Origin: Salinisphaera hydrothermalis C41B8
GTDB lineage: Bacteria; Pseudomonadota; Gammaproteobacteria; Nevskiales; Salinisphaeraceae
Direction: 5' to 3'
Length of the DNA stretch: 64,000 nt
Assembly (NCBI RefSeq): GCF_000732535.1
Contig: NZ_APNK01000008.1
Location: 62,001-126,000 of the forward strand
Shown here: positions 1 through 64,000 of the stretch, one piece after another
Numbering within the stretch: the stretch's first letter is position 1
How the letters are laid out: every line of letters starts with the position of its first letter
The notes under the pieces: generated by a model
The model's input: the letters and a program-made list of their open reading frames with translations, nothing else
Databases searched by the model: none
What the model was told of the DNA's origin: nothing
Made by a program: the position numbers and the translations under genes

Positions 1-711
1 ATCATGCTGGCGACCAAGATCAGCCTGATGAACGAGCTGTCGCAGGTGGCCGATCGGCTCGATGCCGATATCGAGCAGGTGCGCAAGGCCATCGGCGCCG
101 ATCATCGCATCGGTTACCACTTCATCTATCCCGGCTGCGGTTTCGGCGGCTCGTGCTTCCCGAAAGACGTGCGCGCGCTGGCGCATACCGCGTCGAAAAT
201 CGGCTATGAGACCGAGATCATTAACGCCGTCGAGCGCGTGAACAATCGCCAGAAGACGGTCCTGTTCGACAAACTCCAGGCGCATTTTGACGGCGATCTG
301 GCGGGCAAGACCGTCGCCCTGTGGGGCTTGGCGTTCAAGCCAAACACCGACGATATGCGCGAGGCGCCGGCTTGCACGCTCATGGAAGCGCTCTGGGACG
401 CGGGCGCCACGGTGCGTGCGTTCGACCCGGAAGCGATGGATGAAACCCGCCGCATTTATGGCGAGCGCGACGATCTGGTGCTTTGTCACGACGCTGAGGA
501 AGCCGCCACCGATGCGGATGCGCTCGTGCTGGTTACCGAATGGCATATTTTCCGGACGCCGGATTTCCACGAGCTGGCGCGCCTCATGAAACAGCCCGTG
601 CTTGTTGACGGACGGAATATCTACAAACCGTCCTACGTCGCGGCAGCTGGCTTCTCGTATTACGGCATCGGGCGCTCCGCGGCCACTGGCGCGCAGCGCA
701 CAGTGGGCTAA
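1..711 (+). CDS. ugd: UDP-glucose 6-dehydrogenase, C-terminal part (5' truncated by window edge)
   Basis: This gene oxidises UDP-glucose to UDP-glucuronate with two NAD+ for exopolysaccharide or LPS precursors. The reading frame is open from base 1, so the N-terminal NAD-binding half lies outside the window. The visible part contains the family's catalytic cysteine motif GGSCFPKD near residue 50 and the C-terminal UDP-binding domain with the segment GLAFKPNTDDMREAP. It ends with an RNIY-type segment (VDGRNIYKP), and the product ends at a TAA at 709-711. No downstream terminator is evident. The next gene starts 44 bases later and may be co-transcribed. The family assignment is firm. The specific substrate (UDP-glucose rather than another UDP-hexose) is inferred. 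Confidence 0.93.
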   Translation: MMLATKISLMNELSQVADRLDADIEQVRKAIGADHRIGYHFIYPGCGFGGSCFPKDVRALAHTASKIGYETEIINAVERVNNRQKTVLFDKLQAHFDGDLAGKTVALWGLAFKPNTDDMREAPACTLMEALWDAGATVRAFDPEAMDETRRIYGERDDLVLCHDAEEAATDADALVLVTEWHIFRTPDFHELARLMKQPVLVDGRNIYKPSYVAAAGFSYYGIGRSAATGAQRTVG

Positions 712-755
712 AATATCGCGCATTCCGATCCAGGATTGGCGTTGGGAGTCAAAGA

Positions 756-1118
756 ATGCCCATTTATGAATATGTGTGCACGAACTGCGGCGAGCCGCTC
801 GAGAAGTTGCAGAAGCTCTCGGATGCGCCGCTGACCGAATGCCCGGCCTGCGGCCAGGCGACACTCAAGCGCAAGGTCTCGGCGGCCGGCTTTCGTCTGG
901 CCGGCGGTGGTTGGTATGAGACGGACTTCAAGTCCGACAACCGGCGTAACCTCACCGGCGATGGCAACGCGCCCAAAGCCGCCTCTTCGAATGGCGATGC
1001 TTCGGGCGGCGGATCGTCCGGCAGCGAGTCGAAGTCGTCGGACACGGCCAGCAAGCCGAGCGGCGAGTCGAAGAGCGCGAAGCCGGCGCAGAAATCGTCG
1101 AGCGCGAGCAGCGACTGA
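756..1118 (+). CDS. FmdB-family putative regulatory zinc-ribbon protein
   Basis: A 120-residue protein beginning MPIYEYVC, the typical start of the FmdB family. Its first ~45 residues form a zinc ribbon with two CxxC knuckles (CTNC and CPAC). The rest is a low-complexity Ser/Gly/Lys tail, which is common in this family and probably disordered. FmdB proteins are small cytosolic proteins of uncertain role, named after a putative regulator of formamidase. The gene sits directly upstream of aspS, a pairing often seen in gammaproteobacteria, and may be expressed with it. A GC-rich palindrome lies at about 1194-1222 between the two genes and has no U-run, so it is not clearly a terminator. Confidence 0.85.
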   Translation: MPIYEYVCTNCGEPLEKLQKLSDAPLTECPACGQATLKRKVSAAGFRLAGGGWYETDFKSDNRRNLTGDGNAPKAASSNGDASGGGSSGSESKSSDTASKPSGESKSAKPAQKSSSASSD

Positions 1119-1266
1119 CGCCGTCGACATTACGAAACCCTCGTATTGACGCGGGCCGCGGCGGGAATCCGGGCACGGTCCGCCCACAATTCCCCGGGCC
1201 GGGCTACCGGCCGGGCCCGGGCTCTTGGTAGACTCGCGCTCTTTTGCGAGGCTTGAGGCGCGCGCC

Positions 1267-3099
<1,833 letters not shown>

Positions 3100-3221
3100 A
3101 GAACAGCGACCGGCTGAGCTAGACTGGCACGGTTACAGACAGCTTTCGAGCCGGTCGCGCGCTCGCGGTAGCGGCGCGTTCGTGTGATCTCTTTCGTTTT
3201 TCGCTCAAGCGGAGCTTCAAC

Positions 3222-4511
3222 ATGTTTCAAAACGACCAGCGAATCGCCGATTTCGATCCCGAACTGGCGGCCGCCATCGCCGACGAGGATCAGCGCCAGG
3301 AAGACCATATCGAGCTGATCGCCTCCGAGAACTACACCAGCCCACGGGTCATGGAAGCCCAGGGCTCGCAGTTGACCAACAAGTACGCGGAAGGCTATCC
3401 GGGCAAGCGTTTCTATGGCGGCTGCGAATATGTCGACTTGGCCGAACAGCTCGCCATCGATCGGGCCTGTCAGTTGTTCCACTGCGATTTCGCCAACGTG
3501 CAGCCGCATTCCGGCGCGCAGGCCAATGCCGCGGTGTTCCTGGCCCTGGTCAAGCCCGGCGACACCGTGCTCGGCATGAGCCTGGACGCCGGCGGCCATC
3601 TGACCCACGGTGCCGCGCCGAACTTCTCGGGCAAGAACTACAACGCCGTGCAGTATGGCCTCGATGAAGCCACCGGCCGCCTGGATTACGACGAGATCGA
3701 GCGTCTGGCCCAGGAACACAAGCCGAAAATGATCATCGGCGGCTTCTCGGCCTATTCGCGGACGATCGACTGGGCGCGCATGCGTCAGATCGCCGACGCG
3801 GTGGATGCCTATCTGCTGGTCGATATGGCCCATGTGGCCGGGCTGGTCGCTACCGGCGTCTATCCGAGCCCGCTGCCGCATGCGCATGTCGTGACTACCA
3901 CGACGCACAAGACGCTGCGCGGTCCTCGTGGCGGCCTGATCCTGTCGGCCGCCGGCGACGAGAAGCTCTACAAGAAGCTCAACTCGGCCGTGTTCCCGGG
4001 TACGCAGGGCGGTCCGCTCATGCACGTGATCGCGGCCAAGGCCGTGGCCTTCAAGGAAGCGCTGGACGTCGATTTCCAGAGCTATACCCAGCGCATCGTC
4101 GACAATGCGAAAGCCATGGCCGATGTGTTCGTCGAGCGTGGCTACGATGTCGTATCCGGCGGCACCGACAACCATCTGATGCTGGTGAGCCTGATCAAGC
4201 AGGACATTACCGGCAAGGATGCCGAGGCGCTGCTCGGTCAGGCCCATATCACGGCCAACAAGAACGCCGTGCCGGGCGATCCGCGCTCGCCGTTCGTGAC
4301 CTCCGGCCTGCGTATCGGGACGCCGGCCGCCACGACTCGCGGCTTCGGTACCGACGACATGCGTCAGGTGGCCACCTGGATTTGCGATATTCTGGATACG
4401 CATGCCGAAGGCGGTGACGTGGATGCCCAGGTGTCGCGCGTGCGATCGGCGGTCTCCGAGCTGTGCTCGCGTCATCCGGTCTATCGGACGGCCGCCCGCG
4501 GCGCCGCCTGA
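3222..4511 (+). CDS. glyA: Serine hydroxymethyltransferase
   Basis: A 429-residue PLP enzyme that interconverts serine plus tetrahydrofolate with glycine plus 5,10-methylene-THF, feeding one-carbon metabolism in the cytosol. The family hallmarks are visible: N-terminal [10 protein letters not shown], the PLP-binding lysine in [14 protein letters not shown] (about residue 230), and the folate/substrate segment [10 protein letters not shown] near the C-terminus. Length is typical (E. coli 417). The start ATG at 3222 is preceded by a weak purine-rich stretch (gcggagc). nrdR follows after 30 bases, a common arrangement, and folD, which uses the methylene-THF product, lies about 7.5 kb downstream. 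Confidence 0.97.
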
Positions 4512-4541
4512 TACGGCGCAAACGAGAGCGAGGGCCCATCC

Positions 4542-5048
4542 GTGCAGTGCCCGTTCTGTGACGAACGCGCGACCCGCGTGGTCGATTCCCGCCTGGCGGC
4601 CGAAGGCAGCCAAGTGCGGCGTCGGCGCGAGTGTCCGAACTGTCACACGCGCTTCACGACGTTCGAGACGGCCGAGCTGCTGATGCCGCGTATCGTCAAG
4701 AACGACGGTACACCCGAGCCGTTCGACGTCGACAAGCTGCGTCGTGGCATCACCCGGGCGCTGTACAAGCGCCCGGTGGGCCCGGAAGCGGTCGATACCG
4801 CCGTCAGCCATATCCAGCAGCGCCTGCGCGCCGATCCCGAGCGGGACGTCGCCTCGCGCAAGCTGGGCGAGTGGGTCATGGACGAGTTGCGCGAGCTCGA
4901 CCAGGTCGCGTATGTGCGATTCGCATCGGTGTATCGGCGCTTCGAGGATGTGCAGGCTTTCCGCGAGGAAATCGAGCGGCTGGAGTCCACGCCCGGGCGT
5001 GACAGCGGCCAGCTGTCGTTGATCGATATCGGAAAGAGCCCGTCATGA
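4542..5048 (+). CDS. nrdR: Transcriptional repressor NrdR
   Basis: A 168-residue repressor of ribonucleotide reductase operons. An N-terminal zinc ribbon (MQCPFC, later CPNC) binds NrdR boxes. The following ATP-cone (about residues 50-140, starting [15 protein letters not shown]) senses ATP/dATP. The start codon is GTG, supported by the invariant CPFC motif directly after it. The 3' end overlaps the ribD start (ATGA at 5045-5048), so translation is likely coupled. Position between glyA and ribD is the usual one in gammaproteobacteria. Confidence 0.96.
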
Positions 5049-6172
5049 GTGCAATCGAACCGCGCCGTGCGGTGCATGCGTTTTTCATGCAGCGCGCCGT
5101 GGAACTGGCGCGTCGCGGCTGGTACACGACCCGGCCCAACCCGCGCGTGGGTTGTGTCATCACCCAGGGCAACGTCGTGCGTGGCGAAGGCTGGCACGAA
5201 CGCGCCGGGGAAGGGCACGCCGAGGTTCGCGCGCTGGACGACGCACGCGCTCGCGGCAACGATCCCAAGGGGGCGACGGTGTATGTCACGCTCGAGCCCT
5301 GTAGCCACAGCGGACGCACGCCGCCTTGCACCCAGGCGTTGATCGAGGCCGGGGTCGCCCGTGTCGTCATCGGCGCCCAGGATCCGAATCCGTCGGTGAA
5401 CGGACAGGGAATCGAGGCGTTGCGCGCCGCCGGTATCGAGGTCGTGACCGGGATCATGGCCGAGACCTGCGCGGCCCTGAATGCCGGATTCAATCGCCGG
5501 ATGACACATGGGCGTCCGCGCGTGCGCGTGAAACTCGCGATGAGTCTGGACGGCCGCACGGCCGCGGCCGACGGCAGTAGCCAGTGGATCACCGGCGACG
5601 TGGCGCGCGACGACGTACACCGTTTGCGGGCGGAGTCGGGCGCGGTGCTGATCGGCCGAGGCACGCTCGCGGCCGACGACCCGTCGCTCAATGTGCGTCT
5701 GCCCGGCGACTGGATGCCGCCGTTGCGCGTGGTGCTCGACAGCGATCTGACGATGCCGGCCGAGGCGCGTATGTTGGGGGTGACCGGAGACACACTGGTG
5801 GCAACCGCCAGCGATGACGCCGCGCGCCGTCGCGCGCTCGAGTCCGCGGGCGCGGAAATCCTCACCGTGGCGCGCCAGGACGGCGGCCTCGATCTGGCGC
5901 AGGTGCTGGCCGCACTCGCCGAACGCGAGATCAACGACGTGCTGGTCGAGGCCGGGCCGACGCTGGCCGGGGCGCTCACTCGCGCCGGGCTGGTCGACGA
6001 GTTCGTGATCTATGTCGCGCCTATGCTCATCGGCGACAACGGGCGCGCGCTGATGGCGTTGTCCGGTGCCGTGGGCCTCGACGATGCCCAGGCACTCGTC
6101 TTCGACAATATCGAGCCAGTCGGCGCCGATCTGAAGATCACGGCGCGCCCGGCTCTGTCCGAATCGGAATAA
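5045..6172 (+). CDS. ribD: Bifunctional riboflavin deaminase/reductase RibD
   Basis: A 375-residue bifunctional enzyme that deaminates the pyrimidine ring and then reduces the ribosyl side chain of the GTP cyclohydrolase II product. The N-terminal deaminase domain shows the zinc motif GHAEVRAL and the [10 protein letters not shown] loop (about residues 55-90). The C-terminal reductase (from about residue 150, [12 protein letters not shown]) follows. The start overlaps the nrdR stop. ribE begins four bases after the stop, so ribD-ribE form one transcriptional unit. Confidence 0.96.
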
Positions 6173-6176
6173 CCGT

Positions 6177-6770
6177 ATGTTTACAGGCATAGTCAGAGGG
6201 CTGGGCACGATCGTCGACCAGCAGGTCCAGGACGGCGATACCCGCCTGACCATCGATATCGGCGACACCGATCTCGGCGCGATCGCCATCGGTGACAGCA
6301 TTGCCGTGTCCGGCGTCTGCCTGACGGCCACCGAAATCAAGGGCTCGCGCTTTGCCGCGGACGTCTCCAAGGAAACGCTGTCGCTGACCACGCTCGGCGA
6401 GCGCTCGGTGGGCTCGACCGTGAACCTCGAAGCCCCGCTGCGCGCTGGCGATCCGCTGGGCGGTCATATGGTGGCCGGGCATGTGGACGGCATCGGCGTG
6501 CTCGAGGAAATGGTGGCCGACGCCCGCTCCTGGCGGCTGACGTTCTCCGTGCCCAAGGCGCTGGCGCATTACGTCGCGCCCAAGGGCTCGGTCGCGGTCG
6601 ACGGCATCAGCCTGACAGTCAACGAAGTGGTCGGGCGCCGTTTCGGCGTGAACATCATTCCGCATACGATGAACAACACATCGCTGGGCGCGACGCGCAT
6701 CGGTGATCGGGTCAATATCGAGATCGATATCATCGCGCGTTATCTGGCGCGTATCGCCGGTCACGAATAA
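6177..6770 (+). CDS. ribE: Riboflavin synthase (alpha subunit)
   Basis: A 197-residue enzyme that dismutates two 6,7-dimethyl-8-ribityllumazines to riboflavin. It begins with the invariant MFTGIV and consists of two lumazine-binding repeats (about 1-97 and 98-195). The second contains the GSVAVDGISLTVN motif that mirrors GDSIAVSGVCLTA in the first. It follows ribD after 4 bases. In many proteobacteria ribBA separates ribE and ribH; here only a 68-base spacer does. Confidence 0.96.
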   Translation: MFTGIVRGLGTIVDQQVQDGDTRLTIDIGDTDLGAIAIGDSIAVSGVCLTATEIKGSRFAADVSKETLSLTTLGERSVGSTVNLEAPLRAGDPLGGHMVAGHVDGIGVLEEMVADARSWRLTFSVPKALAHYVAPKGSVAVDGISLTVNEVVGRRFGVNIIPHTMNNTSLGATRIGDRVNIEIDIIARYLARIAGHE

Positions 6771-6838
6771 CCCCCGGCGCGCGCCCGCAGTCGGCGCTCG
6801 TGCCATAATGCCGCGCGGCCAACGTAAGAGTAGCGAGC

Positions 6839-7318
6839 ATGCAGACCATCCAAGGAGAATTCGACGGCGAGAACATCAAGATCGCCATCGTCTCGACCCG
6901 CTGGAACGACGATATCGTCGACCGCCTGGTCGAAGGCGCGATCGACGTGCTCACCGATTGTGGCGTGGACGACGACGACGTCATCGTGGTCAAGGTGCCG
7001 GGCGCATTCGAGCTGCCGCTGGCCGTTGACCGTCTGGCGGAATCCGGAAAATACGACGGCATTATCGCGCTTGGCGCTGTAATCCGCGGTGATACGCCGC
7101 ATTTCGATTACGTCGCGGGCGAATGCGCCAAGGGCTTGTCTGCCACCGCGCTCGAGTACGGTCTGCCGGTCGGCTTCGGCGTGATCACTGCCGATAACGC
7201 CGAACAGGCGGATGCCCGCGCGCAGCCCGACGAGGACAACAACAAGGGCGCGGAAGCCGCGAGCGCGGTGATCGAAATGGTTAACGTATTGCGCCAGATC
7301 GAAGTCGAGGACGAGTAA
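6839..7318 (+). CDS. ribH: 6,7-dimethyl-8-ribityllumazine synthase
   Basis: A 159-residue lumazine synthase that condenses the RibD-derived pyrimidine with 3,4-dihydroxy-2-butanone 4-phosphate. The recognisable segments are VSTRWNDDIVDRL at the N-terminus, VKVPGAFELPL around residue 55, and ALGAVIRGDTPHFDYV around residue 80. The His in that last segment belongs to the active site. The C-terminus carries a family-typical helix (GAEAASAVIEM). The ATG at 6839 lies in gcgagcatgc. nusB follows seven bases after the stop, the standard ribH-nusB coupling. Confidence 0.96.
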   Translation: MQTIQGEFDGENIKIAIVSTRWNDDIVDRLVEGAIDVLTDCGVDDDDVIVVKVPGAFELPLAVDRLAESGKYDGIIALGAVIRGDTPHFDYVAGECAKGLSATALEYGLPVGFGVITADNAEQADARAQPDEDNNKGAEAASAVIEMVNVLRQIEVEDE

Positions 7319-7324
7319 CAGAAC

Positions 7325-7855
7325 ATGCCGATTCGCGATCAGTCGCTGGGCGAAGCAGCCGGCGCCGACAACGAACCCGAAACCGACGACGACCAGTTGC
7401 CGGAGCTGCCGCCGAAAATGCCCGGCGGCGGGCGGATTCGTGCGCGCATGGCCGCCGTTCAGGCGATCTATCAGTGGCGGATGTCGGGCACCGAAATCGC
7501 GGCGCTGATCCAGCAATTCGCTCATGCCGGGCGGCTGGCCGATCTGGACCGCGAATACTTCGAGATGGTGCTGCGCGGCGTCGTCTATGACGTCTCGGGG
7601 CTTGAACAAGCCTTCGATACTCATCTCAGCCGTCCGGCCGTGCAGCTCGATCCTGTCGAGTACGCGATTCTGCTGCTGGCGACTTACGAGCTGCGCGAGT
7701 GTCCGGAGATCCCGTTCGCCGCGGTGATCAACGAAGCAACGAACCTGGCCAAGATCTTCGGCGCCACCGACGGTCATCGTTTCGTCAACGGCGTGCTCGA
7801 TGCCACGGCGCGTGACCTGCGTCCGGTCGAGGTCGCGAAAGGCCGGCGGCGATAA
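7325..7855 (+). CDS. nusB: Transcription antitermination factor NusB
   Basis: A 176-residue all-helical RNA-binding protein that joins NusE (S10) on boxA RNA during rRNA transcription. The core starts around residue 38 (RIRARMAAVQAIYQWRMSG) and ends with FVNGVLDATARDL, both diagnostic. It has an acidic N-terminal extension of about 35 residues that is longer than in E. coli. The role of this extension is unknown. The gene lies between ribH and thiL. Confidence 0.95.
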   Translation: MPIRDQSLGEAAGADNEPETDDDQLPELPPKMPGGGRIRARMAAVQAIYQWRMSGTEIAALIQQFAHAGRLADLDREYFEMVLRGVVYDVSGLEQAFDTHLSRPAVQLDPVEYAILLLATYELRECPEIPFAAVINEATNLAKIFGATDGHRFVNGVLDATARDLRPVEVAKGRRR

Positions 7856-7874
7856 CGCACGAGGATCGCAAGTC

Positions 7875-8840
7875 ATGCGCGAGTTCGAGCTGATCGACTC
7901 GCTGCGTCGGCGGCTGGCGGCCACACGCGCCGACACACGGCTCGGCATCGGCGACGACGCGGCGATTCTTGCGCCGCCACCCGGCCATGAGGTGGTCATC
8001 ACCACCGATACCCTCATCGCCGGGCGCCATTTTCCTGACGATACGCCGCCCGAAGATATTGGCTTCAAGAGCATCGCGGTCAATCTCAGCGATCTGGCGG
8101 CCATGGGCGCCGACCCGGCCTGGTTGACCATCGCGCTGGCGGCGCCGGCGTTGTCGGCCGGCTGGTGCGATCGCTTCATCGACGGCATCCTCGAGGCGCT
8201 ATCCGATACCGGCGTCGACGTGGTCGGCGGCGATACCACGAAAAGCGACACGCTCACCATCTCGGTCACCGCCTTGGGGCTCGTGCCCGCGGGTGCCGCC
8301 TTGCGGCGCGACGGCGCGCGCGTGGGCGATCTCGTTGCGGTGACCGGTTCCCTCGGCGATGCCGCCGCCGGTCTGACGTGTTGGCCGCATCGTGACGGTG
8401 CAAGCGCTGACGAGCGTGCGCTGATATCGCGCCTGACCCGGCCCACGGCGCGCCACGGCAGACGGTTGCGCGGGCGCGTCCATGCCGCGATCGACGTATC
8501 GGACGGCTTGCTCGCAGACGTGGGGCACATGCTGTCGTTGAGTGGGGTGGGCGCCACGATCGATGCCGATGCGCTACCGGCGTCCCCGGCACTGGCTCGA
8601 TACGCGGCCTCTGTCGACGAGCGCCGGCGGCTCCAGGCCACCGGCGGCGACGATTATGAGCTTTGCGTCACGTTGCCCGAGGATGCGTTAGATTCGGCGC
8701 GCGCGGCGCTGGACTGCCCATTCACGGTCATCGGACGCATCGAATCACAACCTGGACTGCGATTGACCGACGCCCACGGCGATACGCTCGATCCCCAGTG
8801 GCTGGCCCGCGCCGGCTGGGATCATTTCGACGGTCATTGA
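7875..8840 (+). CDS. thiL: Thiamine-monophosphate kinase
   Basis: A 321-residue kinase that phosphorylates thiamine monophosphate to the active cofactor TPP. It opens with MREFELIDSLRRRL and contains the acidic metal motifs GIGDDAAIL, VNLSDLAAMGADPAW and DVVGGDTTKSD. The C-terminal GGDDYELCVTLP is typical of the PurM-like fold. The ATG at 7875 was chosen because the family begins with this segment. An upstream in-frame ATG at 7800 would overlap nusB. The usual downstream partner pgpA is absent; a repeat region follows. Confidence 0.95.
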   Translation: MREFELIDSLRRRLAATRADTRLGIGDDAAILAPPPGHEVVITTDTLIAGRHFPDDTPPEDIGFKSIAVNLSDLAAMGADPAWLTIALAAPALSAGWCDRFIDGILEALSDTGVDVVGGDTTKSDTLTISVTALGLVPAGAALRRDGARVGDLVAVTGSLGDAAAGLTCWPHRDGASADERALISRLTRPTARHGRRLRGRVHAAIDVSDGLLADVGHMLSLSGVGATIDADALPASPALARYAASVDERRRLQATGGDDYELCVTLPEDALDSARAALDCPFTVIGRIESQPGLRLTDAHGDTLDPQWLARAGWDHFDGH

Positions 8841-8988
8841 TAAACGAACGTTTCTGCTCCCGAAACCGGCAAGGTCTTGAATCCGGTCCGCTAATGAACG
8901 CGAATTACGCCAATGGCGGACCGGTGTTGCGACCTGGGTCACGCGGGACGCCGTCGTATTTTCGAGCTTTGCTCGTCGAAGACGACGG

Positions 8989-9172
8989 TCCGCGGATCAG
9001 CGCAGATGTGGTGTAGCGGATGCGGTGCGCGAACCAGCGGCCGAGATCGTCGGAACGCTAAACTCTAATACGCTTTTTGGAACGAAGTGGCAAAGGTCGT
9101 TCGCGCCACGATCGAACCCGTGCCTCCAACGATGAACCGCCATCTGTGCAAATCTGCGTTGATCTGTGGATA
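8989..9172. repeat. ATCTGCG-type inverted-repeat element, copy 1 (degenerate)
   Basis: The left arm at 8989-9008 (TCCGCGGATCAGCGCAGATG) and the right arm at 9142-9172 (ATCTGTG, AATCTGCG and ATCTGTGGATA steps) are imperfect inverted repeats. Each arm is itself built of a CGCAGAT-like word repeated about every 9-10 bases. The copy is more decayed than the one at 9332. Confidence 0.6.
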
Positions 9173-9331
9173 CATGCCTTAAGGAACGAAGTCGATCAGT
9201 CAGGCGCTGCCCCGAAACCACGGAGGTCGTGAATCCAGTCCGCGAATGGCGCGAATGGCGAACCGGTGTTTCGACCGGCCTGACGCGGCGGAGCCGTCGT
9301 ATTTTTTGCCCCACGTTCGCGGAAGCAAGTG

Positions 9332-9530
9332 ATCCGCAGATGACGCAGATGCGGTTTTGCTTGCGCGACGTAGCGAATGCTGGGCCCGAACCCGCTACGG
9401 AGTCGGCTGGAACGCCAAACTCGAAGACGGTTCTTGGAACGAAGTGGCAAGGGGCGTTCGCGCCACGATCGAACCCGTGCCTCCAACGATGAACCGCCAT
9501 CTGCGTGAATCTGCGTTGATCTGCGGATAA
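9332..9530. repeat. ATCTGCG-type inverted-repeat element, copy 2
   Basis: The left arm at 9332-9350 reads ATCCGCAGATGACGCAGAT. The right arm at 9499-9530 has three ATCTGCG words and ends CTGCGGATAA. The interior (~148 bp) has no credible coding sequence. The same arm design recurs at 56491-56621 and 57818-57953. Confidence 0.7.
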
Positions 9531-9646
9531 ATGCCTTAAAGGACGAAAGCCGATCGGCCAGGCGGCGCCCCGAAATCCCAAGCATCCCGGGCTCCATCCG
9601 CTATTTGCGCTATTGGCATTCATTCGCGGACTTAAAACTGCAAATG

Positions 9647-10465
9647 TTAGCCCGATGCTCCGTTGGCGCGCAGCAGCCGGGCGATGTCGTCCTCGCCGCG
9701 TCGGCGGGCGGCCTCGAGCGGGCTCACGCCGTCGACGCGCGCTTGCGGATTCGCGCCGCGAGCCAGCAGTTGGCGCACGACATCAGCGTGACCATTGACG
9801 ACGGCCGCAAAAAGGGCGGTTTGGCCTTGATGATCGCGATGATCGGTCTCGGCATGCTCGGCAATCAGATAACCCACGAGGTCGGCGTTGCCCGCACTGG
9901 CGGCTGCGATCAATGGCGTGTCGCCGACGGTATCGGCGCTGTCGACTGCAGCACCGGCGTTGATCAGGCTATGGGCAATCTGGGTGTCGTCACGCGGCGA
10001 ACGCGCGGCGTTGATCCATAGCGGAGTACGTCCCTGCCGGTTGCGCGCGTCGATATCGGCGCCGGCCGCGATCAATGCCCGCACCACGGCCGGGTGACCA
10101 TTAGCGGCAGCCCGGTAAAGTGGCGTATCGGCGCCGTTCTGGTTCATGCCGTTGACCGCCGCGCCGTGCGCCAGCAGGTCCTTTACGGCGATGAGCTGGC
10201 CGTGCGCGGCCGCGAGTGTCAGTGGCGTCGTGCCGTTGCCGGTCGGCGTATCGACGTCGGCGCCGGCGCGGAGCATGGCATTGATCGTGGCTGTGTCGCC
10301 CCGGCTCGCGGCATAGTGCAGGCAGTTCCAACCCGAATGCTGATGTCGCAGGCGATCGTGCGCGGTCTGCAGCAGACAGATCGCATCCACATCCGGTTTG
10401 ACGGCAAGCGCGGCGGCGCTACCGGCGATGAGGACCGCCAGCACGACGGCGACCGTCCATTTCAT
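9647..10465 (-). CDS. Secreted/periplasmic ankyrin-repeat protein
   Basis: A 272-residue protein with an N-terminal signal-like hydrophobic stretch (about residues 3-21, [17 protein letters not shown]) followed by about six ankyrin repeats filling the rest. Repeat signatures such as [36 protein letters not shown] and [13 protein letters not shown] are visible. Ankyrin repeats mediate protein-protein contact, so a periplasmic or surface interaction role is likely, but the partner is unknown. It is transcribed divergently from cysS with a 71-base gap, which must hold both promoters. Its 3' end abuts the non-coding repeat block. Confidence 0.85.
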
Positions 10466-10536
10466 GGCTGCAAGCGATTACGCATGGCCGGCGACGCGGT
10501 AGACTGTGCGCCGACCGTACTCCAACCGTCTGTCTC

Positions 10537-11931
10537 ATGCTGCAACTGTTCAACAGCCTGACGCGCCAGCGCGAGCCGCTGAAGACTCTCGAGCCCGGCC
10601 AGGTGCGGCTCTACGTCTGCGGGATCACGGTCTACGATTATTGCCATCTCGGCCATGCACGCTTTCTGGTCGTGTTCGACATGTTCGTGCGCTATCTGCG
10701 GGCCCAGGGCTGGCAGGTGCGCTATGTCCGCAATATTACCGATATCGACGACAAGATCATCCGGCGTGCGGCGGAAAGTGGGAGTACCCCGGAAGCGGTG
10801 GCCGAACGATTCGCGGACGCGCTGGCCGAGGACGAGGCGGCGCTCGGGCTGATCGCGCCGGATATGGAGCCGCGCGCGACCGCGCATGTGGGCCAGATCA
10901 TCGCCATGATCGAGCGCCTGATCGAACGCGGCGCGGCCTATGTGGGCGATAACGGCGACGTCTACTACGACGTGTCCACCTTCGAGCGTTACGGCGCGCT
11001 GTCTGGCCGGCGGCTCGACGAGATGCGCTCGGGCGCGCGTATCGCAGTCAACGAAGCCAAGGACGACCCGCTGGATTTCGTGCTTTGGAAGGCTGCCAAG
11101 CCGGGCGAGCCGTCGTGGGAATCGCCGTGGGGCGCCGGCCGGCCGGGCTGGCATATCGAATGCTCGGCCATGTCCACCCATTGCCTGGGCGACTCGTTCG
11201 ATATTCATGGCGGCGGGCTTGATCTGCAGTTCCCGCATCACGAGAACGAAATCGCCCAGAGCGAAGCCGCGACCGGTAAACGTTACGTCGGCCTCTGGAT
11301 GCACAACGGGTTCGTGACCGTCGACGACGAGAAAATGTCGAAATCGCTCGGCAATTTCCTGACGCTGCGCGATGTACTGGCGCAGTACGACGCCGAATCG
11401 GTGCGCTATTTCGTACTCGCGACGCACTATCGCAGTCCGTTGGCCTACAACGCCGAAGCCATGGACAGCGCGGCCTCGGCCCTGGCGCGCCTCTATACGA
11501 CGCTGCGCGACGCGCCGGCCGGCGGCGATGCCCACGCGGACGTGAACGCGGCCTATCGCTCGCGTTTTCTGGAGGCGATGGACGACGATCTGAACACGCC
11601 GGCCGCGATCGCCGTGTTGTTCGATATGGCGCGCGAAGCCAACCGGGCGGGGGCGGACGAAAGCACTCGACGAGCGGACCTGGCGGCAGGTCTGCGTGAA
11701 TTCGGCGCGATGATCGGGCTATTGCAACAGGATGCCGACGCGTATCTTCAGGCCGGGGGCGTCACGGACGACGGTCTGACTGCCGAAACGATCGAAGGGA
11801 TGCTGGCACAGCGGCGTGAGGCCCGTGCGGCACGCGATTTTGCCACCGCGGATCGGATTCGCGACGAACTCACGGCTGCCGGCGTGGTGCTGGAAGACTC
11901 GGCCGAGGGGACGAAGTGGCGTCGGGGTTAG
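10537..11931 (+). CDS. cysS: Cysteinyl-tRNA synthetase
   Basis: A 464-residue class I synthetase. The HIGH motif appears as HLGH ([13 protein letters not shown], about residue 37) and the KMSKS loop as [10 protein letters not shown] (about residue 268). Zinc ligands are seen in [11 protein letters not shown], in [10 protein letters not shown] and in the segment [14 protein letters not shown]. Length matches the family (E. coli 461). The C-terminal anticodon-binding helices ([19 protein letters not shown]) are intact. The gene diverges from the ankyrin gene and converges on folD. Confidence 0.97.
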
Positions 11932-12005
11932 ATGTTATCTAACCCGCGGCCCGAGGAGGATGTGTCCGGGACTGGATAAGAGGCCGAAAGGCCCCGGGAA
12001 GCCCA

Positions 12006-12878
12006 TCAGGCCTGATCCGCCTCGGCGGCCTCGCGCATCTCGGCGGCACGCAGGGTATTGCTGATCAGCATGGCGACCGTCATCGGCCCGACGCCGCCCG
12101 GGACCGGGGTGATCCAGGCCGCGCGTTCGGCCGCGGTATCGAACGCCACGTCGCCAACGAGCTTGCCCGAGTCCAGACGGTTCATGCCGACGTCGATCAC
12201 GGTCGCGCCTTCTCGAATCCATTCGCCTCGAACCAGCCCGGGCTTGCCGACACCGACCACGAGAATTTCGGCCTGGTTCACTTCGTAGGCCAGATCGCGC
12301 GTGAAGCGATGGCAGACCGTCGTGGTTGCCCCCTTGAGTAGAAACTCCAGGGCCATCGGCCGGCCGACGATGTTGGACGCCCCGACCACCACGGCCTGGC
12401 GTCCGCGGAACGGCTCGTCGATGGACTCGAGCAGGCGGATGATGCCCAGAGGTGTGCAGGCGCGAAGCAGCGGTACGCGCTGGGCCAGACGACCGACGTT
12501 ATACGGATGGAACCCGTCTACATCCTTATCCGGCCGGATACGCTCGATCACCGAGCTGGCGTTGATATGCGCCGGCAGTGGCAGTTGGACCAGAATCCCG
12601 TCAATGGTGTCGTCGGCATTGAAATCGTCGATCAGCGCGAGCAGCTCGGCTTCACTGATGTCGGCGCTGGGGTAGACAGCGCGGGAGACCAGGCCGGCTT
12701 TTTCGCAGGCTTTGATCTTCTTGCCGACGTACACCTGCGATGCCGCATCGTCACCGACCAGAATGACAGCCAGCCCCGGCGCACGCTGACCGGCTTCGAG
12801 ACGGGCGGCTACAGCCCGCCCGACGTCGGCGCGGTACGCTGCCGCAATCTTTTTGCCATCGATCAAACGAGCCGACAT
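12006..12878 (-). CDS. folD: Methylenetetrahydrofolate dehydrogenase/cyclohydrolase
   Basis: A 290-residue bifunctional enzyme that converts 5,10-methylene-THF to 10-formyl-THF via the methenyl form with NADP+. Visible signatures are the Lys-containing catalytic segment [14 protein letters not shown] (about residue 52), the folate-site motif [17 protein letters not shown], and the nucleotide-binding [11 protein letters not shown]. It converges on cysS with about 75 bases between the stops. Confidence 0.96.
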
Positions 12879-13137
12879 AGACGGGCACTATCACAGGGCC
12901 AAATGATCGGCGGATTTTCGCACGCCCCGCACCCCCGGACAATTCGGACAGTCGGCTACAGCGTGCCGCGAGAGCGCCAGCACGTCACCGCTTACCCCGA
13001 ATGGGGATGGTCCTCAATGGATATAGCCAAAGCCTCAACACAGCGCTCGCGGCGCGACGACCGCGCCATCGTCGATCGATCCGTACGAATTGATGTGCGG
13101 AATCGGCGCCAAGGGTTTAAACTCGGCACCGGTCCAT

Positions 13138-13288
13138 CGGGGCATAGCGCAGCCTGGTAGCGTGACTGCTTTGGGATCGATGCAAGGCATCGATGCCGAA
13201 GCAACGGAGGTTGCGAGGCGGGGTCACTTGGAGAGCGTGAGCGAGCCTAGTGACAGACTGCTCGCAGAGCAGACGCGATAGTGCCCCC
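13138..13288 (+). repeat. tRNA-Pro-derived structured repeat, unit 1
   Basis: The unit begins with the 5' half of the downstream tRNA-Pro (acceptor strand CGGGGCA, D-arm, 5' anticodon arm to TTTGGGA). It has one cluster of changes after the D-arm (GCGTGAC for GCGCGTC). The sequence then leaves the tRNA and forms hairpins. One is GCTTTGG-g-ATCGATGC / GCATCGAT-g-CCGAAGC (13168-13202), a second is GCAAC-GGAG-GTTGC, a third is GTCACTTGG/CCTAGTGAC, and a fourth is CTGCTC-gca-GAGCAG. It ends in TGCCCC, which can pair with GGGGCA at the start. No T-arm is present. The unit could be a transcribed tRNA-like RNA or a decayed duplication. Confidence 0.8.
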
Positions 13289-13325
13289 ACGCAGTCGATT
13301 AGCCGTTACACTACGGCGTGAAATT

Positions 13326-13475
13326 CGGGGCATAGCGCAGCCTGGTAGCGCGTCTGCTTTGGGATTGATGCACGGCATCGATGCCGAAGCAACGGAGGTT
13401 GCGAGGCGGGGTCACTTGGAGAGCGTGAGCGAACCTAGTGACAGACTGCTCGCAGAGCAGACGCGTGGCGCCCCC
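13326..13475 (+). repeat. tRNA-Pro-derived structured repeat, unit 2
   Basis: The second unit starts 188 bases after the first. Its first 39 bases equal the true tRNA-Pro 5' half. In the long hairpin, one C is replaced by T (ATTGATGC), which turns a C-G pair into a wobble pair and leaves the stem intact. The 3' closing strand reads GCCCCC. It is preceded by the conserved spacer containing TTAGCCGTTACACTACGG, a possible -10 region (TACACT). Confidence 0.8.
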
Positions 13476-13512
13476 ACGCGGTCGGTTAGCCGTTACACTA
13501 CGGTGGAAAATT

Positions 13513-13663
13513 CGGGGCATAGCGCAGCCTGGTAGCGCGTCTGCTTTGGGATCGATGCACGGCATCGATGCCGAGGCAACGGAGGTTGCGAGGCGGGGTC
13601 ACTTGGAGAGCGTGAGCGAGCCTAGTGACAGACTGCTCGCAGAGCAGACGCGATTGTGCCCCC
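13513..13663 (+). repeat. tRNA-Pro-derived structured repeat, unit 3
   Basis: The third unit starts 187 bases after unit 2 and 187 bases before the intact tRNA. It has the same parts as units 1 and 2. In the long hairpin the closing strand is CCGAGGC instead of CCGAAGC, and it still pairs through a G-T wobble. It is followed by the conserved 36-base spacer that leads into the functional tRNA gene. Confidence 0.8.
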
Positions 13664-13699
13664 ACGCAGTCGATTAGCCGTTACACTACGGCGGAAATT

Positions 13700-13776
13700 C
13701 GGGGCATAGCGCAGCCTGGTAGCGCGTCTGCTTTGGGAGCAGAAGGTCGCAGGTTCGAATCCTGCTGTCCCGACCA
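13700..13776 (+). tRNA. tRNA-Pro (UGG anticodon)
   Basis: A 77-nt cloverleaf with genomically encoded CCA. The acceptor stem is CGGGGCA/TGTCCCG with one G-T wobble. The anticodon stem TCTGC/GCAGA encloses the loop TTTGGGA, with TGG at positions 34-36. The T-arm GGTTCGAATCC is standard. A possible -10 box TACACT lies at 13682-13687, about 12 bases before the mature 5' end; no clear -35 is visible. Three truncated tRNA-headed repeats precede it. Confidence 0.97.
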
Positions 13777-14448
13777 TTTATCGTCCCCCTCGTCGAAAGC
13801 CTCTATCTGACGCGGTTTGCGGGTGCCGTGCGAGTGCCGGTCTATATTCCGAAGCTCCGGCTCTGGGGTTGGTAGGCGTGAAAGGCCCGGACCCGCAAGC
13901 GCTGTCTGGCGCTGTACCTCTTTGATCCGCAGCGCCACCGATGGGCACAGTCGCTTGACGACTCGCCAGACGATCGCACTCCATGAAGTATGGCCGGTGA
14001 GGCCGGACAAGCGCACGGCACGCCCGATTCGTATTTGTGACGACGCGCAACGTTTGGCGCGGGCGGTGTACGACGCGTCGATAGGCCCGAGCGAACACGG
14101 GCGGCCCTGCATGTACCTGGCTTGGCAGCTGTCACTTTGGGCATCTCGTACTAACCGATCGGGCTTGCATGTGCTTTCGTGCGGGTTCGTCATACCGTTG
14201 CATTAATCATGCTTCAGCGTATGACGAGCGCTCGGCGCGGGATCGGACGGAACATCGACAGAACCTGGCAACATAAGTGCACGATGCACTATTTTGTGGC
14301 GACATCGGGTTTCGAAGAGTTCAGTTCAGGCCGAAATCCTTGTGATCCAATGGGCTGGCACACATGTTGCTAACCGGCCTAAGCCATATTCGTGCATCGT
14401 CCATAGGTTCGGTGCCGTTGTAATTGATCAAGAGACGACGACCACGTG
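13777..14448. other. Gene-poor interval downstream of tRNA-Pro
   Basis: Roughly 670 bases lie between the tRNA and tonB. Short open frames exist on both strands, but none has a recognisable domain, a good ribosome binding site or a plausible composition. The interval may be a remnant of an element that used the tRNA as an attachment site, but no integrase signature or duplicated tRNA 3' end is visible. The tonB promoter should lie in its last ~100 bases. Confidence 0.5.
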
Positions 14449-15183
14449 ATGACGGATGGTTCCGACAAGCAGGCCAGCAAGCCGATCAAACCCGGCCGGC
14501 GGTATCTGACCAAGTTCGAGATCGGCGGCATCGTCATGCTGTCTGCGTTGGTGCATTTCGGCCTGTGGTGGCTTTATCAGCATTCGCCGATTCAGCACCC
14601 CAAGCCGATGAAGATGCAGCAGAGTCCGCCACCCATCGAGGTGACGCTGACCAAGCCGCAGCCGGTCGAAAAGGTGCCCACCATCGACACGCACGCGGTG
14701 ATGCCGCCGAAAAAGAAAAAGCCGAAGCCCAAACCGAAGCCGAAGCCGAAGCCTAAACCTAAGCCAAAGCCGAAACCCAAGCCGAAACCGAAACCTAAAC
14801 CCAAGCCGAAACCGGAACCGAAGCCCGAGCCGAAACCGGCCCCCAATCCAGCGCCGAAGCCGAGTCCCAAGCCGAGTCCGAAGTCGAACTCGAACAAGAT
14901 CACGCCGGCGAAATCGGGCGTTGGCATCGCCGGCAACCACGGGGCGAGCTACCCGCCGCGGGCGCTGCGTCGTCACGAGGAGGGCAGAGTGGTGGTGAAA
15001 ATTCTTGTCGAGCCCGATGGGACGGCGGGGCAGGTGACGGTCGTGAAATCGAGTGGCTACAGTGACCTCGACAATGCTGCCGTGCAGGCGGCCAAGCGAT
15101 GGCATTACGTGCCGGCCAAGCGAGGCGATACACCGATCCGCGGCTATGCGATACAGCCTTTTACATTCAATCTCCCGGACTGA
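14449..15183 (+). CDS. tonB: Energy transducer TonB
   Basis: About 244 residues. One N-terminal membrane anchor (about 23-45, GIVMLSALVHFGLWWLYQ) is followed by a long periplasmic rod. The rod has an almost uninterrupted run of Lys-Pro dipeptides (about 85-125) that shifts to Glu-Pro and Ser-Pro. A TonB C-terminal domain (about 160-244, SYPPRALRRHEEGRVVVKI to FTFNLPD) contacts receptors. TonB passes proton-motive energy from ExbB/ExbD to outer-membrane receptors. GTG at 14446 directly precedes the ATG at 14449 and either could start. exbB and exbD follow, and two TonB-dependent receptors lie downstream (17.3 and 29.2 kb). Confidence 0.95.
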   Translation: MTDGSDKQASKPIKPGRRYLTKFEIGGIVMLSALVHFGLWWLYQHSPIQHPKPMKMQQSPPPIEVTLTKPQPVEKVPTIDTHAVMPPKKKKPKPKPKPKPKPKPKPKPKPKPKPKPKPKPKPEPKPEPKPAPNPAPKPSPKPSPKSNSNKITPAKSGVGIAGNHGASYPPRALRRHEEGRVVVKILVEPDGTAGQVTVVKSSGYSDLDNAAVQAAKRWHYVPAKRGDTPIRGYAIQPFTFNLPD

Positions 15184-15222
15184 TCGGGCGGTTGCACAAG
15201 TTTTCCAGGAGAGAGACTTACT

Positions 15223-15957
15223 ATGCTGAGCAGCAACCTTACGCCATACGTGGTGCCGGCCGTTCTGTGGTGCCTGATTATCCTGTCGGTCATCACCTGG
15301 GCGCTGCTGGTCATCAAGCTCGTTCAATTCGGCCGGGCCCGGGCGCTGGATAAACGGTTCCAAAAGAGTTTCTGGACCGCAGACAGCATCGAGCAGGGCG
15401 AATCGATTACGGATAATTCGTCGGGTCCGATGGCCGATATCGCCAAAGCCGGTTTCGCCGTCATTACCGGGCGCGATATTGCGCCGGGCAACAAGAATCT
15501 CGCGCACCAGATCGATCGCGGCGAGCGCCTCGAGCGCGCCCTGCGCCAACAGATCGAGCGCGAGCGCCGTTCGCTGGAAGGCGGTCTGGCGGTTCTCGCC
15601 AGTTTTGGCAGTACCGCGCCTTTCATCGGGTTGTTCGGTACGGTCTGGGGCATCATGGGTGCGTTGGTGAGTATCGGCGAAACCGGCTCCACCGGCTTGC
15701 AGGCCGTGGCTGGCCCGGTCGGTCACGCGCTGATCGCCACCGGGATGGGCATCGCGGTGGCCGTGCCGGCGGTTCTGATCTACAACTTCCTCGTTCGTCG
15801 CTTGAAAGCCGGCGTCCACTCGATGAACGATTTTGCCCACGACTTCTATGCGCTGTGCCAGCAGAGCGGGTTCCAGTCGGGCGACGCGCCGGTCATGCGC
15901 CAGAGCGATCTCAAGGACAACGCGACGGTCGGACAGAAGACGCACGCCACAGCCTAG
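15223..15957 (+). CDS. exbB: Biopolymer transport protein ExbB
   Basis: A 244-residue MotA/TolQ/ExbB-family inner-membrane protein, the proton-channel subunit that powers TonB. It has three predicted membrane segments: about 12-32 (VVPAVLWCLIILSVITWALL), about 135-155 (STAPFIGLFGTVWGIMGAL) and about 170-195. The GLFGTVWGIM motif is diagnostic. A purine-rich binding site (ccaggagagaga) precedes the ATG. It lies between tonB and exbD in the same direction. Confidence 0.95.
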   Translation: MLSSNLTPYVVPAVLWCLIILSVITWALLVIKLVQFGRARALDKRFQKSFWTADSIEQGESITDNSSGPMADIAKAGFAVITGRDIAPGNKNLAHQIDRGERLERALRQQIERERRSLEGGLAVLASFGSTAPFIGLFGTVWGIMGALVSIGETGSTGLQAVAGPVGHALIATGMGIAVAVPAVLIYNFLVRRLKAGVHSMNDFAHDFYALCQQSGFQSGDAPVMRQSDLKDNATVGQKTHATA

Positions 15958-16002
15958 GCGTCGAGTCCTGTTCATCCTATTCAGAATGACGGAGTAGCAA
16001 TC

Positions 16003-16407
16003 ATGGCAATGTCAGGTGGTGGAGACGACGACGAAGTCCTCAGCGAAATGAACGTCACGCCGCTGGTCGACGTGATGCTCGTGCTGCTGGTGATGTTCAT
16101 CGTCACGGCGTCCGCGGTGACCACGGCGGTGCATGTCAATTTGCCCAAGACCGACAGCGTGGCCCCGCCGGATGCCAAGCAGCCGATCGTGCTCAGTGTG
16201 GACAAGAACGGCAATTACTTCATCGACAAGGACAAGGTCTCGCTTGATGAACTCAAGCAGCGCCTGGTCCAGATCCATCAAAAGACGCCCAACAAGGCGG
16301 CCCAGTTGCAGGCCGACAAGAGCGTGCCCTACGGGGCGGTGGGCAAGGCAATGGCGGCCTTGCAATCTTCCGGCATTCAAAAAATTGCGGTGTTGTCGAA
16401 CCCCTGA
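16003..16407 (+). CDS. exbD: Biopolymer transport protein ExbD
   Basis: A 134-residue TolR/ExbD-family protein with a single membrane helix (about 25-45). The segment NVTPLVDVMLVLLVMFIVTA contains the conserved membrane Asp needed for proton use. The remaining residues form the periplasmic domain. It is the last gene of the tonB-exbB-exbD operon and is followed 50 bases later by a strong terminator hairpin. Confidence 0.95.
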   Translation: MAMSGGGDDDEVLSEMNVTPLVDVMLVLLVMFIVTASAVTTAVHVNLPKTDSVAPPDAKQPIVLSVDKNGNYFIDKDKVSLDELKQRLVQIHQKTPNKAAQLQADKSVPYGAVGKAMAALQSSGIQKIAVLSNP

Positions 16408-16459
16408 AAATCTGTCGGATCCGCGCCGGGGCGCCCATTGCGCCGTGCCACGTTGACGG

Positions 16460-16484
16460 ACGGCCCGTAAGGGCCGTCTTTTTT
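16460..16484 (+). terminator. Rho-independent terminator of tonB-exbB-exbD
   Basis: A perfect 7-bp stem ACGGCCC-gtaa-GGGCCGT is followed by C and six T residues. It is well placed after exbD. Confidence 0.9.
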
Positions 16485-16739
16485 ATGTTTGCCTCAAGGA
16501 GTTCCCGGCTCCTTGCATGTTGAGTTCGCCATGGTTGACACCGTGCCATCCAGCCTGCGGATTCGAAGCAAAGCTTAACCCCCCACTCGATGTGTTCGTT
16601 TGCCGATCGGGAATAGGCGGCTGTACACGGTTCTATGCGCGTCCGCCCTTTGCGTGCGGAATAACGACTCGATAGCAACGTTCGCCTTGGCTGCTACTCA
16701 ACGCCGCCGGCCCAGGGCGTGACTTCGACCGTCGTTCTA

Positions 16740-17031
16740 GGGCGTGTTGAGGTTTCGTGCGAGTCCGCGCCAAGCGCTGTTTGCGGCAAGACGAGGCGTA
16801 GCGAACGTGGCGTAGTGGTTCTACGAGAGAGCTATAACGCTGTATTGCCGTCGTGTCGTTAATTTAAGGGCGCTTGTCCCTTCGGGTTGGGCCGCCCATA
16901 AAAAACTAACTAGGGGCGCCCGGCGGGGTTGCGAGTCTGGGCCGTGGCACGCCACGACGCGGCGACTCGCGCCTTGCCGGTCACGATTTGCGGACGCCAA
17001 CGCGGCGCTCGCACGAAACCTCAACACGCCC
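16740..17031. mobile_element. MITE related to the IS5-family element of this window
   Basis: A 292-bp element without coding capacity. Its ends are perfect 24-bp inverted repeats beginning GGGCGTGTTGAGGTTTCGTG, flanked by TA on both sides. The outer 17 bases match the ends of the insertion sequence at 59203-60062, whose transposase could move it in trans. The interior is GC-rich and can form further hairpins. It lies between exbD and the TonB-dependent receptor gene. Confidence 0.85.
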
Positions 17032-17324
17032 TAAGGACCCCCGGTATTCGAAAACCTGCGCCGCTGGCCAGATGATCCGATGCGTGGCAACACGGTGCCG
17101 ATCATCCTTTATCACTTTTTCTTCGTCGCTTGCTCGTGCCATCACCCGGCGCGTGCGTCCAGCTTGGCATGTTCTGTGCTCAGGCATCCCGGGTGAGTCG
17201 CAGACGCTCTGTGCGTCGGGCTTCTTTGGGAGCGGATCGAGACCGGTGGGACCAAACACCTGCGGGCGAATGTCGGCAGTACCGGCTCGATCTAAAGCAA
17301 CGAATTTAATTGGGGATAATCGTC

Positions 17325-20222
17325 ATGATGTATGGATCGACTTCCAGCGGGAAGTGCGAAAGAGAGCGTGTGGATGGCACGTTCGACTGGACGCGGGCCT
17401 CGAAAGCCTCGATATGCGCTTTCCTGCTCGCTTTTGCGCCGCTGACCGGCGCACTTGCTCAAACCAGCGACGATGCCAGCGATGACGGCTACGTGGCGCC
17501 CGCGGCGCCGGCCAGCGATACCAGTTCCGATGCCGCGGCACCTGCCGCCGCTGCTCCGGCAGCCGCCGCGCCTGCTGCCGCCGCTGCGCCGGCCGCCGCT
17601 GCAGCATCGGCAAGTGCGGCTTCCGCGCCGACCACCAACCTGAATAACGTGGCCGTTACGGGCACGGCAATTGCTCGTCCGGATGCGGCTACGGCACTCC
17701 CGGTGACGGTATACAGCGCCAAAGAACTGCGCCAGCAGGGCATCACGTCCACGCCACAGCTGCTTCAGCAGATTGCGGGTAATGACACGAGCTCCGGGCC
17801 GGGTCTGAATACTGGCTCGCAAATTACCGGCGGCGCGTCTTTCGCGGATCTGAGAGGCCTGGGCGCCAACAAGACGCTCATTCTTTTGAACGGCCGTCGG
17901 CTGGCGACCAATTCGCTGGAAGGTAATGGTGCGGCAACCGATCTGAACACGATTCCGTTTGCAGCGATCGATCATGTCGAAGTGCTACGCGACGGTGCAT
18001 CGGCACTTTATGGCACCGATGCTATCGGTGGTGTGATCAACTTCATCACCAAGAAGAATCTGAACGGCGGCAACGTTGATCTGCAATACACCATGCCCAC
18101 ACGCAGTGGTGGCGGTAATTCTTCGACATTGAGCGCCACGTTTGGCAAGGGCGACTTCGATAAGGACGGCTGGAACGTGATGGGTACCATCAGCTACCAG
18201 CGTTCGGGCGAAATCAATACGAATAGTCGGGACTTCATCACGCCGTTGAACCCGAATATTCAGGCGGTGTCGTCGAACACCTTCTCCAGCAATTACAACC
18301 AAGGCTCGATCTTCGCCAATGCGCAGCCGGGCTGCAACGCCAAGGGCGAAATCCCAGACTCCTATTTTGGTGATCCGACTTCTGGCGCCTGTTACGAGAA
18401 TTACACGGCGCTTGGCGCCGAAGTGCAGCAGAAGTACGAAGAGCCATCGTTCTTCGGCCAAGCGTCATACAAGATTAACGACAAAAACAAAGTATCGGCG
18501 AGCTATCTTTATTCGCGGAAAACCACTTATTCGATCTCAGCCCCGGCTCCGACTTCCGGTTCGATCGAGGTGCAGCCCGGGACAAAATATTACCCGGGTA
18601 ACGGCATCACACCCGCGCCGACGGCGGTCCAGGACCCGGATGGTAGTTTCGATCCGACGAAGCCCGTGTCGCTTTACTATCGGACCGTGCCCGCTGGCCC
18701 GCGCGTCAACAAGGGGGTTAATGAGAACCACCGCGTGGTTCTCGACTTTACCGGGCGGTTCCTGAACGGATTCCATTACGACACGGCGTTTTCTTACAAT
18801 CAGAGTTCGTCCGACTACGACGAGGTTCGCGGCGAAATCAACCAGACCGAGGGGCCGAACTCGCTGCAGGCCCAGATCAACGACGGCAACTATAATCCGT
18901 TCGATACCAATCTCTCGGACGCCGAGCGCCAGATTTTGCTGAACGCTCAGACAACCGGCCAGATCGAGGCTGGCAAGACGCGTGCCTATGTCTGGGACGG
19001 CAAGATCGATCACGAGATCGGCAACTGGTTCGGTGCGGGGCAATCCGCCTTGGCCTTGGGGGCGCAATATCGTCACGAGACGCTGGATGTGCACATCGAT
19101 CCCTATCTTGCGGCCCGTTCGCCGAGTTCCGGTCTTTCGGGCAACAAGATCTCGGAAAGCCGAGATGTTGAAGGCGTATTCGGTGAACTGAATGTGCCGA
19201 TCCTGGACAATCTCGAGCTCGATGCGCAGGCGCGTTACGACAATTACAGCGATGTGGGCGATACCATCAACCCGAAGGTCTCGCTTCGCTACCAGCCTCT
19301 CAAACAGCTGACGCTGCGAGCCTCCTATGCGGAGGGCTTTCATGCGCCAACGCTGTTCGATTTATACGAGCCATTGTCGAACACTTACTCCGAAGGGGGC
19401 TTGAATGACCCGGTTCTCTGTCCGGGCGGTAAAGTCGCAGCCGGCGGTTCACAGGTTCGCGACTGCAACACGCAGTTTCAGGAGGCCGAGGGCGGAAACC
19501 AGAATCTCAAGCCCGAAAAATCGAAGAGCTGGAGTGCTGGTTTTGTATTGCAGCCGATCAAGTATGTAACGCTAACCGCCGACTTCTGGGCCGTGGAGTT
19601 GTCACAACAGATCGGTGTACCCAGCGGCGCTTATATCTTTGCAAATACGCCGACCGATTCGTCCATTTACCACCGTAACGACGACGGGTCGCTGGATTAC
19701 TTCGTTAATCGCAACGAAAACCTCGGTAAGCTGGAGACCAATGGCGAAGATGTTCAACTCGACGCGCACCTGCCGTCGGACTATGGAACGTTTACGTTCT
19801 CGCTGCAGGGGACGTACACCAACAAGTACGACTTCCAGAACGTAAAGGACGGCCCTTATTACAACAACGTGGGTGTGTACAGCCTGCAGAGCAATACTGT
19901 GGTGTTCCGCTGGAAGCAAAACATCACCTTGGGTTGGCACAAAGGGCCGATGTCCCTCGGTGTCGTCAACCATTATTCCAGTGGTTATCAGGATGCTTAC
20001 CAATATCCGGGGCACTATAAGGTCCACGACTACGTCACCTGGGATACCTATGGCTCGTACGCCTTCGATAACGGGCTACAGCTGACGGTTGGATCGAATA
20101 ACGTGTTCGATGTCGATCCTGTCTATTCTGATCAGACTTACGCCGGTAACGCGGGCTACGATGCGCGCTATGCCAGCGGTGTCGGACGAACGGTATACGG
20201 GCGATTGAGTTATTCGTTCTAA
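17325..20222 (+). CDS. TonB-dependent outer-membrane receptor with Ala/Pro-rich leader
   Basis: About 965 residues. A signal sequence (cleavage near ALAQ, about residue 46) precedes an unusual Ala/Pro/Ser low-complexity segment (about 55-105). The plug domain follows (about 110-225, with ADLRGLGANKTLILLNGRR and VEVLRDGASALYGTDAIGG), then a 22-strand-type barrel ending in RLSYSF. Such receptors import substrates too large for porins. The plug resembles the branch common in Xanthomonas and sphingomonads, often linked to carbohydrates, but no substrate can be read here. The ATG at 17325 is preceded by tggggat; a TTG at 17310 is less likely. It lies downstream of tonB-exbBD and ends in its own terminator. 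Confidence 0.9.
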   Translation: MMYGSTSSGKCERERVDGTFDWTRASKASICAFLLAFAPLTGALAQTSDDASDDGYVAPAAPASDTSSDAAAPAAAAPAAAAPAAAAAPAAAAASASAASAPTTNLNNVAVTGTAIARPDAATALPVTVYSAKELRQQGITSTPQLLQQIAGNDTSSGPGLNTGSQITGGASFADLRGLGANKTLILLNGRRLATNSLEGNGAATDLNTIPFAAIDHVEVLRDGASALYGTDAIGGVINFITKKNLNGGNVDLQYTMPTRSGGGNSSTLSATFGKGDFDKDGWNVMGTISYQRSGEINTNSRDFITPLNPNIQAVSSNTFSSNYNQGSIFANAQPGCNAKGEIPDSYFGDPTSGACYENYTALGAEVQQKYEEPSFFGQASYKINDKNKVSASYLYSRKTTYSISAPAPTSGSIEVQPGTKYYPGNGITPAPTAVQDPDGSFDPTKPVSLYYRTVPAGPRVNKGVNENHRVVLDFTGRFLNGFHYDTAFSYNQSSSDYDEVRGEINQTEGPNSLQAQINDGNYNPFDTNLSDAERQILLNAQTTGQIEAGKTRAYVWDGKIDHEIGNWFGAGQSALALGAQYRHETLDVHIDPYLAARSPSSGLSGNKISESRDVEGVFGELNVPILDNLELDAQARYDNYSDVGDTINPKVSLRYQPLKQLTLRASYAEGFHAPTLFDLYEPLSNTYSEGGLNDPVLCPGGKVAAGGSQVRDCNTQFQEAEGGNQNLKPEKSKSWSAGFVLQPIKYVTLTADFWAVELSQQIGVPSGAYIFANTPTDSSIYHRNDDGSLDYFVNRNENLGKLETNGEDVQLDAHLPSDYGTFTFSLQGTYTNKYDFQNVKDGPYYNNVGVYSLQSNTVVFRWKQNITLGWHKGPMSLGVVNHYSSGYQDAYQYPGHYKVHDYVTWDTYGSYAFDNGLQLTVGSNNVFDVDPVYSDQTYAGNAGYDARYASGVGRTVYGRLSYSF

Positions 20223-20246
20223 GCAGCGAGTCGCTTGTTCTAACGG

Positions 20247-20276
20247 GCCGCCATCTTCGGATGGCGGCTCTTTTTT
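20247..20276 (+). terminator. Rho-independent terminator after the TonB-dependent receptor
   Basis: A 9-bp stem GCCGCCATC-ttcg-GATGGCGGC with the stable TTCG tetraloop is followed by TCTTTTTT. Confidence 0.9.
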
Positions 20277-20444
20277 GTGCCGCCCCTGATGAGAAGGAAC
20301 CGACCAGCGCGAGTTGCCGATCAATTTCGGGGCGAGGGAGCACATGAGCACGGACTGTCTTCCGTTGAACGATAGATCCCTTGGCGCCCCCATGGCCGGC
20401 ACCAGGGCAGTGATACACGGCGTGACGATTTTATCCACTCGCGC

Positions 20445-21287
20445 TTAGAGGGCCGGGGTTTCGGTCACATAGCTCGTGGGTATAACGCTTGACGGTAACG
20501 GGCGCACACGCCCGATATCCAGCCAGATCTGCTCGGGCGAATGGAAATCCGATCCGACCGAGCCGGCCAGAGCATGCTCTCGGGCATCGCGGGCTGACTG
20601 ACTCTCCTGTTCGAGCGAACTCACACCGGTACAGATTTCGAGTGCGTCGCCGCCGGCTTCAGCGAATGCTGCGACCATCCGACGGCGCCACGCGCCCGAA
20701 CATCCGTAACCGAAGGGGTGCGCGAGTACGGCCGTGCCGCTGGCGGCATGTATCCACGCGATCACCTCGGCGAGTTCGGCCCATACGGTGCGTCGATACC
20801 CGGGCCGCCCCGGTCGCAGGTAGCGTTTGAAGGCGTCCTGACGATTGCGTGCCAGGCCGTCGGCGACCAGCAGATCGGCGTAATGCGAGCGGGTGATCTG
20901 GCCGCCATCGGCATGGGCACGGGCGCGCGCGAGTCCGTCGTGTAATCCAATACGCGCCAGCCGCTCGCCGATGTCGGCGGCGCGAGTCTCGCGTTCGTCC
21001 TGATGCCGCGCCAGGCCGTCCATCAGGACCGGGTGGTCAATGTCGAGCCCGAGGCCAACGACGTGAAGCGTCCGGCGTTGCCAGGTCACCGATATCTCGG
21101 CGCCCGGGATCAAGTCGATATCGTGCGTCGCGGCGGCGCGGCGCGCTTCGGGAATTCCGGCGATCGTGTCGTGATCGGTCAGGGCCAGGCGCTGCACACC
21201 TCGTGATTTCGCTCGCGCTACGAGAGCAGCGGGTGAAAGATGGCCATCGGAAGCGGTGGAATGGGTGTGCAGATCGATCATGGACAC
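20445..21287 (-). CDS. PHP-domain phosphoesterase (YciV/RNase AM-like)
   Basis: A 280-residue PHP-superfamily protein. The four metal-binding motifs are visible: DLHTHSTASDG (about residue 5), LTDHDT (about 36), PGAEIS (about 62), and HPF/GSDFH towards the C-terminus. The closest known group is YciV of E. coli, described as a 5'-3' exoribonuclease that matures rRNA ends and hydrolyses 3',5'-nucleotide bisphosphates. It diverges from the cardiolipin synthase gene with 68 bases between the starts. The family is sure; the exact substrate is inferred from similarity. Confidence 0.88.
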   Translation of the reverse strand: MSMIDLHTHSTASDGHLSPAALVARAKSRGVQRLALTDHDTIAGIPEARRAAATHDIDLIPGAEISVTWQRRTLHVVGLGLDIDHPVLMDGLARHQDERETRAADIGERLARIGLHDGLARARAHADGGQITRSHYADLLVADGLARNRQDAFKRYLRPGRPGYRRTVWAELAEVIAWIHAASGTAVLAHPFGYGCSGAWRRRMVAAFAEAGGDALEICTGVSSLEQESQSARDAREHALAGSVGSDFHSPEQIWLDIGRVRPLPSSVIPTSYVTETPAL

Positions 21288-21355
21288 GCGCCGTACTCGG
21301 GCGCGCTATCGTGGTGCGCCGAACCCACAGCATAGCGGCCGATGGAGCACGCTGC

Positions 21356-22792
21356 ATGATCAATCTTGGCATCCTGCCCTTGTGGGCATTGGCGATTCAC
21401 TTGGCCGTCGAGCTGGCATTGATCGCGCGTGTTCTTCTCAAGCCTTATCGCGATCCGGCGGCGCGCGTCGCCTGGTTGGTCGTGCTGATCGCATTGCCGG
21501 TGGCCGGAATTATCGTCTATCTGCTATTGGGCGAAACCAGCATCGGGCGTCGCTACACGCAGCGAATGCGCACGGTGCTCGAACAGTTGCCGGCGCCCGC
21601 TTCGGTTACGACAGTGCATACGCCCGATGCTCGGGTTCAGCATCTATTCGAGATGGTGACCTCGATCAACGGCTTCATGCCGTGTGCCGGCAACCACTTC
21701 GAGTTCCCGGACGGCGCCGATGCGACGATCGATGCCTTGGTCGCGGATATCGATGCGGCCAGGCGCCACGTCCATCTGTTGTTCTATATCTGGCTGACCG
21801 ACCGCAACGGCCTGCGCGTGGTGGCCGCGATCGAGCGTGCCGCGGCGCGAGGCGTCACTTGCCGCGTGATGGTGGACGCGGTCGGTTCGCGCGGGTTGAT
21901 CAAATCGAAATACTGGCGCGCCATGCAGGACGCCGGTGCCTCGACCGCCGTGGCGCTTCCGGTAGGAAACCCCGCGCTGCATGTCTTCGTGGGCCGTGTG
22001 GATCTGCGCAACCATCGCAAGATCGTGGTGATCGACAACGAAATCACATACGCCGGTAGCCAGAACTGTGCCGATGCGGCATTCGCGATCAAGAAGAAAT
22101 ACGCGCCCTGGGTGGATGCGGTCATCCGTCTGGCCGGGCCGATCGCACGCCAGAATCAGTACCTGTTCGTGGCCGACTGGATGACGTATGCCGGCGAGGA
22201 TTGTCGGCATTGCCTGGACGAGCCGGCGCCGGCTGCGCGCGGCGATATCGTGGCCCAGGCCATCGGCACCGGGCCGACCGGGCGGTATTCCGCCGCGCCG
22301 GAGCTGCTCTGTGCGCTGGTCTACGCGGCGCGCAGCCAGCTCACGATTACGACGCCGTATTTCGTGCCGGATGATGCCTTGTTGCTGGCGCTGTGCTCGG
22401 CGGCGTATCGCGGTATCGATGTATGCATGGTCTTTCCGGCGCGCAACGACTCTCGCATTGTCGCCGCGGCCAGCCGGAGCTACTACCAGGAGTTGCTGGC
22501 CGCCGGCGTGCATATCTTCGAATACGAGCCGGGGCTGCTGCATGCCAAGACCTTGACCGTCGACGACGAGCTGACGCTGATTGGGTCGACCAATCTCGAT
22601 CGGCGCAGTTTCGATCTCAACTACGAGAACAATGTCTTGCTGCAATCGCGTGATGTCACCGCGGCTATACGGGCTCGTCAGGCACGCTTCATCGACGATT
22701 CGCATCCGGTCACGCTGGTTGATCTGAAGCGCGTTTCGGCGCCGCGGCAGGCCTGGCGCAACGCGCTGGCGATGCTGGGCCCGGTACTGTAA
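21356..22792 (+). CDS. cls: Cardiolipin synthase
   Basis: A 478-residue phospholipase-D-superfamily enzyme of the inner membrane that joins two phosphatidylglycerols to cardiolipin plus glycerol. Two N-terminal membrane helices (about 3-25 and 35-55, with VAWLVVLIALPVAGIIVYLL) precede the two HKD catalytic motifs. The first is NHRKIVVID with downstream GSQN (about 222). The second is HAKTLTVDDELTLIGSTNLD (about 398). The ATG at 21356 was chosen because it starts directly before the first helix. Confidence 0.94.
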   Translation: MINLGILPLWALAIHLAVELALIARVLLKPYRDPAARVAWLVVLIALPVAGIIVYLLLGETSIGRRYTQRMRTVLEQLPAPASVTTVHTPDARVQHLFEMVTSINGFMPCAGNHFEFPDGADATIDALVADIDAARRHVHLLFYIWLTDRNGLRVVAAIERAAARGVTCRVMVDAVGSRGLIKSKYWRAMQDAGASTAVALPVGNPALHVFVGRVDLRNHRKIVVIDNEITYAGSQNCADAAFAIKKKYAPWVDAVIRLAGPIARQNQYLFVADWMTYAGEDCRHCLDEPAPAARGDIVAQAIGTGPTGRYSAAPELLCALVYAARSQLTITTPYFVPDDALLLALCSAAYRGIDVCMVFPARNDSRIVAAASRSYYQELLAAGVHIFEYEPGLLHAKTLTVDDELTLIGSTNLDRRSFDLNYENNVLLQSRDVTAAIRARQARFIDDSHPVTLVDLKRVSAPRQAWRNALAMLGPVL

Positions 22793-22842
22793 GTCTTTTG
22801 CAATGCGTCCCGGCCCCGGAAGCGAAGCGAGCACAGCCGGAT

Positions 22843-22873
22843 AAAAAAAGGCCGTCGCATGCGACGGCCTTTT
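22843..22873. terminator. Bidirectional terminator between cls and the aldo/keto reductase
   Basis: The palindrome GGCCGTCGCATGCGACGGCC is flanked by a run of A on the left and TTTT on the right. It can therefore end transcription of both convergent genes. Confidence 0.88.
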
Positions 22874-22894
22874 AACTTCACCCGGAGAGGCGGA

Positions 22895-23950
22895 TCAGTC
22901 TTTGGCGAAGTTCGCGTGCAGCACCTGATCGGCCGGGCCGAGGCGGTCGCTGGCGGTCTGACGCTGATGCCAATAGGGATAGAGCAGCACCGGGCGGCTG
23001 ACCTGTTCGATCGCGGCGATTTCGTCGTCGGTCAGCTCGAGATTGGCGGCTGCCAGATTGTCGTCGAGCTGGTGTTCCTTGCGCGCGCCGATCACGGCGG
23101 TCGTCACGCCGGGGCGAGTCAGGATCCAGGCGAGTGCGACCTGTGCCGCCGAGACGCCGTGCGCATCCCCGACCTCCACCAGGGTTTCGATGATGTCGAA
23201 CAGTCGGGTCTCGTCAGAAATCGGCGGTTCTTGCCAGCCTTCCGAAAACCGCGTGCCTTCGGGCTTGTCGGCGTCGCGGCGATACTTGCCGGACAACAAC
23301 CCACCGGCCAGCGGGCTCCAGATCATGGTGCCCAGGCCCGAATCCACCGCGGCCGGCATGAGCTCGTATTCGGCCTCGCGCGCTTGTGCGGTGTAGTGGA
23401 TCTGCTGGCTGATCGGCTTGATGAAGCCCTCGCGTTCGCAGATCGCCTGTACCTTCATGGCGTGCCAGGCCGAGAAGTTGGAGATGCCGTAGTAGCGGAT
23501 CTTGCCGTGGCGGACGAGCGTATCGAAGGTTTCCAGCGTTTCCTCGAGCGGTGTAATACCGTCCCACTGGTGCATTTGATACAGATCAATGTGGTCCCGG
23601 CCGAGCCGCTTGAGACTGGCCTCGAGTTGCTCGCGAATATGAAAGCGCGACAGGCCACGATCGTTGACGCCGTCGCCCATGGGAAAACGCACCTTCGTGG
23701 CGATGAGCACATCGTTGAGCTTGTCGCCTAGCGCCTGGCCGAGTATCTCCTCCGATGCGCCGCCCGAATACATATTGGCGGTATCGAAGGTGTTGATGCC
23801 GGCATCCAGTGCCTTGTCGACCATCGTACGGGCGCCAGAGACATCCGTGTTGCCGACCTTGGCCATGTTGCCCTGGCCCCCGAACGTCATGGTGCCCAGG
23901 GTCAGTTTGGACACCTTGAGACCGGAGTTGCCGAGCTGGCGATATTCCAT
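22895..23950 (-). CDS. Aldo/keto reductase
   Basis: A 351-residue NADPH-dependent TIM-barrel oxidoreductase. The catalytic tetrad regions are present: FDTANMYSGGASEE (Asp, Tyr; about 55), ATKVRF (Lys; about 84) and LYQMHQWD (His; about 125). The coenzyme-binding tail VTTAVIGARKEHQL lies near residue 293. It resembles the YajO/Tas-type branch. The physiological substrate is unknown. It converges with cls on a shared terminator and has its own promoter to the right. Confidence 0.9.
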   Translation of the reverse strand: MEYRQLGNSGLKVSKLTLGTMTFGGQGNMAKVGNTDVSGARTMVDKALDAGINTFDTANMYSGGASEEILGQALGDKLNDVLIATKVRFPMGDGVNDRGLSRFHIREQLEASLKRLGRDHIDLYQMHQWDGITPLEETLETFDTLVRHGKIRYYGISNFSAWHAMKVQAICEREGFIKPISQQIHYTAQAREAEYELMPAAVDSGLGTMIWSPLAGGLLSGKYRRDADKPEGTRFSEGWQEPPISDETRLFDIIETLVEVGDAHGVSAAQVALAWILTRPGVTTAVIGARKEHQLDDNLAAANLELTDDEIAAIEQVSRPVLLYPYWHQRQTASDRLGPADQVLHANFAKD

Positions 23951-24151
23951 TTATCGCTCCGTTTGTGATTTACAGGCCCAAAGGATGAACATACCTGAGG
24001 TCGAAGTTCAACATTCATCGGTGACGCTCAAGCCAAAGCGCTTGTCGGCTATCATGGGCAACCTGAATTCATCTCATCGAGCTGCCGTCATGCCTGCGTG
24101 CCCGTGGCCGGGCGTCCGCGCTGATCTGCAGCGATTCCGGGTGCCGCCGCC

Positions 24152-25153
24152 GTGAAAAATGATCTGGCACGACGCTTGTTCGGCGGGCGGGCTTTGCCCA
24201 GCCCGGGAGCGGCCGAGTTCGAGGTCATCCATCGGCGGGCCGGGGTGTCGGTGCGCTATTATGCGCCGGCCGGCGCGCCCGACAGCCGGCCGCAACCGCG
24301 CACGCCGCTGGTGCTGGTGCCGCCGCTGGCGGCCGACATCCAGATCTACGACCGGCGCAACCAACATAGCCTGGTGGCTTATCTGTCGGCCCGCGGTTTC
24401 GATCTCTATCTGATCGACTGGGGGTGGCCGACGCGGGCCGACGATCGTCGGCATCTCAGCGATTATTTCGCGGCGCTGCTGCCGGAAATGCTCAATCGCG
24501 TGCGTTTCCATAGCGGGCGGCGTCGTCTGAGCCTGCACGGCTGGCGCCTGGGTGGGCTGCTCGCCCTGTGCTATGCCGCCGTCAGCCCGGCCGATGATGT
24601 GGCCGGGCTGGTGTTGCTCGACACGTGTATCGACTATGCCGTCGAACCGGCACCGGACCGGCCGCGCGACCGGCTGCGCCGGCAAGCAGGGCGCTGGCGA
24701 CGCCTGGCGGGGCTGCGCGCCAGCCAGTTGCCGGTGAGCGCGCTGCACATGCCGAGCTGGCTGCAGTCGATTGCGCGTCACGCCGTTCTGGGCTCGACCC
24801 AGCCGCCGGATGATGACGCGCTTCGTTCCCGGGCTTATCCCGGCGGCGTCGTGGCCGATGTCATCGATCATCTGTGGACCGACAACGCACTGGCTGCGGG
24901 CCGATTGCCCGCGGCCAACGCCGGTGCGCGGCTGGCCGACGTCAAGGTGCCCATTCTTTTCATTGCCGATGCCGATCATCCGGCGTGTTCGCCCGTCTGC
25001 GGCGATCGTCTCGCTGCGGTGGTGGGCAGCCAACGCGTTGAACGCGAGTGGACGCACGGTGACCCGCAGCATCCGGCGTGCGGGGCGCTGATGGCTCGCC
25101 GTAGCTGGTCGCGTCTGGCCGACTGGCTGATCGCGCTCGACGCCGAGCCATGA
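24152..25153 (+). CDS. PHA-synthase-like alpha/beta hydrolase lacking the nucleophile Cys
   Basis: A 333-residue alpha/beta-hydrolase fold that resembles class III polyhydroxyalkanoate synthase (PhaC). It shows TPLVLVPPLAADIQIYD near residue 50, FDLYLIDWGWPTRADD near 82, and VKVPILFIADADHPACSP near 267. The family's lipase-like box is G-x-C-x-G-G. Here the position reads HGWRLGGLL (about residue 131), so the nucleophilic Cys is Arg. A C-terminal His is present in WTHGDPQHP. The protein therefore probably cannot polymerise and may be a pseudoenzyme or use another mechanism. The start is GTG at 24152. No phaE, phaA or phaB neighbours are present. Confidence 0.72.
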   Translation: MKNDLARRLFGGRALPSPGAAEFEVIHRRAGVSVRYYAPAGAPDSRPQPRTPLVLVPPLAADIQIYDRRNQHSLVAYLSARGFDLYLIDWGWPTRADDRRHLSDYFAALLPEMLNRVRFHSGRRRLSLHGWRLGGLLALCYAAVSPADDVAGLVLLDTCIDYAVEPAPDRPRDRLRRQAGRWRRLAGLRASQLPVSALHMPSWLQSIARHAVLGSTQPPDDDALRSRAYPGGVVADVIDHLWTDNALAAGRLPAANAGARLADVKVPILFIADADHPACSPVCGDRLAAVVGSQRVEREWTHGDPQHPACGALMARRSWSRLADWLIALDAEP

Positions 25154-25240
25154 CGTGGCGCGCGTTTATCGCTATGTTCGGGGCATAGCGATAACCACGC
25201 ACGCGCCGGGTGATAGAGCCCGGAAGCGTTGGAGCAGGCA

Positions 25241-26902
25241 ATGGCACAGCGTACCGATGCTCTGGTAATCGGAGCCGGGCTGGCCGGGCTCGTGGCGGCG
25301 GTCGAACTGGCCGAGGCCGGACGTTCGGTCCGTATTCTCGAGCAGGAAGGCGACAATTCGGTCGGTGGCCAGGCGCACTGGTCGCTGGGCGGGCTGTTTC
25401 TTGTCGATACGCCCGAGCAGCGCCGCATGGGCATCGTCGACTCCGCGGAACTCGCGTGGCAAGACTGGCTCGGATCGGCCGGTTTCGATCGAGTCGAGGA
25501 TCACTGGCCGCGTCGTACGGCCGAAGCGTTCGTCGAGTTTGCCGCCGGTGGTATGCGCGACTGGCTGCATGGCCTCGGCATGCGCTGGTTTCCGGTGGTC
25601 GGTTGGGCCGAACGCGGCGGGGCCATGGCCGATGGCCACGGCAATTCGGTACCGCGTTTCCATATCACCTGGGGCACCGGCCCGGGCGTGCTCGCGCCGT
25701 TCCTCCGACGCATCAAAAAACACGTCAAACACGGACGCGTCGTAATCAACTGCCGGCATCGGGTCGACGGGTTGACGACGACTCAGGGCCGGGTCGCCGG
25801 CGCGACGGGCGCCGTGCTGGCACCGAGTAACGTCGAGCGCGGGCAACGCTCGTCGCGCGACGAGATCGATGTGTTCGAATACGGCGCCGAGGTGGTCGTC
25901 GTGGCCTCTGGCGGTATCGGTGGCGACCACGACAAAGTGCGCGCGCACTGGCCGGTCGAACGGCTTGGGGCGCCCCCGGCTCGCATGCTGTCGGGTGTGC
26001 CGCATCATGTAGATGGCCGCATGATCGATATCGCCGCCGATGATGCCCGGGCCGCGATCATCAACGCGGATCGCATGTGGCATTACACCGAAGGCGTGGC
26101 CAACTGGAGCCCGATCTGGCCGGCGCACGGTATTCGTATCATCCCAGGGCCGTCATCGCTATGGCTCGACGCTACCGGCCGCCGGTTACCCGCGCCGTGT
26201 CTGCCGGGCTTCGATACGCTCACCACGCTGCGCGAGATTCTGGCCACGGGTCACGATTATTCCTGGTTCGTGCTCGATCAATCGATCATCGAAAAAGAGT
26301 TCGCTTTGTCGGGCTCCGAGCAGAATCCGGACATGACGTCGCAATCGTGGCGCGCGGTGCTGCGGTCGCGCCTGTCGAGCGGCGCGCCGCCGCCGGTCGA
26401 GGCCTTCAAGGCCAAGGGCGCGGATTTCGTCGTGGCCGACGATGTGGCGCAATTGGCCGCCGGCATGAACCGCCTGACTGGCGAGAGGTTGATCGACGCT
26501 CGGGAGCTCGAGGCGACGATCACGGCGCGCGATCGTCAGGTGGTTAACGGCTTTGCCAAGGATGCTCAGATCACCGCCATTCACGGTGCCCGCCGTTATC
26601 GCGGCGACCGCCTGTTTCGCGTCGCCAAGCCGCATCGATTGCTCGATCCCGTGCACGGGCCGCTGATTGCCGTGCGCCTGCATATTCTCACGCGCAAGAC
26701 CCTGGGCGGCCTGCATACCGATATCGACGGCCGTGTGCTCGACGGGCGCGGTGAGGCCATCCCGGGCTTATACGGCGTAGGCGAGGCAGCCGGATTCGGC
26801 GGCGGCGGATACCACGGTTACAACGCGCTTGAAGGCACATTCCTCGGCGGCTGCCTGTTTTCAGGGCGCCGTGCCGGCCGGCACGCGGCGGGCCAATTGT
26901 GA
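25241..26902 (+). CDS. FAD-dependent dehydrogenase, 3-ketosteroid-dehydrogenase-like (COG3573 type)
   Basis: A 553-residue flavoprotein. The N-terminal dinucleotide fold is clear: DALVIGAGLAGLVAAVELAEAG, followed by the acidic ribose-binding Glu in ILEQEGD. The C-terminal FAD motif GLYGVGEAAGFGGGGYHGYN is also present. The overall layout is that of the fumarate reductase/KsdD superfamily, in the group usually annotated as FAD-binding dehydrogenase. The substrate is unknown. The ATG at 25241 was preferred to an upstream TTG (25229), because a GGAGCAGG-like ribosome binding site precedes it. No steroid-degradation genes are nearby, so a steroid role is not supported by context. Confidence 0.85.
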   Translation: MAQRTDALVIGAGLAGLVAAVELAEAGRSVRILEQEGDNSVGGQAHWSLGGLFLVDTPEQRRMGIVDSAELAWQDWLGSAGFDRVEDHWPRRTAEAFVEFAAGGMRDWLHGLGMRWFPVVGWAERGGAMADGHGNSVPRFHITWGTGPGVLAPFLRRIKKHVKHGRVVINCRHRVDGLTTTQGRVAGATGAVLAPSNVERGQRSSRDEIDVFEYGAEVVVVASGGIGGDHDKVRAHWPVERLGAPPARMLSGVPHHVDGRMIDIAADDARAAIINADRMWHYTEGVANWSPIWPAHGIRIIPGPSSLWLDATGRRLPAPCLPGFDTLTTLREILATGHDYSWFVLDQSIIEKEFALSGSEQNPDMTSQSWRAVLRSRLSSGAPPPVEAFKAKGADFVVADDVAQLAAGMNRLTGERLIDARELEATITARDRQVVNGFAKDAQITAIHGARRYRGDRLFRVAKPHRLLDPVHGPLIAVRLHILTRKTLGGLHTDIDGRVLDGRGEAIPGLYGVGEAAGFGGGGYHGYNALEGTFLGGCLFSGRRAGRHAAGQL

Positions 26903-27106
26903 GCGGGCAGGGCGCGTTCGTCGTTCGTGGCCGCGTCTCCGCTACGCTCATCGGATGTGACATCGGGGCGTCGACTGTCGGCGGGTCGGTTGCGTTATAC
27001 CGGCGCGCCGAAACGGCTGGATTCTTGCTTGCACCCGGTAAAAGACCACGATAGCGATACCGGTGTCGGAGACGTCGATCTCCGCGGACGGTGGGACGGA
27101 TCAGCC

Positions 27107-27802
27107 ATGCGCTACAAGACTCTGCTGTTCGATCTCGACGGCACCTTGACCGACCCGTACGAAGGCATCACGCGTTGCGTTGCGTATGCGCTGTCGTGCC
27201 AGGGCATCGAAGTCGCGGACCGGCGTCATCTGGCCGGCTTCATCGGCCCGCCGCTCAAGGCGTCATTCCGCGAGCGCTATGGCATGTCGGACGCCGAGGC
27301 CGAACAGGCGGTCGCCGATTATCGCGTACGCTTCGGCGATGTCGGCCTGTACGAAAACACGCTCTACGACGGCATCGTCGAACTGCTGACGCAGCTGCGC
27401 GCGAGCGGCCGCCAACTGTTCGTAGCGACCTCCAAGCCGTGGTTCTATGCGCGCCAGATCGTCGCGCATTTCGGTCTCGACGACTATTTCGGCAAGGTCT
27501 ATGGCAGCGAGCTGGACGGCAAGCGTACTGAAAAATCGGTATTGATCGCCCATATCCTGCGTGAAGAAAGTCTGCGACCCGACGAAACGCTCATGATTGG
27601 CGATCGCCGTTTCGACGTGCAGGGCGCGCGCCACAACGGGGTACCGGCCGCCGCCGTGAGCTATGGCTATGGCTCGTCCCAGGAGCTGGCTGAAGCCGCA
27701 CCCGACCATGTCTTCGATTCGCCGGCAGGTATTGCAAGTTACCTTTTAGCCAACGCCGCGGCCGGCATGTCGCGGCAACAATACGGCGGCGTATTGCGAT
27801 AA
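27107..27802 (+). CDS. HAD-family hydrolase, phosphoglycolate-phosphatase-like
   Basis: A 231-residue haloacid-dehalogenase-superfamily phosphatase. Motif I is LLFDLDGTLTDPYEG (nucleophile Asp at about residue 8). Motif II is LFVATSKPW with Ser/Thr. Motifs III/IV are seen as Lys in DGKRTEKS and MIGDRRFDVQGA. The helical cap (about 18-80) is of the Gph/PpaX type. It probably dephosphorylates a small metabolite in the cytosol; the substrate cannot be told. The ATG at 27107 begins directly before motif I. Confidence 0.88.
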   Translation: MRYKTLLFDLDGTLTDPYEGITRCVAYALSCQGIEVADRRHLAGFIGPPLKASFRERYGMSDAEAEQAVADYRVRFGDVGLYENTLYDGIVELLTQLRASGRQLFVATSKPWFYARQIVAHFGLDDYFGKVYGSELDGKRTEKSVLIAHILREESLRPDETLMIGDRRFDVQGARHNGVPAAAVSYGYGSSQELAEAAPDHVFDSPAGIASYLLANAAAGMSRQQYGGVLR

Positions 27803-27834
27803 CCTAACGCGGCCTTTTCGAACCCATTGCCGCC

Positions 27835-28653
27835 ATGACCGAAACCCTGGATCGCACGCCGTTATCCGTTCTGTTGTCGCAACTGCAGCCTAGTGGCGAT
27901 GCCTGGGAAATTGATATTCCCGAAGACTGGCTGCAGGGGCGGGCCATCTACGGTGGCTTGTCCGCCGCGGTCTGTCTGGCCGCGGTGACGGCGGCGGTCG
28001 ACGATCTGGCGCCGCTGCGTTCGGCGCAGATCGCGTTTGTCGGCCCCGCCGGCCCCGGGGTATGCGTTCGCCCCAGCATTCTTCGCCAGGGCAAGTCGAT
28101 GGCGTTTGTCGCCGCCGACATGACCAGCAGCGACAAGCCCGCCGTTCGGGCCACCTTCGGCTTCGGCGCAGCGCGTGAGTCCGCGCTCGCATACGAGCAT
28201 GTGAGCGCGCCGGATGTCGCCGACCCGGCCGAGGGCGGGCGCTTCTTCGAGGACCGCGAGGGCCGCAATCTCGGGCCGAACTTCGCTCGGCACTTCGATA
28301 GTGCGTGGGCGGCCGGCGCTACACCGATCAGCGGCGCGGGCACACCGGAATTCTGCGTCTGGATGCGTCATCGGGACGTCGCCATGCGCGATTCGCTGCT
28401 CGGCCTGGTTGCGCTGGCCGATGCCTTGCCGCCCGCGGCCATGGCGCGCATGACGGCGCCCGCTCCGGTCAGCAGCGTTACCTGGCAGTTCGATCTGTTG
28501 CATGACCGGCCAGCCACGGATGACGGTTGGTGGCTGTGTCGCTCATCCGCCGAACAGATCGCCGACGGTTACTCGGCCCAGCACATGACGATCTGGAACA
28601 GTCAGCGCGAGCCGGTGCTGGTCGGGCGGCAATCGGTCGCCGTCTTTGCCTGA
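27835..28653 (+). CDS. Acyl-CoA thioesterase-like protein (TesB-type double hotdog)
   Basis: A 272-residue protein of the thioesterase-like family with two hotdog folds. The first is about 20-120, with IYGGLSAAVCLAAV as the central helix. The second is about 160-270, ending WNSQREPVLVGRQSVAVF. It is expected to hydrolyse acyl-CoA thioesters in the cytosol. The acyl specificity is unknown. The gene starts 32 bases after the HAD gene in the same direction, so the two may be co-transcribed. Confidence 0.82.
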   Translation: MTETLDRTPLSVLLSQLQPSGDAWEIDIPEDWLQGRAIYGGLSAAVCLAAVTAAVDDLAPLRSAQIAFVGPAGPGVCVRPSILRQGKSMAFVAADMTSSDKPAVRATFGFGAARESALAYEHVSAPDVADPAEGGRFFEDREGRNLGPNFARHFDSAWAAGATPISGAGTPEFCVWMRHRDVAMRDSLLGLVALADALPPAAMARMTAPAPVSSVTWQFDLLHDRPATDDGWWLCRSSAEQIADGYSAQHMTIWNSQREPVLVGRQSVAVFA

Positions 28654-29206
28654 GTCGCGCATCGGTGGGGCCGCCTCGAGCGGCCGCACCTCGATGCCGT
28701 AACGCGCGGTCGGCCCGACTTAAACGGCCGGGCCGCGCGATCGACAAAGCGTGTGGGCGAGGCGCTGGCCTGTCGATGCCGACAACCGGCAAGCATGCGG
28801 CGTGAAAACAAGCCCGTCTGTGCTCGCTCGATTTCTCCGTCCCGGGGGCTCGAGCGTTACTGATATGCCAGTACGCGCGCCGCAGCGGCCGGACATCCAC
28901 GCCTGACGCCGCCGTTCCTCTGGCGGTCGCGTAATACGGCCGGCTCGGTTTGCCCGCCGGCCACGATCCATCAGCGCAGGTATCCGCTGTCAGCCCGGTT
29001 GATGCGAACCGGGCCTGGATGCCATGTGCGCGTTCCGGGTCTCGCTCTCCCATTTGTATCGCGAGTTGCCCACGTGAGCGGATTGGATGCATTTGGTGTT
29101 GCAAATGCGAATGAGTCGCAAATACAATTGATCAGGTCGGCCGGTCCATGACTCGGCCGTGTGGCCAATGACGACAACACGACGACTCAGGGAGAGCACA
29201 AGGGAC
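28654..29206. other. Intergenic region upstream of the siderophore operon
   Basis: About 550 bases without a convincing gene. Open frames on either strand have Arg/Pro-rich shadow composition. The last ~150 bases drop in GC and hold a candidate Fur site, so the siderophore operon promoter most likely lies there. Confidence 0.5.
29101..29119 (+). promoter_or_regulatory. Candidate Fur box upstream of the siderophore receptor/des operon
   Basis: The 19-mer GCAAATGCGAATGAGTCGC matches the classical Fur consensus GATAATGATAATCATTATC at 12 of 19 positions. It lies 88 bases before the receptor start in a local AT-richer stretch. Iron repression of the downstream siderophore genes would be expected from their role. 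The match is moderate, so this is a candidate only. Confidence 0.4.
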
Positions 29207-31525
29207 ATGGAGACCAGACAACGGTGGGGGATGAAGACGATCGGTGGGCAGGCGACCTGCGTGTTGGTACTGACCGGTGCGCTTGGCGGGTTGCCGGTCG
29301 CGGCTGCATCCAGCGACCAGATCCGGAATCGTGACGCCGAAACGCCAGTACCGGCACCCACGCCAGCGAAGCAGTCACAAGCGGCCGGGGCGACGGCGGT
29401 AGAAGGCGGCTCCACTCAGCTCGGCACGGTCAATGTGACGGGACAGTATCCAGGCGAGGATGCCCCCACCCACGGCTATACCGCCTATACCAGCACCGGC
29501 GCCACGAAAACGGATACGCCGTTGATGGAAACGCCGCAAACGGTCGACGTGATTACCCGTCAGCAGATCTCCGATCAGGGCTCGAAGAACGTCAACGATG
29601 CGCTGCGATACACCCCGGGTGTCTTTACCGGCATTGCCGGGGCCTCGACCCGACAGGACGCGATCCAGCTGCGAGGTTTTTCCGGCGGTGACGTGAACAA
29701 CGCTTTCCTCGACGGCATGCGCCTGATGAGCGACCCGGGGGCCTACTCCAACTTCCAGATCGACCCGTTCATGCTCGAGCGCATCGATGTGGTCAAGGGC
29801 CCGAGTTCCGTGCTCTACGGCCGGGCGCAGCCAGGTGGGCTGGTCAATTACGTGACCAAGCGGCCCCAGGCCGAGACCGAGCGTCATCTGCAGTTCTACG
29901 GCGGCAGCTTCGATACCTATGGCGGCGGCTTCGACTTCACCGGCGCCTTGCCGAAAAAATCCTGGGGCAACTATCGCATCGTCGGTCACGCTGAGACGTC
30001 GGACACGCAATACGACGTGGTCAAGAGCGAGCGCTACGCGATCATGCCCGAGGTCGATCTCAATCTCTCCGACGACACCGATCTGCTGTTGCAGGCTTAT
30101 ATTCAGCACGATCCGGCCGCCGGTTTTCACGGCTCGGTGCCGTACGACCTTAGCGTCAATGGCGATGCCTACGGCGGCACCGTGTCGCCGTCCTGGGTCG
30201 ATACGGATGCCGGTCACGAGAAGTTCGATCGCCAGCAGCGCATGTTCACTTATGCGCTCACGCATCACGTCAACGATCACGTCCGGCTGCGCTCGACCGC
30301 GCGCTATTCCGATCTGGAAACCGATCTGGCGCAGGTCTATCAATACGGTTTTACCGGCAACGGCGCAGATCTGACGCGCTACTACACGGGGGCCCGGGAA
30401 CACCTCAAGGCGTTCTCCACCGATAACAACATCCAGTTCGAATTCGCCACGGGCGCGATCCAGCACGAGATGCTGGCCGGTGTCGATTATCAGCAGCGCT
30501 TCAACCGCGTCCACGACTACGGCATCCCCTACGACGCCTCGTCGAGCGTGCCGACGGGCGTCAAGCCGCTGGACCCGTTCGATCCGAACTATGACGACGA
30601 TCCGCTGGTGCGCTCGATCGTCGAGACCGGCAACGCCAACCGTAAGCTCAAGCAGTTCGGCGGCTATCTGCAGGATCAGATGACCTACAAGCGCCTGCAT
30701 GTGCTGTTGTCGGGCCGCGAGGACTATCTGCGACGCGAATACCAGGATCTGAGCACCGCCGACGGCGCCACCGCGAAGCGCAGCGACGATGCGTTCACCG
30801 GCCGCGTGGCCGTGCTGTACGAGTCGCAATACGGGATCTCGCCGTATTTCTCCTACAGCGAAGCGTTCAACCCGACCGCCTACAGCGCGGCCAACGGCCA
30901 GATTGCCGAGCCGACCAAGAGCAATCAGTACGAAATCGGCGTGAAGTACGCGCCGCGGGGCGTCAACGCGCTGCTTACGATCTCGCTCTACGACCTCACC
31001 CAGAAGAACGTACAGCAGCGCACGGCGGTAACGCCGATCACGTTTGCCAGCGTGGGCGATATCCAGTCCCGCGGGGTCGAGTTCACGGCCAAGGGCGATA
31101 TCACCGACGACCTGCACGTCATCGCTGGTTACAGCTATCAGGACGTCGAATACCAGAACGATGTCGCGTCCGGTTCGGTTACCGCCCACAAGGGCGATAC
31201 CCCGGCCCGCACGCCCAACCAGCTGGCCTCGCTTTGGGTGACTTACGACTTCCCGAAACGCATCAGCGCCGGCCTGGGCGGGCACTACGTCGGCAAGAGC
31301 TACGCCGATGGTCGGAATCGGCTGAAAGTGCCGGACTACGCCGTGGCCGATGCCATGGTCAAGGCCGACCTCGGCGCGTGGAGCTCGACGCTGGAGGGCG
31401 TGAGCCTGCGTGTGAACGCGAACAACCTGTTCGACAAGAAATACGTGGCCTCGTGCTTTGGCGCCCAGAGCTGCTACTACGGCGAAGAGCGCAACGTGAC
31501 GGCCACGGTGGATTACCGGTTCTAG
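29207..31525 (+). CDS. TonB-dependent hydroxamate siderophore receptor (FoxA/FhuA-like)
   Basis: A 772-residue outer-membrane receptor. A signal peptide (cleavage near VAAAS, about residue 34) is followed by a short linker. The plug domain (about 75-190) carries METPQTVDVITRQQISDQG, LRYTPGVFTG and VVKGPSSVLYGRAQPGG, signatures of the FhuA/FoxA/FpvA siderophore-receptor branch. The barrel ends in the usual aromatic residue (ATVDYRF). The ATG at 29207 has an AGGGA binding site; an ATG at 29159 would lengthen the leader unnaturally. It directly precedes desA-desD, so it most likely imports the ferric form of the siderophore they make, using the TonB-ExbB-ExbD complex encoded at 14.4-16.4 kb. Confidence 0.93.
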   Translation: METRQRWGMKTIGGQATCVLVLTGALGGLPVAAASSDQIRNRDAETPVPAPTPAKQSQAAGATAVEGGSTQLGTVNVTGQYPGEDAPTHGYTAYTSTGATKTDTPLMETPQTVDVITRQQISDQGSKNVNDALRYTPGVFTGIAGASTRQDAIQLRGFSGGDVNNAFLDGMRLMSDPGAYSNFQIDPFMLERIDVVKGPSSVLYGRAQPGGLVNYVTKRPQAETERHLQFYGGSFDTYGGGFDFTGALPKKSWGNYRIVGHAETSDTQYDVVKSERYAIMPEVDLNLSDDTDLLLQAYIQHDPAAGFHGSVPYDLSVNGDAYGGTVSPSWVDTDAGHEKFDRQQRMFTYALTHHVNDHVRLRSTARYSDLETDLAQVYQYGFTGNGADLTRYYTGAREHLKAFSTDNNIQFEFATGAIQHEMLAGVDYQQRFNRVHDYGIPYDASSSVPTGVKPLDPFDPNYDDDPLVRSIVETGNANRKLKQFGGYLQDQMTYKRLHVLLSGREDYLRREYQDLSTADGATAKRSDDAFTGRVAVLYESQYGISPYFSYSEAFNPTAYSAANGQIAEPTKSNQYEIGVKYAPRGVNALLTISLYDLTQKNVQQRTAVTPITFASVGDIQSRGVEFTAKGDITDDLHVIAGYSYQDVEYQNDVASGSVTAHKGDTPARTPNQLASLWVTYDFPKRISAGLGGHYVGKSYADGRNRLKVPDYAVADAMVKADLGAWSSTLEGVSLRVNANNLFDKKYVASCFGAQSCYYGEERNVTATVDYRF

Positions 31526-31591
31526 GGCGTGTTGCCACGAGGGGCGTGGCCGCGGCGATCGCGGTATCGAATCATCGACAAGGAAGGACCT

Positions 31592-33187
31592 ATGTCCATG
31601 CAACTGGACGGCCGGGTAAAGGCGTCGACAGCCGGCGCCGATCCGGCAGCCGCGCTCATCGGCCGTGCCGGCCTGGCCGTGTTTCGTCAGCAGGCAGAAC
31701 AGGCCGTCGCCGCGGTCGCTGGCGCGCTGGAAGACGCGCATCGGGTATTCGACGGCGTCGGACCGGCCGACATTCGCGGTGCGATCGATGCGATCGACCT
31801 GGATCGCGAGGCGCCGGCAGGCTTCACCGCCGCGCTGACCGAGCTGCAGTCGCTGTATTTTCGGCACGCGGTGTATTTCCATCACCCGCGCTACGTCGCG
31901 CATCTGAACTGCCCGGTATTGAGCAGCGCGGCCGCGGCCGAAATCATCGCGGCCGGGATCAATTCCTCGCTGGATACCTGGGATCAGAGCGCCGGCGCCA
32001 CGCTGATCGAGCAGAAACTCATTGGCTGGACGGCTTCGCGTGCGCATTTGCCCGGCACGGCCGACGGTATCTTCACCAGTGGCGGCACGCAGTCCAATCT
32101 GATGGCATTGCTGCTGGCACGCGAGCAATACGCCGCGCGCGTTTACGGTGCCGGCCATGTTCAGCGCTACGGGCTGCCGGCCGAGGCCGCGCGCTGGCGG
32201 ATCTTCGTTTCCGACATCAGTCATTTCTCACTGGCCAAGGCCGCGGCCTTGCTGGGGCTCGGTCACGAGGCGATCGTGGGCGTGCCGGTCGATGAAGCCT
32301 GGCGCATGAATCCGGACGCGCTGGCCGCGGCAATCGCCGATGCCCGGGCGCGTGGCGAGATCCCGCTCGCCATCGTCGCCACTTTCGGCACCACCGATTT
32401 CGGCAGCGTGGACGATGTCGAATCCGCCGGCCGGATCGCCCGCGAGCACGGCCTCTGGCTGCATGTCGACGCGGCCTACGGCTGTGGTCTGATGGTCTCG
32501 CCGACGCGCGCGAATCGCTGCGCCGCACTTGCGGCGGCTGATTCGATCACGGTCGATTACCACAAATCGTTCTTCCAACCGGTGGCCTGCAGCGCGTTGC
32601 TCGTCGCCGACGGCGCGACGCTGGCTCATGTGACCCATCACGCCGACTATCTGAATCCAAAAGAGGCCGCGGCGTCCGGTACGCCGGATCAGGTCAACAA
32701 GAGCCTGCAGACCACTCGGCGCTTCGATGCGCTCAAGCTCTGGGTGAGCCTGCGTACGGTCGGACCGGATGCGATCGGACGGCTGTTCGATGCCGGCATC
32801 GATCTGGCGCGGGCCACGTATCGACTCATGCTGGCCGAGCCGCGTTTTGAACTGCTCAACGATCCCGAGCTCGGCGCGCTGGTGTTCCGGTTCCGGCCGA
32901 GCCTGGCGATGGCGGCGGACGAGCTTGACGGGCTCAACGATGCAATCCGGGCGGAGCTTGCCGCCAGCGGCGATGCCATGATTGCCGCCACGCGCGTCGG
33001 CGGGCGCCGTTATCTCAAGTTCACCCTGATGAACGCCCAGACCACGATCGCGGACATGGCGGAATTGCTCGGGCTGATCGTGACCACGGGGCAGCGGCTG
33101 GCACAGGCACATCGCGCCGGATGCCCCGCAGCGTCGAGTGCCGGGGCGGCCATCGACGAACCATGGCAGGTGCGGCGTCATGGCTGA
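31592..33187 (+). CDS. desA: PLP-dependent lysine/diamine-forming decarboxylase, DesA-like
   Basis: A 531-residue group II decarboxylase. The PLP lysine lies in SITVDYHKSFFQPVACS (about residue 328). Further DesA-like segments are YFHHPRYVAHLNCPV, NSSLDTWDQSAGATLIE and LHVDAAYGCGLM. These match the Streptomyces desferrioxamine enzyme DesA, which makes cadaverine from lysine, better than diaminobutyrate decarboxylases, as far as recall allows. It is the first biosynthetic gene after the receptor, with an AAGGAAGGA site before the ATG at 31592. Its 3' end overlaps desB by 8 bases. The substrate (lysine or ornithine) decides whether the product is cadaverine- or putrescine-based. Confidence 0.87.
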   Translation: MSMQLDGRVKASTAGADPAAALIGRAGLAVFRQQAEQAVAAVAGALEDAHRVFDGVGPADIRGAIDAIDLDREAPAGFTAALTELQSLYFRHAVYFHHPRYVAHLNCPVLSSAAAAEIIAAGINSSLDTWDQSAGATLIEQKLIGWTASRAHLPGTADGIFTSGGTQSNLMALLLAREQYAARVYGAGHVQRYGLPAEAARWRIFVSDISHFSLAKAAALLGLGHEAIVGVPVDEAWRMNPDALAAAIADARARGEIPLAIVATFGTTDFGSVDDVESAGRIAREHGLWLHVDAAYGCGLMVSPTRANRCAALAAADSITVDYHKSFFQPVACSALLVADGATLAHVTHHADYLNPKEAAASGTPDQVNKSLQTTRRFDALKLWVSLRTVGPDAIGRLFDAGIDLARATYRLMLAEPRFELLNDPELGALVFRFRPSLAMAADELDGLNDAIRAELAASGDAMIAATRVGGRRYLKFTLMNAQTTIADMAELLGLIVTTGQRLAQAHRAGCPAASSAGAAIDEPWQVRRHG

Positions 33188-34538
33188 TACCCAATCGAGC
33201 GCTCATATTCATGACGTCATCGGCGTCGGCATCGGCCCGTTCAACCTCGGCCTGGCCGCGCTCGCCGCGCCAATCACTGAGTTGGATGCGGTGTTTCTGG
33301 ACGAGAACGAATGCTTCGACTGGCATCCCGGCCTGCTGCTCGACGGCGCCACGCTGCAGACGCCGTTTCTGGCCGATCTGGTCACGCTGGCCGATCCGAC
33401 CAGTCCGTACAGCTTTCTCAACTACCTGAAAGCCACCGGCCGCATCTATGCGTTCTATATCCGCGAGAGCTTTTTCATGCTGCGCGCGGAATACAATCAG
33501 TATTGCCGCTGGGTCGCCGATCGGCTGTCGAATCTCGTATTCGAACAACGCGTCGAGCACATCGAGTACGACGCCGCCGCGGATTGCTATGAGGTCACGA
33601 CTATCCGCCCGGCAACCGGCAAGCGCACTCTCCGGCGTGCCCACCGCCTGGTGCTCGGTACCGGGCCGGCGCGCTACTGGCCGGCCGCGTGCGACGAACT
33701 CGACGGGCCAATCTGCCATGCCGCGGATTATCTGGCCCATCGCGACACGCTGGCCGACAAGACCAGCGTGACCCTCATCGGCTCCGGCCAGAGCGCCGCC
33801 GAGATCTTTCGCGAACGCCTGGATGCGGCCGGTCCGGGCCAGCGTCTCGACTGGTTCACCCGCTCGCCGCGCTTCTTTGCGATGGCCTACGACAAGCTCA
33901 CGCTGGAGCTCACGTCGCCGGAATACATCGACTATTTCCATGCGCTGCCCGAGCATACCCGACACCGCCTCGGCCAGTCTCAGAAGCCGTTGTACAAGGG
34001 CATCGATCGTGATCTGGCCGACGCCATCTACGATCGGCTGTACGAAAAAGACGTGCACGGCACCGCCAACGTCGGCATGCAGGCGAACGCCACTCTGCTT
34101 TCGGTCACGCGGGATGCTGATCGCGACGAATACGTGCTCGATTTCCTGCAGGCCGAGCAGGGCGTGCGCTTCCGGCATCGCACCCAGGCGCTGATTCTGG
34201 CCACCGGATTCCAGCATCGCGTACCGGGCTATCTCGACGCGGTGGCGCACCGCATTCGCTGGGACGGACAAGGGCGTTTCCGGGTGAGCCGCGACTACGC
34301 CATCGATACTGCGGGCGATCGCGTGTTCGTACAGAACGCGGAGCTGCATACCCACGGATTCACGGCGTCGGATCTGGGCATGGCCTGTTATCGCAATGCC
34401 GTGATCCTCCGCCAGCTGCTCGGGCGCGAAGTCTACGGAATCGAGCGTCGGATCGCCTTCCAGAGCTTCGATGCGCGCCGGCTTTCCTCGGCCGAAGCGG
34501 AGAGGCCTCGATTCCAGAGCGATCGGGAAACGCCGTGA
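33180..34538 (+). CDS. desB: Lysine/ornithine/diamine N-monooxygenase, DesB-like
   Basis: A 452-residue flavin monooxygenase that N-hydroxylates the diamine made by the upstream decarboxylase. The FAD-binding motif is VIGVGIGPFNLGLAAL (about residue 12) and the NADPH-binding motif is LIGSGQSAAEIF (about residue 198). The family C-terminal ATG motif is seen as ILATGFQHR. The ATG at 33180 overlaps the desA stop. The desC start overlaps its stop (TGATG). This close packing indicates translational coupling. Confidence 0.93.
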   Translation: MADTQSSAHIHDVIGVGIGPFNLGLAALAAPITELDAVFLDENECFDWHPGLLLDGATLQTPFLADLVTLADPTSPYSFLNYLKATGRIYAFYIRESFFMLRAEYNQYCRWVADRLSNLVFEQRVEHIEYDAAADCYEVTTIRPATGKRTLRRAHRLVLGTGPARYWPAACDELDGPICHAADYLAHRDTLADKTSVTLIGSGQSAAEIFRERLDAAGPGQRLDWFTRSPRFFAMAYDKLTLELTSPEYIDYFHALPEHTRHRLGQSQKPLYKGIDRDLADAIYDRLYEKDVHGTANVGMQANATLLSVTRDADRDEYVLDFLQAEQGVRFRHRTQALILATGFQHRVPGYLDAVAHRIRWDGQGRFRVSRDYAIDTAGDRVFVQNAELHTHGFTASDLGMACYRNAVILRQLLGREVYGIERRIAFQSFDARRLSSAEAERPRFQSDRETP

Positions 34539-35152
34539 TGCATGTATTCACCGACTATTCCCGTTGCGTACCCGGCATGGGCATGCTGACGCTCGCACCG
34601 TTCGATATCGGCCGTCATGCGGCCTGCGCGCATCGCTGGCTGACCAGCGACCACGCGCGATTCTGGGGCATGACGGGCCATACTGCGGCCGATACAGTCG
34701 ATTATTTCGCGGCCATCGAGGCGTCGTCGACCCATGCCGCGCTGATCGGCTTGCACGCCGGAGACCCGGCGTTCCTGGTGGAAGTCTACGACCCCGCGGC
34801 CGAGCCGGTGGGCCGGCATTACCCGGTTGCTCCCGGCGATGCCGGCATGCATCTGCTGATCGCTCCGCCACGCCAGCCGATTCATCTGTTCACCTGGGCC
34901 GTGTTCGCGCTGACCGTGGATGCGTTGTTCGATCAGCCCGGCATCGAACGGCTGGTGGTCGAGCCGGATGTCGACAACAACGGCATTCATGTACTCAACC
35001 GGCGTGCCGGCTTCGTCTATCACCGCCAGCTCGAGCTGGACGACAAGACCGCCTGGTTGGCGACCTGTACCGCGCGCGATCGCGACGCGGCCATGACTCA
35101 ACTCACAGCGGCGCAGCGTACGGTCTGCGCCCGAAAGGAGACCACGGCATGA
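34538..35152 (+). CDS. desC: Hydroxamate-forming acyltransferase, DesC/AlcB-like
   Basis: A 204-residue GNAT-fold acyltransferase of the siderophore group (AlcB, IucB, RhbD, DesC). It acylates the N-hydroxydiamine with succinyl- or acetyl-CoA to give the hydroxamate. Recognisable segments are WLTSDHARFWGM (about residue 38) and RLVVEPDVDNNGIHVLNRRAGF (about 148-169), the acetyl-CoA-binding end. The ATG at 34538 is part of a TGATG overlap with desB. Its stop overlaps the next start as ATGA. Confidence 0.9.
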   Translation: MHVFTDYSRCVPGMGMLTLAPFDIGRHAACAHRWLTSDHARFWGMTGHTAADTVDYFAAIEASSTHAALIGLHAGDPAFLVEVYDPAAEPVGRHYPVAPGDAGMHLLIAPPRQPIHLFTWAVFALTVDALFDQPGIERLVVEPDVDNNGIHVLNRRAGFVYHRQLELDDKTAWLATCTARDRDAAMTQLTAAQRTVCARKETTA

Positions 35153-36984
35153 GTTGTCAGTGTCTGACGGCCACGCTGCGCAGCGTGGCGCATCTGTCGC
35201 CGGCCCGCTGGGCCGAGGTGAATGCCGCGCTGGTGGCGAAGATCATCGGCGAATTCGCCCACGAAGGGCTGTTCGAGCCGGTCGCGCTCGAAGGCCCGCC
35301 CGCTGATGAAACCGCCACCGCCTGCTATGAAATCGCCGGCGACGATCCCGGCGTGCGTTATCGTTTCGCGGCGCGGCGTTTCCGGCTCAACCACTGGGAT
35401 GTCGAGCCGGCCTCGATCACGCGCGAGATCGACGGCGTTGCTCAGCCGCTGGATGCCGGCGCGCTGTTCATCGAATGCCGGGCCACGCTCGGGCTCAATG
35501 ACGACATGCTGGCGCTGTATCTCGAAGAGATCGCCAGCACACGCTATAGCGCGGCCTACAAACGCGCCACGGCGCGCCATTCCGCGGCTGAACTGGCACT
35601 CGCCGACTTTCAGACCATCGAGGCGGCGATGACGGAAGGGCACCCGGCCTTCGTGGCCAACAACGGCCGCGTTGGGTTTTCCGGCGATGACTTCGCCGCC
35701 TATGCGCCGGAGGCCGCCCATCCGATCCGGCTGATCTGGGTGGCGGCGCATGTCAGCCGGGCGCATTTCGCGACCGCCGGCGATCGCAGCGTCGAGTCGC
35801 ATCTCGCTGGCGAGCTGGACTCGACCACGCGGCAGCGATTCGCCGATCAGCTCGTCGAACTCGGGCTCGACCCGGCCGATTATCACTTTATGCCGGTTCA
35901 TCCCTGGCAATGGCAGAACAAGCTGGTGTTTGCCTTTGCCGACGAGATCGCCACGCGACATCTCGTGCATCTCGGGTTCGCGCCGAATGCCTACCAGGCC
36001 CAGCAATCGATTCGGACGCTGTTCAATCACGACGTGCCGACCCGCTGCTACGTCAAGACGAGCCTGTCGATCCTCAACATGGGCTTCCCGCGCGGATTGT
36101 CGCCGTACTACATGGCGGGCACGCCGGCCATCTGCGACTGGCTCGCCGATCTGATCGATGGCGATGCGTATCTGCGCTCCACCGGCTTTTCGATCCTGCG
36201 GGAAGTGGCCGCGGTGGGCTATCGGCACCCGCATTTCGAAGCCGCGGTGCCCAAGACCGATGGCGCCAACAAGATGCTCTCGGCGCTCTGGCGCGAATCA
36301 CCCGTCGAGCGGCTCGGCGAGGGCGAGCGCCTGATGACAATGGCGGCCTTGCTGCATCGCGACTACGACGGGAATTCGCTGATCGGTGCCCTGATCGATG
36401 CCTCGGGCCTGTCGATCGACGATTGGCTGACGGCCTATCTGGACGCCTATATGGCACCGCTGCTGCACTGCTTCTATGCGCACGATCTGGTGTTCATGCC
36501 GCACGGCGAGAACCTGATTCTGGTGCTGCGCGAGCATACGGTGGACCGCGTGATCATGAAGGACATCGCCGAGGAAATCGCCGTGATGAACCCGGCAGCC
36601 GATCTGCCGGACGACGTACAACGCATCGCCGTGACGGTGCCGGACGAGATCCGCACGTTGTCGATCTTCACCGATCTGTTCGATCTGATCTTCCGCTACA
36701 TTGCGGCCACGCTCGCGGTCGAGCGCGATTACTCTCAGAGCCGTTTCTGGGCACGCGTGGCGGACTGCATTACGCGCTATCAGGCAGCCCATCCTGAATA
36801 TGCCGACAAGTTCGCGCGCGACGACCTGTTCGCCCCGGATTTCTCGCGCTCCTGTCTCAATCGGCTGCAACTGGCCAATAACCGCCAGATGCTCGATCTG
36901 GCTGATCCGACCGGCAACCTGCAGTTCGTGGGCCGGCTCGATAACCCGATCGCGGAGGTTCGGCGCCACGCCGCCACGGCCTGA
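35149..36984 (+). CDS. desD: NRPS-independent siderophore synthetase, DesD/AlcC (type C) like
   Basis: A 611-residue IucA/IucC-family ligase that couples and cyclises hydroxamate units with ATP. Segments seen are HPWQWQNKLVF (about residue 253), FNHDVPTRCYVKTSLSILNMG (about 290-310) and FMPHGENLILVL (about 450), which form the nucleotide and substrate sites. Only one such synthetase is present, as in desferrioxamine, bisucaberin, putrebactin and alcaligin clusters; aerobactin-type pathways need two. The start overlaps desC (ATGA at 35149). A strong terminator ends the operon. Confidence 0.92.
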   Translation: MSCQCLTATLRSVAHLSPARWAEVNAALVAKIIGEFAHEGLFEPVALEGPPADETATACYEIAGDDPGVRYRFAARRFRLNHWDVEPASITREIDGVAQPLDAGALFIECRATLGLNDDMLALYLEEIASTRYSAAYKRATARHSAAELALADFQTIEAAMTEGHPAFVANNGRVGFSGDDFAAYAPEAAHPIRLIWVAAHVSRAHFATAGDRSVESHLAGELDSTTRQRFADQLVELGLDPADYHFMPVHPWQWQNKLVFAFADEIATRHLVHLGFAPNAYQAQQSIRTLFNHDVPTRCYVKTSLSILNMGFPRGLSPYYMAGTPAICDWLADLIDGDAYLRSTGFSILREVAAVGYRHPHFEAAVPKTDGANKMLSALWRESPVERLGEGERLMTMAALLHRDYDGNSLIGALIDASGLSIDDWLTAYLDAYMAPLLHCFYAHDLVFMPHGENLILVLREHTVDRVIMKDIAEEIAVMNPAADLPDDVQRIAVTVPDEIRTLSIFTDLFDLIFRYIAATLAVERDYSQSRFWARVADCITRYQAAHPEYADKFARDDLFAPDFSRSCLNRLQLANNRQMLDLADPTGNLQFVGRLDNPIAEVRRHAATA

Positions 36985-37022
36985 CTGCGTACTTTCGACG
37001 CATCCGAAGGGCTATCGGTCTT

Positions 37023-37048
37023 GGCCGCTCGTTCGAGCGGCCTTTTTT
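37023..37048 (+). terminator. Rho-independent terminator of the des operon
   Basis: A perfect 8-bp stem GGCCGCTC-gttc-GAGCGGCC is followed by six T residues, 39 bases after the desD stop. Confidence 0.92.
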
Positions 37049-37096
37049 ATAGCGAAAATATTGGCCCAGCCGCGCGGCTGGGCCAATGTTCCTAGA

Positions 37097-37462
37097 TCAG
37101 GCCGTGACCCACTGCCGCGCGGATTCGCGCTCGTCGAAACGATAGGTCTTGCATTCCAGCTTGGGCGCCAGCTTGTCGATGACGGTGGTGGCGGTGCGCA
37201 CGCCTTCCACGTCGGTGACCACGGCCAGTTTGTCGAACCGGTCCCAGTGCTTGATCGAGTCCTTCAGCTCGCTGAACACCGTGGACGCGGACATGCCGCC
37301 CAGCGACTTGATCTCGACGTACAGCCGCAGCGTGTCGTGCTGTTCGAGGCGTTTCTCGATGGTCGACACGATATTGGAGAAATCCTGGGCGCCGATTTCG
37401 CCGTCGACTTCCAGCGGGACGACGTGTTCGGCATCGGATTTGAATGGAGCGATTCGAAGCAT
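37097..37462 (-). CDS. SpoIIAA-like (STAS-superfamily) protein
   Basis: A 121-residue single-domain protein of the SpoIIAA-like family. It starts MLRIAPFKSDAEHVVPLEVDG and contains the alternating strand/helix pattern of the STAS fold (LRLYVEIKSLGGMSAS, KLAVVTDVEGV). These proteins occur singly in many proteobacteria, are thought to bind small lipophilic ligands, and have no established pathway. The ATG at 37462 was preferred because an in-frame upstream codon at 37504 adds residues outside the fold. It is transcribed away from the elaA-like gene. Confidence 0.85.
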   Translation of the reverse strand: MLRIAPFKSDAEHVVPLEVDGEIGAQDFSNIVSTIEKRLEQHDTLRLYVEIKSLGGMSASTVFSELKDSIKHWDRFDKLAVVTDVEGVRTATTVIDKLAPKLECKTYRFDERESARQWVTA

Positions 37463-37592
37463 GAGGTCTCTCAGCTCGATGAATGTGGCCCCGACGCTAA
37501 CCAACCCATACGGGCGCCACTATCCGTGATTAGGCGGAGGCGCGGCGCCCGGCAGGCATAATGCGCGTTTCAGAAGCATCGATGATCAAATC

Positions 37593-38060
37593 ATGAGCGA
37601 GCTGTGCTTTCGTAGCCACTGGCTGCGCGATCTGTCGGCGATCGCGTTCCACGAGATCGTGTCATTGCGCGAGGCCGTGTTCGTGGTCGAGCAGGCCTGT
37701 GTCTATCAGGAAACCGATGCGCAGGATCTCGTCGCGCGCCATGTGAGTCTGCGTATCGATGACGCGCTGGCGGGCTATCTGCGCATCGTGCCCGGCGACA
37801 TCCCCGCGATCGGCCGCGTGCTGATCGCCCCCGCGTTCCGGGGGCGCGGGCTTGGCACCGATCTGATGCAGGCCGGCCTGCGTGAGACGCAGCGGCTGTA
37901 TGGCGATGTCGCGGTGCGGATCAGCGCCCAGGCTCATCTGCGTGCTTTCTACGAGGGGCTGGGATTCACGGTGGCCTCCGACGTTTATCTGGAGGACGGC
38001 ATTCCGCACTGTGCCATGCAGCGCGCCGCCGGCCACTTTTCACGGAGCGTACAGACATGA
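37593..38060 (+). CDS. elaA: GNAT acetyltransferase, ElaA family
   Basis: A 155-residue GNAT protein. The ElaA signature is visible: LREAVFVVEQACVYQETDAQD near residue 30, then the acetyl-CoA loop IGRVLIAPAFRGRGLGTDLM (about 71-90) and a C-terminal HLRAFYEGLGF. ElaA proteins are cytosolic N-acetyltransferases of unknown substrate. The stop overlaps the next start (ATGA), so the two are translationally coupled. Confidence 0.9.
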   Translation: MSELCFRSHWLRDLSAIAFHEIVSLREAVFVVEQACVYQETDAQDLVARHVSLRIDDALAGYLRIVPGDIPAIGRVLIAPAFRGRGLGTDLMQAGLRETQRLYGDVAVRISAQAHLRAFYEGLGFTVASDVYLEDGIPHCAMQRAAGHFSRSVQT

Positions 38061-38959
38061 GCCGTGTTTACGTCGGGCGTGGCAGCAGCTTATCGGCGGC
38101 TTTTTTGCGTGTTGGCGGGCACGCGCTCGAATCGCGAGCCCGATCCTCGATCGTGGGCGCCGTCGTTTGGCTTGTGATCGTGCTGATCGCGCCGCCAGCG
38201 CTCGCCGAAGAAGCGTTCGCGTTTCCGGACCATGTCCAGCAGGGCGCGATGGTGATCGGGCGGGTACCGCCCGGCAGCACCGTGCACTATGCCGGGCGTA
38301 TCCTGCGGGTGACCGATTACGGCACCGTTGTATTCGGCATTGGGCGCGACGCGACCAACGGGGCACGGCTTCGGGTCACGACGCCCGGCGGCAAGACGCG
38401 CGTCGTGCGGGTAGCCGTCGAGCCGCGCGACTGGCCGATACAACGGGTCGATGGTGTGCCGCCGAAGACCGTGTCGCCACCGCCGGCCATCGCGGCCCGT
38501 ATTCGCCGCGAGCAGGCGCGAGTGTCCCGGGCGCGGAAAACCAGCGACGATGGCCTCGGTTTCGCCCAGCATTTTATCTGGCCGGTGCGCGGTCGCATCA
38601 GCGGCCGCTTTGGCAACCAACGCATTTACAACGGCACACCGGGATCAGCGCATTCCGGAATGGATATCGCCGCGGCCACCGGCACGCCGGTCAAGGCGCC
38701 GGCCGCCGGGCGCGTGGTATTCGCCGATCCGCATCTCTATCTGACCGGCGGCACCATCCTGATCGACCACGGCTACGGTATCGGTTCCAACTTCCTGCAT
38801 CTGTCGAAGCTCAACGTGCATGTTGGCGATCACGTCGAGCAGGGCGAGGTCATCGGCCGCGTCGGCGCCACCGGGCGCGCCACGGGGCCGCATCTGCACT
38901 GGGGCATGACCTGGTATAACGTGCGGATCGATCCGTTGCTGGTGCTCGATCGTCGATAG
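38057..38959 (+). CDS. M23-family (LytM) peptidase
   Basis: A 300-residue exported protein with an N-terminal hydrophobic segment (about 32-52, IVGAVVWLVIVLIAPPALA). A beta-rich domain (about 60-125) follows, then a LytM zinc-endopeptidase domain (about 175-300). The zinc ligands are present in AHSGMDIAA (HxxxD) and in the HLHW motif (GPHLHWGM). Such enzymes cut peptidoglycan peptide cross-links in the periplasm; the active-site residues here look complete, so activity is expected. The gene overlaps elaA and is convergent with the next gene. Confidence 0.9.
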   Translation: MSRVYVGRGSSLSAAFLRVGGHALESRARSSIVGAVVWLVIVLIAPPALAEEAFAFPDHVQQGAMVIGRVPPGSTVHYAGRILRVTDYGTVVFGIGRDATNGARLRVTTPGGKTRVVRVAVEPRDWPIQRVDGVPPKTVSPPPAIAARIRREQARVSRARKTSDDGLGFAQHFIWPVRGRISGRFGNQRIYNGTPGSAHSGMDIAAATGTPVKAPAAGRVVFADPHLYLTGGTILIDHGYGIGSNFLHLSKLNVHVGDHVEQGEVIGRVGATGRATGPHLHWGMTWYNVRIDPLLVLDRR

Positions 38960-39739
38960 CTAGTTGCCGCTTGGGGCACGTGCGGTGCCGAGACGGAGCA
39001 GCGCATCGGCATAGCGGTCGAACTGCTGCGACAGATAATTAAACACCGGTTGCAGTTCCAGCTCGCGAGCCAGGCGATGCTCGGCCGCCTGGCGATAGGC
39101 ACGGCGGCCCATGTCCTGGTAGTAGTCGAGCCCGAGCGCACTGCGCCCGTATCGACGCCGATATTCCACCCAGCCGCGGCCGATCCCGGCCAGATACAGG
39201 GCATAGTTGCCGAGATGGGCATGGACCAGGAACTGACGTTCCGGCTCGCTTTCGGCGGCTTCGGCCAGCAGATCCACCAGATATTCGAACGATTCGTCCT
39301 CGCCGGGCTGTACGCGATACAGGCGATCGGTGCGCACAAACAGACTCAGCAGATTCGCCAGATAGCGGATGACGCGCCGCTGCAGGTAATTACCGGGCGC
39401 CGGTAGCAACCGGCGCAGCATGACGTGAAAATACAGATGCGGCGAGATATTGAGCCAGCCGCCGGTTTCGCCGGCCACTCGAGCGGCGACGCCTTCCCGT
39501 TCCAGCAGCGCTTCCAGCGCCGGCGGGATGCCCTCGGTGATCAGACTGGCGTCGTCCGGATCATGGCCGTCGATTTCCAGCAGAAACGCGATGTCCCGCG
39601 CCTGTAGCCAGGTGGCGTCGGCGCGTGCGAAATCCGGCACGCGTGGCACGGGCGGGCGCTGACGCGAGGCCGGCGTGTCCGGATCGCGCGTCCGCCGGGC
39701 GCGCCGGTCGGGGTCGAAGGGAATGATTCGGTCGCTCAT
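38960..39739 (-). CDS. Conserved protein of unknown function
   Basis: A 259-residue protein that I do not recognise. The first ~35 residues are Arg/Asp/Pro-rich and probably disordered (PFDPDRRARRTRDPDTP). The rest looks mostly helical, with long amphipathic stretches such as YLQRRVIRYLANLLSLFVR and a central Glu-rich helix (ESFEYLVDLLAEAAESEPE). There is no signal peptide or membrane helix. It converges with the M23 peptidase, with adjacent stops, and diverges from the ABC transporter genes. Confidence 0.75.
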   Translation of the reverse strand: MSDRIIPFDPDRRARRTRDPDTPASRQRPPVPRVPDFARADATWLQARDIAFLLEIDGHDPDDASLITEGIPPALEALLEREGVAARVAGETGGWLNISPHLYFHVMLRRLLPAPGNYLQRRVIRYLANLLSLFVRTDRLYRVQPGEDESFEYLVDLLAEAAESEPERQFLVHAHLGNYALYLAGIGRGWVEYRRRYGRSALGLDYYQDMGRRAYRQAAEHRLARELELQPVFNYLSQQFDRYADALLRLGTARAPSGN

Positions 39740-39854
39740 CTGCACCTCTCGATGGGACTGCCCGATTCGAAGATAGCGCGATTCAGCGCCCGCGTGACGG
39801 TGGCATACTGGTTCGATTCGACGAGCGGCCGCGAACGCGGCAAAGGATGAGCCA

Positions 39855-40784
39855 TTGGCCGAGCCCGTGATCGAAATCCGTGGCCTGAGCAAGACATACG
39901 AATCGGGCTTCAAGGCGCTGGAGAACGTCGACCTCGATATCAAGCGCGGCGAGATCTTTGCCTTGCTCGGCCCGAACGGCGCCGGCAAGACCACGCTCAT
40001 CAATATCCTGTGCGGCATCGTCAATCCGACAGGCGGCAGCGCCCGGGCCGGAGGATTCGACGTCATTCGCGAGTTTCGGGCCGCGCGCGAGAAGATTGGC
40101 CTCGTGCCCCAGGAGCTGACGGTCGAGCCATTCACCAAGGTCTGGTCGACGGTGGCGTTCTCGCGCGGATTGTTCGGCAAGCCCAAGAACAATGCCCATA
40201 TCGAACGCGTGCTCAAGGATCTGTCGCTCTGGGACAAGCGCAAAAACGCCACGCGCGAACTGTCGGGCGGGATGAAGCGTCGCGTGATGATCGCCAAGGC
40301 GTTGTCGCACGAACCCGAGATTCTGTTTCTGGATGAGCCGACCGCCGGGGTGGATGTCGAGTTGCGCCGCAGCATGTGGAACGTGGTGCGTGGTCTGCGC
40401 GAGCACGGCGTGACCATCGTGTTGACCACGCATTACCTGGAAGAGGCCGAGCAGATGGCCGATCGCATCGGCGTGATTCAGAACGGCGAAATCCGGCTGG
40501 TGGACGAAACCGCCGCGCTGATGACGCAGCTCGGTGAGAAACGCCTGGCGGTGGTGCTGGCCGAGCCGCTCGAGCGCGTGCCGGATGCGCTCGCCGACTA
40601 TGATCTGCGGCTGGCCGAAGAGGGGCGGCGGCTCGTCTATACCTATAACGCCGCGACCGGTACCACTGGCGTGAAGCAACTGTTCCACGATCTCGATGCG
40701 GCCGGCGTGGCGTTTGTCGACGTCGATACCGAGCAGAGTTCGCTGGAAGAGATCTTCGTCAACCTCGTGGGGGCCGATCGATGA
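39855..40784 (+). CDS. ABC-2 transporter ATP-binding protein (YadG-like)
   Basis: A 309-residue ABC ATPase with Walker [10 protein letters not shown] (about residue 41), the signature LSGGMKRR (about 139) and Walker [11 protein letters not shown] (about 157). It is the energy subunit of an inner-membrane exporter with the permease encoded next. The start is probably TTG at 39855, preceded by AAAGGA; the nearby ATG at 39848 is out of frame, and a GTG at 39864 is possible. The start of the permease overlaps its stop (ATGA). The C-terminal extension (about 230-309) is typical of the drug/polysaccharide exporter group. The cargo is unknown. Confidence 0.9.
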
Positions 40785-41542
40785 ACTGGCGTGCAATTCA
40801 GACGCTTTATATTTCGGAGATGGCTCGCACCGGCCGCACGCTTGGCCAGAGTGTAATTTCGCCGGTCATCTCGACCTGTCTGTACTTCGTGGTCTTCGGT
40901 TCCGCGATCGGCTCTCGCATCAGCGAAGTGCAGGGCGTCTCCTACGGCGCCTTCATCGTGCCCGGGCTGATCATGTTGTCGCTCATGACCCAGGGCATCT
41001 CGAACGCCTCGTTCGCGATCTATTTCCCGAAATTCATTGGCACCGTGTACGAGCTGCTGTCGGCACCGGTGTCGTTCGTGGAGATCGTGACCAGCTATGT
41101 CGGCGCGGCCGCGACCAAATCGGCCATGCTCGGCCTGATCATTCTGGCCACGTCGACGCTGTTCGTGAGCATTCATATCGCTCATCCGGTCTGGATGGTG
41201 GTGTTTCTCGTGCTCACGTCCATCACCTTCGCGCTGTTCGGCTTCATCATCGGCATCTGGGCCGACAACTTCGAAAAACTGACGGTGATCCCGCTGCTGA
41301 TCGTCACGCCGCTGACGTTTCTGGGTGGCACCTTCTATTCGCTCGATATGCTCCCGCCGTTCTGGCAGAAAGTGACGCTGATCAACCCTGTCGTCTATCT
41401 GGTGTCCGGTTTCCGCTGGAGCTTCTACAACACGGCCGATGTCAGCGTTGGTTTGAGCCTGCTGATGGTCTGCCTCTTTCTGAGCGTATGCATCGGCGTG
41501 GTGGCCTGGATCTTCAAGACGGGCTATCGGCTCAAGTCGTAA
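40781..41542 (+). CDS. ABC-2 transporter permease (YadH-like)
   Basis: A 253-residue inner-membrane protein with about six membrane helices. These include [20 protein letters not shown] near residue 30 and [20 protein letters not shown] near 170, the latter carrying the conserved ABC-2 segment. It pairs with the upstream ATPase and probably exports a lipid-like, polysaccharide or drug substrate. Confidence 0.9.
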
Positions 41543-41733
41543 GCGCATCGTGGCAGGACACGCCTGAAGGGCCTGTCCATCCGGTCTGTCCATCCAGAAC
41601 GATCAACGACCCTCCGGTCGACAACAGGCCAATTTCAGCCGCGCCTTCGCGACAATTGCGGCTGTACCGACATGCCGATCGGCGCGGTCCGAGATCGTGA
41701 TACTTGAACGTTGAGGCCAATGCCGCGGGCCAT

Positions 41734-41747
41734 CTCGACTAAAGTAT
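41734..41747 (+). promoter_or_regulatory. Conserved promoter element CTCGACTAAAGTAT upstream of iolB
   Basis: The same 14 bases occur at 45833-45846 upstream of the first inositol dehydrogenase operon, and ten of them appear inverted at 49062-49071 upstream of iolC. In both direct copies an operator-like palindrome starts exactly 42 bases further on. It may contain the -10 region (TAAAGTAT) or an activator site. Confidence 0.55.
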
Positions 41748-41775
41748 GAAACAAATTGTTTGCCATCGTAAAAAA

Positions 41776-41791
41776 TAAAAAATATGTTCTA
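41776..41791. promoter_or_regulatory. IolR-like operator upstream of iolB (weak member)
   Basis: TAAAA-AATATG-TTCTA differs at one position from the T(A/G)GAA-N6-TTC(C/T)A palindrome found at three other iol promoters of this window. It lies 43 bases before iolB. Confidence 0.45.
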
Positions 41792-41833
41792 TATCCAGTA
41801 ACGACACATCATTCATTCAGACCCCGAGTCGCC

Positions 41834-42625
41834 ATGGATCTTCTCCTTAACCCGACCCGCGATGCCGCCGAAACGCTGGATACGGCCCGCGCTGCCGAGC
41901 CGCTGGAATACGTGCGTTTTCGTCAGCGCAACCTCGCGCAAGGCGAAACGTTCACCGATAACAGCGGCGATCTGGAGTTGTGCCTCGTGCTGCTCAGCGG
42001 CAAGGCCACCATTCGTTGCGGCGACGAGACGTTCGAGGCGATCGGCCAGCGCATGAGCGTGTTCGAGCAGACGCCGCCCTATGCGGTCTATCTGCCGAAC
42101 GATACCGACTACAGTGTGGAAGCGATCACGGACGTCGAGCTCGGCATCTGCGGGGCGCCGGGGCACGGCCATCACGCGCCGCGGCTGATCGAGCCCGGCG
42201 ACATCAAGCAGAGCACGCGTGGCGAAGGCGCCAACGTGCGCCACGTGCACGACATCCTGCCGGAGACCGAGCCCGCAGACAGCCTGCTGGTGGTCGAGGT
42301 GTATACGCCGGCCGGCAACTGGTCGAGCTATCCGCCGCACAAGCACGACGAAGACAACCTGCCGCAGGAATCGTTTCTCGAGGAAAGCTACTACCACCGC
42401 CTCAATCCGTCGCGTGGCTTCGGACTGCAGCGGATCTATACCGACGATCGTTCAATAGACGAGGCGATGGCATTCGGCGACGGTAGTTGTGTATTGGTGC
42501 CACGCGGGTACCACCCGGTCGGTGCGCCTTATGGCTGTGACCTTTATTACCTTAATGTCATGGCCGGGCCGAAGCGTGAATGGAAATTCACCACCGATCC
42601 GGACTTCGCGTGGCTGGTGAAATAA
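41834..42625 (+). CDS. iolB: 5-deoxy-glucuronate isomerase
   Basis: A 263-residue bicupin enzyme that converts 5-deoxy-D-glucuronate, the product of IolD, to 2-deoxy-5-keto-D-gluconate. Metal-binding His/Glu residues are seen in SYPPHKHDEDNLPQESFLEE (about 171-190) and in the C-terminal GYHPVGAPYGCDLYYLNVM. The ATG at 41834 follows the AT-rich promoter; an upstream in-frame ATG at 41756 lies within that promoter. It is the leftmost gene of the inositol island, separated from the rest by repeats. Confidence 0.95.
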   Translation: MDLLLNPTRDAAETLDTARAAEPLEYVRFRQRNLAQGETFTDNSGDLELCLVLLSGKATIRCGDETFEAIGQRMSVFEQTPPYAVYLPNDTDYSVEAITDVELGICGAPGHGHHAPRLIEPGDIKQSTRGEGANVRHVHDILPETEPADSLLVVEVYTPAGNWSSYPPHKHDEDNLPQESFLEESYYHRLNPSRGFGLQRIYTDDRSIDEAMAFGDGSCVLVPRGYHPVGAPYGCDLYYLNVMAGPKREWKFTTDPDFAWLVK

Positions 42626-42671
42626 CCGGTCGTACCGTGGCGGGGCGAACCCGCTGAACACAGGAGCGGAT

Positions 42672-42860
42672 ATGAGTGACATGAGTATCGATAACGTCTT
42701 CCCGCAAGACCGCGATGCCGAACTCGACCGTCAGTGGACGAGTGAGCACCCGTTCTGGGCGCGTATCGGCGCGTTCATGGAACGGGTCGGAACCTTCTGT
42801 GGAACGCACGCGGCCGGCTATATCGTGCCGACCACGGACGAGGAACAACGCATTCATTGA
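42672..42860 (+). CDS. Small protein encoded downstream of iolB
   Basis: A 62-residue acidic protein (MSDMSIDNVFPQDRDAEL...) with a good binding site (CAGGAGCGG) in front of the ATG and a terminator about 95 bases after it. It is 46 bases downstream of iolB in the same direction, so it is likely in the same transcript. No domain is recognised; Trp and aromatic residues in the middle suggest a small fold or membrane-proximal segment. It may be a lineage-specific accessory protein. Confidence 0.6.
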   Translation: MSDMSIDNVFPQDRDAELDRQWTSEHPFWARIGAFMERVGTFCGTHAAGYIVPTTDEEQRIH

Positions 42861-42956
42861 ATCGTGCCTTACGGCCGATAGGCCGTATTGTCGCCGCGAA
42901 CCAGCGCCTGGATGGACCCGAAACCGGTCCACGCGCGTTGCTTCGACGGTGTTCCA

Positions 42957-42984
42957 AGCCGGCTGGGCCCAGCCGGCTTTTTTT
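42957..42984 (+). terminator. Rho-independent terminator after iolB and the small protein
   Basis: The palindrome AAGCCGGCTGGGCCCAGCCGGCTT is followed by further T residues. Confidence 0.88.
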
Positions 42985-43189
42985 GTGCTTGGCGGATTGG
43001 TGGGCAAGAACCGCGCTTCGTATGCCCATGGTTCCGGGCTTTTGCGAGTGGTATTGATAGGGCGTGAGCGGCCTTTTACGAGTCAGCGTTCGTCCGGGGC
43101 GTTAGACGCTCACAGAATCTCCGCGACGTGATTTGTGCAGGCGTAGGTGGCCGGTTTGGGCTGCTACTGGTTTTGAACCGCGGGGCGAG

Positions 43190-43890
43190 TTGGACTCTGG
43201 TTTCGCACTGCAGTGCGAGTCCCTTCTTTTGCTTGCTCAAAAGAAGGAACCAAGAAAAGAGCACCCGCATCGGCGCCGGCTACGCCGTGCCGTACGAGGC
43301 GAGGAGCAGGGTTTTCCCGGCGTAGCCGGGATGCGACCGCCGGCGTTCGGCACGAGCCCCACGCCACGACTCGTCCGGTTCGACCCGCCGAAGGTCGCAT
43401 CCCACAGCTTCGCTGCGGGAAGGCCCTGCTCCGCTTCTCGGGGCGATACTGCGATGCTCGCGGCGACGGGATGCGGCAAAAACTCAGGCCGCTTTGGCGG
43501 CCTTCAAACAGCTTGCCGCCCCGGCGCCGTGCGCCGGACACCCGTCGCCGCTGCGCGTCTCCGTCGCCTCAGACGGGACGTAATACAAACCCATCTCCCA
43601 GGCATTGCGCGTACACCGACCTGTCGCGGGCCCGCGCTGTATTGGGTTCCCTTGCGGAGCGCCGAGCAGCACAGCCGAGACGGGATGAAGCAGCCGGCTG
43701 TTTGAGCGTCAGCGAGTTCCGGCTGCGCCCGGCTCGGCGAGCAGCGCAGGGGATCGATGCGCAGCATCGACGCGTAGATAGGGTGTCGTTTCCTTTGCTC
43801 CCTTTCGTTTGGACAAGCAAACGAAAGGGAGTCGCGCATCAGCGCGAAGCCCCAAGTAACGTCAAACTCGCGAGTTTTCCTGGCTCCAAT
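43190..43890. repeat. Hairpin-bearing non-coding repeat, copy 1
   Basis: The block begins near the palindrome CGCACTGCAGTGCG. It then has the hairpin CCTTCTTTTG-cttgct-CAAAAGAAGG (43222-43247). It ends with CTCCCTTTCGTTTG and its complement around a 6-base loop (43798-43831) and the phrase ccccaagtaacgtcaaactc. The intervening ~550 bases have open frames on all strands but no recognisable protein. Most of it recurs at 43925-44491. Confidence 0.7.
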
Positions 43891-43924
43891 AGTTGATTTT
43901 GGCGGCCAATACCTTGAGCCGCCA

Positions 43925-44491
43925 GGTCATTTGAACTTTGGTTTCGCACTGCAGTGCGAGTCCCTTCTTTTGCTTGCTCAAAAGAAGGAACCAAGAAAAG
44001 AGCACCCGCATCGGCGCCGGCTACGCCGGTGCACTGCGATGCTCGCGTCGACGGGATGCGGCCAGAACTCGCGTCGCTTTGGCGACGCTCAAACAGGCTG
44101 GCCGCCCCGGCGCAGTGCGCCGGACACCCGTCGCCGCTGCGCGTCTCCGTCGCCTCAGACGGGGCGTAATACAAACCCCTCTCCCAAGCATCACGAGGGT
44201 TCCGCAGTGTCGCGGGCGGTGTCTGTATTCGGGTTCCCTTGAGCGCAGCGCCGAGCAGTGGAGGCTGCAAGAGGACAAAGGCAGCCGTGTGTCTGAGTGC
44301 TGCGCAGCAGCGCGAGTTTCGCGGCTGTCCCTCTTGCGGCCGGAGCCGCGCAGGGCACCGATGCGCAGCATCGGCGCAAGGTAGGGTGTCTTTTCCTTTG
44401 CTTCCTTTCGTTTGGACAAGCAAACGAAAGGGAGTCGCGCATCAGCGCGAAACCCCAAGTAACGTCAAACTCGCGAGTTTTCCTGGCTCGA
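43925..44491. repeat. Hairpin-bearing non-coding repeat, copy 2
   Basis: A shortened second copy of the block at 43190-43890. The left hairpin region (from ctttggtttcgcactgcag) and right hairpin (44401-44434, one mismatch in the 14-bp stem) are kept, while the middle is about 130 bases shorter. Near-identity at the ends suggests recent duplication or conversion. Confidence 0.7.
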
Positions 44492-44514
44492 ACGCGCAAA
44501 CCTCGCGAACCGGG

Positions 44515-44607
44515 CTGTATTCGGGTCCCCTTGAGCGCAGCGCAGCGCCGAGCAGTGGAGGGCGCAAGAGGAAAGAGACAGCCGTGTGTCTGAGTGCTGC
44601 GCCGCGG
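44515..44607. repeat. Partial third copy of the hairpin-bearing repeat
   Basis: A ~93-base stretch (gtattcgggtccccttgagcg to gtgctgcgccg) repeats the sequence at 44226-44313 with few changes. It ends just beside the 3' end of the minus-strand isomerase gene. Confidence 0.6.
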
Positions 44608-44611
44608 CGAA

Positions 44612-45577
44612 TCAGTCGGGCAGCTGGTAGTCCGGTTGTTCCTGCGGCATGACGCGCCGCAGCAGGTCGACCGAGCGGCGTACGCCTTCGTTGCACGACA
44701 GGTTCTGGTCTTCGTGTTCGATCGACAGCACACCCTCCGAGTAGCCGCGGGCCTGGAGCTGCCAGCAGAACTCACGCCACCAGTCCTCGGGCTGGCCATA
44801 GCCCAACGTGACGTACGACCAGCTGCGGTCTAGCACCCGATCCATCGGCCGGGTGTCGAGCCGCGTCGCCTCGGCCAGGTTGTGTTGATCGATGTACGTG
44901 TCCTTGGCGTGCACGTGGTAGATGCAGTCCGCATAGCGCCGGATCATCTCGATCGGATCACCGCCCATCCAGATGAAATGGCTCGGGTCGAAGTTCAGGC
45001 CCACGGTGGGGCCGACGGCATCCCGAAGTCGCATGAAGCTGGGCATGTTGTGGACGAGTTGCGCGCCGTGCGCTTCGATGCACAGTTGGTTGACGCCTCG
45101 GCCTTCGGCGTAGTCGACCAGTTTGCGCCAGTAGGGAATAGCCACGTCCTCCCATTGATAGCGCAGGATGTCGTGGGTCTCCGGCGGCCACGCGGTGGTA
45201 ACCCAGTTCGGCATCGAATCGCCGGGCGCGCCGGCGGGCAGGCCGGACATGAGCACGATGCGGGGCACTTCGAAGATCTCGGCCAGCCGGATGGCGTTAT
45301 GCACGACCGTGGACTGACGCTCGCCATCGGTCGGATGCAGCTGATTGCCGTTGGCGGTGAATGCCGAGATTTCCAGGCCGCGATCGCGGATCTTGGCGGC
45401 CAGCTCACGCTGGCGCGCCGAGTCCTCGAGAAGCATCTTCACATCACCTATGTGGGCCGCGGCGCCCCAGTTGCCGACGCAGAACTCGATCGCGTCGATG
45501 CCGAGCTCGGCGCAGTAGTCGAGCATGGCGTCGGTATCCATATGGGCGACGCTGTCGGTCACCATCCCTATCTTCAT
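44612..45577 (-). CDS. Sugar phosphate isomerase/epimerase-like TIM-barrel protein
   Basis: A 321-residue AP-endonuclease-2-superfamily TIM barrel, related to IolE/IolH/IolI and xylose isomerase. Metal-ligand regions are visible: LCIEAHGAQ (Glu), LNFDPSHFIW (Asp, His), YHVHAKDTY (His) and LSIEHEDQN (Glu). It probably isomerises or epimerises an oxidised sugar or inosose. The ATG at 45577 has a strong GGAG site on the complementary strand (agaggagatg). It is divergent from the Gfo/Idh/MocA operon, sharing a 368-base promoter region with an operator-like site on each side. Confidence 0.85.
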   Translation of the reverse strand: MKIGMVTDSVAHMDTDAMLDYCAELGIDAIEFCVGNWGAAAHIGDVKMLLEDSARQRELAAKIRDRGLEISAFTANGNQLHPTDGERQSTVVHNAIRLAEIFEVPRIVLMSGLPAGAPGDSMPNWVTTAWPPETHDILRYQWEDVAIPYWRKLVDYAEGRGVNQLCIEAHGAQLVHNMPSFMRLRDAVGPTVGLNFDPSHFIWMGGDPIEMIRRYADCIYHVHAKDTYIDQHNLAEATRLDTRPMDRVLDRSWSYVTLGYGQPEDWWREFCWQLQARGYSEGVLSIEHEDQNLSCNEGVRRSVDLLRRVMPQEQPDYQLPD

Positions 45578-45628
45578 CACGCATCTCCTCTGTGCTTTTG
45601 AATAACGGCGTGGTTGTTGCGTCGAAAT

Positions 45629-45644
45629 TAGAATGAAAATTCCA
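45629..45644. promoter_or_regulatory. IolR-like operator upstream of the TIM-barrel isomerase
   Basis: TAGAA-TGAAAA-TTCCA, an imperfect palindrome fitting T(A/G)GAA-N6-TTC(C/T)A. It is 52 bases upstream of the minus-strand start. Confidence 0.55.
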
Positions 45645-45832
45645 GCATCGCAAGAGCGCAACCCACGGCAATATCCGGCGTCACGACGCGCCAGCGCCGC
45701 GCAAGGCCCGCTAAAAACGCGGGCAGGATGGATTCGCCCGCGCTAATCGATGTAGTGCCAAGGCCATGATGACCGCGAGTTGCCCGCGTGCGCGCCGCGA
45801 AACATGGGCGGGCGCATCGGTCGGGCCGGTGG

Positions 45833-45846
45833 CTCGACTAAAGTAT
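45833..45846 (+). promoter_or_regulatory. Conserved promoter element CTCGACTAAAGTAT upstream of the Gfo/Idh/MocA operon
   Basis: Identical to 41734-41747. The operator-like site starts 42 bases downstream, the same distance as at iolB. Confidence 0.55.
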
Positions 45847-45874
45847 AAAATGATAGGTTTGTAAAAAATAAAAA

Positions 45875-45890
45875 TAGAAAATAAATTCTA
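45875..45890. promoter_or_regulatory. IolR-like operator upstream of the Gfo/Idh/MocA operon
   Basis: TAGAA-AATAAA-TTCTA, a perfect 5-bp inverted repeat around six A/T bases, 56 bases before the start at 45946. Fourteen of its bases recur at 62675-62688. Confidence 0.6.
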
Positions 45891-45945
45891 TTCAGACGCG
45901 CTCGATCGATCCGGTCGAGCTTCATCGTTTCCAAAGGAGTCGGTC

Positions 45946-46950
45946 ATGAGTCGATCCTCGATCAACTGGGGGGTATTGGGGGCGGCCGAGATCGCACGCG
46001 AACACACGATCCCGGCCATCCTGGCCGCCGACAACAGCCAGCCCTATGCGCTGGCCAGCCGCCGCGGCGTGCCGTCCGAACTGGTCGAGCGTTTCGGTTT
46101 TGCCACCGGCTACGACGATTACGAGGCGCTGCTGGCCGATCCAGCGGTCGATGCCGTGTATCTGCCGCTGCCCAACGATCGCCATGCCGAGTGGACGATC
46201 AAGGCGGCGCGTGCCGGCAAGCACGTGCTTTGCGAAAAACCGGCGGCGTTGACGGCCGGCCAGACCCGCGAGGCAATCGCCGCCTGTGAATCGGCCGGCG
46301 TGCTGTTTATGGAAGCCATGATGTATCAATTCCATGCCCAACACGCCCGCGTGCGCGAACTGATTGCCGCCGGCGCGATCGGCGAGGTGCGCGGCGTCCA
46401 CGTGAATCTGACCTTCAACCTGGAAAAGAGCCTGGCGGATTTCCGCCACGGCGGCCTCGAAACCGGCGGCGGCAGCCTTTACGACCTGGGCTGCTACTGC
46501 ATCCACGTGATCCGCAGCCTGCTGGGCGAGCCCGACCGGGTCGCCACGGTCGCGCGCTTCGCCGGCCCGCAGGCGGCGGAGATGTCGGCCGCCGTCGTGC
46601 TCGGCTACGACAACGGCGCCAAGGCCGGCTTCGATTGCGGCATGGATGCCACGCCCCGGCATGCCTACGAGGTCTACGGCACCGCAGGCACGCTCCGAGT
46701 GCCCAAGGCCTTCGTGCCGCAGCCGGACGGCGATGGTCCCATCGACATCGTGGACGCCGACGGCAACACGACCGTTGAGCGCGTTACGTCCCATCAATAC
46801 CCGAACGGGGTCGCGCATTTCGCCGACTGCGTTCTAACCGGGCGCACGCCCGATTACTCGCCGCACGACGTACTCGCGAACATGCGGGTACTGGATGCCT
46901 GTATCGAATCGTTGACCACGTCGCGCATCGTTTCATTGGAGAAACCCTAA
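45946..46950 (+). CDS. Gfo/Idh/MocA-family oxidoreductase (paralogue 1)
   Basis: A 334-residue NAD(P)-dependent dehydrogenase. An N-terminal Rossmann fold (INWGVLGAAEIAREH) is followed by the substrate-orienting EKP motif (LCEKPAAL, about residue 96). The catalytic region reads LYDLGCYCIHV, an Asp-x3-Tyr arrangement like glucose-fructose oxidoreductase and dihydrodiol dehydrogenase, not the Asp-x3-His of typical inositol dehydrogenases. It probably oxidises a sugar or aldose rather than myo-inositol. It starts the operon and its stop overlaps the next start (TAATG). Confidence 0.85.
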   Translation: MSRSSINWGVLGAAEIAREHTIPAILAADNSQPYALASRRGVPSELVERFGFATGYDDYEALLADPAVDAVYLPLPNDRHAEWTIKAARAGKHVLCEKPAALTAGQTREAIAACESAGVLFMEAMMYQFHAQHARVRELIAAGAIGEVRGVHVNLTFNLEKSLADFRHGGLETGGGSLYDLGCYCIHVIRSLLGEPDRVATVARFAGPQAAEMSAAVVLGYDNGAKAGFDCGMDATPRHAYEVYGTAGTLRVPKAFVPQPDGDGPIDIVDADGNTTVERVTSHQYPNGVAHFADCVLTGRTPDYSPHDVLANMRVLDACIESLTTSRIVSLEKP

Positions 46951-47960
46951 TGTCCGAGCCCATCATGAACCTGGCCATCATCGGCGCCGGGCGCATCGCC
47001 CATGTACATGCCGCCGCGGCCGCCCGCGATCCGCGCATCGCGCTGAAATATGTCTCGGACATCCGGGCCGAGGCCGCCGAAGCACTGGCGAGCATGCACG
47101 GCGCGGCCAGCGTGGATGTCGATACGATCTTCGCCGACGATGCCATCGACGCCGTGTTGATCGCCTCGTCCACGGCGACCCATGCCGAGTTCCTGGAACG
47201 GGCCGCGACGACGGGCAAGGCGGTGCTCTGCGAAAAACCGATCGCGCTGGACATCGAGCGCACGAAAGCCGCCGTGGATGTGGTCAACGCCCACCCGGTC
47301 GCCTGCGCGCTCGGTTTCAATCGCCGCCACGATCCGCAGTTCGCCGCGCTCAAGGCTGCGATCGAGGCCGGGCGGATCGGGCAGCTGGAAACGTTGACCA
47401 TCATCAGCCGCGATCCGGCGCCGCCGCCCATCGATTACATCAAGGGCTCCGGCGGGCTGTTCTTCGACATGATGATCCACGACTTCGACGTCGCGCGCTG
47501 GCTGCTCGACGAGCCGATAGCCTCGGTATTCGCCAGTGGCGGGGTGATGGTGGACCCCGCGATCGGCGAGGCCGGCGATATCGATACCGCGATGGTGGTG
47601 CTGACCACCGAATCCGGCCGGCTGTGTCATATCCAGAACTCACGGCGCACGGCCTACGGCTACGACCAGCGCATCGAGGCCTTCGGCAGCGCGGGCATGT
47701 TGCAGGCGGTCAACGAAACCGAAACCCGGCTGCGCTATACCGGCGAGGCCGGCCAGCTCGACGAGCCGCCCAAGCATTTCTTCCTGGAACGCTATGGCAT
47801 CGCCTACGGCCGCGAGCTGGGCGATCTGTACGACGCCTGGAGTACCGGCAGCGCCCCGAAGGCGACCCACGAAGATGGCTATCAGTCGCTGCGTCTGGCC
47901 GCGGCGGCCACGCAGTCGCTAGCCGAGAATCGCAGCGTGCGTCTCGACGAAATCGGCTGA
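46950..47960 (+). CDS. Gfo/Idh/MocA-family inositol/sugar dehydrogenase (paralogue 2)
   Basis: A 336-residue paralogue with Rossmann motif MNLAIIGAGRIAHVH, EKP motif (LCEKPIAL) and the catalytic FFDMMIHDFDVARW, which has the Asp-x3-His of inositol 2-dehydrogenases. It is likely to oxidise an inositol stereoisomer or a related polyol with NAD. Translation is probably coupled to the upstream gene by the TAATG overlap. Exact specificity cannot be told from the sequence. Confidence 0.87.
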   Translation: MSEPIMNLAIIGAGRIAHVHAAAAARDPRIALKYVSDIRAEAAEALASMHGAASVDVDTIFADDAIDAVLIASSTATHAEFLERAATTGKAVLCEKPIALDIERTKAAVDVVNAHPVACALGFNRRHDPQFAALKAAIEAGRIGQLETLTIISRDPAPPPIDYIKGSGGLFFDMMIHDFDVARWLLDEPIASVFASGGVMVDPAIGEAGDIDTAMVVLTTESGRLCHIQNSRRTAYGYDQRIEAFGSAGMLQAVNETETRLRYTGEAGQLDEPPKHFFLERYGIAYGRELGDLYDAWSTGSAPKATHEDGYQSLRLAAAATQSLAENRSVRLDEIG

Positions 47961-47994
47961 AGCCGTTCGTTTCAACGACTCAAGGGAGGCCGCC

Positions 47995-49014
47995 ATGGCC
48001 AATAATCTGCGCATCGCCGTCATTGGCACCGGCCGTATGGGCACCGACCACATCAAGCGGCTGACCCATCGCATCGCCGGCGCCGACGTCACCGGCGTGG
48101 TCGATATCGATGCCGGGCGCGCCAAGGCCGCCGCGGCGCTGGCCGGCGGCCACGCGAAAGTCTGGGACGACCCGCACGCCGCCCTGTCCAGCGGTCAGTA
48201 TGACGCCTTCGTACTGACCACGCCCGGCATGCTGCATTACGACGTGCTCATGGACGCACTCGACAAGGGCCTGCCGGTGTTCTGCGAAAAGCCGTTGACC
48301 GCCGACGCGGCCACGGCCCGCGAGATCGTGGACGCCGAAGCCGGGCTCGACGCGCGCCTGATCCAGGTCGGCTTCATGCGTCGTTACGACGCCGGTTATC
48401 AACGCCTGCGGCGCTATTTCACCGAAGGCTCGCTCGGCGCGCCGTTGATGCTGCACTGCCGGCATCGCAATCCCGATCCGCCGCCGAACTTCACCGATGC
48501 ACTGATGATCTACGACTCGGTGGTCCACGAGATCGACGGCGTGCGGTATTTCACCGGCGAGGAAATCACCGAGATCTCGGTACGCAAGGGCCGGGCGACG
48601 GCCGGCGCCCACGGCAAGCTGTCCGACCCGCAGCAGGTGCTGATGCGCACCGAATCCGGCGTGCTGGTGGATGTCGAGATCTTCGTCAACGCGCTGTTCG
48701 GCTACCAGGTGCATACCGAGGCGGTATTCGAGCGCGGGATTGTCGATATCGGCAACGACGAGGGCGCTTATGTCCGCTCGGCGGGCCACTGGGGCGGCGA
48801 GGTCACGCCCGGCTTCGAGCAGCGTTTCGCGGCCGCCTTCGATACCGAATTGCAGGGCTGGGTGAACCGTCTGCGCGACGGTTTGCCACCGAACGGCCCG
48901 AGCGCCTGGGACGGCTATGCCGCGGCCGCCTGCTGCGAGGCCGGCGTCGAGGCGCAACTCGAAGGCACGACGGTCACGATAGCGCTGGGCAAAAAGCCGA
49001 CGTTCTATGGCTGA
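47995..49014 (+). CDS. iolG: Inositol 2-dehydrogenase (Gfo/Idh/MocA paralogue 3)
   Basis: A 339-residue enzyme with Rossmann motif LRIAVIGTGRMGTDH, EKP motif (FCEKPLTAD) and catalytic IYDSVVHEIDGVRYF. The Asp, His and the HEID run match inositol dehydrogenases best among the seven paralogues. It should oxidise myo-inositol to scyllo-inosose with NAD, the first catabolic step. It has a binding site (AAGGGAGG) and lies upstream of iolC with 160 bases between them, where a new promoter is likely. Confidence 0.88.
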   Translation: MANNLRIAVIGTGRMGTDHIKRLTHRIAGADVTGVVDIDAGRAKAAAALAGGHAKVWDDPHAALSSGQYDAFVLTTPGMLHYDVLMDALDKGLPVFCEKPLTADAATAREIVDAEAGLDARLIQVGFMRRYDAGYQRLRRYFTEGSLGAPLMLHCRHRNPDPPPNFTDALMIYDSVVHEIDGVRYFTGEEITEISVRKGRATAGAHGKLSDPQQVLMRTESGVLVDVEIFVNALFGYQVHTEAVFERGIVDIGNDEGAYVRSAGHWGGEVTPGFEQRFAAAFDTELQGWVNRLRDGLPPNGPSAWDGYAAAACCEAGVEAQLEGTTVTIALGKKPTFYG

Positions 49015-49061
49015 CGCCGCGGCGTTCTGCGGCGGGCGAGCGGTGGTCGATAGCCGACGCA

Positions 49062-49071
49062 ACTTTAGTCG
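49062..49071 (-). promoter_or_regulatory. Inverted CGACTAAAGT element upstream of iolC
   Basis: ACTTTAGTCG on the plus strand is the reverse complement of the core of the 14-bp element at iolB and the Gfo/Idh/MocA operon. An AT-rich stretch with TTCC-N6-GGAA (49092-49105) follows. The site may act in the opposite orientation here or be a coincidence. Confidence 0.35.
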
Positions 49072-49174
49072 CAGAACGCTTGTAACAGAAATTCCTTTGT
49101 TGGAAAATTTAGAATAAATAAGTTATCGGCGGACTGAATCGAACCGCTGTTCCAAGACCGAAGCGGAGAAGCCC

Positions 49175-51121
49175 ATGTCTGACAACGCACTCGACCTGAT
49201 CTGCCTGGGGCGCGCGGCGGTCGATCTCTATGCCCAGCAGATCGGCAGCCGGCTGGAGGATGTGTCCAGCTTTGCCAAGTACCTGGGCGGCAGTTCCGGC
49301 AACTGTGCCTACGGCAGCGCGCGGCTCGGGCTGAAATCGGCGATGCTCACCCGCGTCGGCAACGAGCAGTTCGGCAATTTCGTGGTCGAGGAATTCCAGC
49401 GCGCCGGCGTCGATACCTCGCATATGCCGGTCGACAAGGAGCGCTTCACCGCACTGGCGATTCTGGCGATCAAGGATCGCGATACCTTCCCGCTGCTGTT
49501 CTATCGCAAGGATTGCGCGGACATGGCGATCGCCGCCGAAGATGTCGACCCCGACTGGATCGGCACCGCGCGAGCGCTGGCGATCACCGGTACGCATCTG
49601 TCGACCGAGACCACGCAGGGCGCCTGCCGCGCCGCACTGGATGCCGCGAAACAACACGGACTGAAACGCATCCTCGATATCGACTATCGCCCGGTGCTCT
49701 GGGGCCTGGCCGAGCTCGGCGACGGCGAGACGCGTTATGTCGATGACGCCGAGACCACGGCCCATCTGCAGCGCTGGATCGGCGATTTCGATCTCATCGT
49801 CGGCACCGAGGAAGAATTCCATATCGCCGGCGGCACGACCGACACTATCGCCGCGCTCAAGAAAGTGCGCGAACTGTCCGACGCGGTACTCGTCTGCAAG
49901 CTCGGCGCGCTGGGCTGCACGATCTTCGAGGGTCCGGTGGGCGACACCGTGCACGACGGCGTGCTGGTCGAGGGCGTGAAGGTCGAGGTGCTCAACGTGC
50001 TGGGCGCGGGTGATGCCTTCATCTCCGGTTTCCTGCGCGGTTATCTGCGCGGCGAGTCGTGGGAGACGTGCGCGACCTATGCCAACGCCTGTGGCGCCCT
50101 CGTCGTGTCTCGTCATGGCTGCGCGCCGGCGATGCCGACCGAGGCCGAACTGTTCGATTATCTGGCTCGCCGCGATGACGTCCCGCGCCCCGACCGCGAC
50201 GACCGCCTCAATGATCTGCACGCCAAGACCACCCGCCATCCGGCCGAATGGGGCCCGATCTATGGCTTGGCTTTCGATCATCGGCTGCAGCTGTTCGATA
50301 TGGTCGGCGAGCTGGGCGTGGACGCCGCCCGCCTCTCGCCGCTCAAGGAGCTGCTGGTCGCCGCGGCCGAGAAAGGCCTGGACAAAGCGGGCGTTCCCGG
50401 CACGCCGGCCGTGCTCTGCGACGACGTGATCGGCCAGGACGCGCTCAACGCGATGACCGGCCGTGGCTGGTGGATCGGCCGGCCCGTGGAAGAACCGGGC
50501 TCGCGCCCGCTGCGCTTCCAGCACGGCGACGATATCGGCAGCCAGCTCATCAGCTGGCCGGCCGAGCACATCATCAAGTGTCTGGTGTTTTATCACCCGG
50601 ACGACGAGATCGGCCTGCGCCTGGATCAGGAAGACAAACTTCGCCAGCTCGACGAGGCACGGCGCATCACCGGCCACGAACTGCTTATCGAGGTGATTCC
50701 GCCCAAGGATAGGGCCGCCGACGACGCCACCGTCGCGCGCAGCCTGCAGCGCTTCTATCACCTCGGCATCCGGCCCGACTGGTGGAAATTGCCGCCGATG
50801 AGCGCCGCTGCCTGGCGGGCCGTGCGCGGCGTGATCGAGCGTCACGACGATCATTGTCGCGGCGTCGTGCTGCTCGGCCTCGATGCGCCGATGGGCGATG
50901 TAAAAGCCGGCTTCCGCGATGCGAGTGCTTCCGAAATCTGTCGCGGCTTCACGATCGGGCGGACGCTGTTCGCGGGGCCGGCCCGCGAGTGGCTGGCCGG
51001 CGAGCTGGGCGACGACGCGTTCGTCGCCGCCGTCTCGGACAACTACGCCGAGCTGATCACCACCTGGCGCGATGCCGTCGGCGAAACGGATAACCCGCGT
51101 TCCGCAGGAGCTATGGCATGA
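49175..51121 (+). CDS. iolC: Bifunctional 5-dehydro-2-deoxygluconokinase / aldolase-domain protein
   Basis: 648 residues in two parts. Residues about 8-325 form a PfkB-type kinase (glycine motif YLGGSSGNCAYGSARLG near 42; ATP/anion-hole motif NVLGAGDAFISGFLRGYL near 280) that phosphorylates 2-deoxy-5-keto-gluconate. Residues about 340-640 form a DUF2090 domain, which replaces a separate IolJ aldolase in proteobacteria and would split the phosphate into malonate semialdehyde and dihydroxyacetone phosphate. No separate iolJ is present in the window, consistent with this. The stop overlaps the iolD start (ATGA). Confidence 0.93.
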   Translation: MSDNALDLICLGRAAVDLYAQQIGSRLEDVSSFAKYLGGSSGNCAYGSARLGLKSAMLTRVGNEQFGNFVVEEFQRAGVDTSHMPVDKERFTALAILAIKDRDTFPLLFYRKDCADMAIAAEDVDPDWIGTARALAITGTHLSTETTQGACRAALDAAKQHGLKRILDIDYRPVLWGLAELGDGETRYVDDAETTAHLQRWIGDFDLIVGTEEEFHIAGGTTDTIAALKKVRELSDAVLVCKLGALGCTIFEGPVGDTVHDGVLVEGVKVEVLNVLGAGDAFISGFLRGYLRGESWETCATYANACGALVVSRHGCAPAMPTEAELFDYLARRDDVPRPDRDDRLNDLHAKTTRHPAEWGPIYGLAFDHRLQLFDMVGELGVDAARLSPLKELLVAAAEKGLDKAGVPGTPAVLCDDVIGQDALNAMTGRGWWIGRPVEEPGSRPLRFQHGDDIGSQLISWPAEHIIKCLVFYHPDDEIGLRLDQEDKLRQLDEARRITGHELLIEVIPPKDRAADDATVARSLQRFYHLGIRPDWWKLPPMSAAAWRAVRGVIERHDDHCRGVVLLGLDAPMGDVKAGFRDASASEICRGFTIGRTLFAGPAREWLAGELGDDAFVAAVSDNYAELITTWRDAVGETDNPRSAGAMA

Positions 51122-52974
51122 GCCGACCGCATACCATTCGCCTGACCATGGCGCAGGCGCTCGTCCGCTATCTCGCGGCGCAGCGCATCGAGATCGACGG
51201 CCGCCGCGAGCGCTTGTTCGAGGGCTGCTTTGCCATCTTCGGCCACGGCAACGTCGCGGGCATGGGCGAAGCGCTTTACGCCGAACGCGAGGCGTTTCCG
51301 ACCTATCGGGCTCATAACGAGCAGGGCATGACCCATGCCGCCATTGCCTTCGCCAAACAGCATCGGCGCCGGCGCATGATGGCTTGTACTACGTCCATCG
51401 GCCCCGGGGCGCTCAATATGGTGACGGCCGCCGGGCTGGCGCATGCCAATCGCCTGCCGGTGCTGCTGCTGCCGGGCGATACCTTCGCCACCCGCAAGCC
51501 GGACCCGGTACTGCAACAAGTCGAGCATTACGGCGCGCCGTCGACCACGGTCAACGATGCGTTCGTGCCGGTCTCGCGTTACTTCGACCGCATCACGCGG
51601 CCGGAACAATTGCTGAGCAGCCTGCCGGCGGCGATCGATACGCTGCTCGATCCGGTCGATTGTGGCCCGGCGACGCTGGCGCTGCCCCAGGATGTGCAGG
51701 CCGAGGCCTATGATTTTCCGGCCGCGTTTTTTGACGAGCGCGTGCATCGCATTCGTCGCCCCGGGCTGGATGAAGCCGAGCTGGCCGCCGCGCTGGATAC
51801 CCTCAAGCGCGCCGAGCGGCCGTTGCTTATCGCCGGCGGCGGCGTGCTCTATTCCGCGGACGCCTGTGACCGGCTCGCGGCGTTCGCCGAGCGCCACGGC
51901 ATTCCGGTGGCCGAAACCCAGGCGGGCAAGGGTAGCCTGCGGGCGGATCACCCGAACAACGTCGGCGCGATCGGCGTGACCGGTTCCACGGCCGCCAACG
52001 CGCTGGCCGAACAAGCCGACGTCGTCATCGCGCTGGGCACGCGGCTACAGGATTTCACCACCGGCTCACGCGCTCTCTACATGGACCATGGGCCGACACT
52101 GCTCGGCATCAACGTGGCGCGGTTCGATGCCGCCAAACACGGCGGGCAATCGCTGGTGGGCGACGCGGGCGTGGCGCTCGAAGCACTGGAAGCGGGGCTG
52201 GCCGATTGGCAGGCGGATGCCGGGTGGCAGGACAAACTGGCCGACGAACGACGCGACTGGCTCGCCATCGTCGAACGCGTGACCGCGGACGACGGCGCGG
52301 CGTGCCCGGCCGACAGCCAGGTGCTGGGCGCGGTCAATCGCGCGGCCGGCGAGAACGGCACGGTCGTCTGTGCCGCCGGTGGCCTGCCGGGCGAGCTGCA
52401 CAAGCTCTATCAGACCACCGGGCCGGGCAGCTATCACGTCGAATACGGCTTTTCCTGCATGGGCTATGAAATCGCTGGCGGCATGGGCGTGAAGATGGCC
52501 GCGCCGGAGCGCGACGTCTACGTCACGGTCGGCGACGGTAGTTATCTGATGCTCAACTCCGAACTGGCGACGTCGGTGATGCTCGGCCACAAGCTGATCG
52601 TGGTGCTGCTCGACAATCGCGGCTACGGCTGTATCCATCGCTTGCAGGGCGCGACCGTGGGGGTGGAATTCAACAATCTGTTCGAGGGCTGCAATACCGC
52701 GCCCGACGGCGCGCCGGAGATTGATTTCGCGGCCCATGCAAAAGCGCTTGGTTGCGAAGCAGAGTGGGTCGACGGCATCGGCGGGCTCGAAGCCGCGCTG
52801 GATCGCGCCAAGGCCGCCGACAAGACTTATCTGATCGCGCTCAAGACCGATGCCGACAAGGCGACCGCCGAGGGCGGCACCTGGTGGGACGTGCCGGTGG
52901 CCGAGGTATCCAGCCGCGAGGCTGTCACCGAGCGCCGCGCGGGCTACGACAACAACAAGCAGCGTCAGCGCTGA
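51118..52974 (+). CDS. iolD: 3D-(3,5/4)-trihydroxycyclohexane-1,2-dione hydrolase
   Basis: A 618-residue thiamine-diphosphate enzyme that hydrolytically opens the ring diketone made by IolE to 5-deoxy-glucuronate. TPP-binding residues are visible in VTVGDGSYLMLNSELATS (about residue 470) followed by the conserved Asn in LLDNRGYG. The N-terminal domain has the catalytic-Glu region (AHNEQGMTHAAIAFAK, about 65). Length and layout match IolD. The start overlaps iolC by four bases. Confidence 0.95.
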   Translation: MSRPHTIRLTMAQALVRYLAAQRIEIDGRRERLFEGCFAIFGHGNVAGMGEALYAEREAFPTYRAHNEQGMTHAAIAFAKQHRRRRMMACTTSIGPGALNMVTAAGLAHANRLPVLLLPGDTFATRKPDPVLQQVEHYGAPSTTVNDAFVPVSRYFDRITRPEQLLSSLPAAIDTLLDPVDCGPATLALPQDVQAEAYDFPAAFFDERVHRIRRPGLDEAELAAALDTLKRAERPLLIAGGGVLYSADACDRLAAFAERHGIPVAETQAGKGSLRADHPNNVGAIGVTGSTAANALAEQADVVIALGTRLQDFTTGSRALYMDHGPTLLGINVARFDAAKHGGQSLVGDAGVALEALEAGLADWQADAGWQDKLADERRDWLAIVERVTADDGAACPADSQVLGAVNRAAGENGTVVCAAGGLPGELHKLYQTTGPGSYHVEYGFSCMGYEIAGGMGVKMAAPERDVYVTVGDGSYLMLNSELATSVMLGHKLIVVLLDNRGYGCIHRLQGATVGVEFNNLFEGCNTAPDGAPEIDFAAHAKALGCEAEWVDGIGGLEAALDRAKAADKTYLIALKTDADKATAEGGTWWDVPVAEVSSREAVTERRAGYDNNKQRQR

Positions 52975-52996
52975 GCCGTCGCGCAAAGGAGATGCA

Positions 52997-53905
52997 ATGA
53001 TGACCGTTCGACTGGGTGTGAACCCGCTGCTCTGGACTAACGACGACCTGCCGCTGCTCGGCGACGAGACGCCGCTCACCCAGTGTCTGGCCGAGGCGAA
53101 ACGGGCCGGCTACGAAGGCGTGGAGATGGGGCGCAAATTCCCGACGACGTTCGACGACCTCGGCCCGCTGCTCGCCGATGAAGATCTGGTGCTGGCCTCG
53201 GGCTGGTATTCGTCGAATCTGTTGGAGCGTGACGTCAACGAAGAAATCGAGGCCATGCAAGGGCATCTCGCCCTGATGAAGGCCGCCGGCGTGAGCGCGA
53301 TGGTCTTTTGCGAGACGGCGCGCTGTGTGCATCTCGACCGCTCGATGCCGGTGTCGCGCCGGCCGCGGCTGACCGAATCCGACTGGCAGCGGCTGGCGCC
53401 GCGGATCGATGCGATCGCCGATTATCTGGCGGGCGAGGGCATCCGCATGGCCTATCACCACCACATGGGCACCGTGATTCAGGCCACCGATGACGTCGCT
53501 CGGCTGATGGATAAAACCGGCGACAACGTTGGGCTGCTGTTCGATGCCGGCCACTGTGCGTTCGCCGGCGGCGATCCGCTCGAGTGGCTCGAGCGCTGGG
53601 GCGAGCGCGTCGTGCATGCGCACTGCAAGGACGTGCGCCAGGCCGTCGTCGAGCGTTCGCGCAATCGCAACGCCAGTTTCCTGAATGCCGTGGTCGACGG
53701 CGTATTCGCTATTCCCGGCGACGGCAGCCTCGATTTCGATGCCATTCTGGCGCGGCTGGCGGCCACCGGTTACGACGGCTGGCTGATCACCGAAGCCGAG
53801 ACGGACCCGTCGGTGTCGCCGTCCTGGCCGTTGGCCGAGCGCAGCTATCGTTATCTGCGCGACACGGCGCGACGAGCCGGCTTCTCACTGGTGGCGGCCG
53901 CGTAA
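52997..53905 (+). CDS. iolE: Inosose dehydratase, canonical paralogue
   Basis: A 302-residue TIM-barrel enzyme that dehydrates scyllo-inosose to trihydroxycyclohexane-dione. It begins MTVRLGVNPLLWTNDDLP (second ATG at 53000). It contains the IolE hallmark AYHHHMGTVIQ (about residue 154), metal ligands in LLFDAGHCAF, HAHCKDVR and ITEAETDPS. It lies directly downstream of iolD with a GGAG site and upstream of iolA. A second, diverged copy lies after iolA. Confidence 0.94.
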   Translation: MMTVRLGVNPLLWTNDDLPLLGDETPLTQCLAEAKRAGYEGVEMGRKFPTTFDDLGPLLADEDLVLASGWYSSNLLERDVNEEIEAMQGHLALMKAAGVSAMVFCETARCVHLDRSMPVSRRPRLTESDWQRLAPRIDAIADYLAGEGIRMAYHHHMGTVIQATDDVARLMDKTGDNVGLLFDAGHCAFAGGDPLEWLERWGERVVHAHCKDVRQAVVERSRNRNASFLNAVVDGVFAIPGDGSLDFDAILARLAATGYDGWLITEAETDPSVSPSWPLAERSYRYLRDTARRAGFSLVAAA

Positions 53906-53943
53906 GCGCCACTGCACAAGACACCATTCAAAGGACCGATGAC

Positions 53944-55443
<1,500 letters not shown>

Positions 55444-55460
55444 TAACGCAGGAATCGGCC

Positions 55461-55483
55461 GCCGGGCGCCCGCAGCGCCCGGC
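55461..55483. other. Intercistronic stem-loop between iolA and the second iolE
   Basis: A 9-bp perfect stem GCCGGGCGC-ccgca-GCGCCCGGC with no U-run afterwards. It may stabilise the upstream mRNA end or attenuate transcription rather than terminate it. Confidence 0.6.
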
Positions 55484-55504
55484 GTTCTCTTCGAGGAGAT
55501 CATC

Positions 55505-56476
55505 ATGAGCACGACGGCTTCGAACGTGCGCCAGACCCCTGCGCGCGACTGGCAGCCCAGCCAGCAAGCGACCCGGGAACGGCTGGCACCCTATAGCTTG
55601 CGCCTGGGCATCAATCCGCTCGGCTGGACCAACGACGTAATCACCGAATTCGGCGACGAAACGCCGGTCGAAACCTTCATCGCCGAGGCGGCCGCGATCG
55701 GTTACGAAGGCGTGGAAATGGGGCGCAAGTTCCCGACCGATCGGCACGCCGTCGCCGGTCTGCTGGCCGACGGCAACGTCGATCTGGTCTCTGGCTGGTA
55801 CTCCGGCCGCCTGGCCGAGATCGGCGTCGCGGACGAGTTGGCCAATGTGGCGAACCACGCCGCATTGCTGGCCCATAACGGCGCCCAGGTCATGGTCTAC
55901 GGCGAAACCGGGCTGATGCCGGGCGACGATCCGCTCAACGAACCGCTGTCGGCGACGCCCGTGATCTCGGATGCCGACTGGGCGGCCTACGGCCAGCGGC
56001 TGACCGAGTTCGGTGAAGCACTCGAACGCGACTACGGCCTCCAGCTCGCCTACCACGCCCATCTGATGATGGTCGCCGAGACCGAGGCCGAGATCGATCG
56101 GCTCATGGCCGAGACCGGCGATGCGGTCGGCCTGCTGTTCGATACCGGGCATATCGCGGCCGGCGGCCGGGGCCTCGCCCGCGTGCTCGCAAACCACGGT
56201 CATCGCATCAACCACATCCATCTAAAAGACATCCGCCGTGATGTGTTCGCTGCCATTCGCGAGCGCGACGACTCATTCAATACGGGCGTACGCGCCGGCA
56301 TGTTCACGGTACCGGGCGACGGCTGTATCGACTTCACACCCGTCATAGATTTCGCCAAAAGCGATGCCTACAACGGGTGGCTGGTGGTCGAAGCCGAGCA
56401 AGACCCGACCCAGGCGCCGTCGGCCGAATATGCCGACAAAGCGATGCGTACCGTGCAGTCCTTCTTTGGCGGCTAG
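55505..56476 (+). CDS. IolE-like dehydratase, diverged second paralogue
   Basis: A 323-residue IolE homologue with a ~30-residue N-terminal extension. It shares LRLGINPLGWTND, EGVEMGRKFPTD, LLFDTGHIAAGG, HIHLKDIR and VEAEQDPT with the canonical copy, so the metal ligands look intact. The hallmark HHHMGT of IolE is replaced by HAHLMM (AYHAHLMMVAET, about residue 181). This change in the active-site loop points to another inosose stereoisomer or a different keto-sugar as substrate. It follows iolA and precedes an ATCTGCG repeat. Confidence 0.85.
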   Translation: MSTTASNVRQTPARDWQPSQQATRERLAPYSLRLGINPLGWTNDVITEFGDETPVETFIAEAAAIGYEGVEMGRKFPTDRHAVAGLLADGNVDLVSGWYSGRLAEIGVADELANVANHAALLAHNGAQVMVYGETGLMPGDDPLNEPLSATPVISDADWAAYGQRLTEFGEALERDYGLQLAYHAHLMMVAETEAEIDRLMAETGDAVGLLFDTGHIAAGGRGLARVLANHGHRINHIHLKDIRRDVFAAIRERDDSFNTGVRAGMFTVPGDGCIDFTPVIDFAKSDAYNGWLVVEAEQDPTQAPSAEYADKAMRTVQSFFGG

Positions 56477-56490
56477 TTCTTTCAAGGCAG

Positions 56491-56621
56491 TTATCCGCAG
56501 ATTTCTCAGATTGCACAGATCAGGAATGTCGGCTTATTGGGTTCGATGACCAGACGACCGTTATGAACTAAAAGCTTTCTGTCTTAAAAAAATCTGCGTC
56601 ATCTGCGAAATCTGCGGATAA
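56491..56621. repeat. ATCTGCG-type inverted-repeat element, copy 3
   Basis: The left arm at 56491-56520 starts TTATCCGCAGATTTC and the right arm at 56591-56621 ends AAATCTGCGGATAA. Each arm has three CGCAGAT-like words spaced about 9-10 bases apart. The two arms can pair over nearly 30 bp. It is 131 bp and lies between the second iolE and a dehydrogenase gene. Confidence 0.85.
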
Positions 56622-56644
56622 AAAATTCCGAGGAGACCATCGAA

Positions 56645-57808
56645 ATGGCAGAACAACTCAACATCGGCATCATCGGCACCGGCTTCATGGGCCGTGCTCA
56701 CGCTGAAGCCTTCTGGCGATGTGCGGCGCTGTATACCGATCTGGCGCTGCGGCCGCATCTGTATGCGGTAGCCGATGTCAGCCGCGCGCTGGCCGAGGCG
56801 GCGAAAACGCGCTTCAACTTCGACAAGGCCTATGACGATTGGCGGGCGATGATCGCGGATCCGAACGTGCATGTCGTCGATATCACTTCGCCAAACCAGT
56901 TCCATCACGAAATGGCGCTGGCAGCGATCGCGGCCGGCAAGCACGTCTACTGCGAAAAACCGCTGGCAATGTCGACCGCCGAGGCCAACGAGATGCGCGA
57001 TGCGGCGGAGAAAGCCGGCGTGAAGACCATGGTCTCGTTCAACAACATCAAGACGCCGGCGGCCATGCTCGCCAAGCAGATCATCGATCGCGGCGAGATC
57101 GGTACGCCCACGCGTTTTCGCGGCACCTTCGACCAGGGTTTCTTCAACGACCCGGAACTGCCGTGGTCCTGGCGCTGCTCGCGGGCGGCCGCCGGCACCG
57201 GCTCGCTCGGCGATCTCGGCGCGCACGTGATCGGCGTGGCCCAGTATCTGATGGGTGATTTCGACCGGGTCTGCGGCCAGTCGCAGGTCGTGTTCGACAA
57301 GCGCCCGGTGGCCGATCCGGGCGCCGGTTATTCATCGAAGGCCGGGGCCGACGCCGAATGGCGTGAAGTCGAGAACGACGACCAGACCCAGTGCCTGGTG
57401 AAGTTCGCGTCCGGCGCCGCCGGCGTGGTCGAATCCTCGCGCATCGCGGCCGGCAAGATCATGGGCGTGGAATGGGAGATTTCCGGCACCGAAGGCACCA
57501 TCATCATGAACGGCGAGCGGTTCAACGAACTGCAGGTGTTCCGGATGCGCGAAGAGAAACGCGACCGTGGCTTCAAGACCCTGCTCGCCGGCTCCCAGGT
57601 GCCGCAGTACGCCGGCTTCTTCCCCTTCGATTTCGGCGGCGGCAGCCTTGGCTTCTACGACGCCAAGGTGATCGACGTCTGCGATCTCGTGACCGGCATC
57701 GCCAGCCCGGACGATTGCTATCCGAACTTCAGCTTCGGTGCCCGTAACCAGCGGATTCTCGAAGCGATCGACGAGTCCTGCCAGTCGGAATCCTGGGTCG
57801 ACGTTTGA
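56645..57808 (+). CDS. Gfo/Idh/MocA-family oxidoreductase (paralogue 4)
   Basis: A 387-residue member with LNIGIIGTGFMGRAHAEAFWR at the N-terminus, EKP motif YCEKPLAMS and the catalytic LGDLGAHVIGV (Asp-x3-His). It also has a C-terminal insertion typical of the longer inositol/sugar dehydrogenases. It is similar in plan to the gene at 60085. It probably oxidises a cyclitol or sugar; the substrate is unknown. It is bracketed on both sides by ATCTGCG-type repeats, so it may have been brought in or moved as a unit. Confidence 0.87.
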   Translation: MAEQLNIGIIGTGFMGRAHAEAFWRCAALYTDLALRPHLYAVADVSRALAEAAKTRFNFDKAYDDWRAMIADPNVHVVDITSPNQFHHEMALAAIAAGKHVYCEKPLAMSTAEANEMRDAAEKAGVKTMVSFNNIKTPAAMLAKQIIDRGEIGTPTRFRGTFDQGFFNDPELPWSWRCSRAAAGTGSLGDLGAHVIGVAQYLMGDFDRVCGQSQVVFDKRPVADPGAGYSSKAGADAEWREVENDDQTQCLVKFASGAAGVVESSRIAAGKIMGVEWEISGTEGTIIMNGERFNELQVFRMREEKRDRGFKTLLAGSQVPQYAGFFPFDFGGGSLGFYDAKVIDVCDLVTGIASPDDCYPNFSFGARNQRILEAIDESCQSESWVDV

Positions 57809-57817
57809 AAAGCATGG

Positions 57818-57953
57818 ATCCGCAGATTACGCAGATTGCACAGATGAAGAAGAGAACGGCGGATAGCTAGTTGCCGTACGGAACACCGAAACGGTTGAAA
57901 ACCAACGATCATTTGTCTTTGAAATCTGTGTCATCTGCGCAATCTGCGGATAA
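57818..57953. repeat. ATCTGCG-type inverted-repeat element, copy 4
   Basis: The left arm at 57818-57845 (ATCCGCAGATTACGCAGATT start) and the right arm at 57922-57953 (ends CAATCTGCGGATAA) form a near-complete inverted repeat. The interior shares little sequence with copy 3, so the arms are what is conserved. Confidence 0.85.
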
Positions 57954-57986
57954 CTAAAAGAACGAAGCCGCGAACGAGGAGCAGCA

Positions 57987-59159
57987 ATGAAATCATTCGA
58001 ACAGCCGATCCGCATCGGCATGGTCGGCGGCGGCCCGGGGGCGGGCATTGCCACGGCCCACCGCGCCGGGCTGCGCATGGACGGTCGCTACGATCTGGTG
58101 GCGGGCGTCTTTTCGCGCGATTTGGACAAATCGCGCCAGGCAGCGCGTGAACTCGGCGTCGACGAATCGCGGGTCTATGCCAGCTATGAAGCAATGGCCG
58201 TCGCCGAAGCCGCCCGCGAGGATGGCATCGAAGCGGTGGCCGTCGTCACACCCAATGCCAGTCACCATCCCGTGTCGAAGGTGTTTCTCGAGCACGGCAT
58301 TCACGTCATTTGCGACAAGCCGCTGACCGACGACTTCGACAAGGCGCTGGAGCTTCACCGGCTGGCCGAGGATCGGGGGCTGATATTCACGCTCACCCAC
58401 AACTACGCCAGCCATGCCATGGTGCGCGAAGCCGCCCGGCGCGTACGCCGGGGCGATCTGGGCGCAATCCGGATGGTCCAGGGCGAGTTCGCCTCGGGCT
58501 GGGCTGCAGGCGATGTCGAGTCGGACACCGACAACAAACAGGCCGCTTGGCGCACCGATCCGGATCAGGCCGGCGAGGCCAGCGTGATCTACGATCTGGG
58601 CACGCATATCCATCATCTCGCCCGATATGTGTCGGGCCTCGAACTCGAATCGCTGGCCGCCGATCTGTCCACCGTGGTGCCGAATCGCCGGGTCTACGAC
58701 AATGCCAACGTCATGCTGCGTTTCGCGGGCGGCGCCCGAGGGGCGCTCTGGATCACCATGGCCGCAACCGGCGCGGAGCACGGGCTGCGGCTGCGTGTGG
58801 TCGGTTCCAAGGCCTCGCTCGAATGGTGCCACGAAGATCCGCACCATCTGCAGATCCGCTATCCCGACGGTCGACGCGAAGTGCTGGCCCAGGGTGGGGC
58901 GACGCTATCGGCGGATGCCGAAGAGCTGACACGCATCGGCCTCGGTCATCCGGAAGGCTTCCTCGAATCCTTCGCCAACATCTATTCCGAAGCGGCCGGG
59001 GCGATCGCGGCGACGCGCACGGGCAGCCGTCCGGCGCGCGACGAACTGGGCTATCCAAGCACGGCAGACGGCGTGCTGGGGCTGGAGTTCGTGGATGCCG
59101 TGCGTTTGTCTGCGGCCACGGATGGTCGCTGGACGGCCGTCGGCCAACTGGAACTGTAA
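57987..59159 (+). CDS. Gfo/Idh/MocA-family oxidoreductase (paralogue 5)
   Basis: A 390-residue member with [21 protein letters not shown] at the N-terminus, an altered motif ICDKPLTDD (Asp for Glu in EKP, about residue 111), and catalytic [14 protein letters not shown] (Asp-x3-His). The conservative Glu-to-Asp change may alter substrate positioning. It is in line with the iol operon genes. An insertion sequence begins 43 bases after its stop. Confidence 0.85.
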
Positions 59160-59202
59160 AAGGAATGGCACGCCGCTCCGCCTGTGCGGCAGGGTGGCCC
59201 TA

Positions 59203-60062
59203 GGGCGTGTTGAGGTTTCATCACATGGGCAGCCAGAGCAGCGCACATGCCATGGCGACGACTGCTTCGTAGTGCGCCTTTAATTTATCGAAGCGACAAG
59301 CGATCGCACGGTACTGTTTGAGCCGTGCAAACGCATTCTCGCCGAGATGTCGATAACGGTACAAACCGCTATCGAAGCCTGGATTGGCTCGCTTGGAATG
59401 ACGCCGGCGCGGGATGACCGGCCGACTGGATCGAGTCTGGATCGCTGCTCGGACCTGACGACTGTCATAGCCTTTATCAGCGATCATGATGTCAACGCGA
59501 GGTATCGCGTCGACCAGGCGCGGCCCGATCGAGCCATCGTTGATCTGACCGCCCGTGATCTCGAAGGTGATCGGAAAGCCGTAGGCATCCACGGCCAAGT
59601 GAATCTTGGTCGTGCGCCCGGCGCGACTGGGGCCGATCGCCTGCGGCTGACCGCCGCTAGCTCCGGCACTGTGCTGGTGGGCTTTGGCATAGCTGCCATC
59701 CATAAACGCCCATTCGAGATCGGGATCGACGATGCACGCATGGAAAATACGCCACCACTTGCCACTGGCTGCCCAGGCTCGAAAACGCTGATAAATCGTA
59801 GTCCACGGCCCGAAGGCCTGCGGCAGATCGCGCCATGGGCATCCGACCCGCATACGGTAGAGCATGCCCTCGACTGTTTGCCGCAATCGTGGCTTGTCGT
59901 AAATCGACTCAGCCAGCAGTATCTGTCTGAGCTTCGCCCAGAGCTTTTCTGAGAGCATCTGGCGGGCCATGGTGAACTCGTTTTGAAGCGGGGGTGGAAT
60001 ACCGCAACAATGCGAGTTCGCCATTTCATTTCAATCGCTTATGGCGAAACCTCAACACGCCC
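59203..60062 (-). mobile_element. IS5-family (IS427-group-like) insertion sequence
   Basis: An 860-bp element with terminal inverted repeats GGGCGTGTTGAGGTTTC, flanked by TA direct repeats at 59201-59202 and 60063-60064, as expected for this group. It encodes one transposase on the minus strand, apparently intact. It splits the run of Gfo/Idh/MocA genes and ends 22 bases before the start of the next gene. Confidence 0.92.
59221..59970 (-). CDS. IS5-family DDE transposase
   Basis: About 249 residues from MARQMLSEKLWAKL (an upstream in-frame ATG at 60024 would add 18). The DUF4096 N-terminal helix-turn region is seen in GMLYRMRVGCPWRDLP. DDE residues lie in AFMDGSYAKAH, IMIADKGYDS and YRHLGENAFARLKQ. 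Unlike many IS427-group members, which split the gene into two overlapping frames, this one is a single open frame. It looks functional. Confidence 0.9.
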   Translation of the reverse strand: MARQMLSEKLWAKLRQILLAESIYDKPRLRQTVEGMLYRMRVGCPWRDLPQAFGPWTTIYQRFRAWAASGKWWRIFHACIVDPDLEWAFMDGSYAKAHQHSAGASGGQPQAIGPSRAGRTTKIHLAVDAYGFPITFEITGGQINDGSIGPRLVDAIPRVDIMIADKGYDSRQVRAAIQTRSSRPVIPRRRHSKRANPGFDSGLYRYRHLGENAFARLKQYRAIACRFDKLKAHYEAVVAMACALLWLPM

Positions 60063-60084
60063 TAGCAAAAAAGGAGTAGACGCG

Positions 60085-61212
60085 ATGCGGTGTGAACTGC
60101 ATTTCGGCGTTATTGGCGCCGGTTTCATGGGCAAGGCGCATGCGTTGGCCATCCACTCAGTGGGCCCGGTGTTCGGGCTTGATACACGCCCGGTGGCCGA
60201 CATGATCGCAACCAGCTCGGATGCCTCGGCCGAGCGCGCCGCGAAACGCCTGGGCTTCGCCCGCCATACCGGCGACTGGCGCCAGCTGGTGAGTGATCCG
60301 GCCATCGATGTGGTCACCGTGTGCGCGCCGTTACCGCATCGCGAGATGGTTCTGGAAGCGATCGCCCACGGCAAGCATGTACTCTGTGAAAAGCCGCTGG
60401 CGACAAACACCGCGGAAGCCGTCGAAATGCAGGCCGCGGCCGAGCAGGCCGGCGTGGTGTGCATGGTCGGGCTCAATTACCCCAAGACCCCGGCCTCGCA
60501 GTTCGCCCGCCAGTTGATTGCCGAAGGCGCGCTCGGTGAGATCGTGTCGTTTCGCTGTGTGCACGTCGAGGATTTTCTGGCCGATCCGGATCTGCCGATC
60601 GATTGGCGCATGCGGCGCGCCGAAGCCGGCGCGGCGGGCGCGCTGGGCGATCTCGGTTCGCATTGCATCGGCATGTCGCAATGGCTGCTCGGGCCGATTC
60701 GCGAGGTCATGGCCGAGACGCGCATCGTGCATGCGCATCGGCCGGATCCGGATTCCGGCCGGCGCGTCGCGGTGGAAAATGACGATCAGGCCGAGCTGCT
60801 GGTGCGGTTCGAGAACGGTGTGTCCGGCTCGCTTTATGTCTCCCGCGTCGGTACGGGACACAAGATGGGGCTGTCCTACGAGGTGATCGGTACCGAAGGC
60901 ACGATCGTGTTCGATCAGGAACGCCTGAGCGAGATCCAGTTCTACTCGCGGCGCGACGACGCACGAACCCAGGGTTTTCGGCGTGTCCCGATGGGGCCGG
61001 CCCATCCCGACTACGGGGATTTCTGCCCCGCGCCCGGTCACGGGACCGGCTACAACGACACGGTCACGGTGGAAATACGCGACCTGATTGCTGCGATTAC
61101 CGGCGAACGGACGGCGCTCTGGCCGTGTTTTGCCGATGCGGTGCAGGTGCATCGCGTGATCGACGCGGCGCTGGCTTCCGTCGAGGCAGGACGCTGGGCC
61201 GGGGTGGGGTGA
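60085..61212 (+). CDS. Gfo/Idh/MocA-family oxidoreductase (paralogue 6)
   Basis: A 375-residue member with LHFGVIGAGFMGKAHALAIH, EKP motif LCEKPLATNT and catalytic LGDLGSHCIGMSQW (Asp-x3-His). It is most like paralogue 4 in architecture, including the GTEGTIVFDQERLSE segment. The start at 60085 has an AAAAGGAG site right after the IS end. The IS therefore removed most native upstream sequence, and expression now depends on read-through from IS or upstream promoters. Confidence 0.87.
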   Translation: MRCELHFGVIGAGFMGKAHALAIHSVGPVFGLDTRPVADMIATSSDASAERAAKRLGFARHTGDWRQLVSDPAIDVVTVCAPLPHREMVLEAIAHGKHVLCEKPLATNTAEAVEMQAAAEQAGVVCMVGLNYPKTPASQFARQLIAEGALGEIVSFRCVHVEDFLADPDLPIDWRMRRAEAGAAGALGDLGSHCIGMSQWLLGPIREVMAETRIVHAHRPDPDSGRRVAVENDDQAELLVRFENGVSGSLYVSRVGTGHKMGLSYEVIGTEGTIVFDQERLSEIQFYSRRDDARTQGFRRVPMGPAHPDYGDFCPAPGHGTGYNDTVTVEIRDLIAAITGERTALWPCFADAVQVHRVIDAALASVEAGRWAGVG

Positions 61213-61415
61213 TTGTTTCCAACGCGGTCGGCGTGGTTCGTGACCGGTCGCTTGGCGCTTTCAGGGCCGGACGGTCACGCTCTGCTGCTTTGAAGCATCA
61301 ATGCCTGCCCGGTTCGGTGCGGTTGCGAAGCTCGCGATGTCGATATTCGTTCGCGTCAGACTGGTCGTGTGGGTCGCTTGGCTTTACAACACAGCGGACT
61401 GAGAGAGGCTGCGCG

Positions 61416-61445
61416 GTCGGCTTACGGCCTTCGGCCTAAGCCGAC
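61416..61445. repeat. REP-like hairpin 1
   Basis: GTCGGCTTA and TAAGCCGAC pair over 9 bp around a GGCC-ttc-GGCC core. It is followed by CTACG and belongs with the hairpin at 61489. Confidence 0.7.
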
Positions 61446-61488
61446 CTACGGGGGCGTTCGATCTCCGGGGCGTCGTCGGTTCGTGTAG

Positions 61489-61516
61489 GTCGGATTAGCC
61501 AACGGCGTAATCCGAC
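61489..61516. repeat. REP-like hairpin 2
   Basis: GTCGGATTA-N10-TAATCCGAC, preceded by TAG. The GTAGGTCGGATTAGC...GTAATCCGAC pattern is a common intergenic repeat in proteobacteria. Confidence 0.75.
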
Positions 61517-61586
61517 GGATCGAAGCCCCTGCCTGATTAACGACTTGCACCGGCCCGCACGCGGGCAGTGGCCGGTACGACACCGA

Positions 61587-62597
61587 CTAGCCGATGGCCG
61601 TGCGAACGCGCTCGGCGAAATCGATCTCCTTGTTTTCGCGGGCGCTTTCGTAAATCGCGGCCAGTAACAGATTCAGGGCGTACGCGTCGTCGATGCCGAC
61701 CGGCGGCCGGCCGCCGTCGACCAATGCGTCGATGAACAAGCGGTCTTCCTTGGCGTAGCCACCTTTCTCGGCAAACGCGATATGGGTGTAATCCTCGGTG
61801 TGGACGGTCTGGTCGAGATCCAGCGCATAGCGGACCCGTTCCAGTTCCTCGGTCATGGCGGTGGCATAGCGGCCATAGATCTCGATCCGTTCGAACGGGA
61901 AGCTCCAGCCGGAATGTGCGGATGAGCTGAGTGTGGCGACGGTGCCGGATTCGAAGGTGAACAGCATCGAGAAGTCGTCGAACTCGGCGTTCGAGATCGC
62001 ACTGCGCGCCGCGCAACGCAATGTCGCGATGGGGCCGAACAGATACTGCAGCAGATCAATCTGGTGGATCGTGGTCTCGTAGAGAAAACCGCCGGTCTTG
62101 GTTGGATCGGCCGTCCACGCCGGGCGCAGCAGTTCGCCCCGGTTGAGTTTGAGCTGGGCGCTGTAGGGCGCCAGGTCGCCTGCGTCGATCAGTGACTTGA
62201 GCTTGGCGTGCGTCCAGGCATAGCGACGGTTCATGCCGAGGTTGTAGACCCCGCTGGAGGCTTGTGCGGCCTCGCGGATGTGATCGCCGCCGTCCAGATC
62301 CGTGGCCATGGGTTTCTCGCAAAAGACGTTGCGTCCCTCGTTGAGGCAGGCAACCACCGGATCGACGTGGGTGGTGTTCGGGGTCGTGATATAGACCGTG
62401 TCCACATCCAGGCGAAACAAGTCATCGAGCGTCGTGCCGGTTCGGGCATTGCCGATACTCGCCGCCAGGCGGGCGGCGTTGGCTTCCACCATGTCGGCGA
62501 CGCCGACCAGCTCGACCCGATCGTCCTGGCCGAGGATGTCCGTATGCACCGAAGCGATATAGCCGGCGCCGAAGATTCCAATTCGTTGTTTATCCAT
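61587..62597 (-). CDS. Inositol 2-dehydrogenase-like Gfo/Idh/MocA oxidoreductase (paralogue 7)
   Basis: A 336-residue enzyme with QRIGIFGAGYIASVH at the N-terminus, EKP motif FCEKPMATD and the catalytic FLYETTIHQIDLLQY, where Glu replaces the usual Asp four residues before His. The IHQID pattern is close to inositol dehydrogenases. The ATG at 62597 was chosen because an in-frame ATG further upstream adds a Pro/Arg-rich leader. It is divergent from the transporter and has an operator-like site 76 bases upstream. Confidence 0.85.
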   Translation of the reverse strand: MDKQRIGIFGAGYIASVHTDILGQDDRVELVGVADMVEANAARLAASIGNARTGTTLDDLFRLDVDTVYITTPNTTHVDPVVACLNEGRNVFCEKPMATDLDGGDHIREAAQASSGVYNLGMNRRYAWTHAKLKSLIDAGDLAPYSAQLKLNRGELLRPAWTADPTKTGGFLYETTIHQIDLLQYLFGPIATLRCAARSAISNAEFDDFSMLFTFESGTVATLSSSAHSGWSFPFERIEIYGRYATAMTEELERVRYALDLDQTVHTEDYTHIAFAEKGGYAKEDRLFIDALVDGGRPPVGIDDAYALNLLLAAIYESARENKEIDFAERVRTAIG

Positions 62598-62996
62598 ATC
62601 CGTTGACCCTGGGTGCGGAGTGCGCGGGCGCGTGGGCGCCTGTCGTTCAATGTCGGACCATGGAAGCAATGGTGGAAAATAAATTCTATAATACTAAATG
62701 ATGAAATATATAGTTTGACGGTGGCTGTGCAAGCCACGTAGTTTCCGGCTCACATGGAACAGCGCCTGACATTGCGACTGCCCTGTCGACCGTCAGCCGT
62801 TCAGGAAGACGGACTACCGCGCGTATCGCGAAGCGATTCGTGAGCATGCGGCTGCGCTTCGACCCGGATGCGGGTAGGGCGCAATGAGACATCACCGGTT
62901 TAGCCGTCCAGTGCGACGCAAGCACCATAGGGCGTGGCGGCAAGCGGCTTGATCGCGGATCGAGCGGCATCCCCCGCCGCTGAGGAGGAGATTCAA
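62598..62996. other. Divergent promoter region between paralogue 7 and the transporter
   Basis: 399 bases without a gene. It contains the operator-like palindrome and an AT-rich stretch (62673-62715) near the leftward gene. The remaining ~280 bases before the transporter show no clear signal apart from its ribosome binding site. Confidence 0.5.
62673..62688. promoter_or_regulatory. IolR-like operator upstream of paralogue 7 and the transporter
   Basis: TGGAA-AATAAA-TTCTA, fitting the same palindrome as at 45629 and 45875. It sits in an AT-rich stretch between two divergent genes and could control both. Confidence 0.6.
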
Positions 62997-64000
62997 GTGA
63001 GTAGTGAAGCATCAGTCTACGGAGCCACGGCAGCGAGTCCGATTGGCTCCCATACCCGAAAGTTGGGCACGATCGCGTTCATCGCGACTTTTGGCGGGCT
63101 GCTTTTCGGCTACGACACCGGCGTTATCAACGGCGCGGTGAACCCGATGAAAATTGATCTCGGGCTCACGCCCATGACCCAGGGCTTTGCGGTCAGCATC
63201 CTGATCTTCGGGGCTGCGCTGGGTGCCGCGGTCTGCGGACGGATTTCCGACGTATCCGGTCGTCGATACACCATTCTCATGCTGTCGGGCATTTTCATCG
63301 TCGGCACGCTCGGCGAGGCGATTTCGCCCAACTGGCAAGTGCTCTCGGCGTTCCGTTTCATCCTCGGGCTGGCGGTCGGCGGCGCGTCCACGACGGTGCC
63401 GGTCTACTTGGCCGAGGTGGCGCCGACCGAGAGACGTGGCAGCCTGGTTACCCGCAACGAGATCATGATTGTCTCGGGGCAGTTCGCTGCCTTCATCATC
63501 AACGCCGTGATCATGAATATCTGGGGCGACTATCCCGGTATCTGGCGCTACATGCTCGTGATCGGCGTACTGCCCGCGTTTGCTCTGCTCATCGGTATGT
63601 TGCGGGTACCCGAAAGCCCGCGCTGGTTGACCGAACAGAACCGTCGGGATGATGCGCTGGATGTGCTCAAGCAGATCCGTTCGCCCGAGCGAGCTCGCGC
63701 CGAGATCGCGGACGTCGATGCCCTGGTGGAAGAGAAACAGGAAAGCCGCTGCGGGCAATGGTCGGATCTCACCGTGCCCTGGGTCCGGCGGTTGATCATC
63801 ATCGGGGCGGTGCTGGGCATCTTCCAGCAGTTCACCGGCATCAACGCGATCATGTATTACGGCACGCAGCTGCTGGAGAACTCAGGCTTCTCGAACAACG
63901 GCGCGGTGATCGCCAATACGCTCAACGGGCTGTTCAGCGTGCTGGGCATCACCGTCGGCATTCTGCTGATCAACAAGATCGATCGGCGCAAGATGCTGAT
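62997..64000 (+). CDS. MFS sugar porter, probable myo-inositol transporter (3' truncated by window edge)
   Basis: The frame is open from GTG at 62997 to the window end (over 330 residues). The start is supported by GAGGAGGAG just upstream. It is a major-facilitator sugar porter. The first helix GLLFGYDTGVING is diagnostic. The loop motif RISDVSGRR follows helix 2, the PESPRWL motif lies before the central loop (about residue 205), and FQQFTGINAIMYYG lies in helix 7. Such H+ symporters include the IolT inositol transporters, and its position in the island makes inositol the likely substrate. The C-terminal helices lie beyond the window. Confidence 0.9.
   Translation, partial: MSSEASVYGATAASPIGSHTRKLGTIAFIATFGGLLFGYDTGVINGAVNPMKIDLGLTPMTQGFAVSILIFGAALGAAVCGRISDVSGRRYTILMLSGIFIVGTLGEAISPNWQVLSAFRFILGLAVGGASTTVPVYLAEVAPTERRGSLVTRNEIMIVSGQFAAFIINAVIMNIWGDYPGIWRYMLVIGVLPAFALLIGMLRVPESPRWLTEQNRRDDALDVLKQIRSPERARAEIADVDALVEEKQESRCGQWSDLTVPWVRRLIIIGAVLGIFQQFTGINAIMYYGTQLLENSGFSNNGAVIANTLNGLFSVLGITVGILLINKIDRRKML

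Follow-up and report, generated by a model that had tools for sequence, protein, structure and literature searches.

At Pseudomonas acetate genes, the response regulator CrbR (ErdR) of the CrbS/CrbR (MxtR/ErdR) system binds the ACTU motif (PMC5715377). The site at acs spans −52 to −36, directly ahead of an RpoD promoter, and its mutation abolished activation (PMC5715377). The inositol promoters examined here lie in a 64,000-nucleotide stretch of the Salinisphaera hydrothermalis C41B8 genome (hereafter the window), and they carry an imperfect dyad with the same core as the ACTU motif, of which TACGACTAAAGTCTAAA is a printed example. As in the ACTU system, the element stands directly ahead of a predicted RpoD-type promoter and a CrbS/CrbR-like pair is encoded in the genome. 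Unlike in that system, the genes are those of inositol and not acetate, an IolR operator lies alongside, the right half reads AGTAT at iolB and gfo1, and the element lies 6–10 bp farther upstream than at acs of the genus.

Two further systems are comparable. The DosR/DevR box of Mycobacterium contains the core GACTAAAGTC in its consensus oligo and is bound by a regulator of the same family, but its flanks differ (GGGACT/AGTCCC) and its regulon is unrelated (PMC5999986). In Caulobacter and its relatives, GGAA-N6-TTCC presents a GAA-N6-TTC dyad at inositol genes, as here, with an RpiR-type regulator by the cluster and two motif copies at iolC (PMC2597717). The operator of the window differs in reading TRGAA/TTCYA and in being paired with an upstream element, which the accessible part of that paper does not mention (PMC2597717).

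The element and the promoters of iolB, gfo1 and iolC

The 14-bp element CTCGACTAAAGTAT is present in two exact copies in the whole 4.28-Mb genome, at 41734–41747 and 45833–45846. A search of this genome allowing up to two mismatches returned 8 matches, of which the six non-exact ones all have two mismatches, and the reversed control returned 9; therefore, only the exact pair stands out. Operators were predicted with the consensus TRGAA-N6-TTCYA. The initial annotation had placed the element 42 bp from the operator, start to start, and this distance was recovered at both iolB (41734 to 41776) and gfo1 (45833 to 45875). The element is real, and element and operator recur jointly at a fixed distance in related genomes. 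The features of the two promoters are as follows.

41734–41747, forward strand: 14-bp element before iolB, exact match; present upstream of iolB in 7 of the 8 genomes carrying that gene; ACTU score 11.95 bits
41736–41747, forward strand: 12-bp core CGACTAAAGTAT of the iolB element
41760–41765, forward strand: predicted −35 of iolB, TTGCCA; TTG at this position in all 12 aligned promoters
41776–41791, forward strand: predicted IolR operator of iolB, TAAAAAATATGTTCTA; one mismatch to the consensus
41783–41788, forward strand: predicted −10 of iolB, TATGTT, within the operator; TANNTT in 12 of 12 promoters
41834–42622, forward strand: iolB; TIGR04378 above cut-off
45833–45846, forward strand: 14-bp element before the gfo1/iolG operon, exact match; at 15.07 bits the top ACTU site of the window
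45859–45864, forward strand: predicted −35 of gfo1, TTGTAA, from the 12-promoter alignment
45875–45890, forward strand: predicted IolR operator of gfo1, TAGAAAATAAATTCTA; no mismatch to the consensus
45882–45887, forward strand: predicted −10 of gfo1, TAAATT, within the operator, from the 12-promoter alignment
45946–46947, forward strand: gfo1, a Gfo/Idh/MocA oxidoreductase, first gene of an operon with two IolG-like genes

The alignment of the iolB and gfo/iolG promoters revealed a TTG 17 bp ahead of TANNTT in all 12 sequences. This sigma70-like pair lies at −16 (TTG) and +7 (TANNTT) relative to the operator start, and the element ends 12 bp ahead of the predicted −35. The element is therefore predicted to lie upstream of the −35 rather than to form the −10, and the operator to cover the −10 rather than to act downstream as a roadblock. 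Flagellar and other promoter types, judged by eye, were set aside. With the promoter map corrected in this way, start-site and mutation tests can target exact bases.

Upstream of iolC, the 10-bp inverted copy CGACTAAAGT noted in the initial annotation was confirmed on the minus strand at 49062–49071. The iolC element is itself a dyad, which reads CGACTTTAGTCG in four relatives.

49060–49071, reverse strand: element before iolC, CGACTAAAGTTG; ACTU score 12.03 bits
49080–49085, forward strand: possible −35 of iolC, TTGTAA; TTG conserved
49081–49096: possible second operator at iolC, overlapped by the possible −35; two mismatches
49103–49108, forward strand: possible −10 of iolC, GAAAAT; NANNAT by eye in 7 promoters
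49110–49125, forward strand: predicted IolR operator of iolC, TAGAATAAATAAGTTA; right half degenerate

The element-to-operator distance was also fixed at iolC, in all six promoters having both, and measured from the core it is 50 bp there and 40 bp at iolB and gfo1. The GAA-N6-TTC dyad was found, with 0–1 mismatch each, in the predicted operators at 41776 and 45875 and in two more.

45629–45644, reverse strand: IolR-type operator before the IolE-like gene at 44615–45580 (reverse); no good element beside it
62673–62688, reverse strand: IolR-type operator ahead of a Gfo/Idh gene whose end is at 62669 (reverse); no element within one mismatch

An RpiR-type IolR candidate with HTH_6 and SIS domains was identified near the cluster (G000:C8:132436-133386). 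Element and candidate are both present in G000, G001, G007 and G009, and likewise in G002, where the gene is fragmented. Autoregulation of iolR was rejected; GCTAAAGTCGGCG, upstream of iolR in G000, has three mismatches to the dyad, and nothing like it was found upstream of iolR in G007, G001 or G009. The LacI-family gene beside iolR was rejected as the binder, since it had no match at E 1e-30 in the element-bearing G001 and G009; it was matched in 3 (G000, G007 and, in part, G002) of the 21 genomes searched, a set outside which G013 and G014 fall.

Conservation among relatives

With at most one mismatch, CGACTAAAGTATGAA occurs 9 times in 5 of the 14 genus genomes, compared with 2 occurrences of the reversed control, and all 9 precede iolB or the gfo/iolG operon. 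In G014, the ACTU scan found no good site at gfo1 and iolC. For the scan beyond the family, 80 iolB loci were fetched, of which 79 had enough upstream sequence, and 300 bp upstream were scored. Four of these reached 10 bits, including two Salinisphaera loci (L019 and L020) whose top-scoring match is not the element itself; a third Salinisphaera locus (L018) scored 9.0 bits and four Halomonas-group loci scored 3.5 to 8.8 bits. Spread of the element outside the family was thus not seen in the 300 bp upstream of the 79 iolB loci.

The palindrome alone was rejected as a genome-wide marker, as both of its forms were rarer than their reversed controls. CGACTAAAGTCG, with at most one mismatch, gave 15 matches against 29 in the own genome, and exact CGACTWWAGTCG showed no enrichment across the genus, where its 14 sites are spread over 7 of the 14 genomes and the control has 23. 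Four of these 14 sites are those of iolC. One more CGACTWWAGTCG place, common to G000 and G007, is flanked by genes for a sugar-binding protein and an FGGY kinase.

The iolB and gfo1 promoters had been described as alignable in their flanks and hence as probable paralogous copies. In the four genomes compared, the two promoters agreed in the element, the −35 and the operator, while the flanks (60 bp on the upstream side, 34 bp on the downstream side) stayed near the shuffle mean, with a highest similarity of 2.1 sd (G007, downstream). The flanking alignment was thus not reproduced, and paralogy is unsupported. Identity limited to functional blocks can be explained just as well by shared function, or by a duplication so old that it is saturated.

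Likeness to the ACTU motif and candidate regulators

An ACTU matrix was built from 13 published ACTU 17-mers. It scored at least 9.5 bits in 17 of 19 iol promoters, compared with 1.79 expected from shuffles, and in 16 of 19 (1.77 expected) when the most similar row was removed. The element sites of the window ranked 1, 5 and 6; with a three-row matrix (acs, actP and PFLU5625), iolC ranked only 68 by position. ACTU was the top match in all 12 scanned acs loci. The genus acs matrix, which rests on 8 distinct sites that are few and similar and is not part of the published ACTU definition, recognised the iol sites poorly, with only 4 of 19 promoters against 1.33 expected, the iolB and gfo1 sites of the window unranked and iolC at rank 55. 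The element lies directly upstream of the predicted −35, but relative to acs its distance to the −10 is longer by 10 bp at iolB and gfo1 and by 6 bp at iolC.

The CrbR-like REC-GerE gene adjoins that of a CrbS-like hybrid kinase of 1158 residues, a pair called by domains and neighbourhood against published descriptions rather than the Pseudomonas CrbR sequence. Pfam SSF had no match in this kinase. The entry 10ed_A, labelled only as "histidine kinase", may be CbrA. Besides G014, 13 of the 14 genus genomes contain the CrbR-like gene; none was detected in G009, which has the element and is 87% complete. Among the four GerE proteins of the genome, only the CrbR-like one has a lysine at the position of DosR K182. 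In the alignment with DosR, this is the one of three core DNA-contact residues of DosR (PMC5999986) that the two proteins have in common.

Rival readings and a proposed two-input model

These comparisons suggest, with a probability of roughly 0.58, that a dimeric response regulator of the NarL/LuxR family, most likely CrbR (ErdR), binds the element, with IolR acting as repressor. The element may instead belong to another activator, either a different GerE-family regulator or an inositol-specific protein. The 15-mer form occurs only at iol promoters, the genus acs matrix performs poorly on them, the spacing is unlike that of acs and three further GerE proteins are encoded, all of which would suit such a protein. 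Given the resemblance to the published ACTU set, the absence of the DosR-type lysine from the other three GerE proteins and the unmatched LacI-type neighbour of iolR in G001 and G009, we consider it unlikely, albeit worth keeping in mind. A second IolR site, cooperating with the operator by way of a DNA loop of 42 bp (about four turns), would agree with the fixed phase of the core-to-operator distances and with the co-occurrence of element and IolR candidate in the genomes named above, but CGACT-NN-AGTCG is unlike TRGAA-N6-TTCYA and no element accompanies the operators at 45629 and 62673, which makes this reading improbable.

That the element is an UP element, contacted by the RNA polymerase alpha subunit without any regulator, appears very improbable. 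The position directly upstream of the −35 and the partly A-rich composition favour it, but what is conserved is a defined dyad (CGACT..AGTCG at iolC), too specific for an UP element. The proposal of the initial annotation, that the element may include the −10 and that the operator acts as a downstream roadblock, draws on TATAAA/TATGAA-like letters overlapping the element end. It is contradicted by the TTG-N17-TANNTT kept downstream of the element in all 12 promoters, and no TTG was found at −35 distance upstream of these letters in a scan reaching only about 10 bp upstream of the element. At iolC the operator probably straddles the start site, and in the other two promoters it overlaps the predicted −10. 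We give the roadblock proposal hardly any credence.

For the preferred reading, CrbR with IolR, we infer start sites, binder, activation and combined logic from the computed element, its geometry, conservation and motif likeness, and the CrbS/CrbR-like and IolR-like genes. The inositol promoters would be of the sigma70 type, with the element, an imperfect dyad of the ACTU kind (CGACT-NN-AGT..), a short way ahead of their −35. If the start site falls some 7 bp past the −10, as the general rule for this distance has it, the centre of the dyad would be at about −53 for iolB and gfo1 and at about −49 for iolC. Phosphorylated CrbR would bind the element and recruit RNA polymerase, while RpiR-type IolR, bound to TRGAA-N6-TTCYA at the −10 (iolB and gfo1) or the start site (iolC), would block the polymerase until released by an inositol breakdown product. 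Full expression would then need both an inositol signal and a two-component carbon signal.

More speculatively, and with considerable doubt on our part, CrbS/CrbR may be wired into the inositol, and perhaps other polyol, catabolism of Salinisphaera as a needed activator. Its site and the IolR operator, 40 or 50 bp apart, would then be kept in phase on the helix, and activator and repressor would interact from the same DNA face. A literature search, with most subscription papers outside its reach, returned no report linking CrbR or ACTU to inositol genes. If the CrbR reading is true, an acetate/pyruvate two-component system would also license a sugar-alcohol pathway, and these promoters would represent a simple two-input design, reading carbon state and inositol, in a marine genus.

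Copies and conservation of the element

The inositol cluster in the window, which belongs to a 4.28 Mb genome assembly, comprises iolB, an IolE-like isomerase gene, Gfo/Idh and IolG-type dehydrogenase genes, iolC and iolD, as well as a methylmalonate-semialdehyde dehydrogenase gene, iolE and further Gfo/Idh genes. The IolR candidate, an RpiR-type gene (HTH_6 and SIS), starts 6.4 kb past the window end and neighbours a LacI-type gene and a sugar ABC transporter. In one relative (G002:C30:10953-12126), the iolR and LacI-type gene matches were short and split, as would be expected of broken genes or poor assembly. Repeats and a transposase gene were also observed in the window:

43173-44609, iolB end to the IolE-like gene: ~1.4 kb built from direct repeats in pairs, such as the 114-nt copies at 43776 and 44379 (96% identical)
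56484-56645 and 57809-57960: short repeats of ATCCGCAGATTNCNCAGATTGCACAGAT type, both inverted and direct, flanking a levoglucosan-dehydrogenase-like gene
59200-60070: IS4/5-type transposase gene (59224-60024, minus strand) between Gfo/Idh genes, bounded by inverted ends GGGCGTGTTGAGGTTTC (by eye)

The element copies of the initial annotation were all recovered, and in both promoters with the exact 14-mer the predicted IolR operator (TRGAA-N6-TTCYA) starts 42 bp after the element start:

41734: exact 14-mer upstream of iolB
45833: exact 14-mer upstream of gfo1, the first gene of the gfo/iolG operon
49062-49071: 10-bp inverted copy upstream of iolC

These are the only two exact copies genome-wide; at up to two mismatches the genome gave eight matches and the reversed control nine, which leaves only the exact pair as distinctive. 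Among 14 genus genomes, CGACTAAAGTATGAA (up to one mismatch) had nine matches in five genomes, all preceding iolB or the gfo/iolG operon, compared with two for its reversed control. iolB was present in 8 of 41 genomes searched and was preceded by the element (up to three mismatches) in seven; the eighth, G022 from another family, lacked it at that threshold. The iolC form, CGACTTTAGTCG, was exact in four genomes and had one mismatch in the source genome and G009, with an identical distance to the operator in all six; it was absent from the iolC promoter of G014. Promoter alignment across relatives showed that the layout of element and operator is conserved.

Promoter layout

Twelve promoters (seven iolB, five gfo/iolG) were aligned on the operator. 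All 12 presented TTG at -16 and TANNTT at +7 relative to the operator, giving a 17-bp spacer, and the scanned stretch held one further TTG only, in the window's own iolB promoter. The predicted -35 lies 12 bp past the element end. The TTG is outside the operator; the predicted -10 sits within it, and its conservation alone could therefore stem from the repressor. It had been suggested that the element may include the -10, with the operator as a downstream roadblock, but TTG-N17-TANNTT lies downstream of the element in 12/12, and the fixed 42-bp spacing is instead put down to a conserved promoter layout. A thirteenth promoter, G009 iolG, left out of this count, has the operator and, 39 bp before it, a site (12.8 bits) resembling ACTU, the published CrbR (ErdR) site at Pseudomonas acetate genes; it has no TTG at -16. 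At iolC, TTG and NANNAT are kept in seven promoters (by eye), and this -35 is less certain because in four of them a further sequence resembling the operator overlaps the TTG. Core-to-operator distances in the two promoter classes are 40 and 50 bp, about one helical turn apart, and those from core to -35 are 24 and 20, a difference that is not one helical turn; given just two promoter classes, the core-operator phasing is only a hint.

The two promoters had also been read as paralogous copies with alignable flanks. Compared in four genomes, the element agreed at 11-12 of 12 positions and the operator at 12-13 of 16, but the flanks, 60 bp on the upstream side and 34 bp on the downstream side, were near shuffle expectation (at most 14 of 34 against 8.7, in G007). 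Agreement is confined to element, -35 and operator, and from these alignments a common function would account for the likeness no less well than duplication.

Likeness to ACTU and the candidate regulator

In the literature searched, two relevant matches to GACTAAAGTC were the P. fluorescens ACTU motif, the site of CrbR, and a DosR consensus oligo. PMC5715377 describes ACTU as an imperfect inverted repeat that spans -52 to -36 of acs, directly before the RpoD promoter; induction is lost when it carries four point mutations. A matrix of the 13 17-mers printed there, several of them predicted only, ranked the window's gfo1 site first, its iolC site fifth and its iolB site sixth among distinct sites. 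At 9.5 bits or more it recognised 17/19 iol promoters (1.79 expected from shuffles), and 16/19 (1.77 expected) without its most similar row; the two below 9.5 bits were gfo1 and iolC of G014. The G009 iolB promoter entered this count with a separate divergent site (16.2 bits), its own element scoring 11.4. That site (L107, G009:C108, minus strand, region 13492-13432) is accompanied by two IolR-type operators and precedes a sugar-transporter-like ORF divergent from iolB. A three-row matrix (acs, actP, PFLU5625) ranked gfo1 1, iolB 6 and iolC 68 by position. Across the acs loci scanned, the full matrix had its top match upstream of acs in 12/12, and by eye the spacing to TATGCT or TATCCT was constant.

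The genome encodes four GerE proteins, one of which, a REC-GerE protein, adjoins a 1158-residue kinase with PAS_7, HisKA, HATPase and REC domains, the CrbS layout as outlined in PMC5715377. The N-terminal part of the kinase matches a histidine-kinase membrane region of solved structure (10ed_A, E 1.5e-62); the Pfam SSF model gave no match to the kinase. Only this GerE protein has a lysine at the position of DosR K182, which contacts bases. It was found in 13/14 genus genomes and in G014, and was not found in G009, an 87% complete genome that has the element.

Against CrbR, a matrix from the genus acs sites (eight distinct sequences) recognised the iol promoters poorly (4/19, 1.33 expected), the iolB/gfo1 and iolC cores are more distant from the -10 than ACTU at acs, by 10 and 6 bp, and the plain palindrome is no commoner in the genus than its control (14 sites against 23). 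On these grounds, a NarL/LuxR-type activator site is fairly well supported and CrbR, as its predicted binder, moderately so.

Proposed regulation

Phosphorylated CrbR would activate from the element, and IolR would repress by occupying the -10 or the start site. According to PMC2597717, iolC expression in Caulobacter goes up when one GGAA-N6-TTCC motif is mutated, which agrees with repression. A role of MxtR/ErdR in pyruvate use in P. putida, noted in PMC9927547, gives a precedent for function beyond acetate. Two genomes carry the perfect dyad CGACTAAAGTCG with a gene for a sugar-binding protein on one side and one for an FGGY pentulose kinase on the other, a hint of a sugar regulon with wider reach:

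L147:5774-5785 (G000:C32:19773, source genome)
L209:1501-1512 (G007)

The activator-like site conserved at these inositol promoters is ordinary in kind and new in place, and a two-component system that is already known probably has a new target here.
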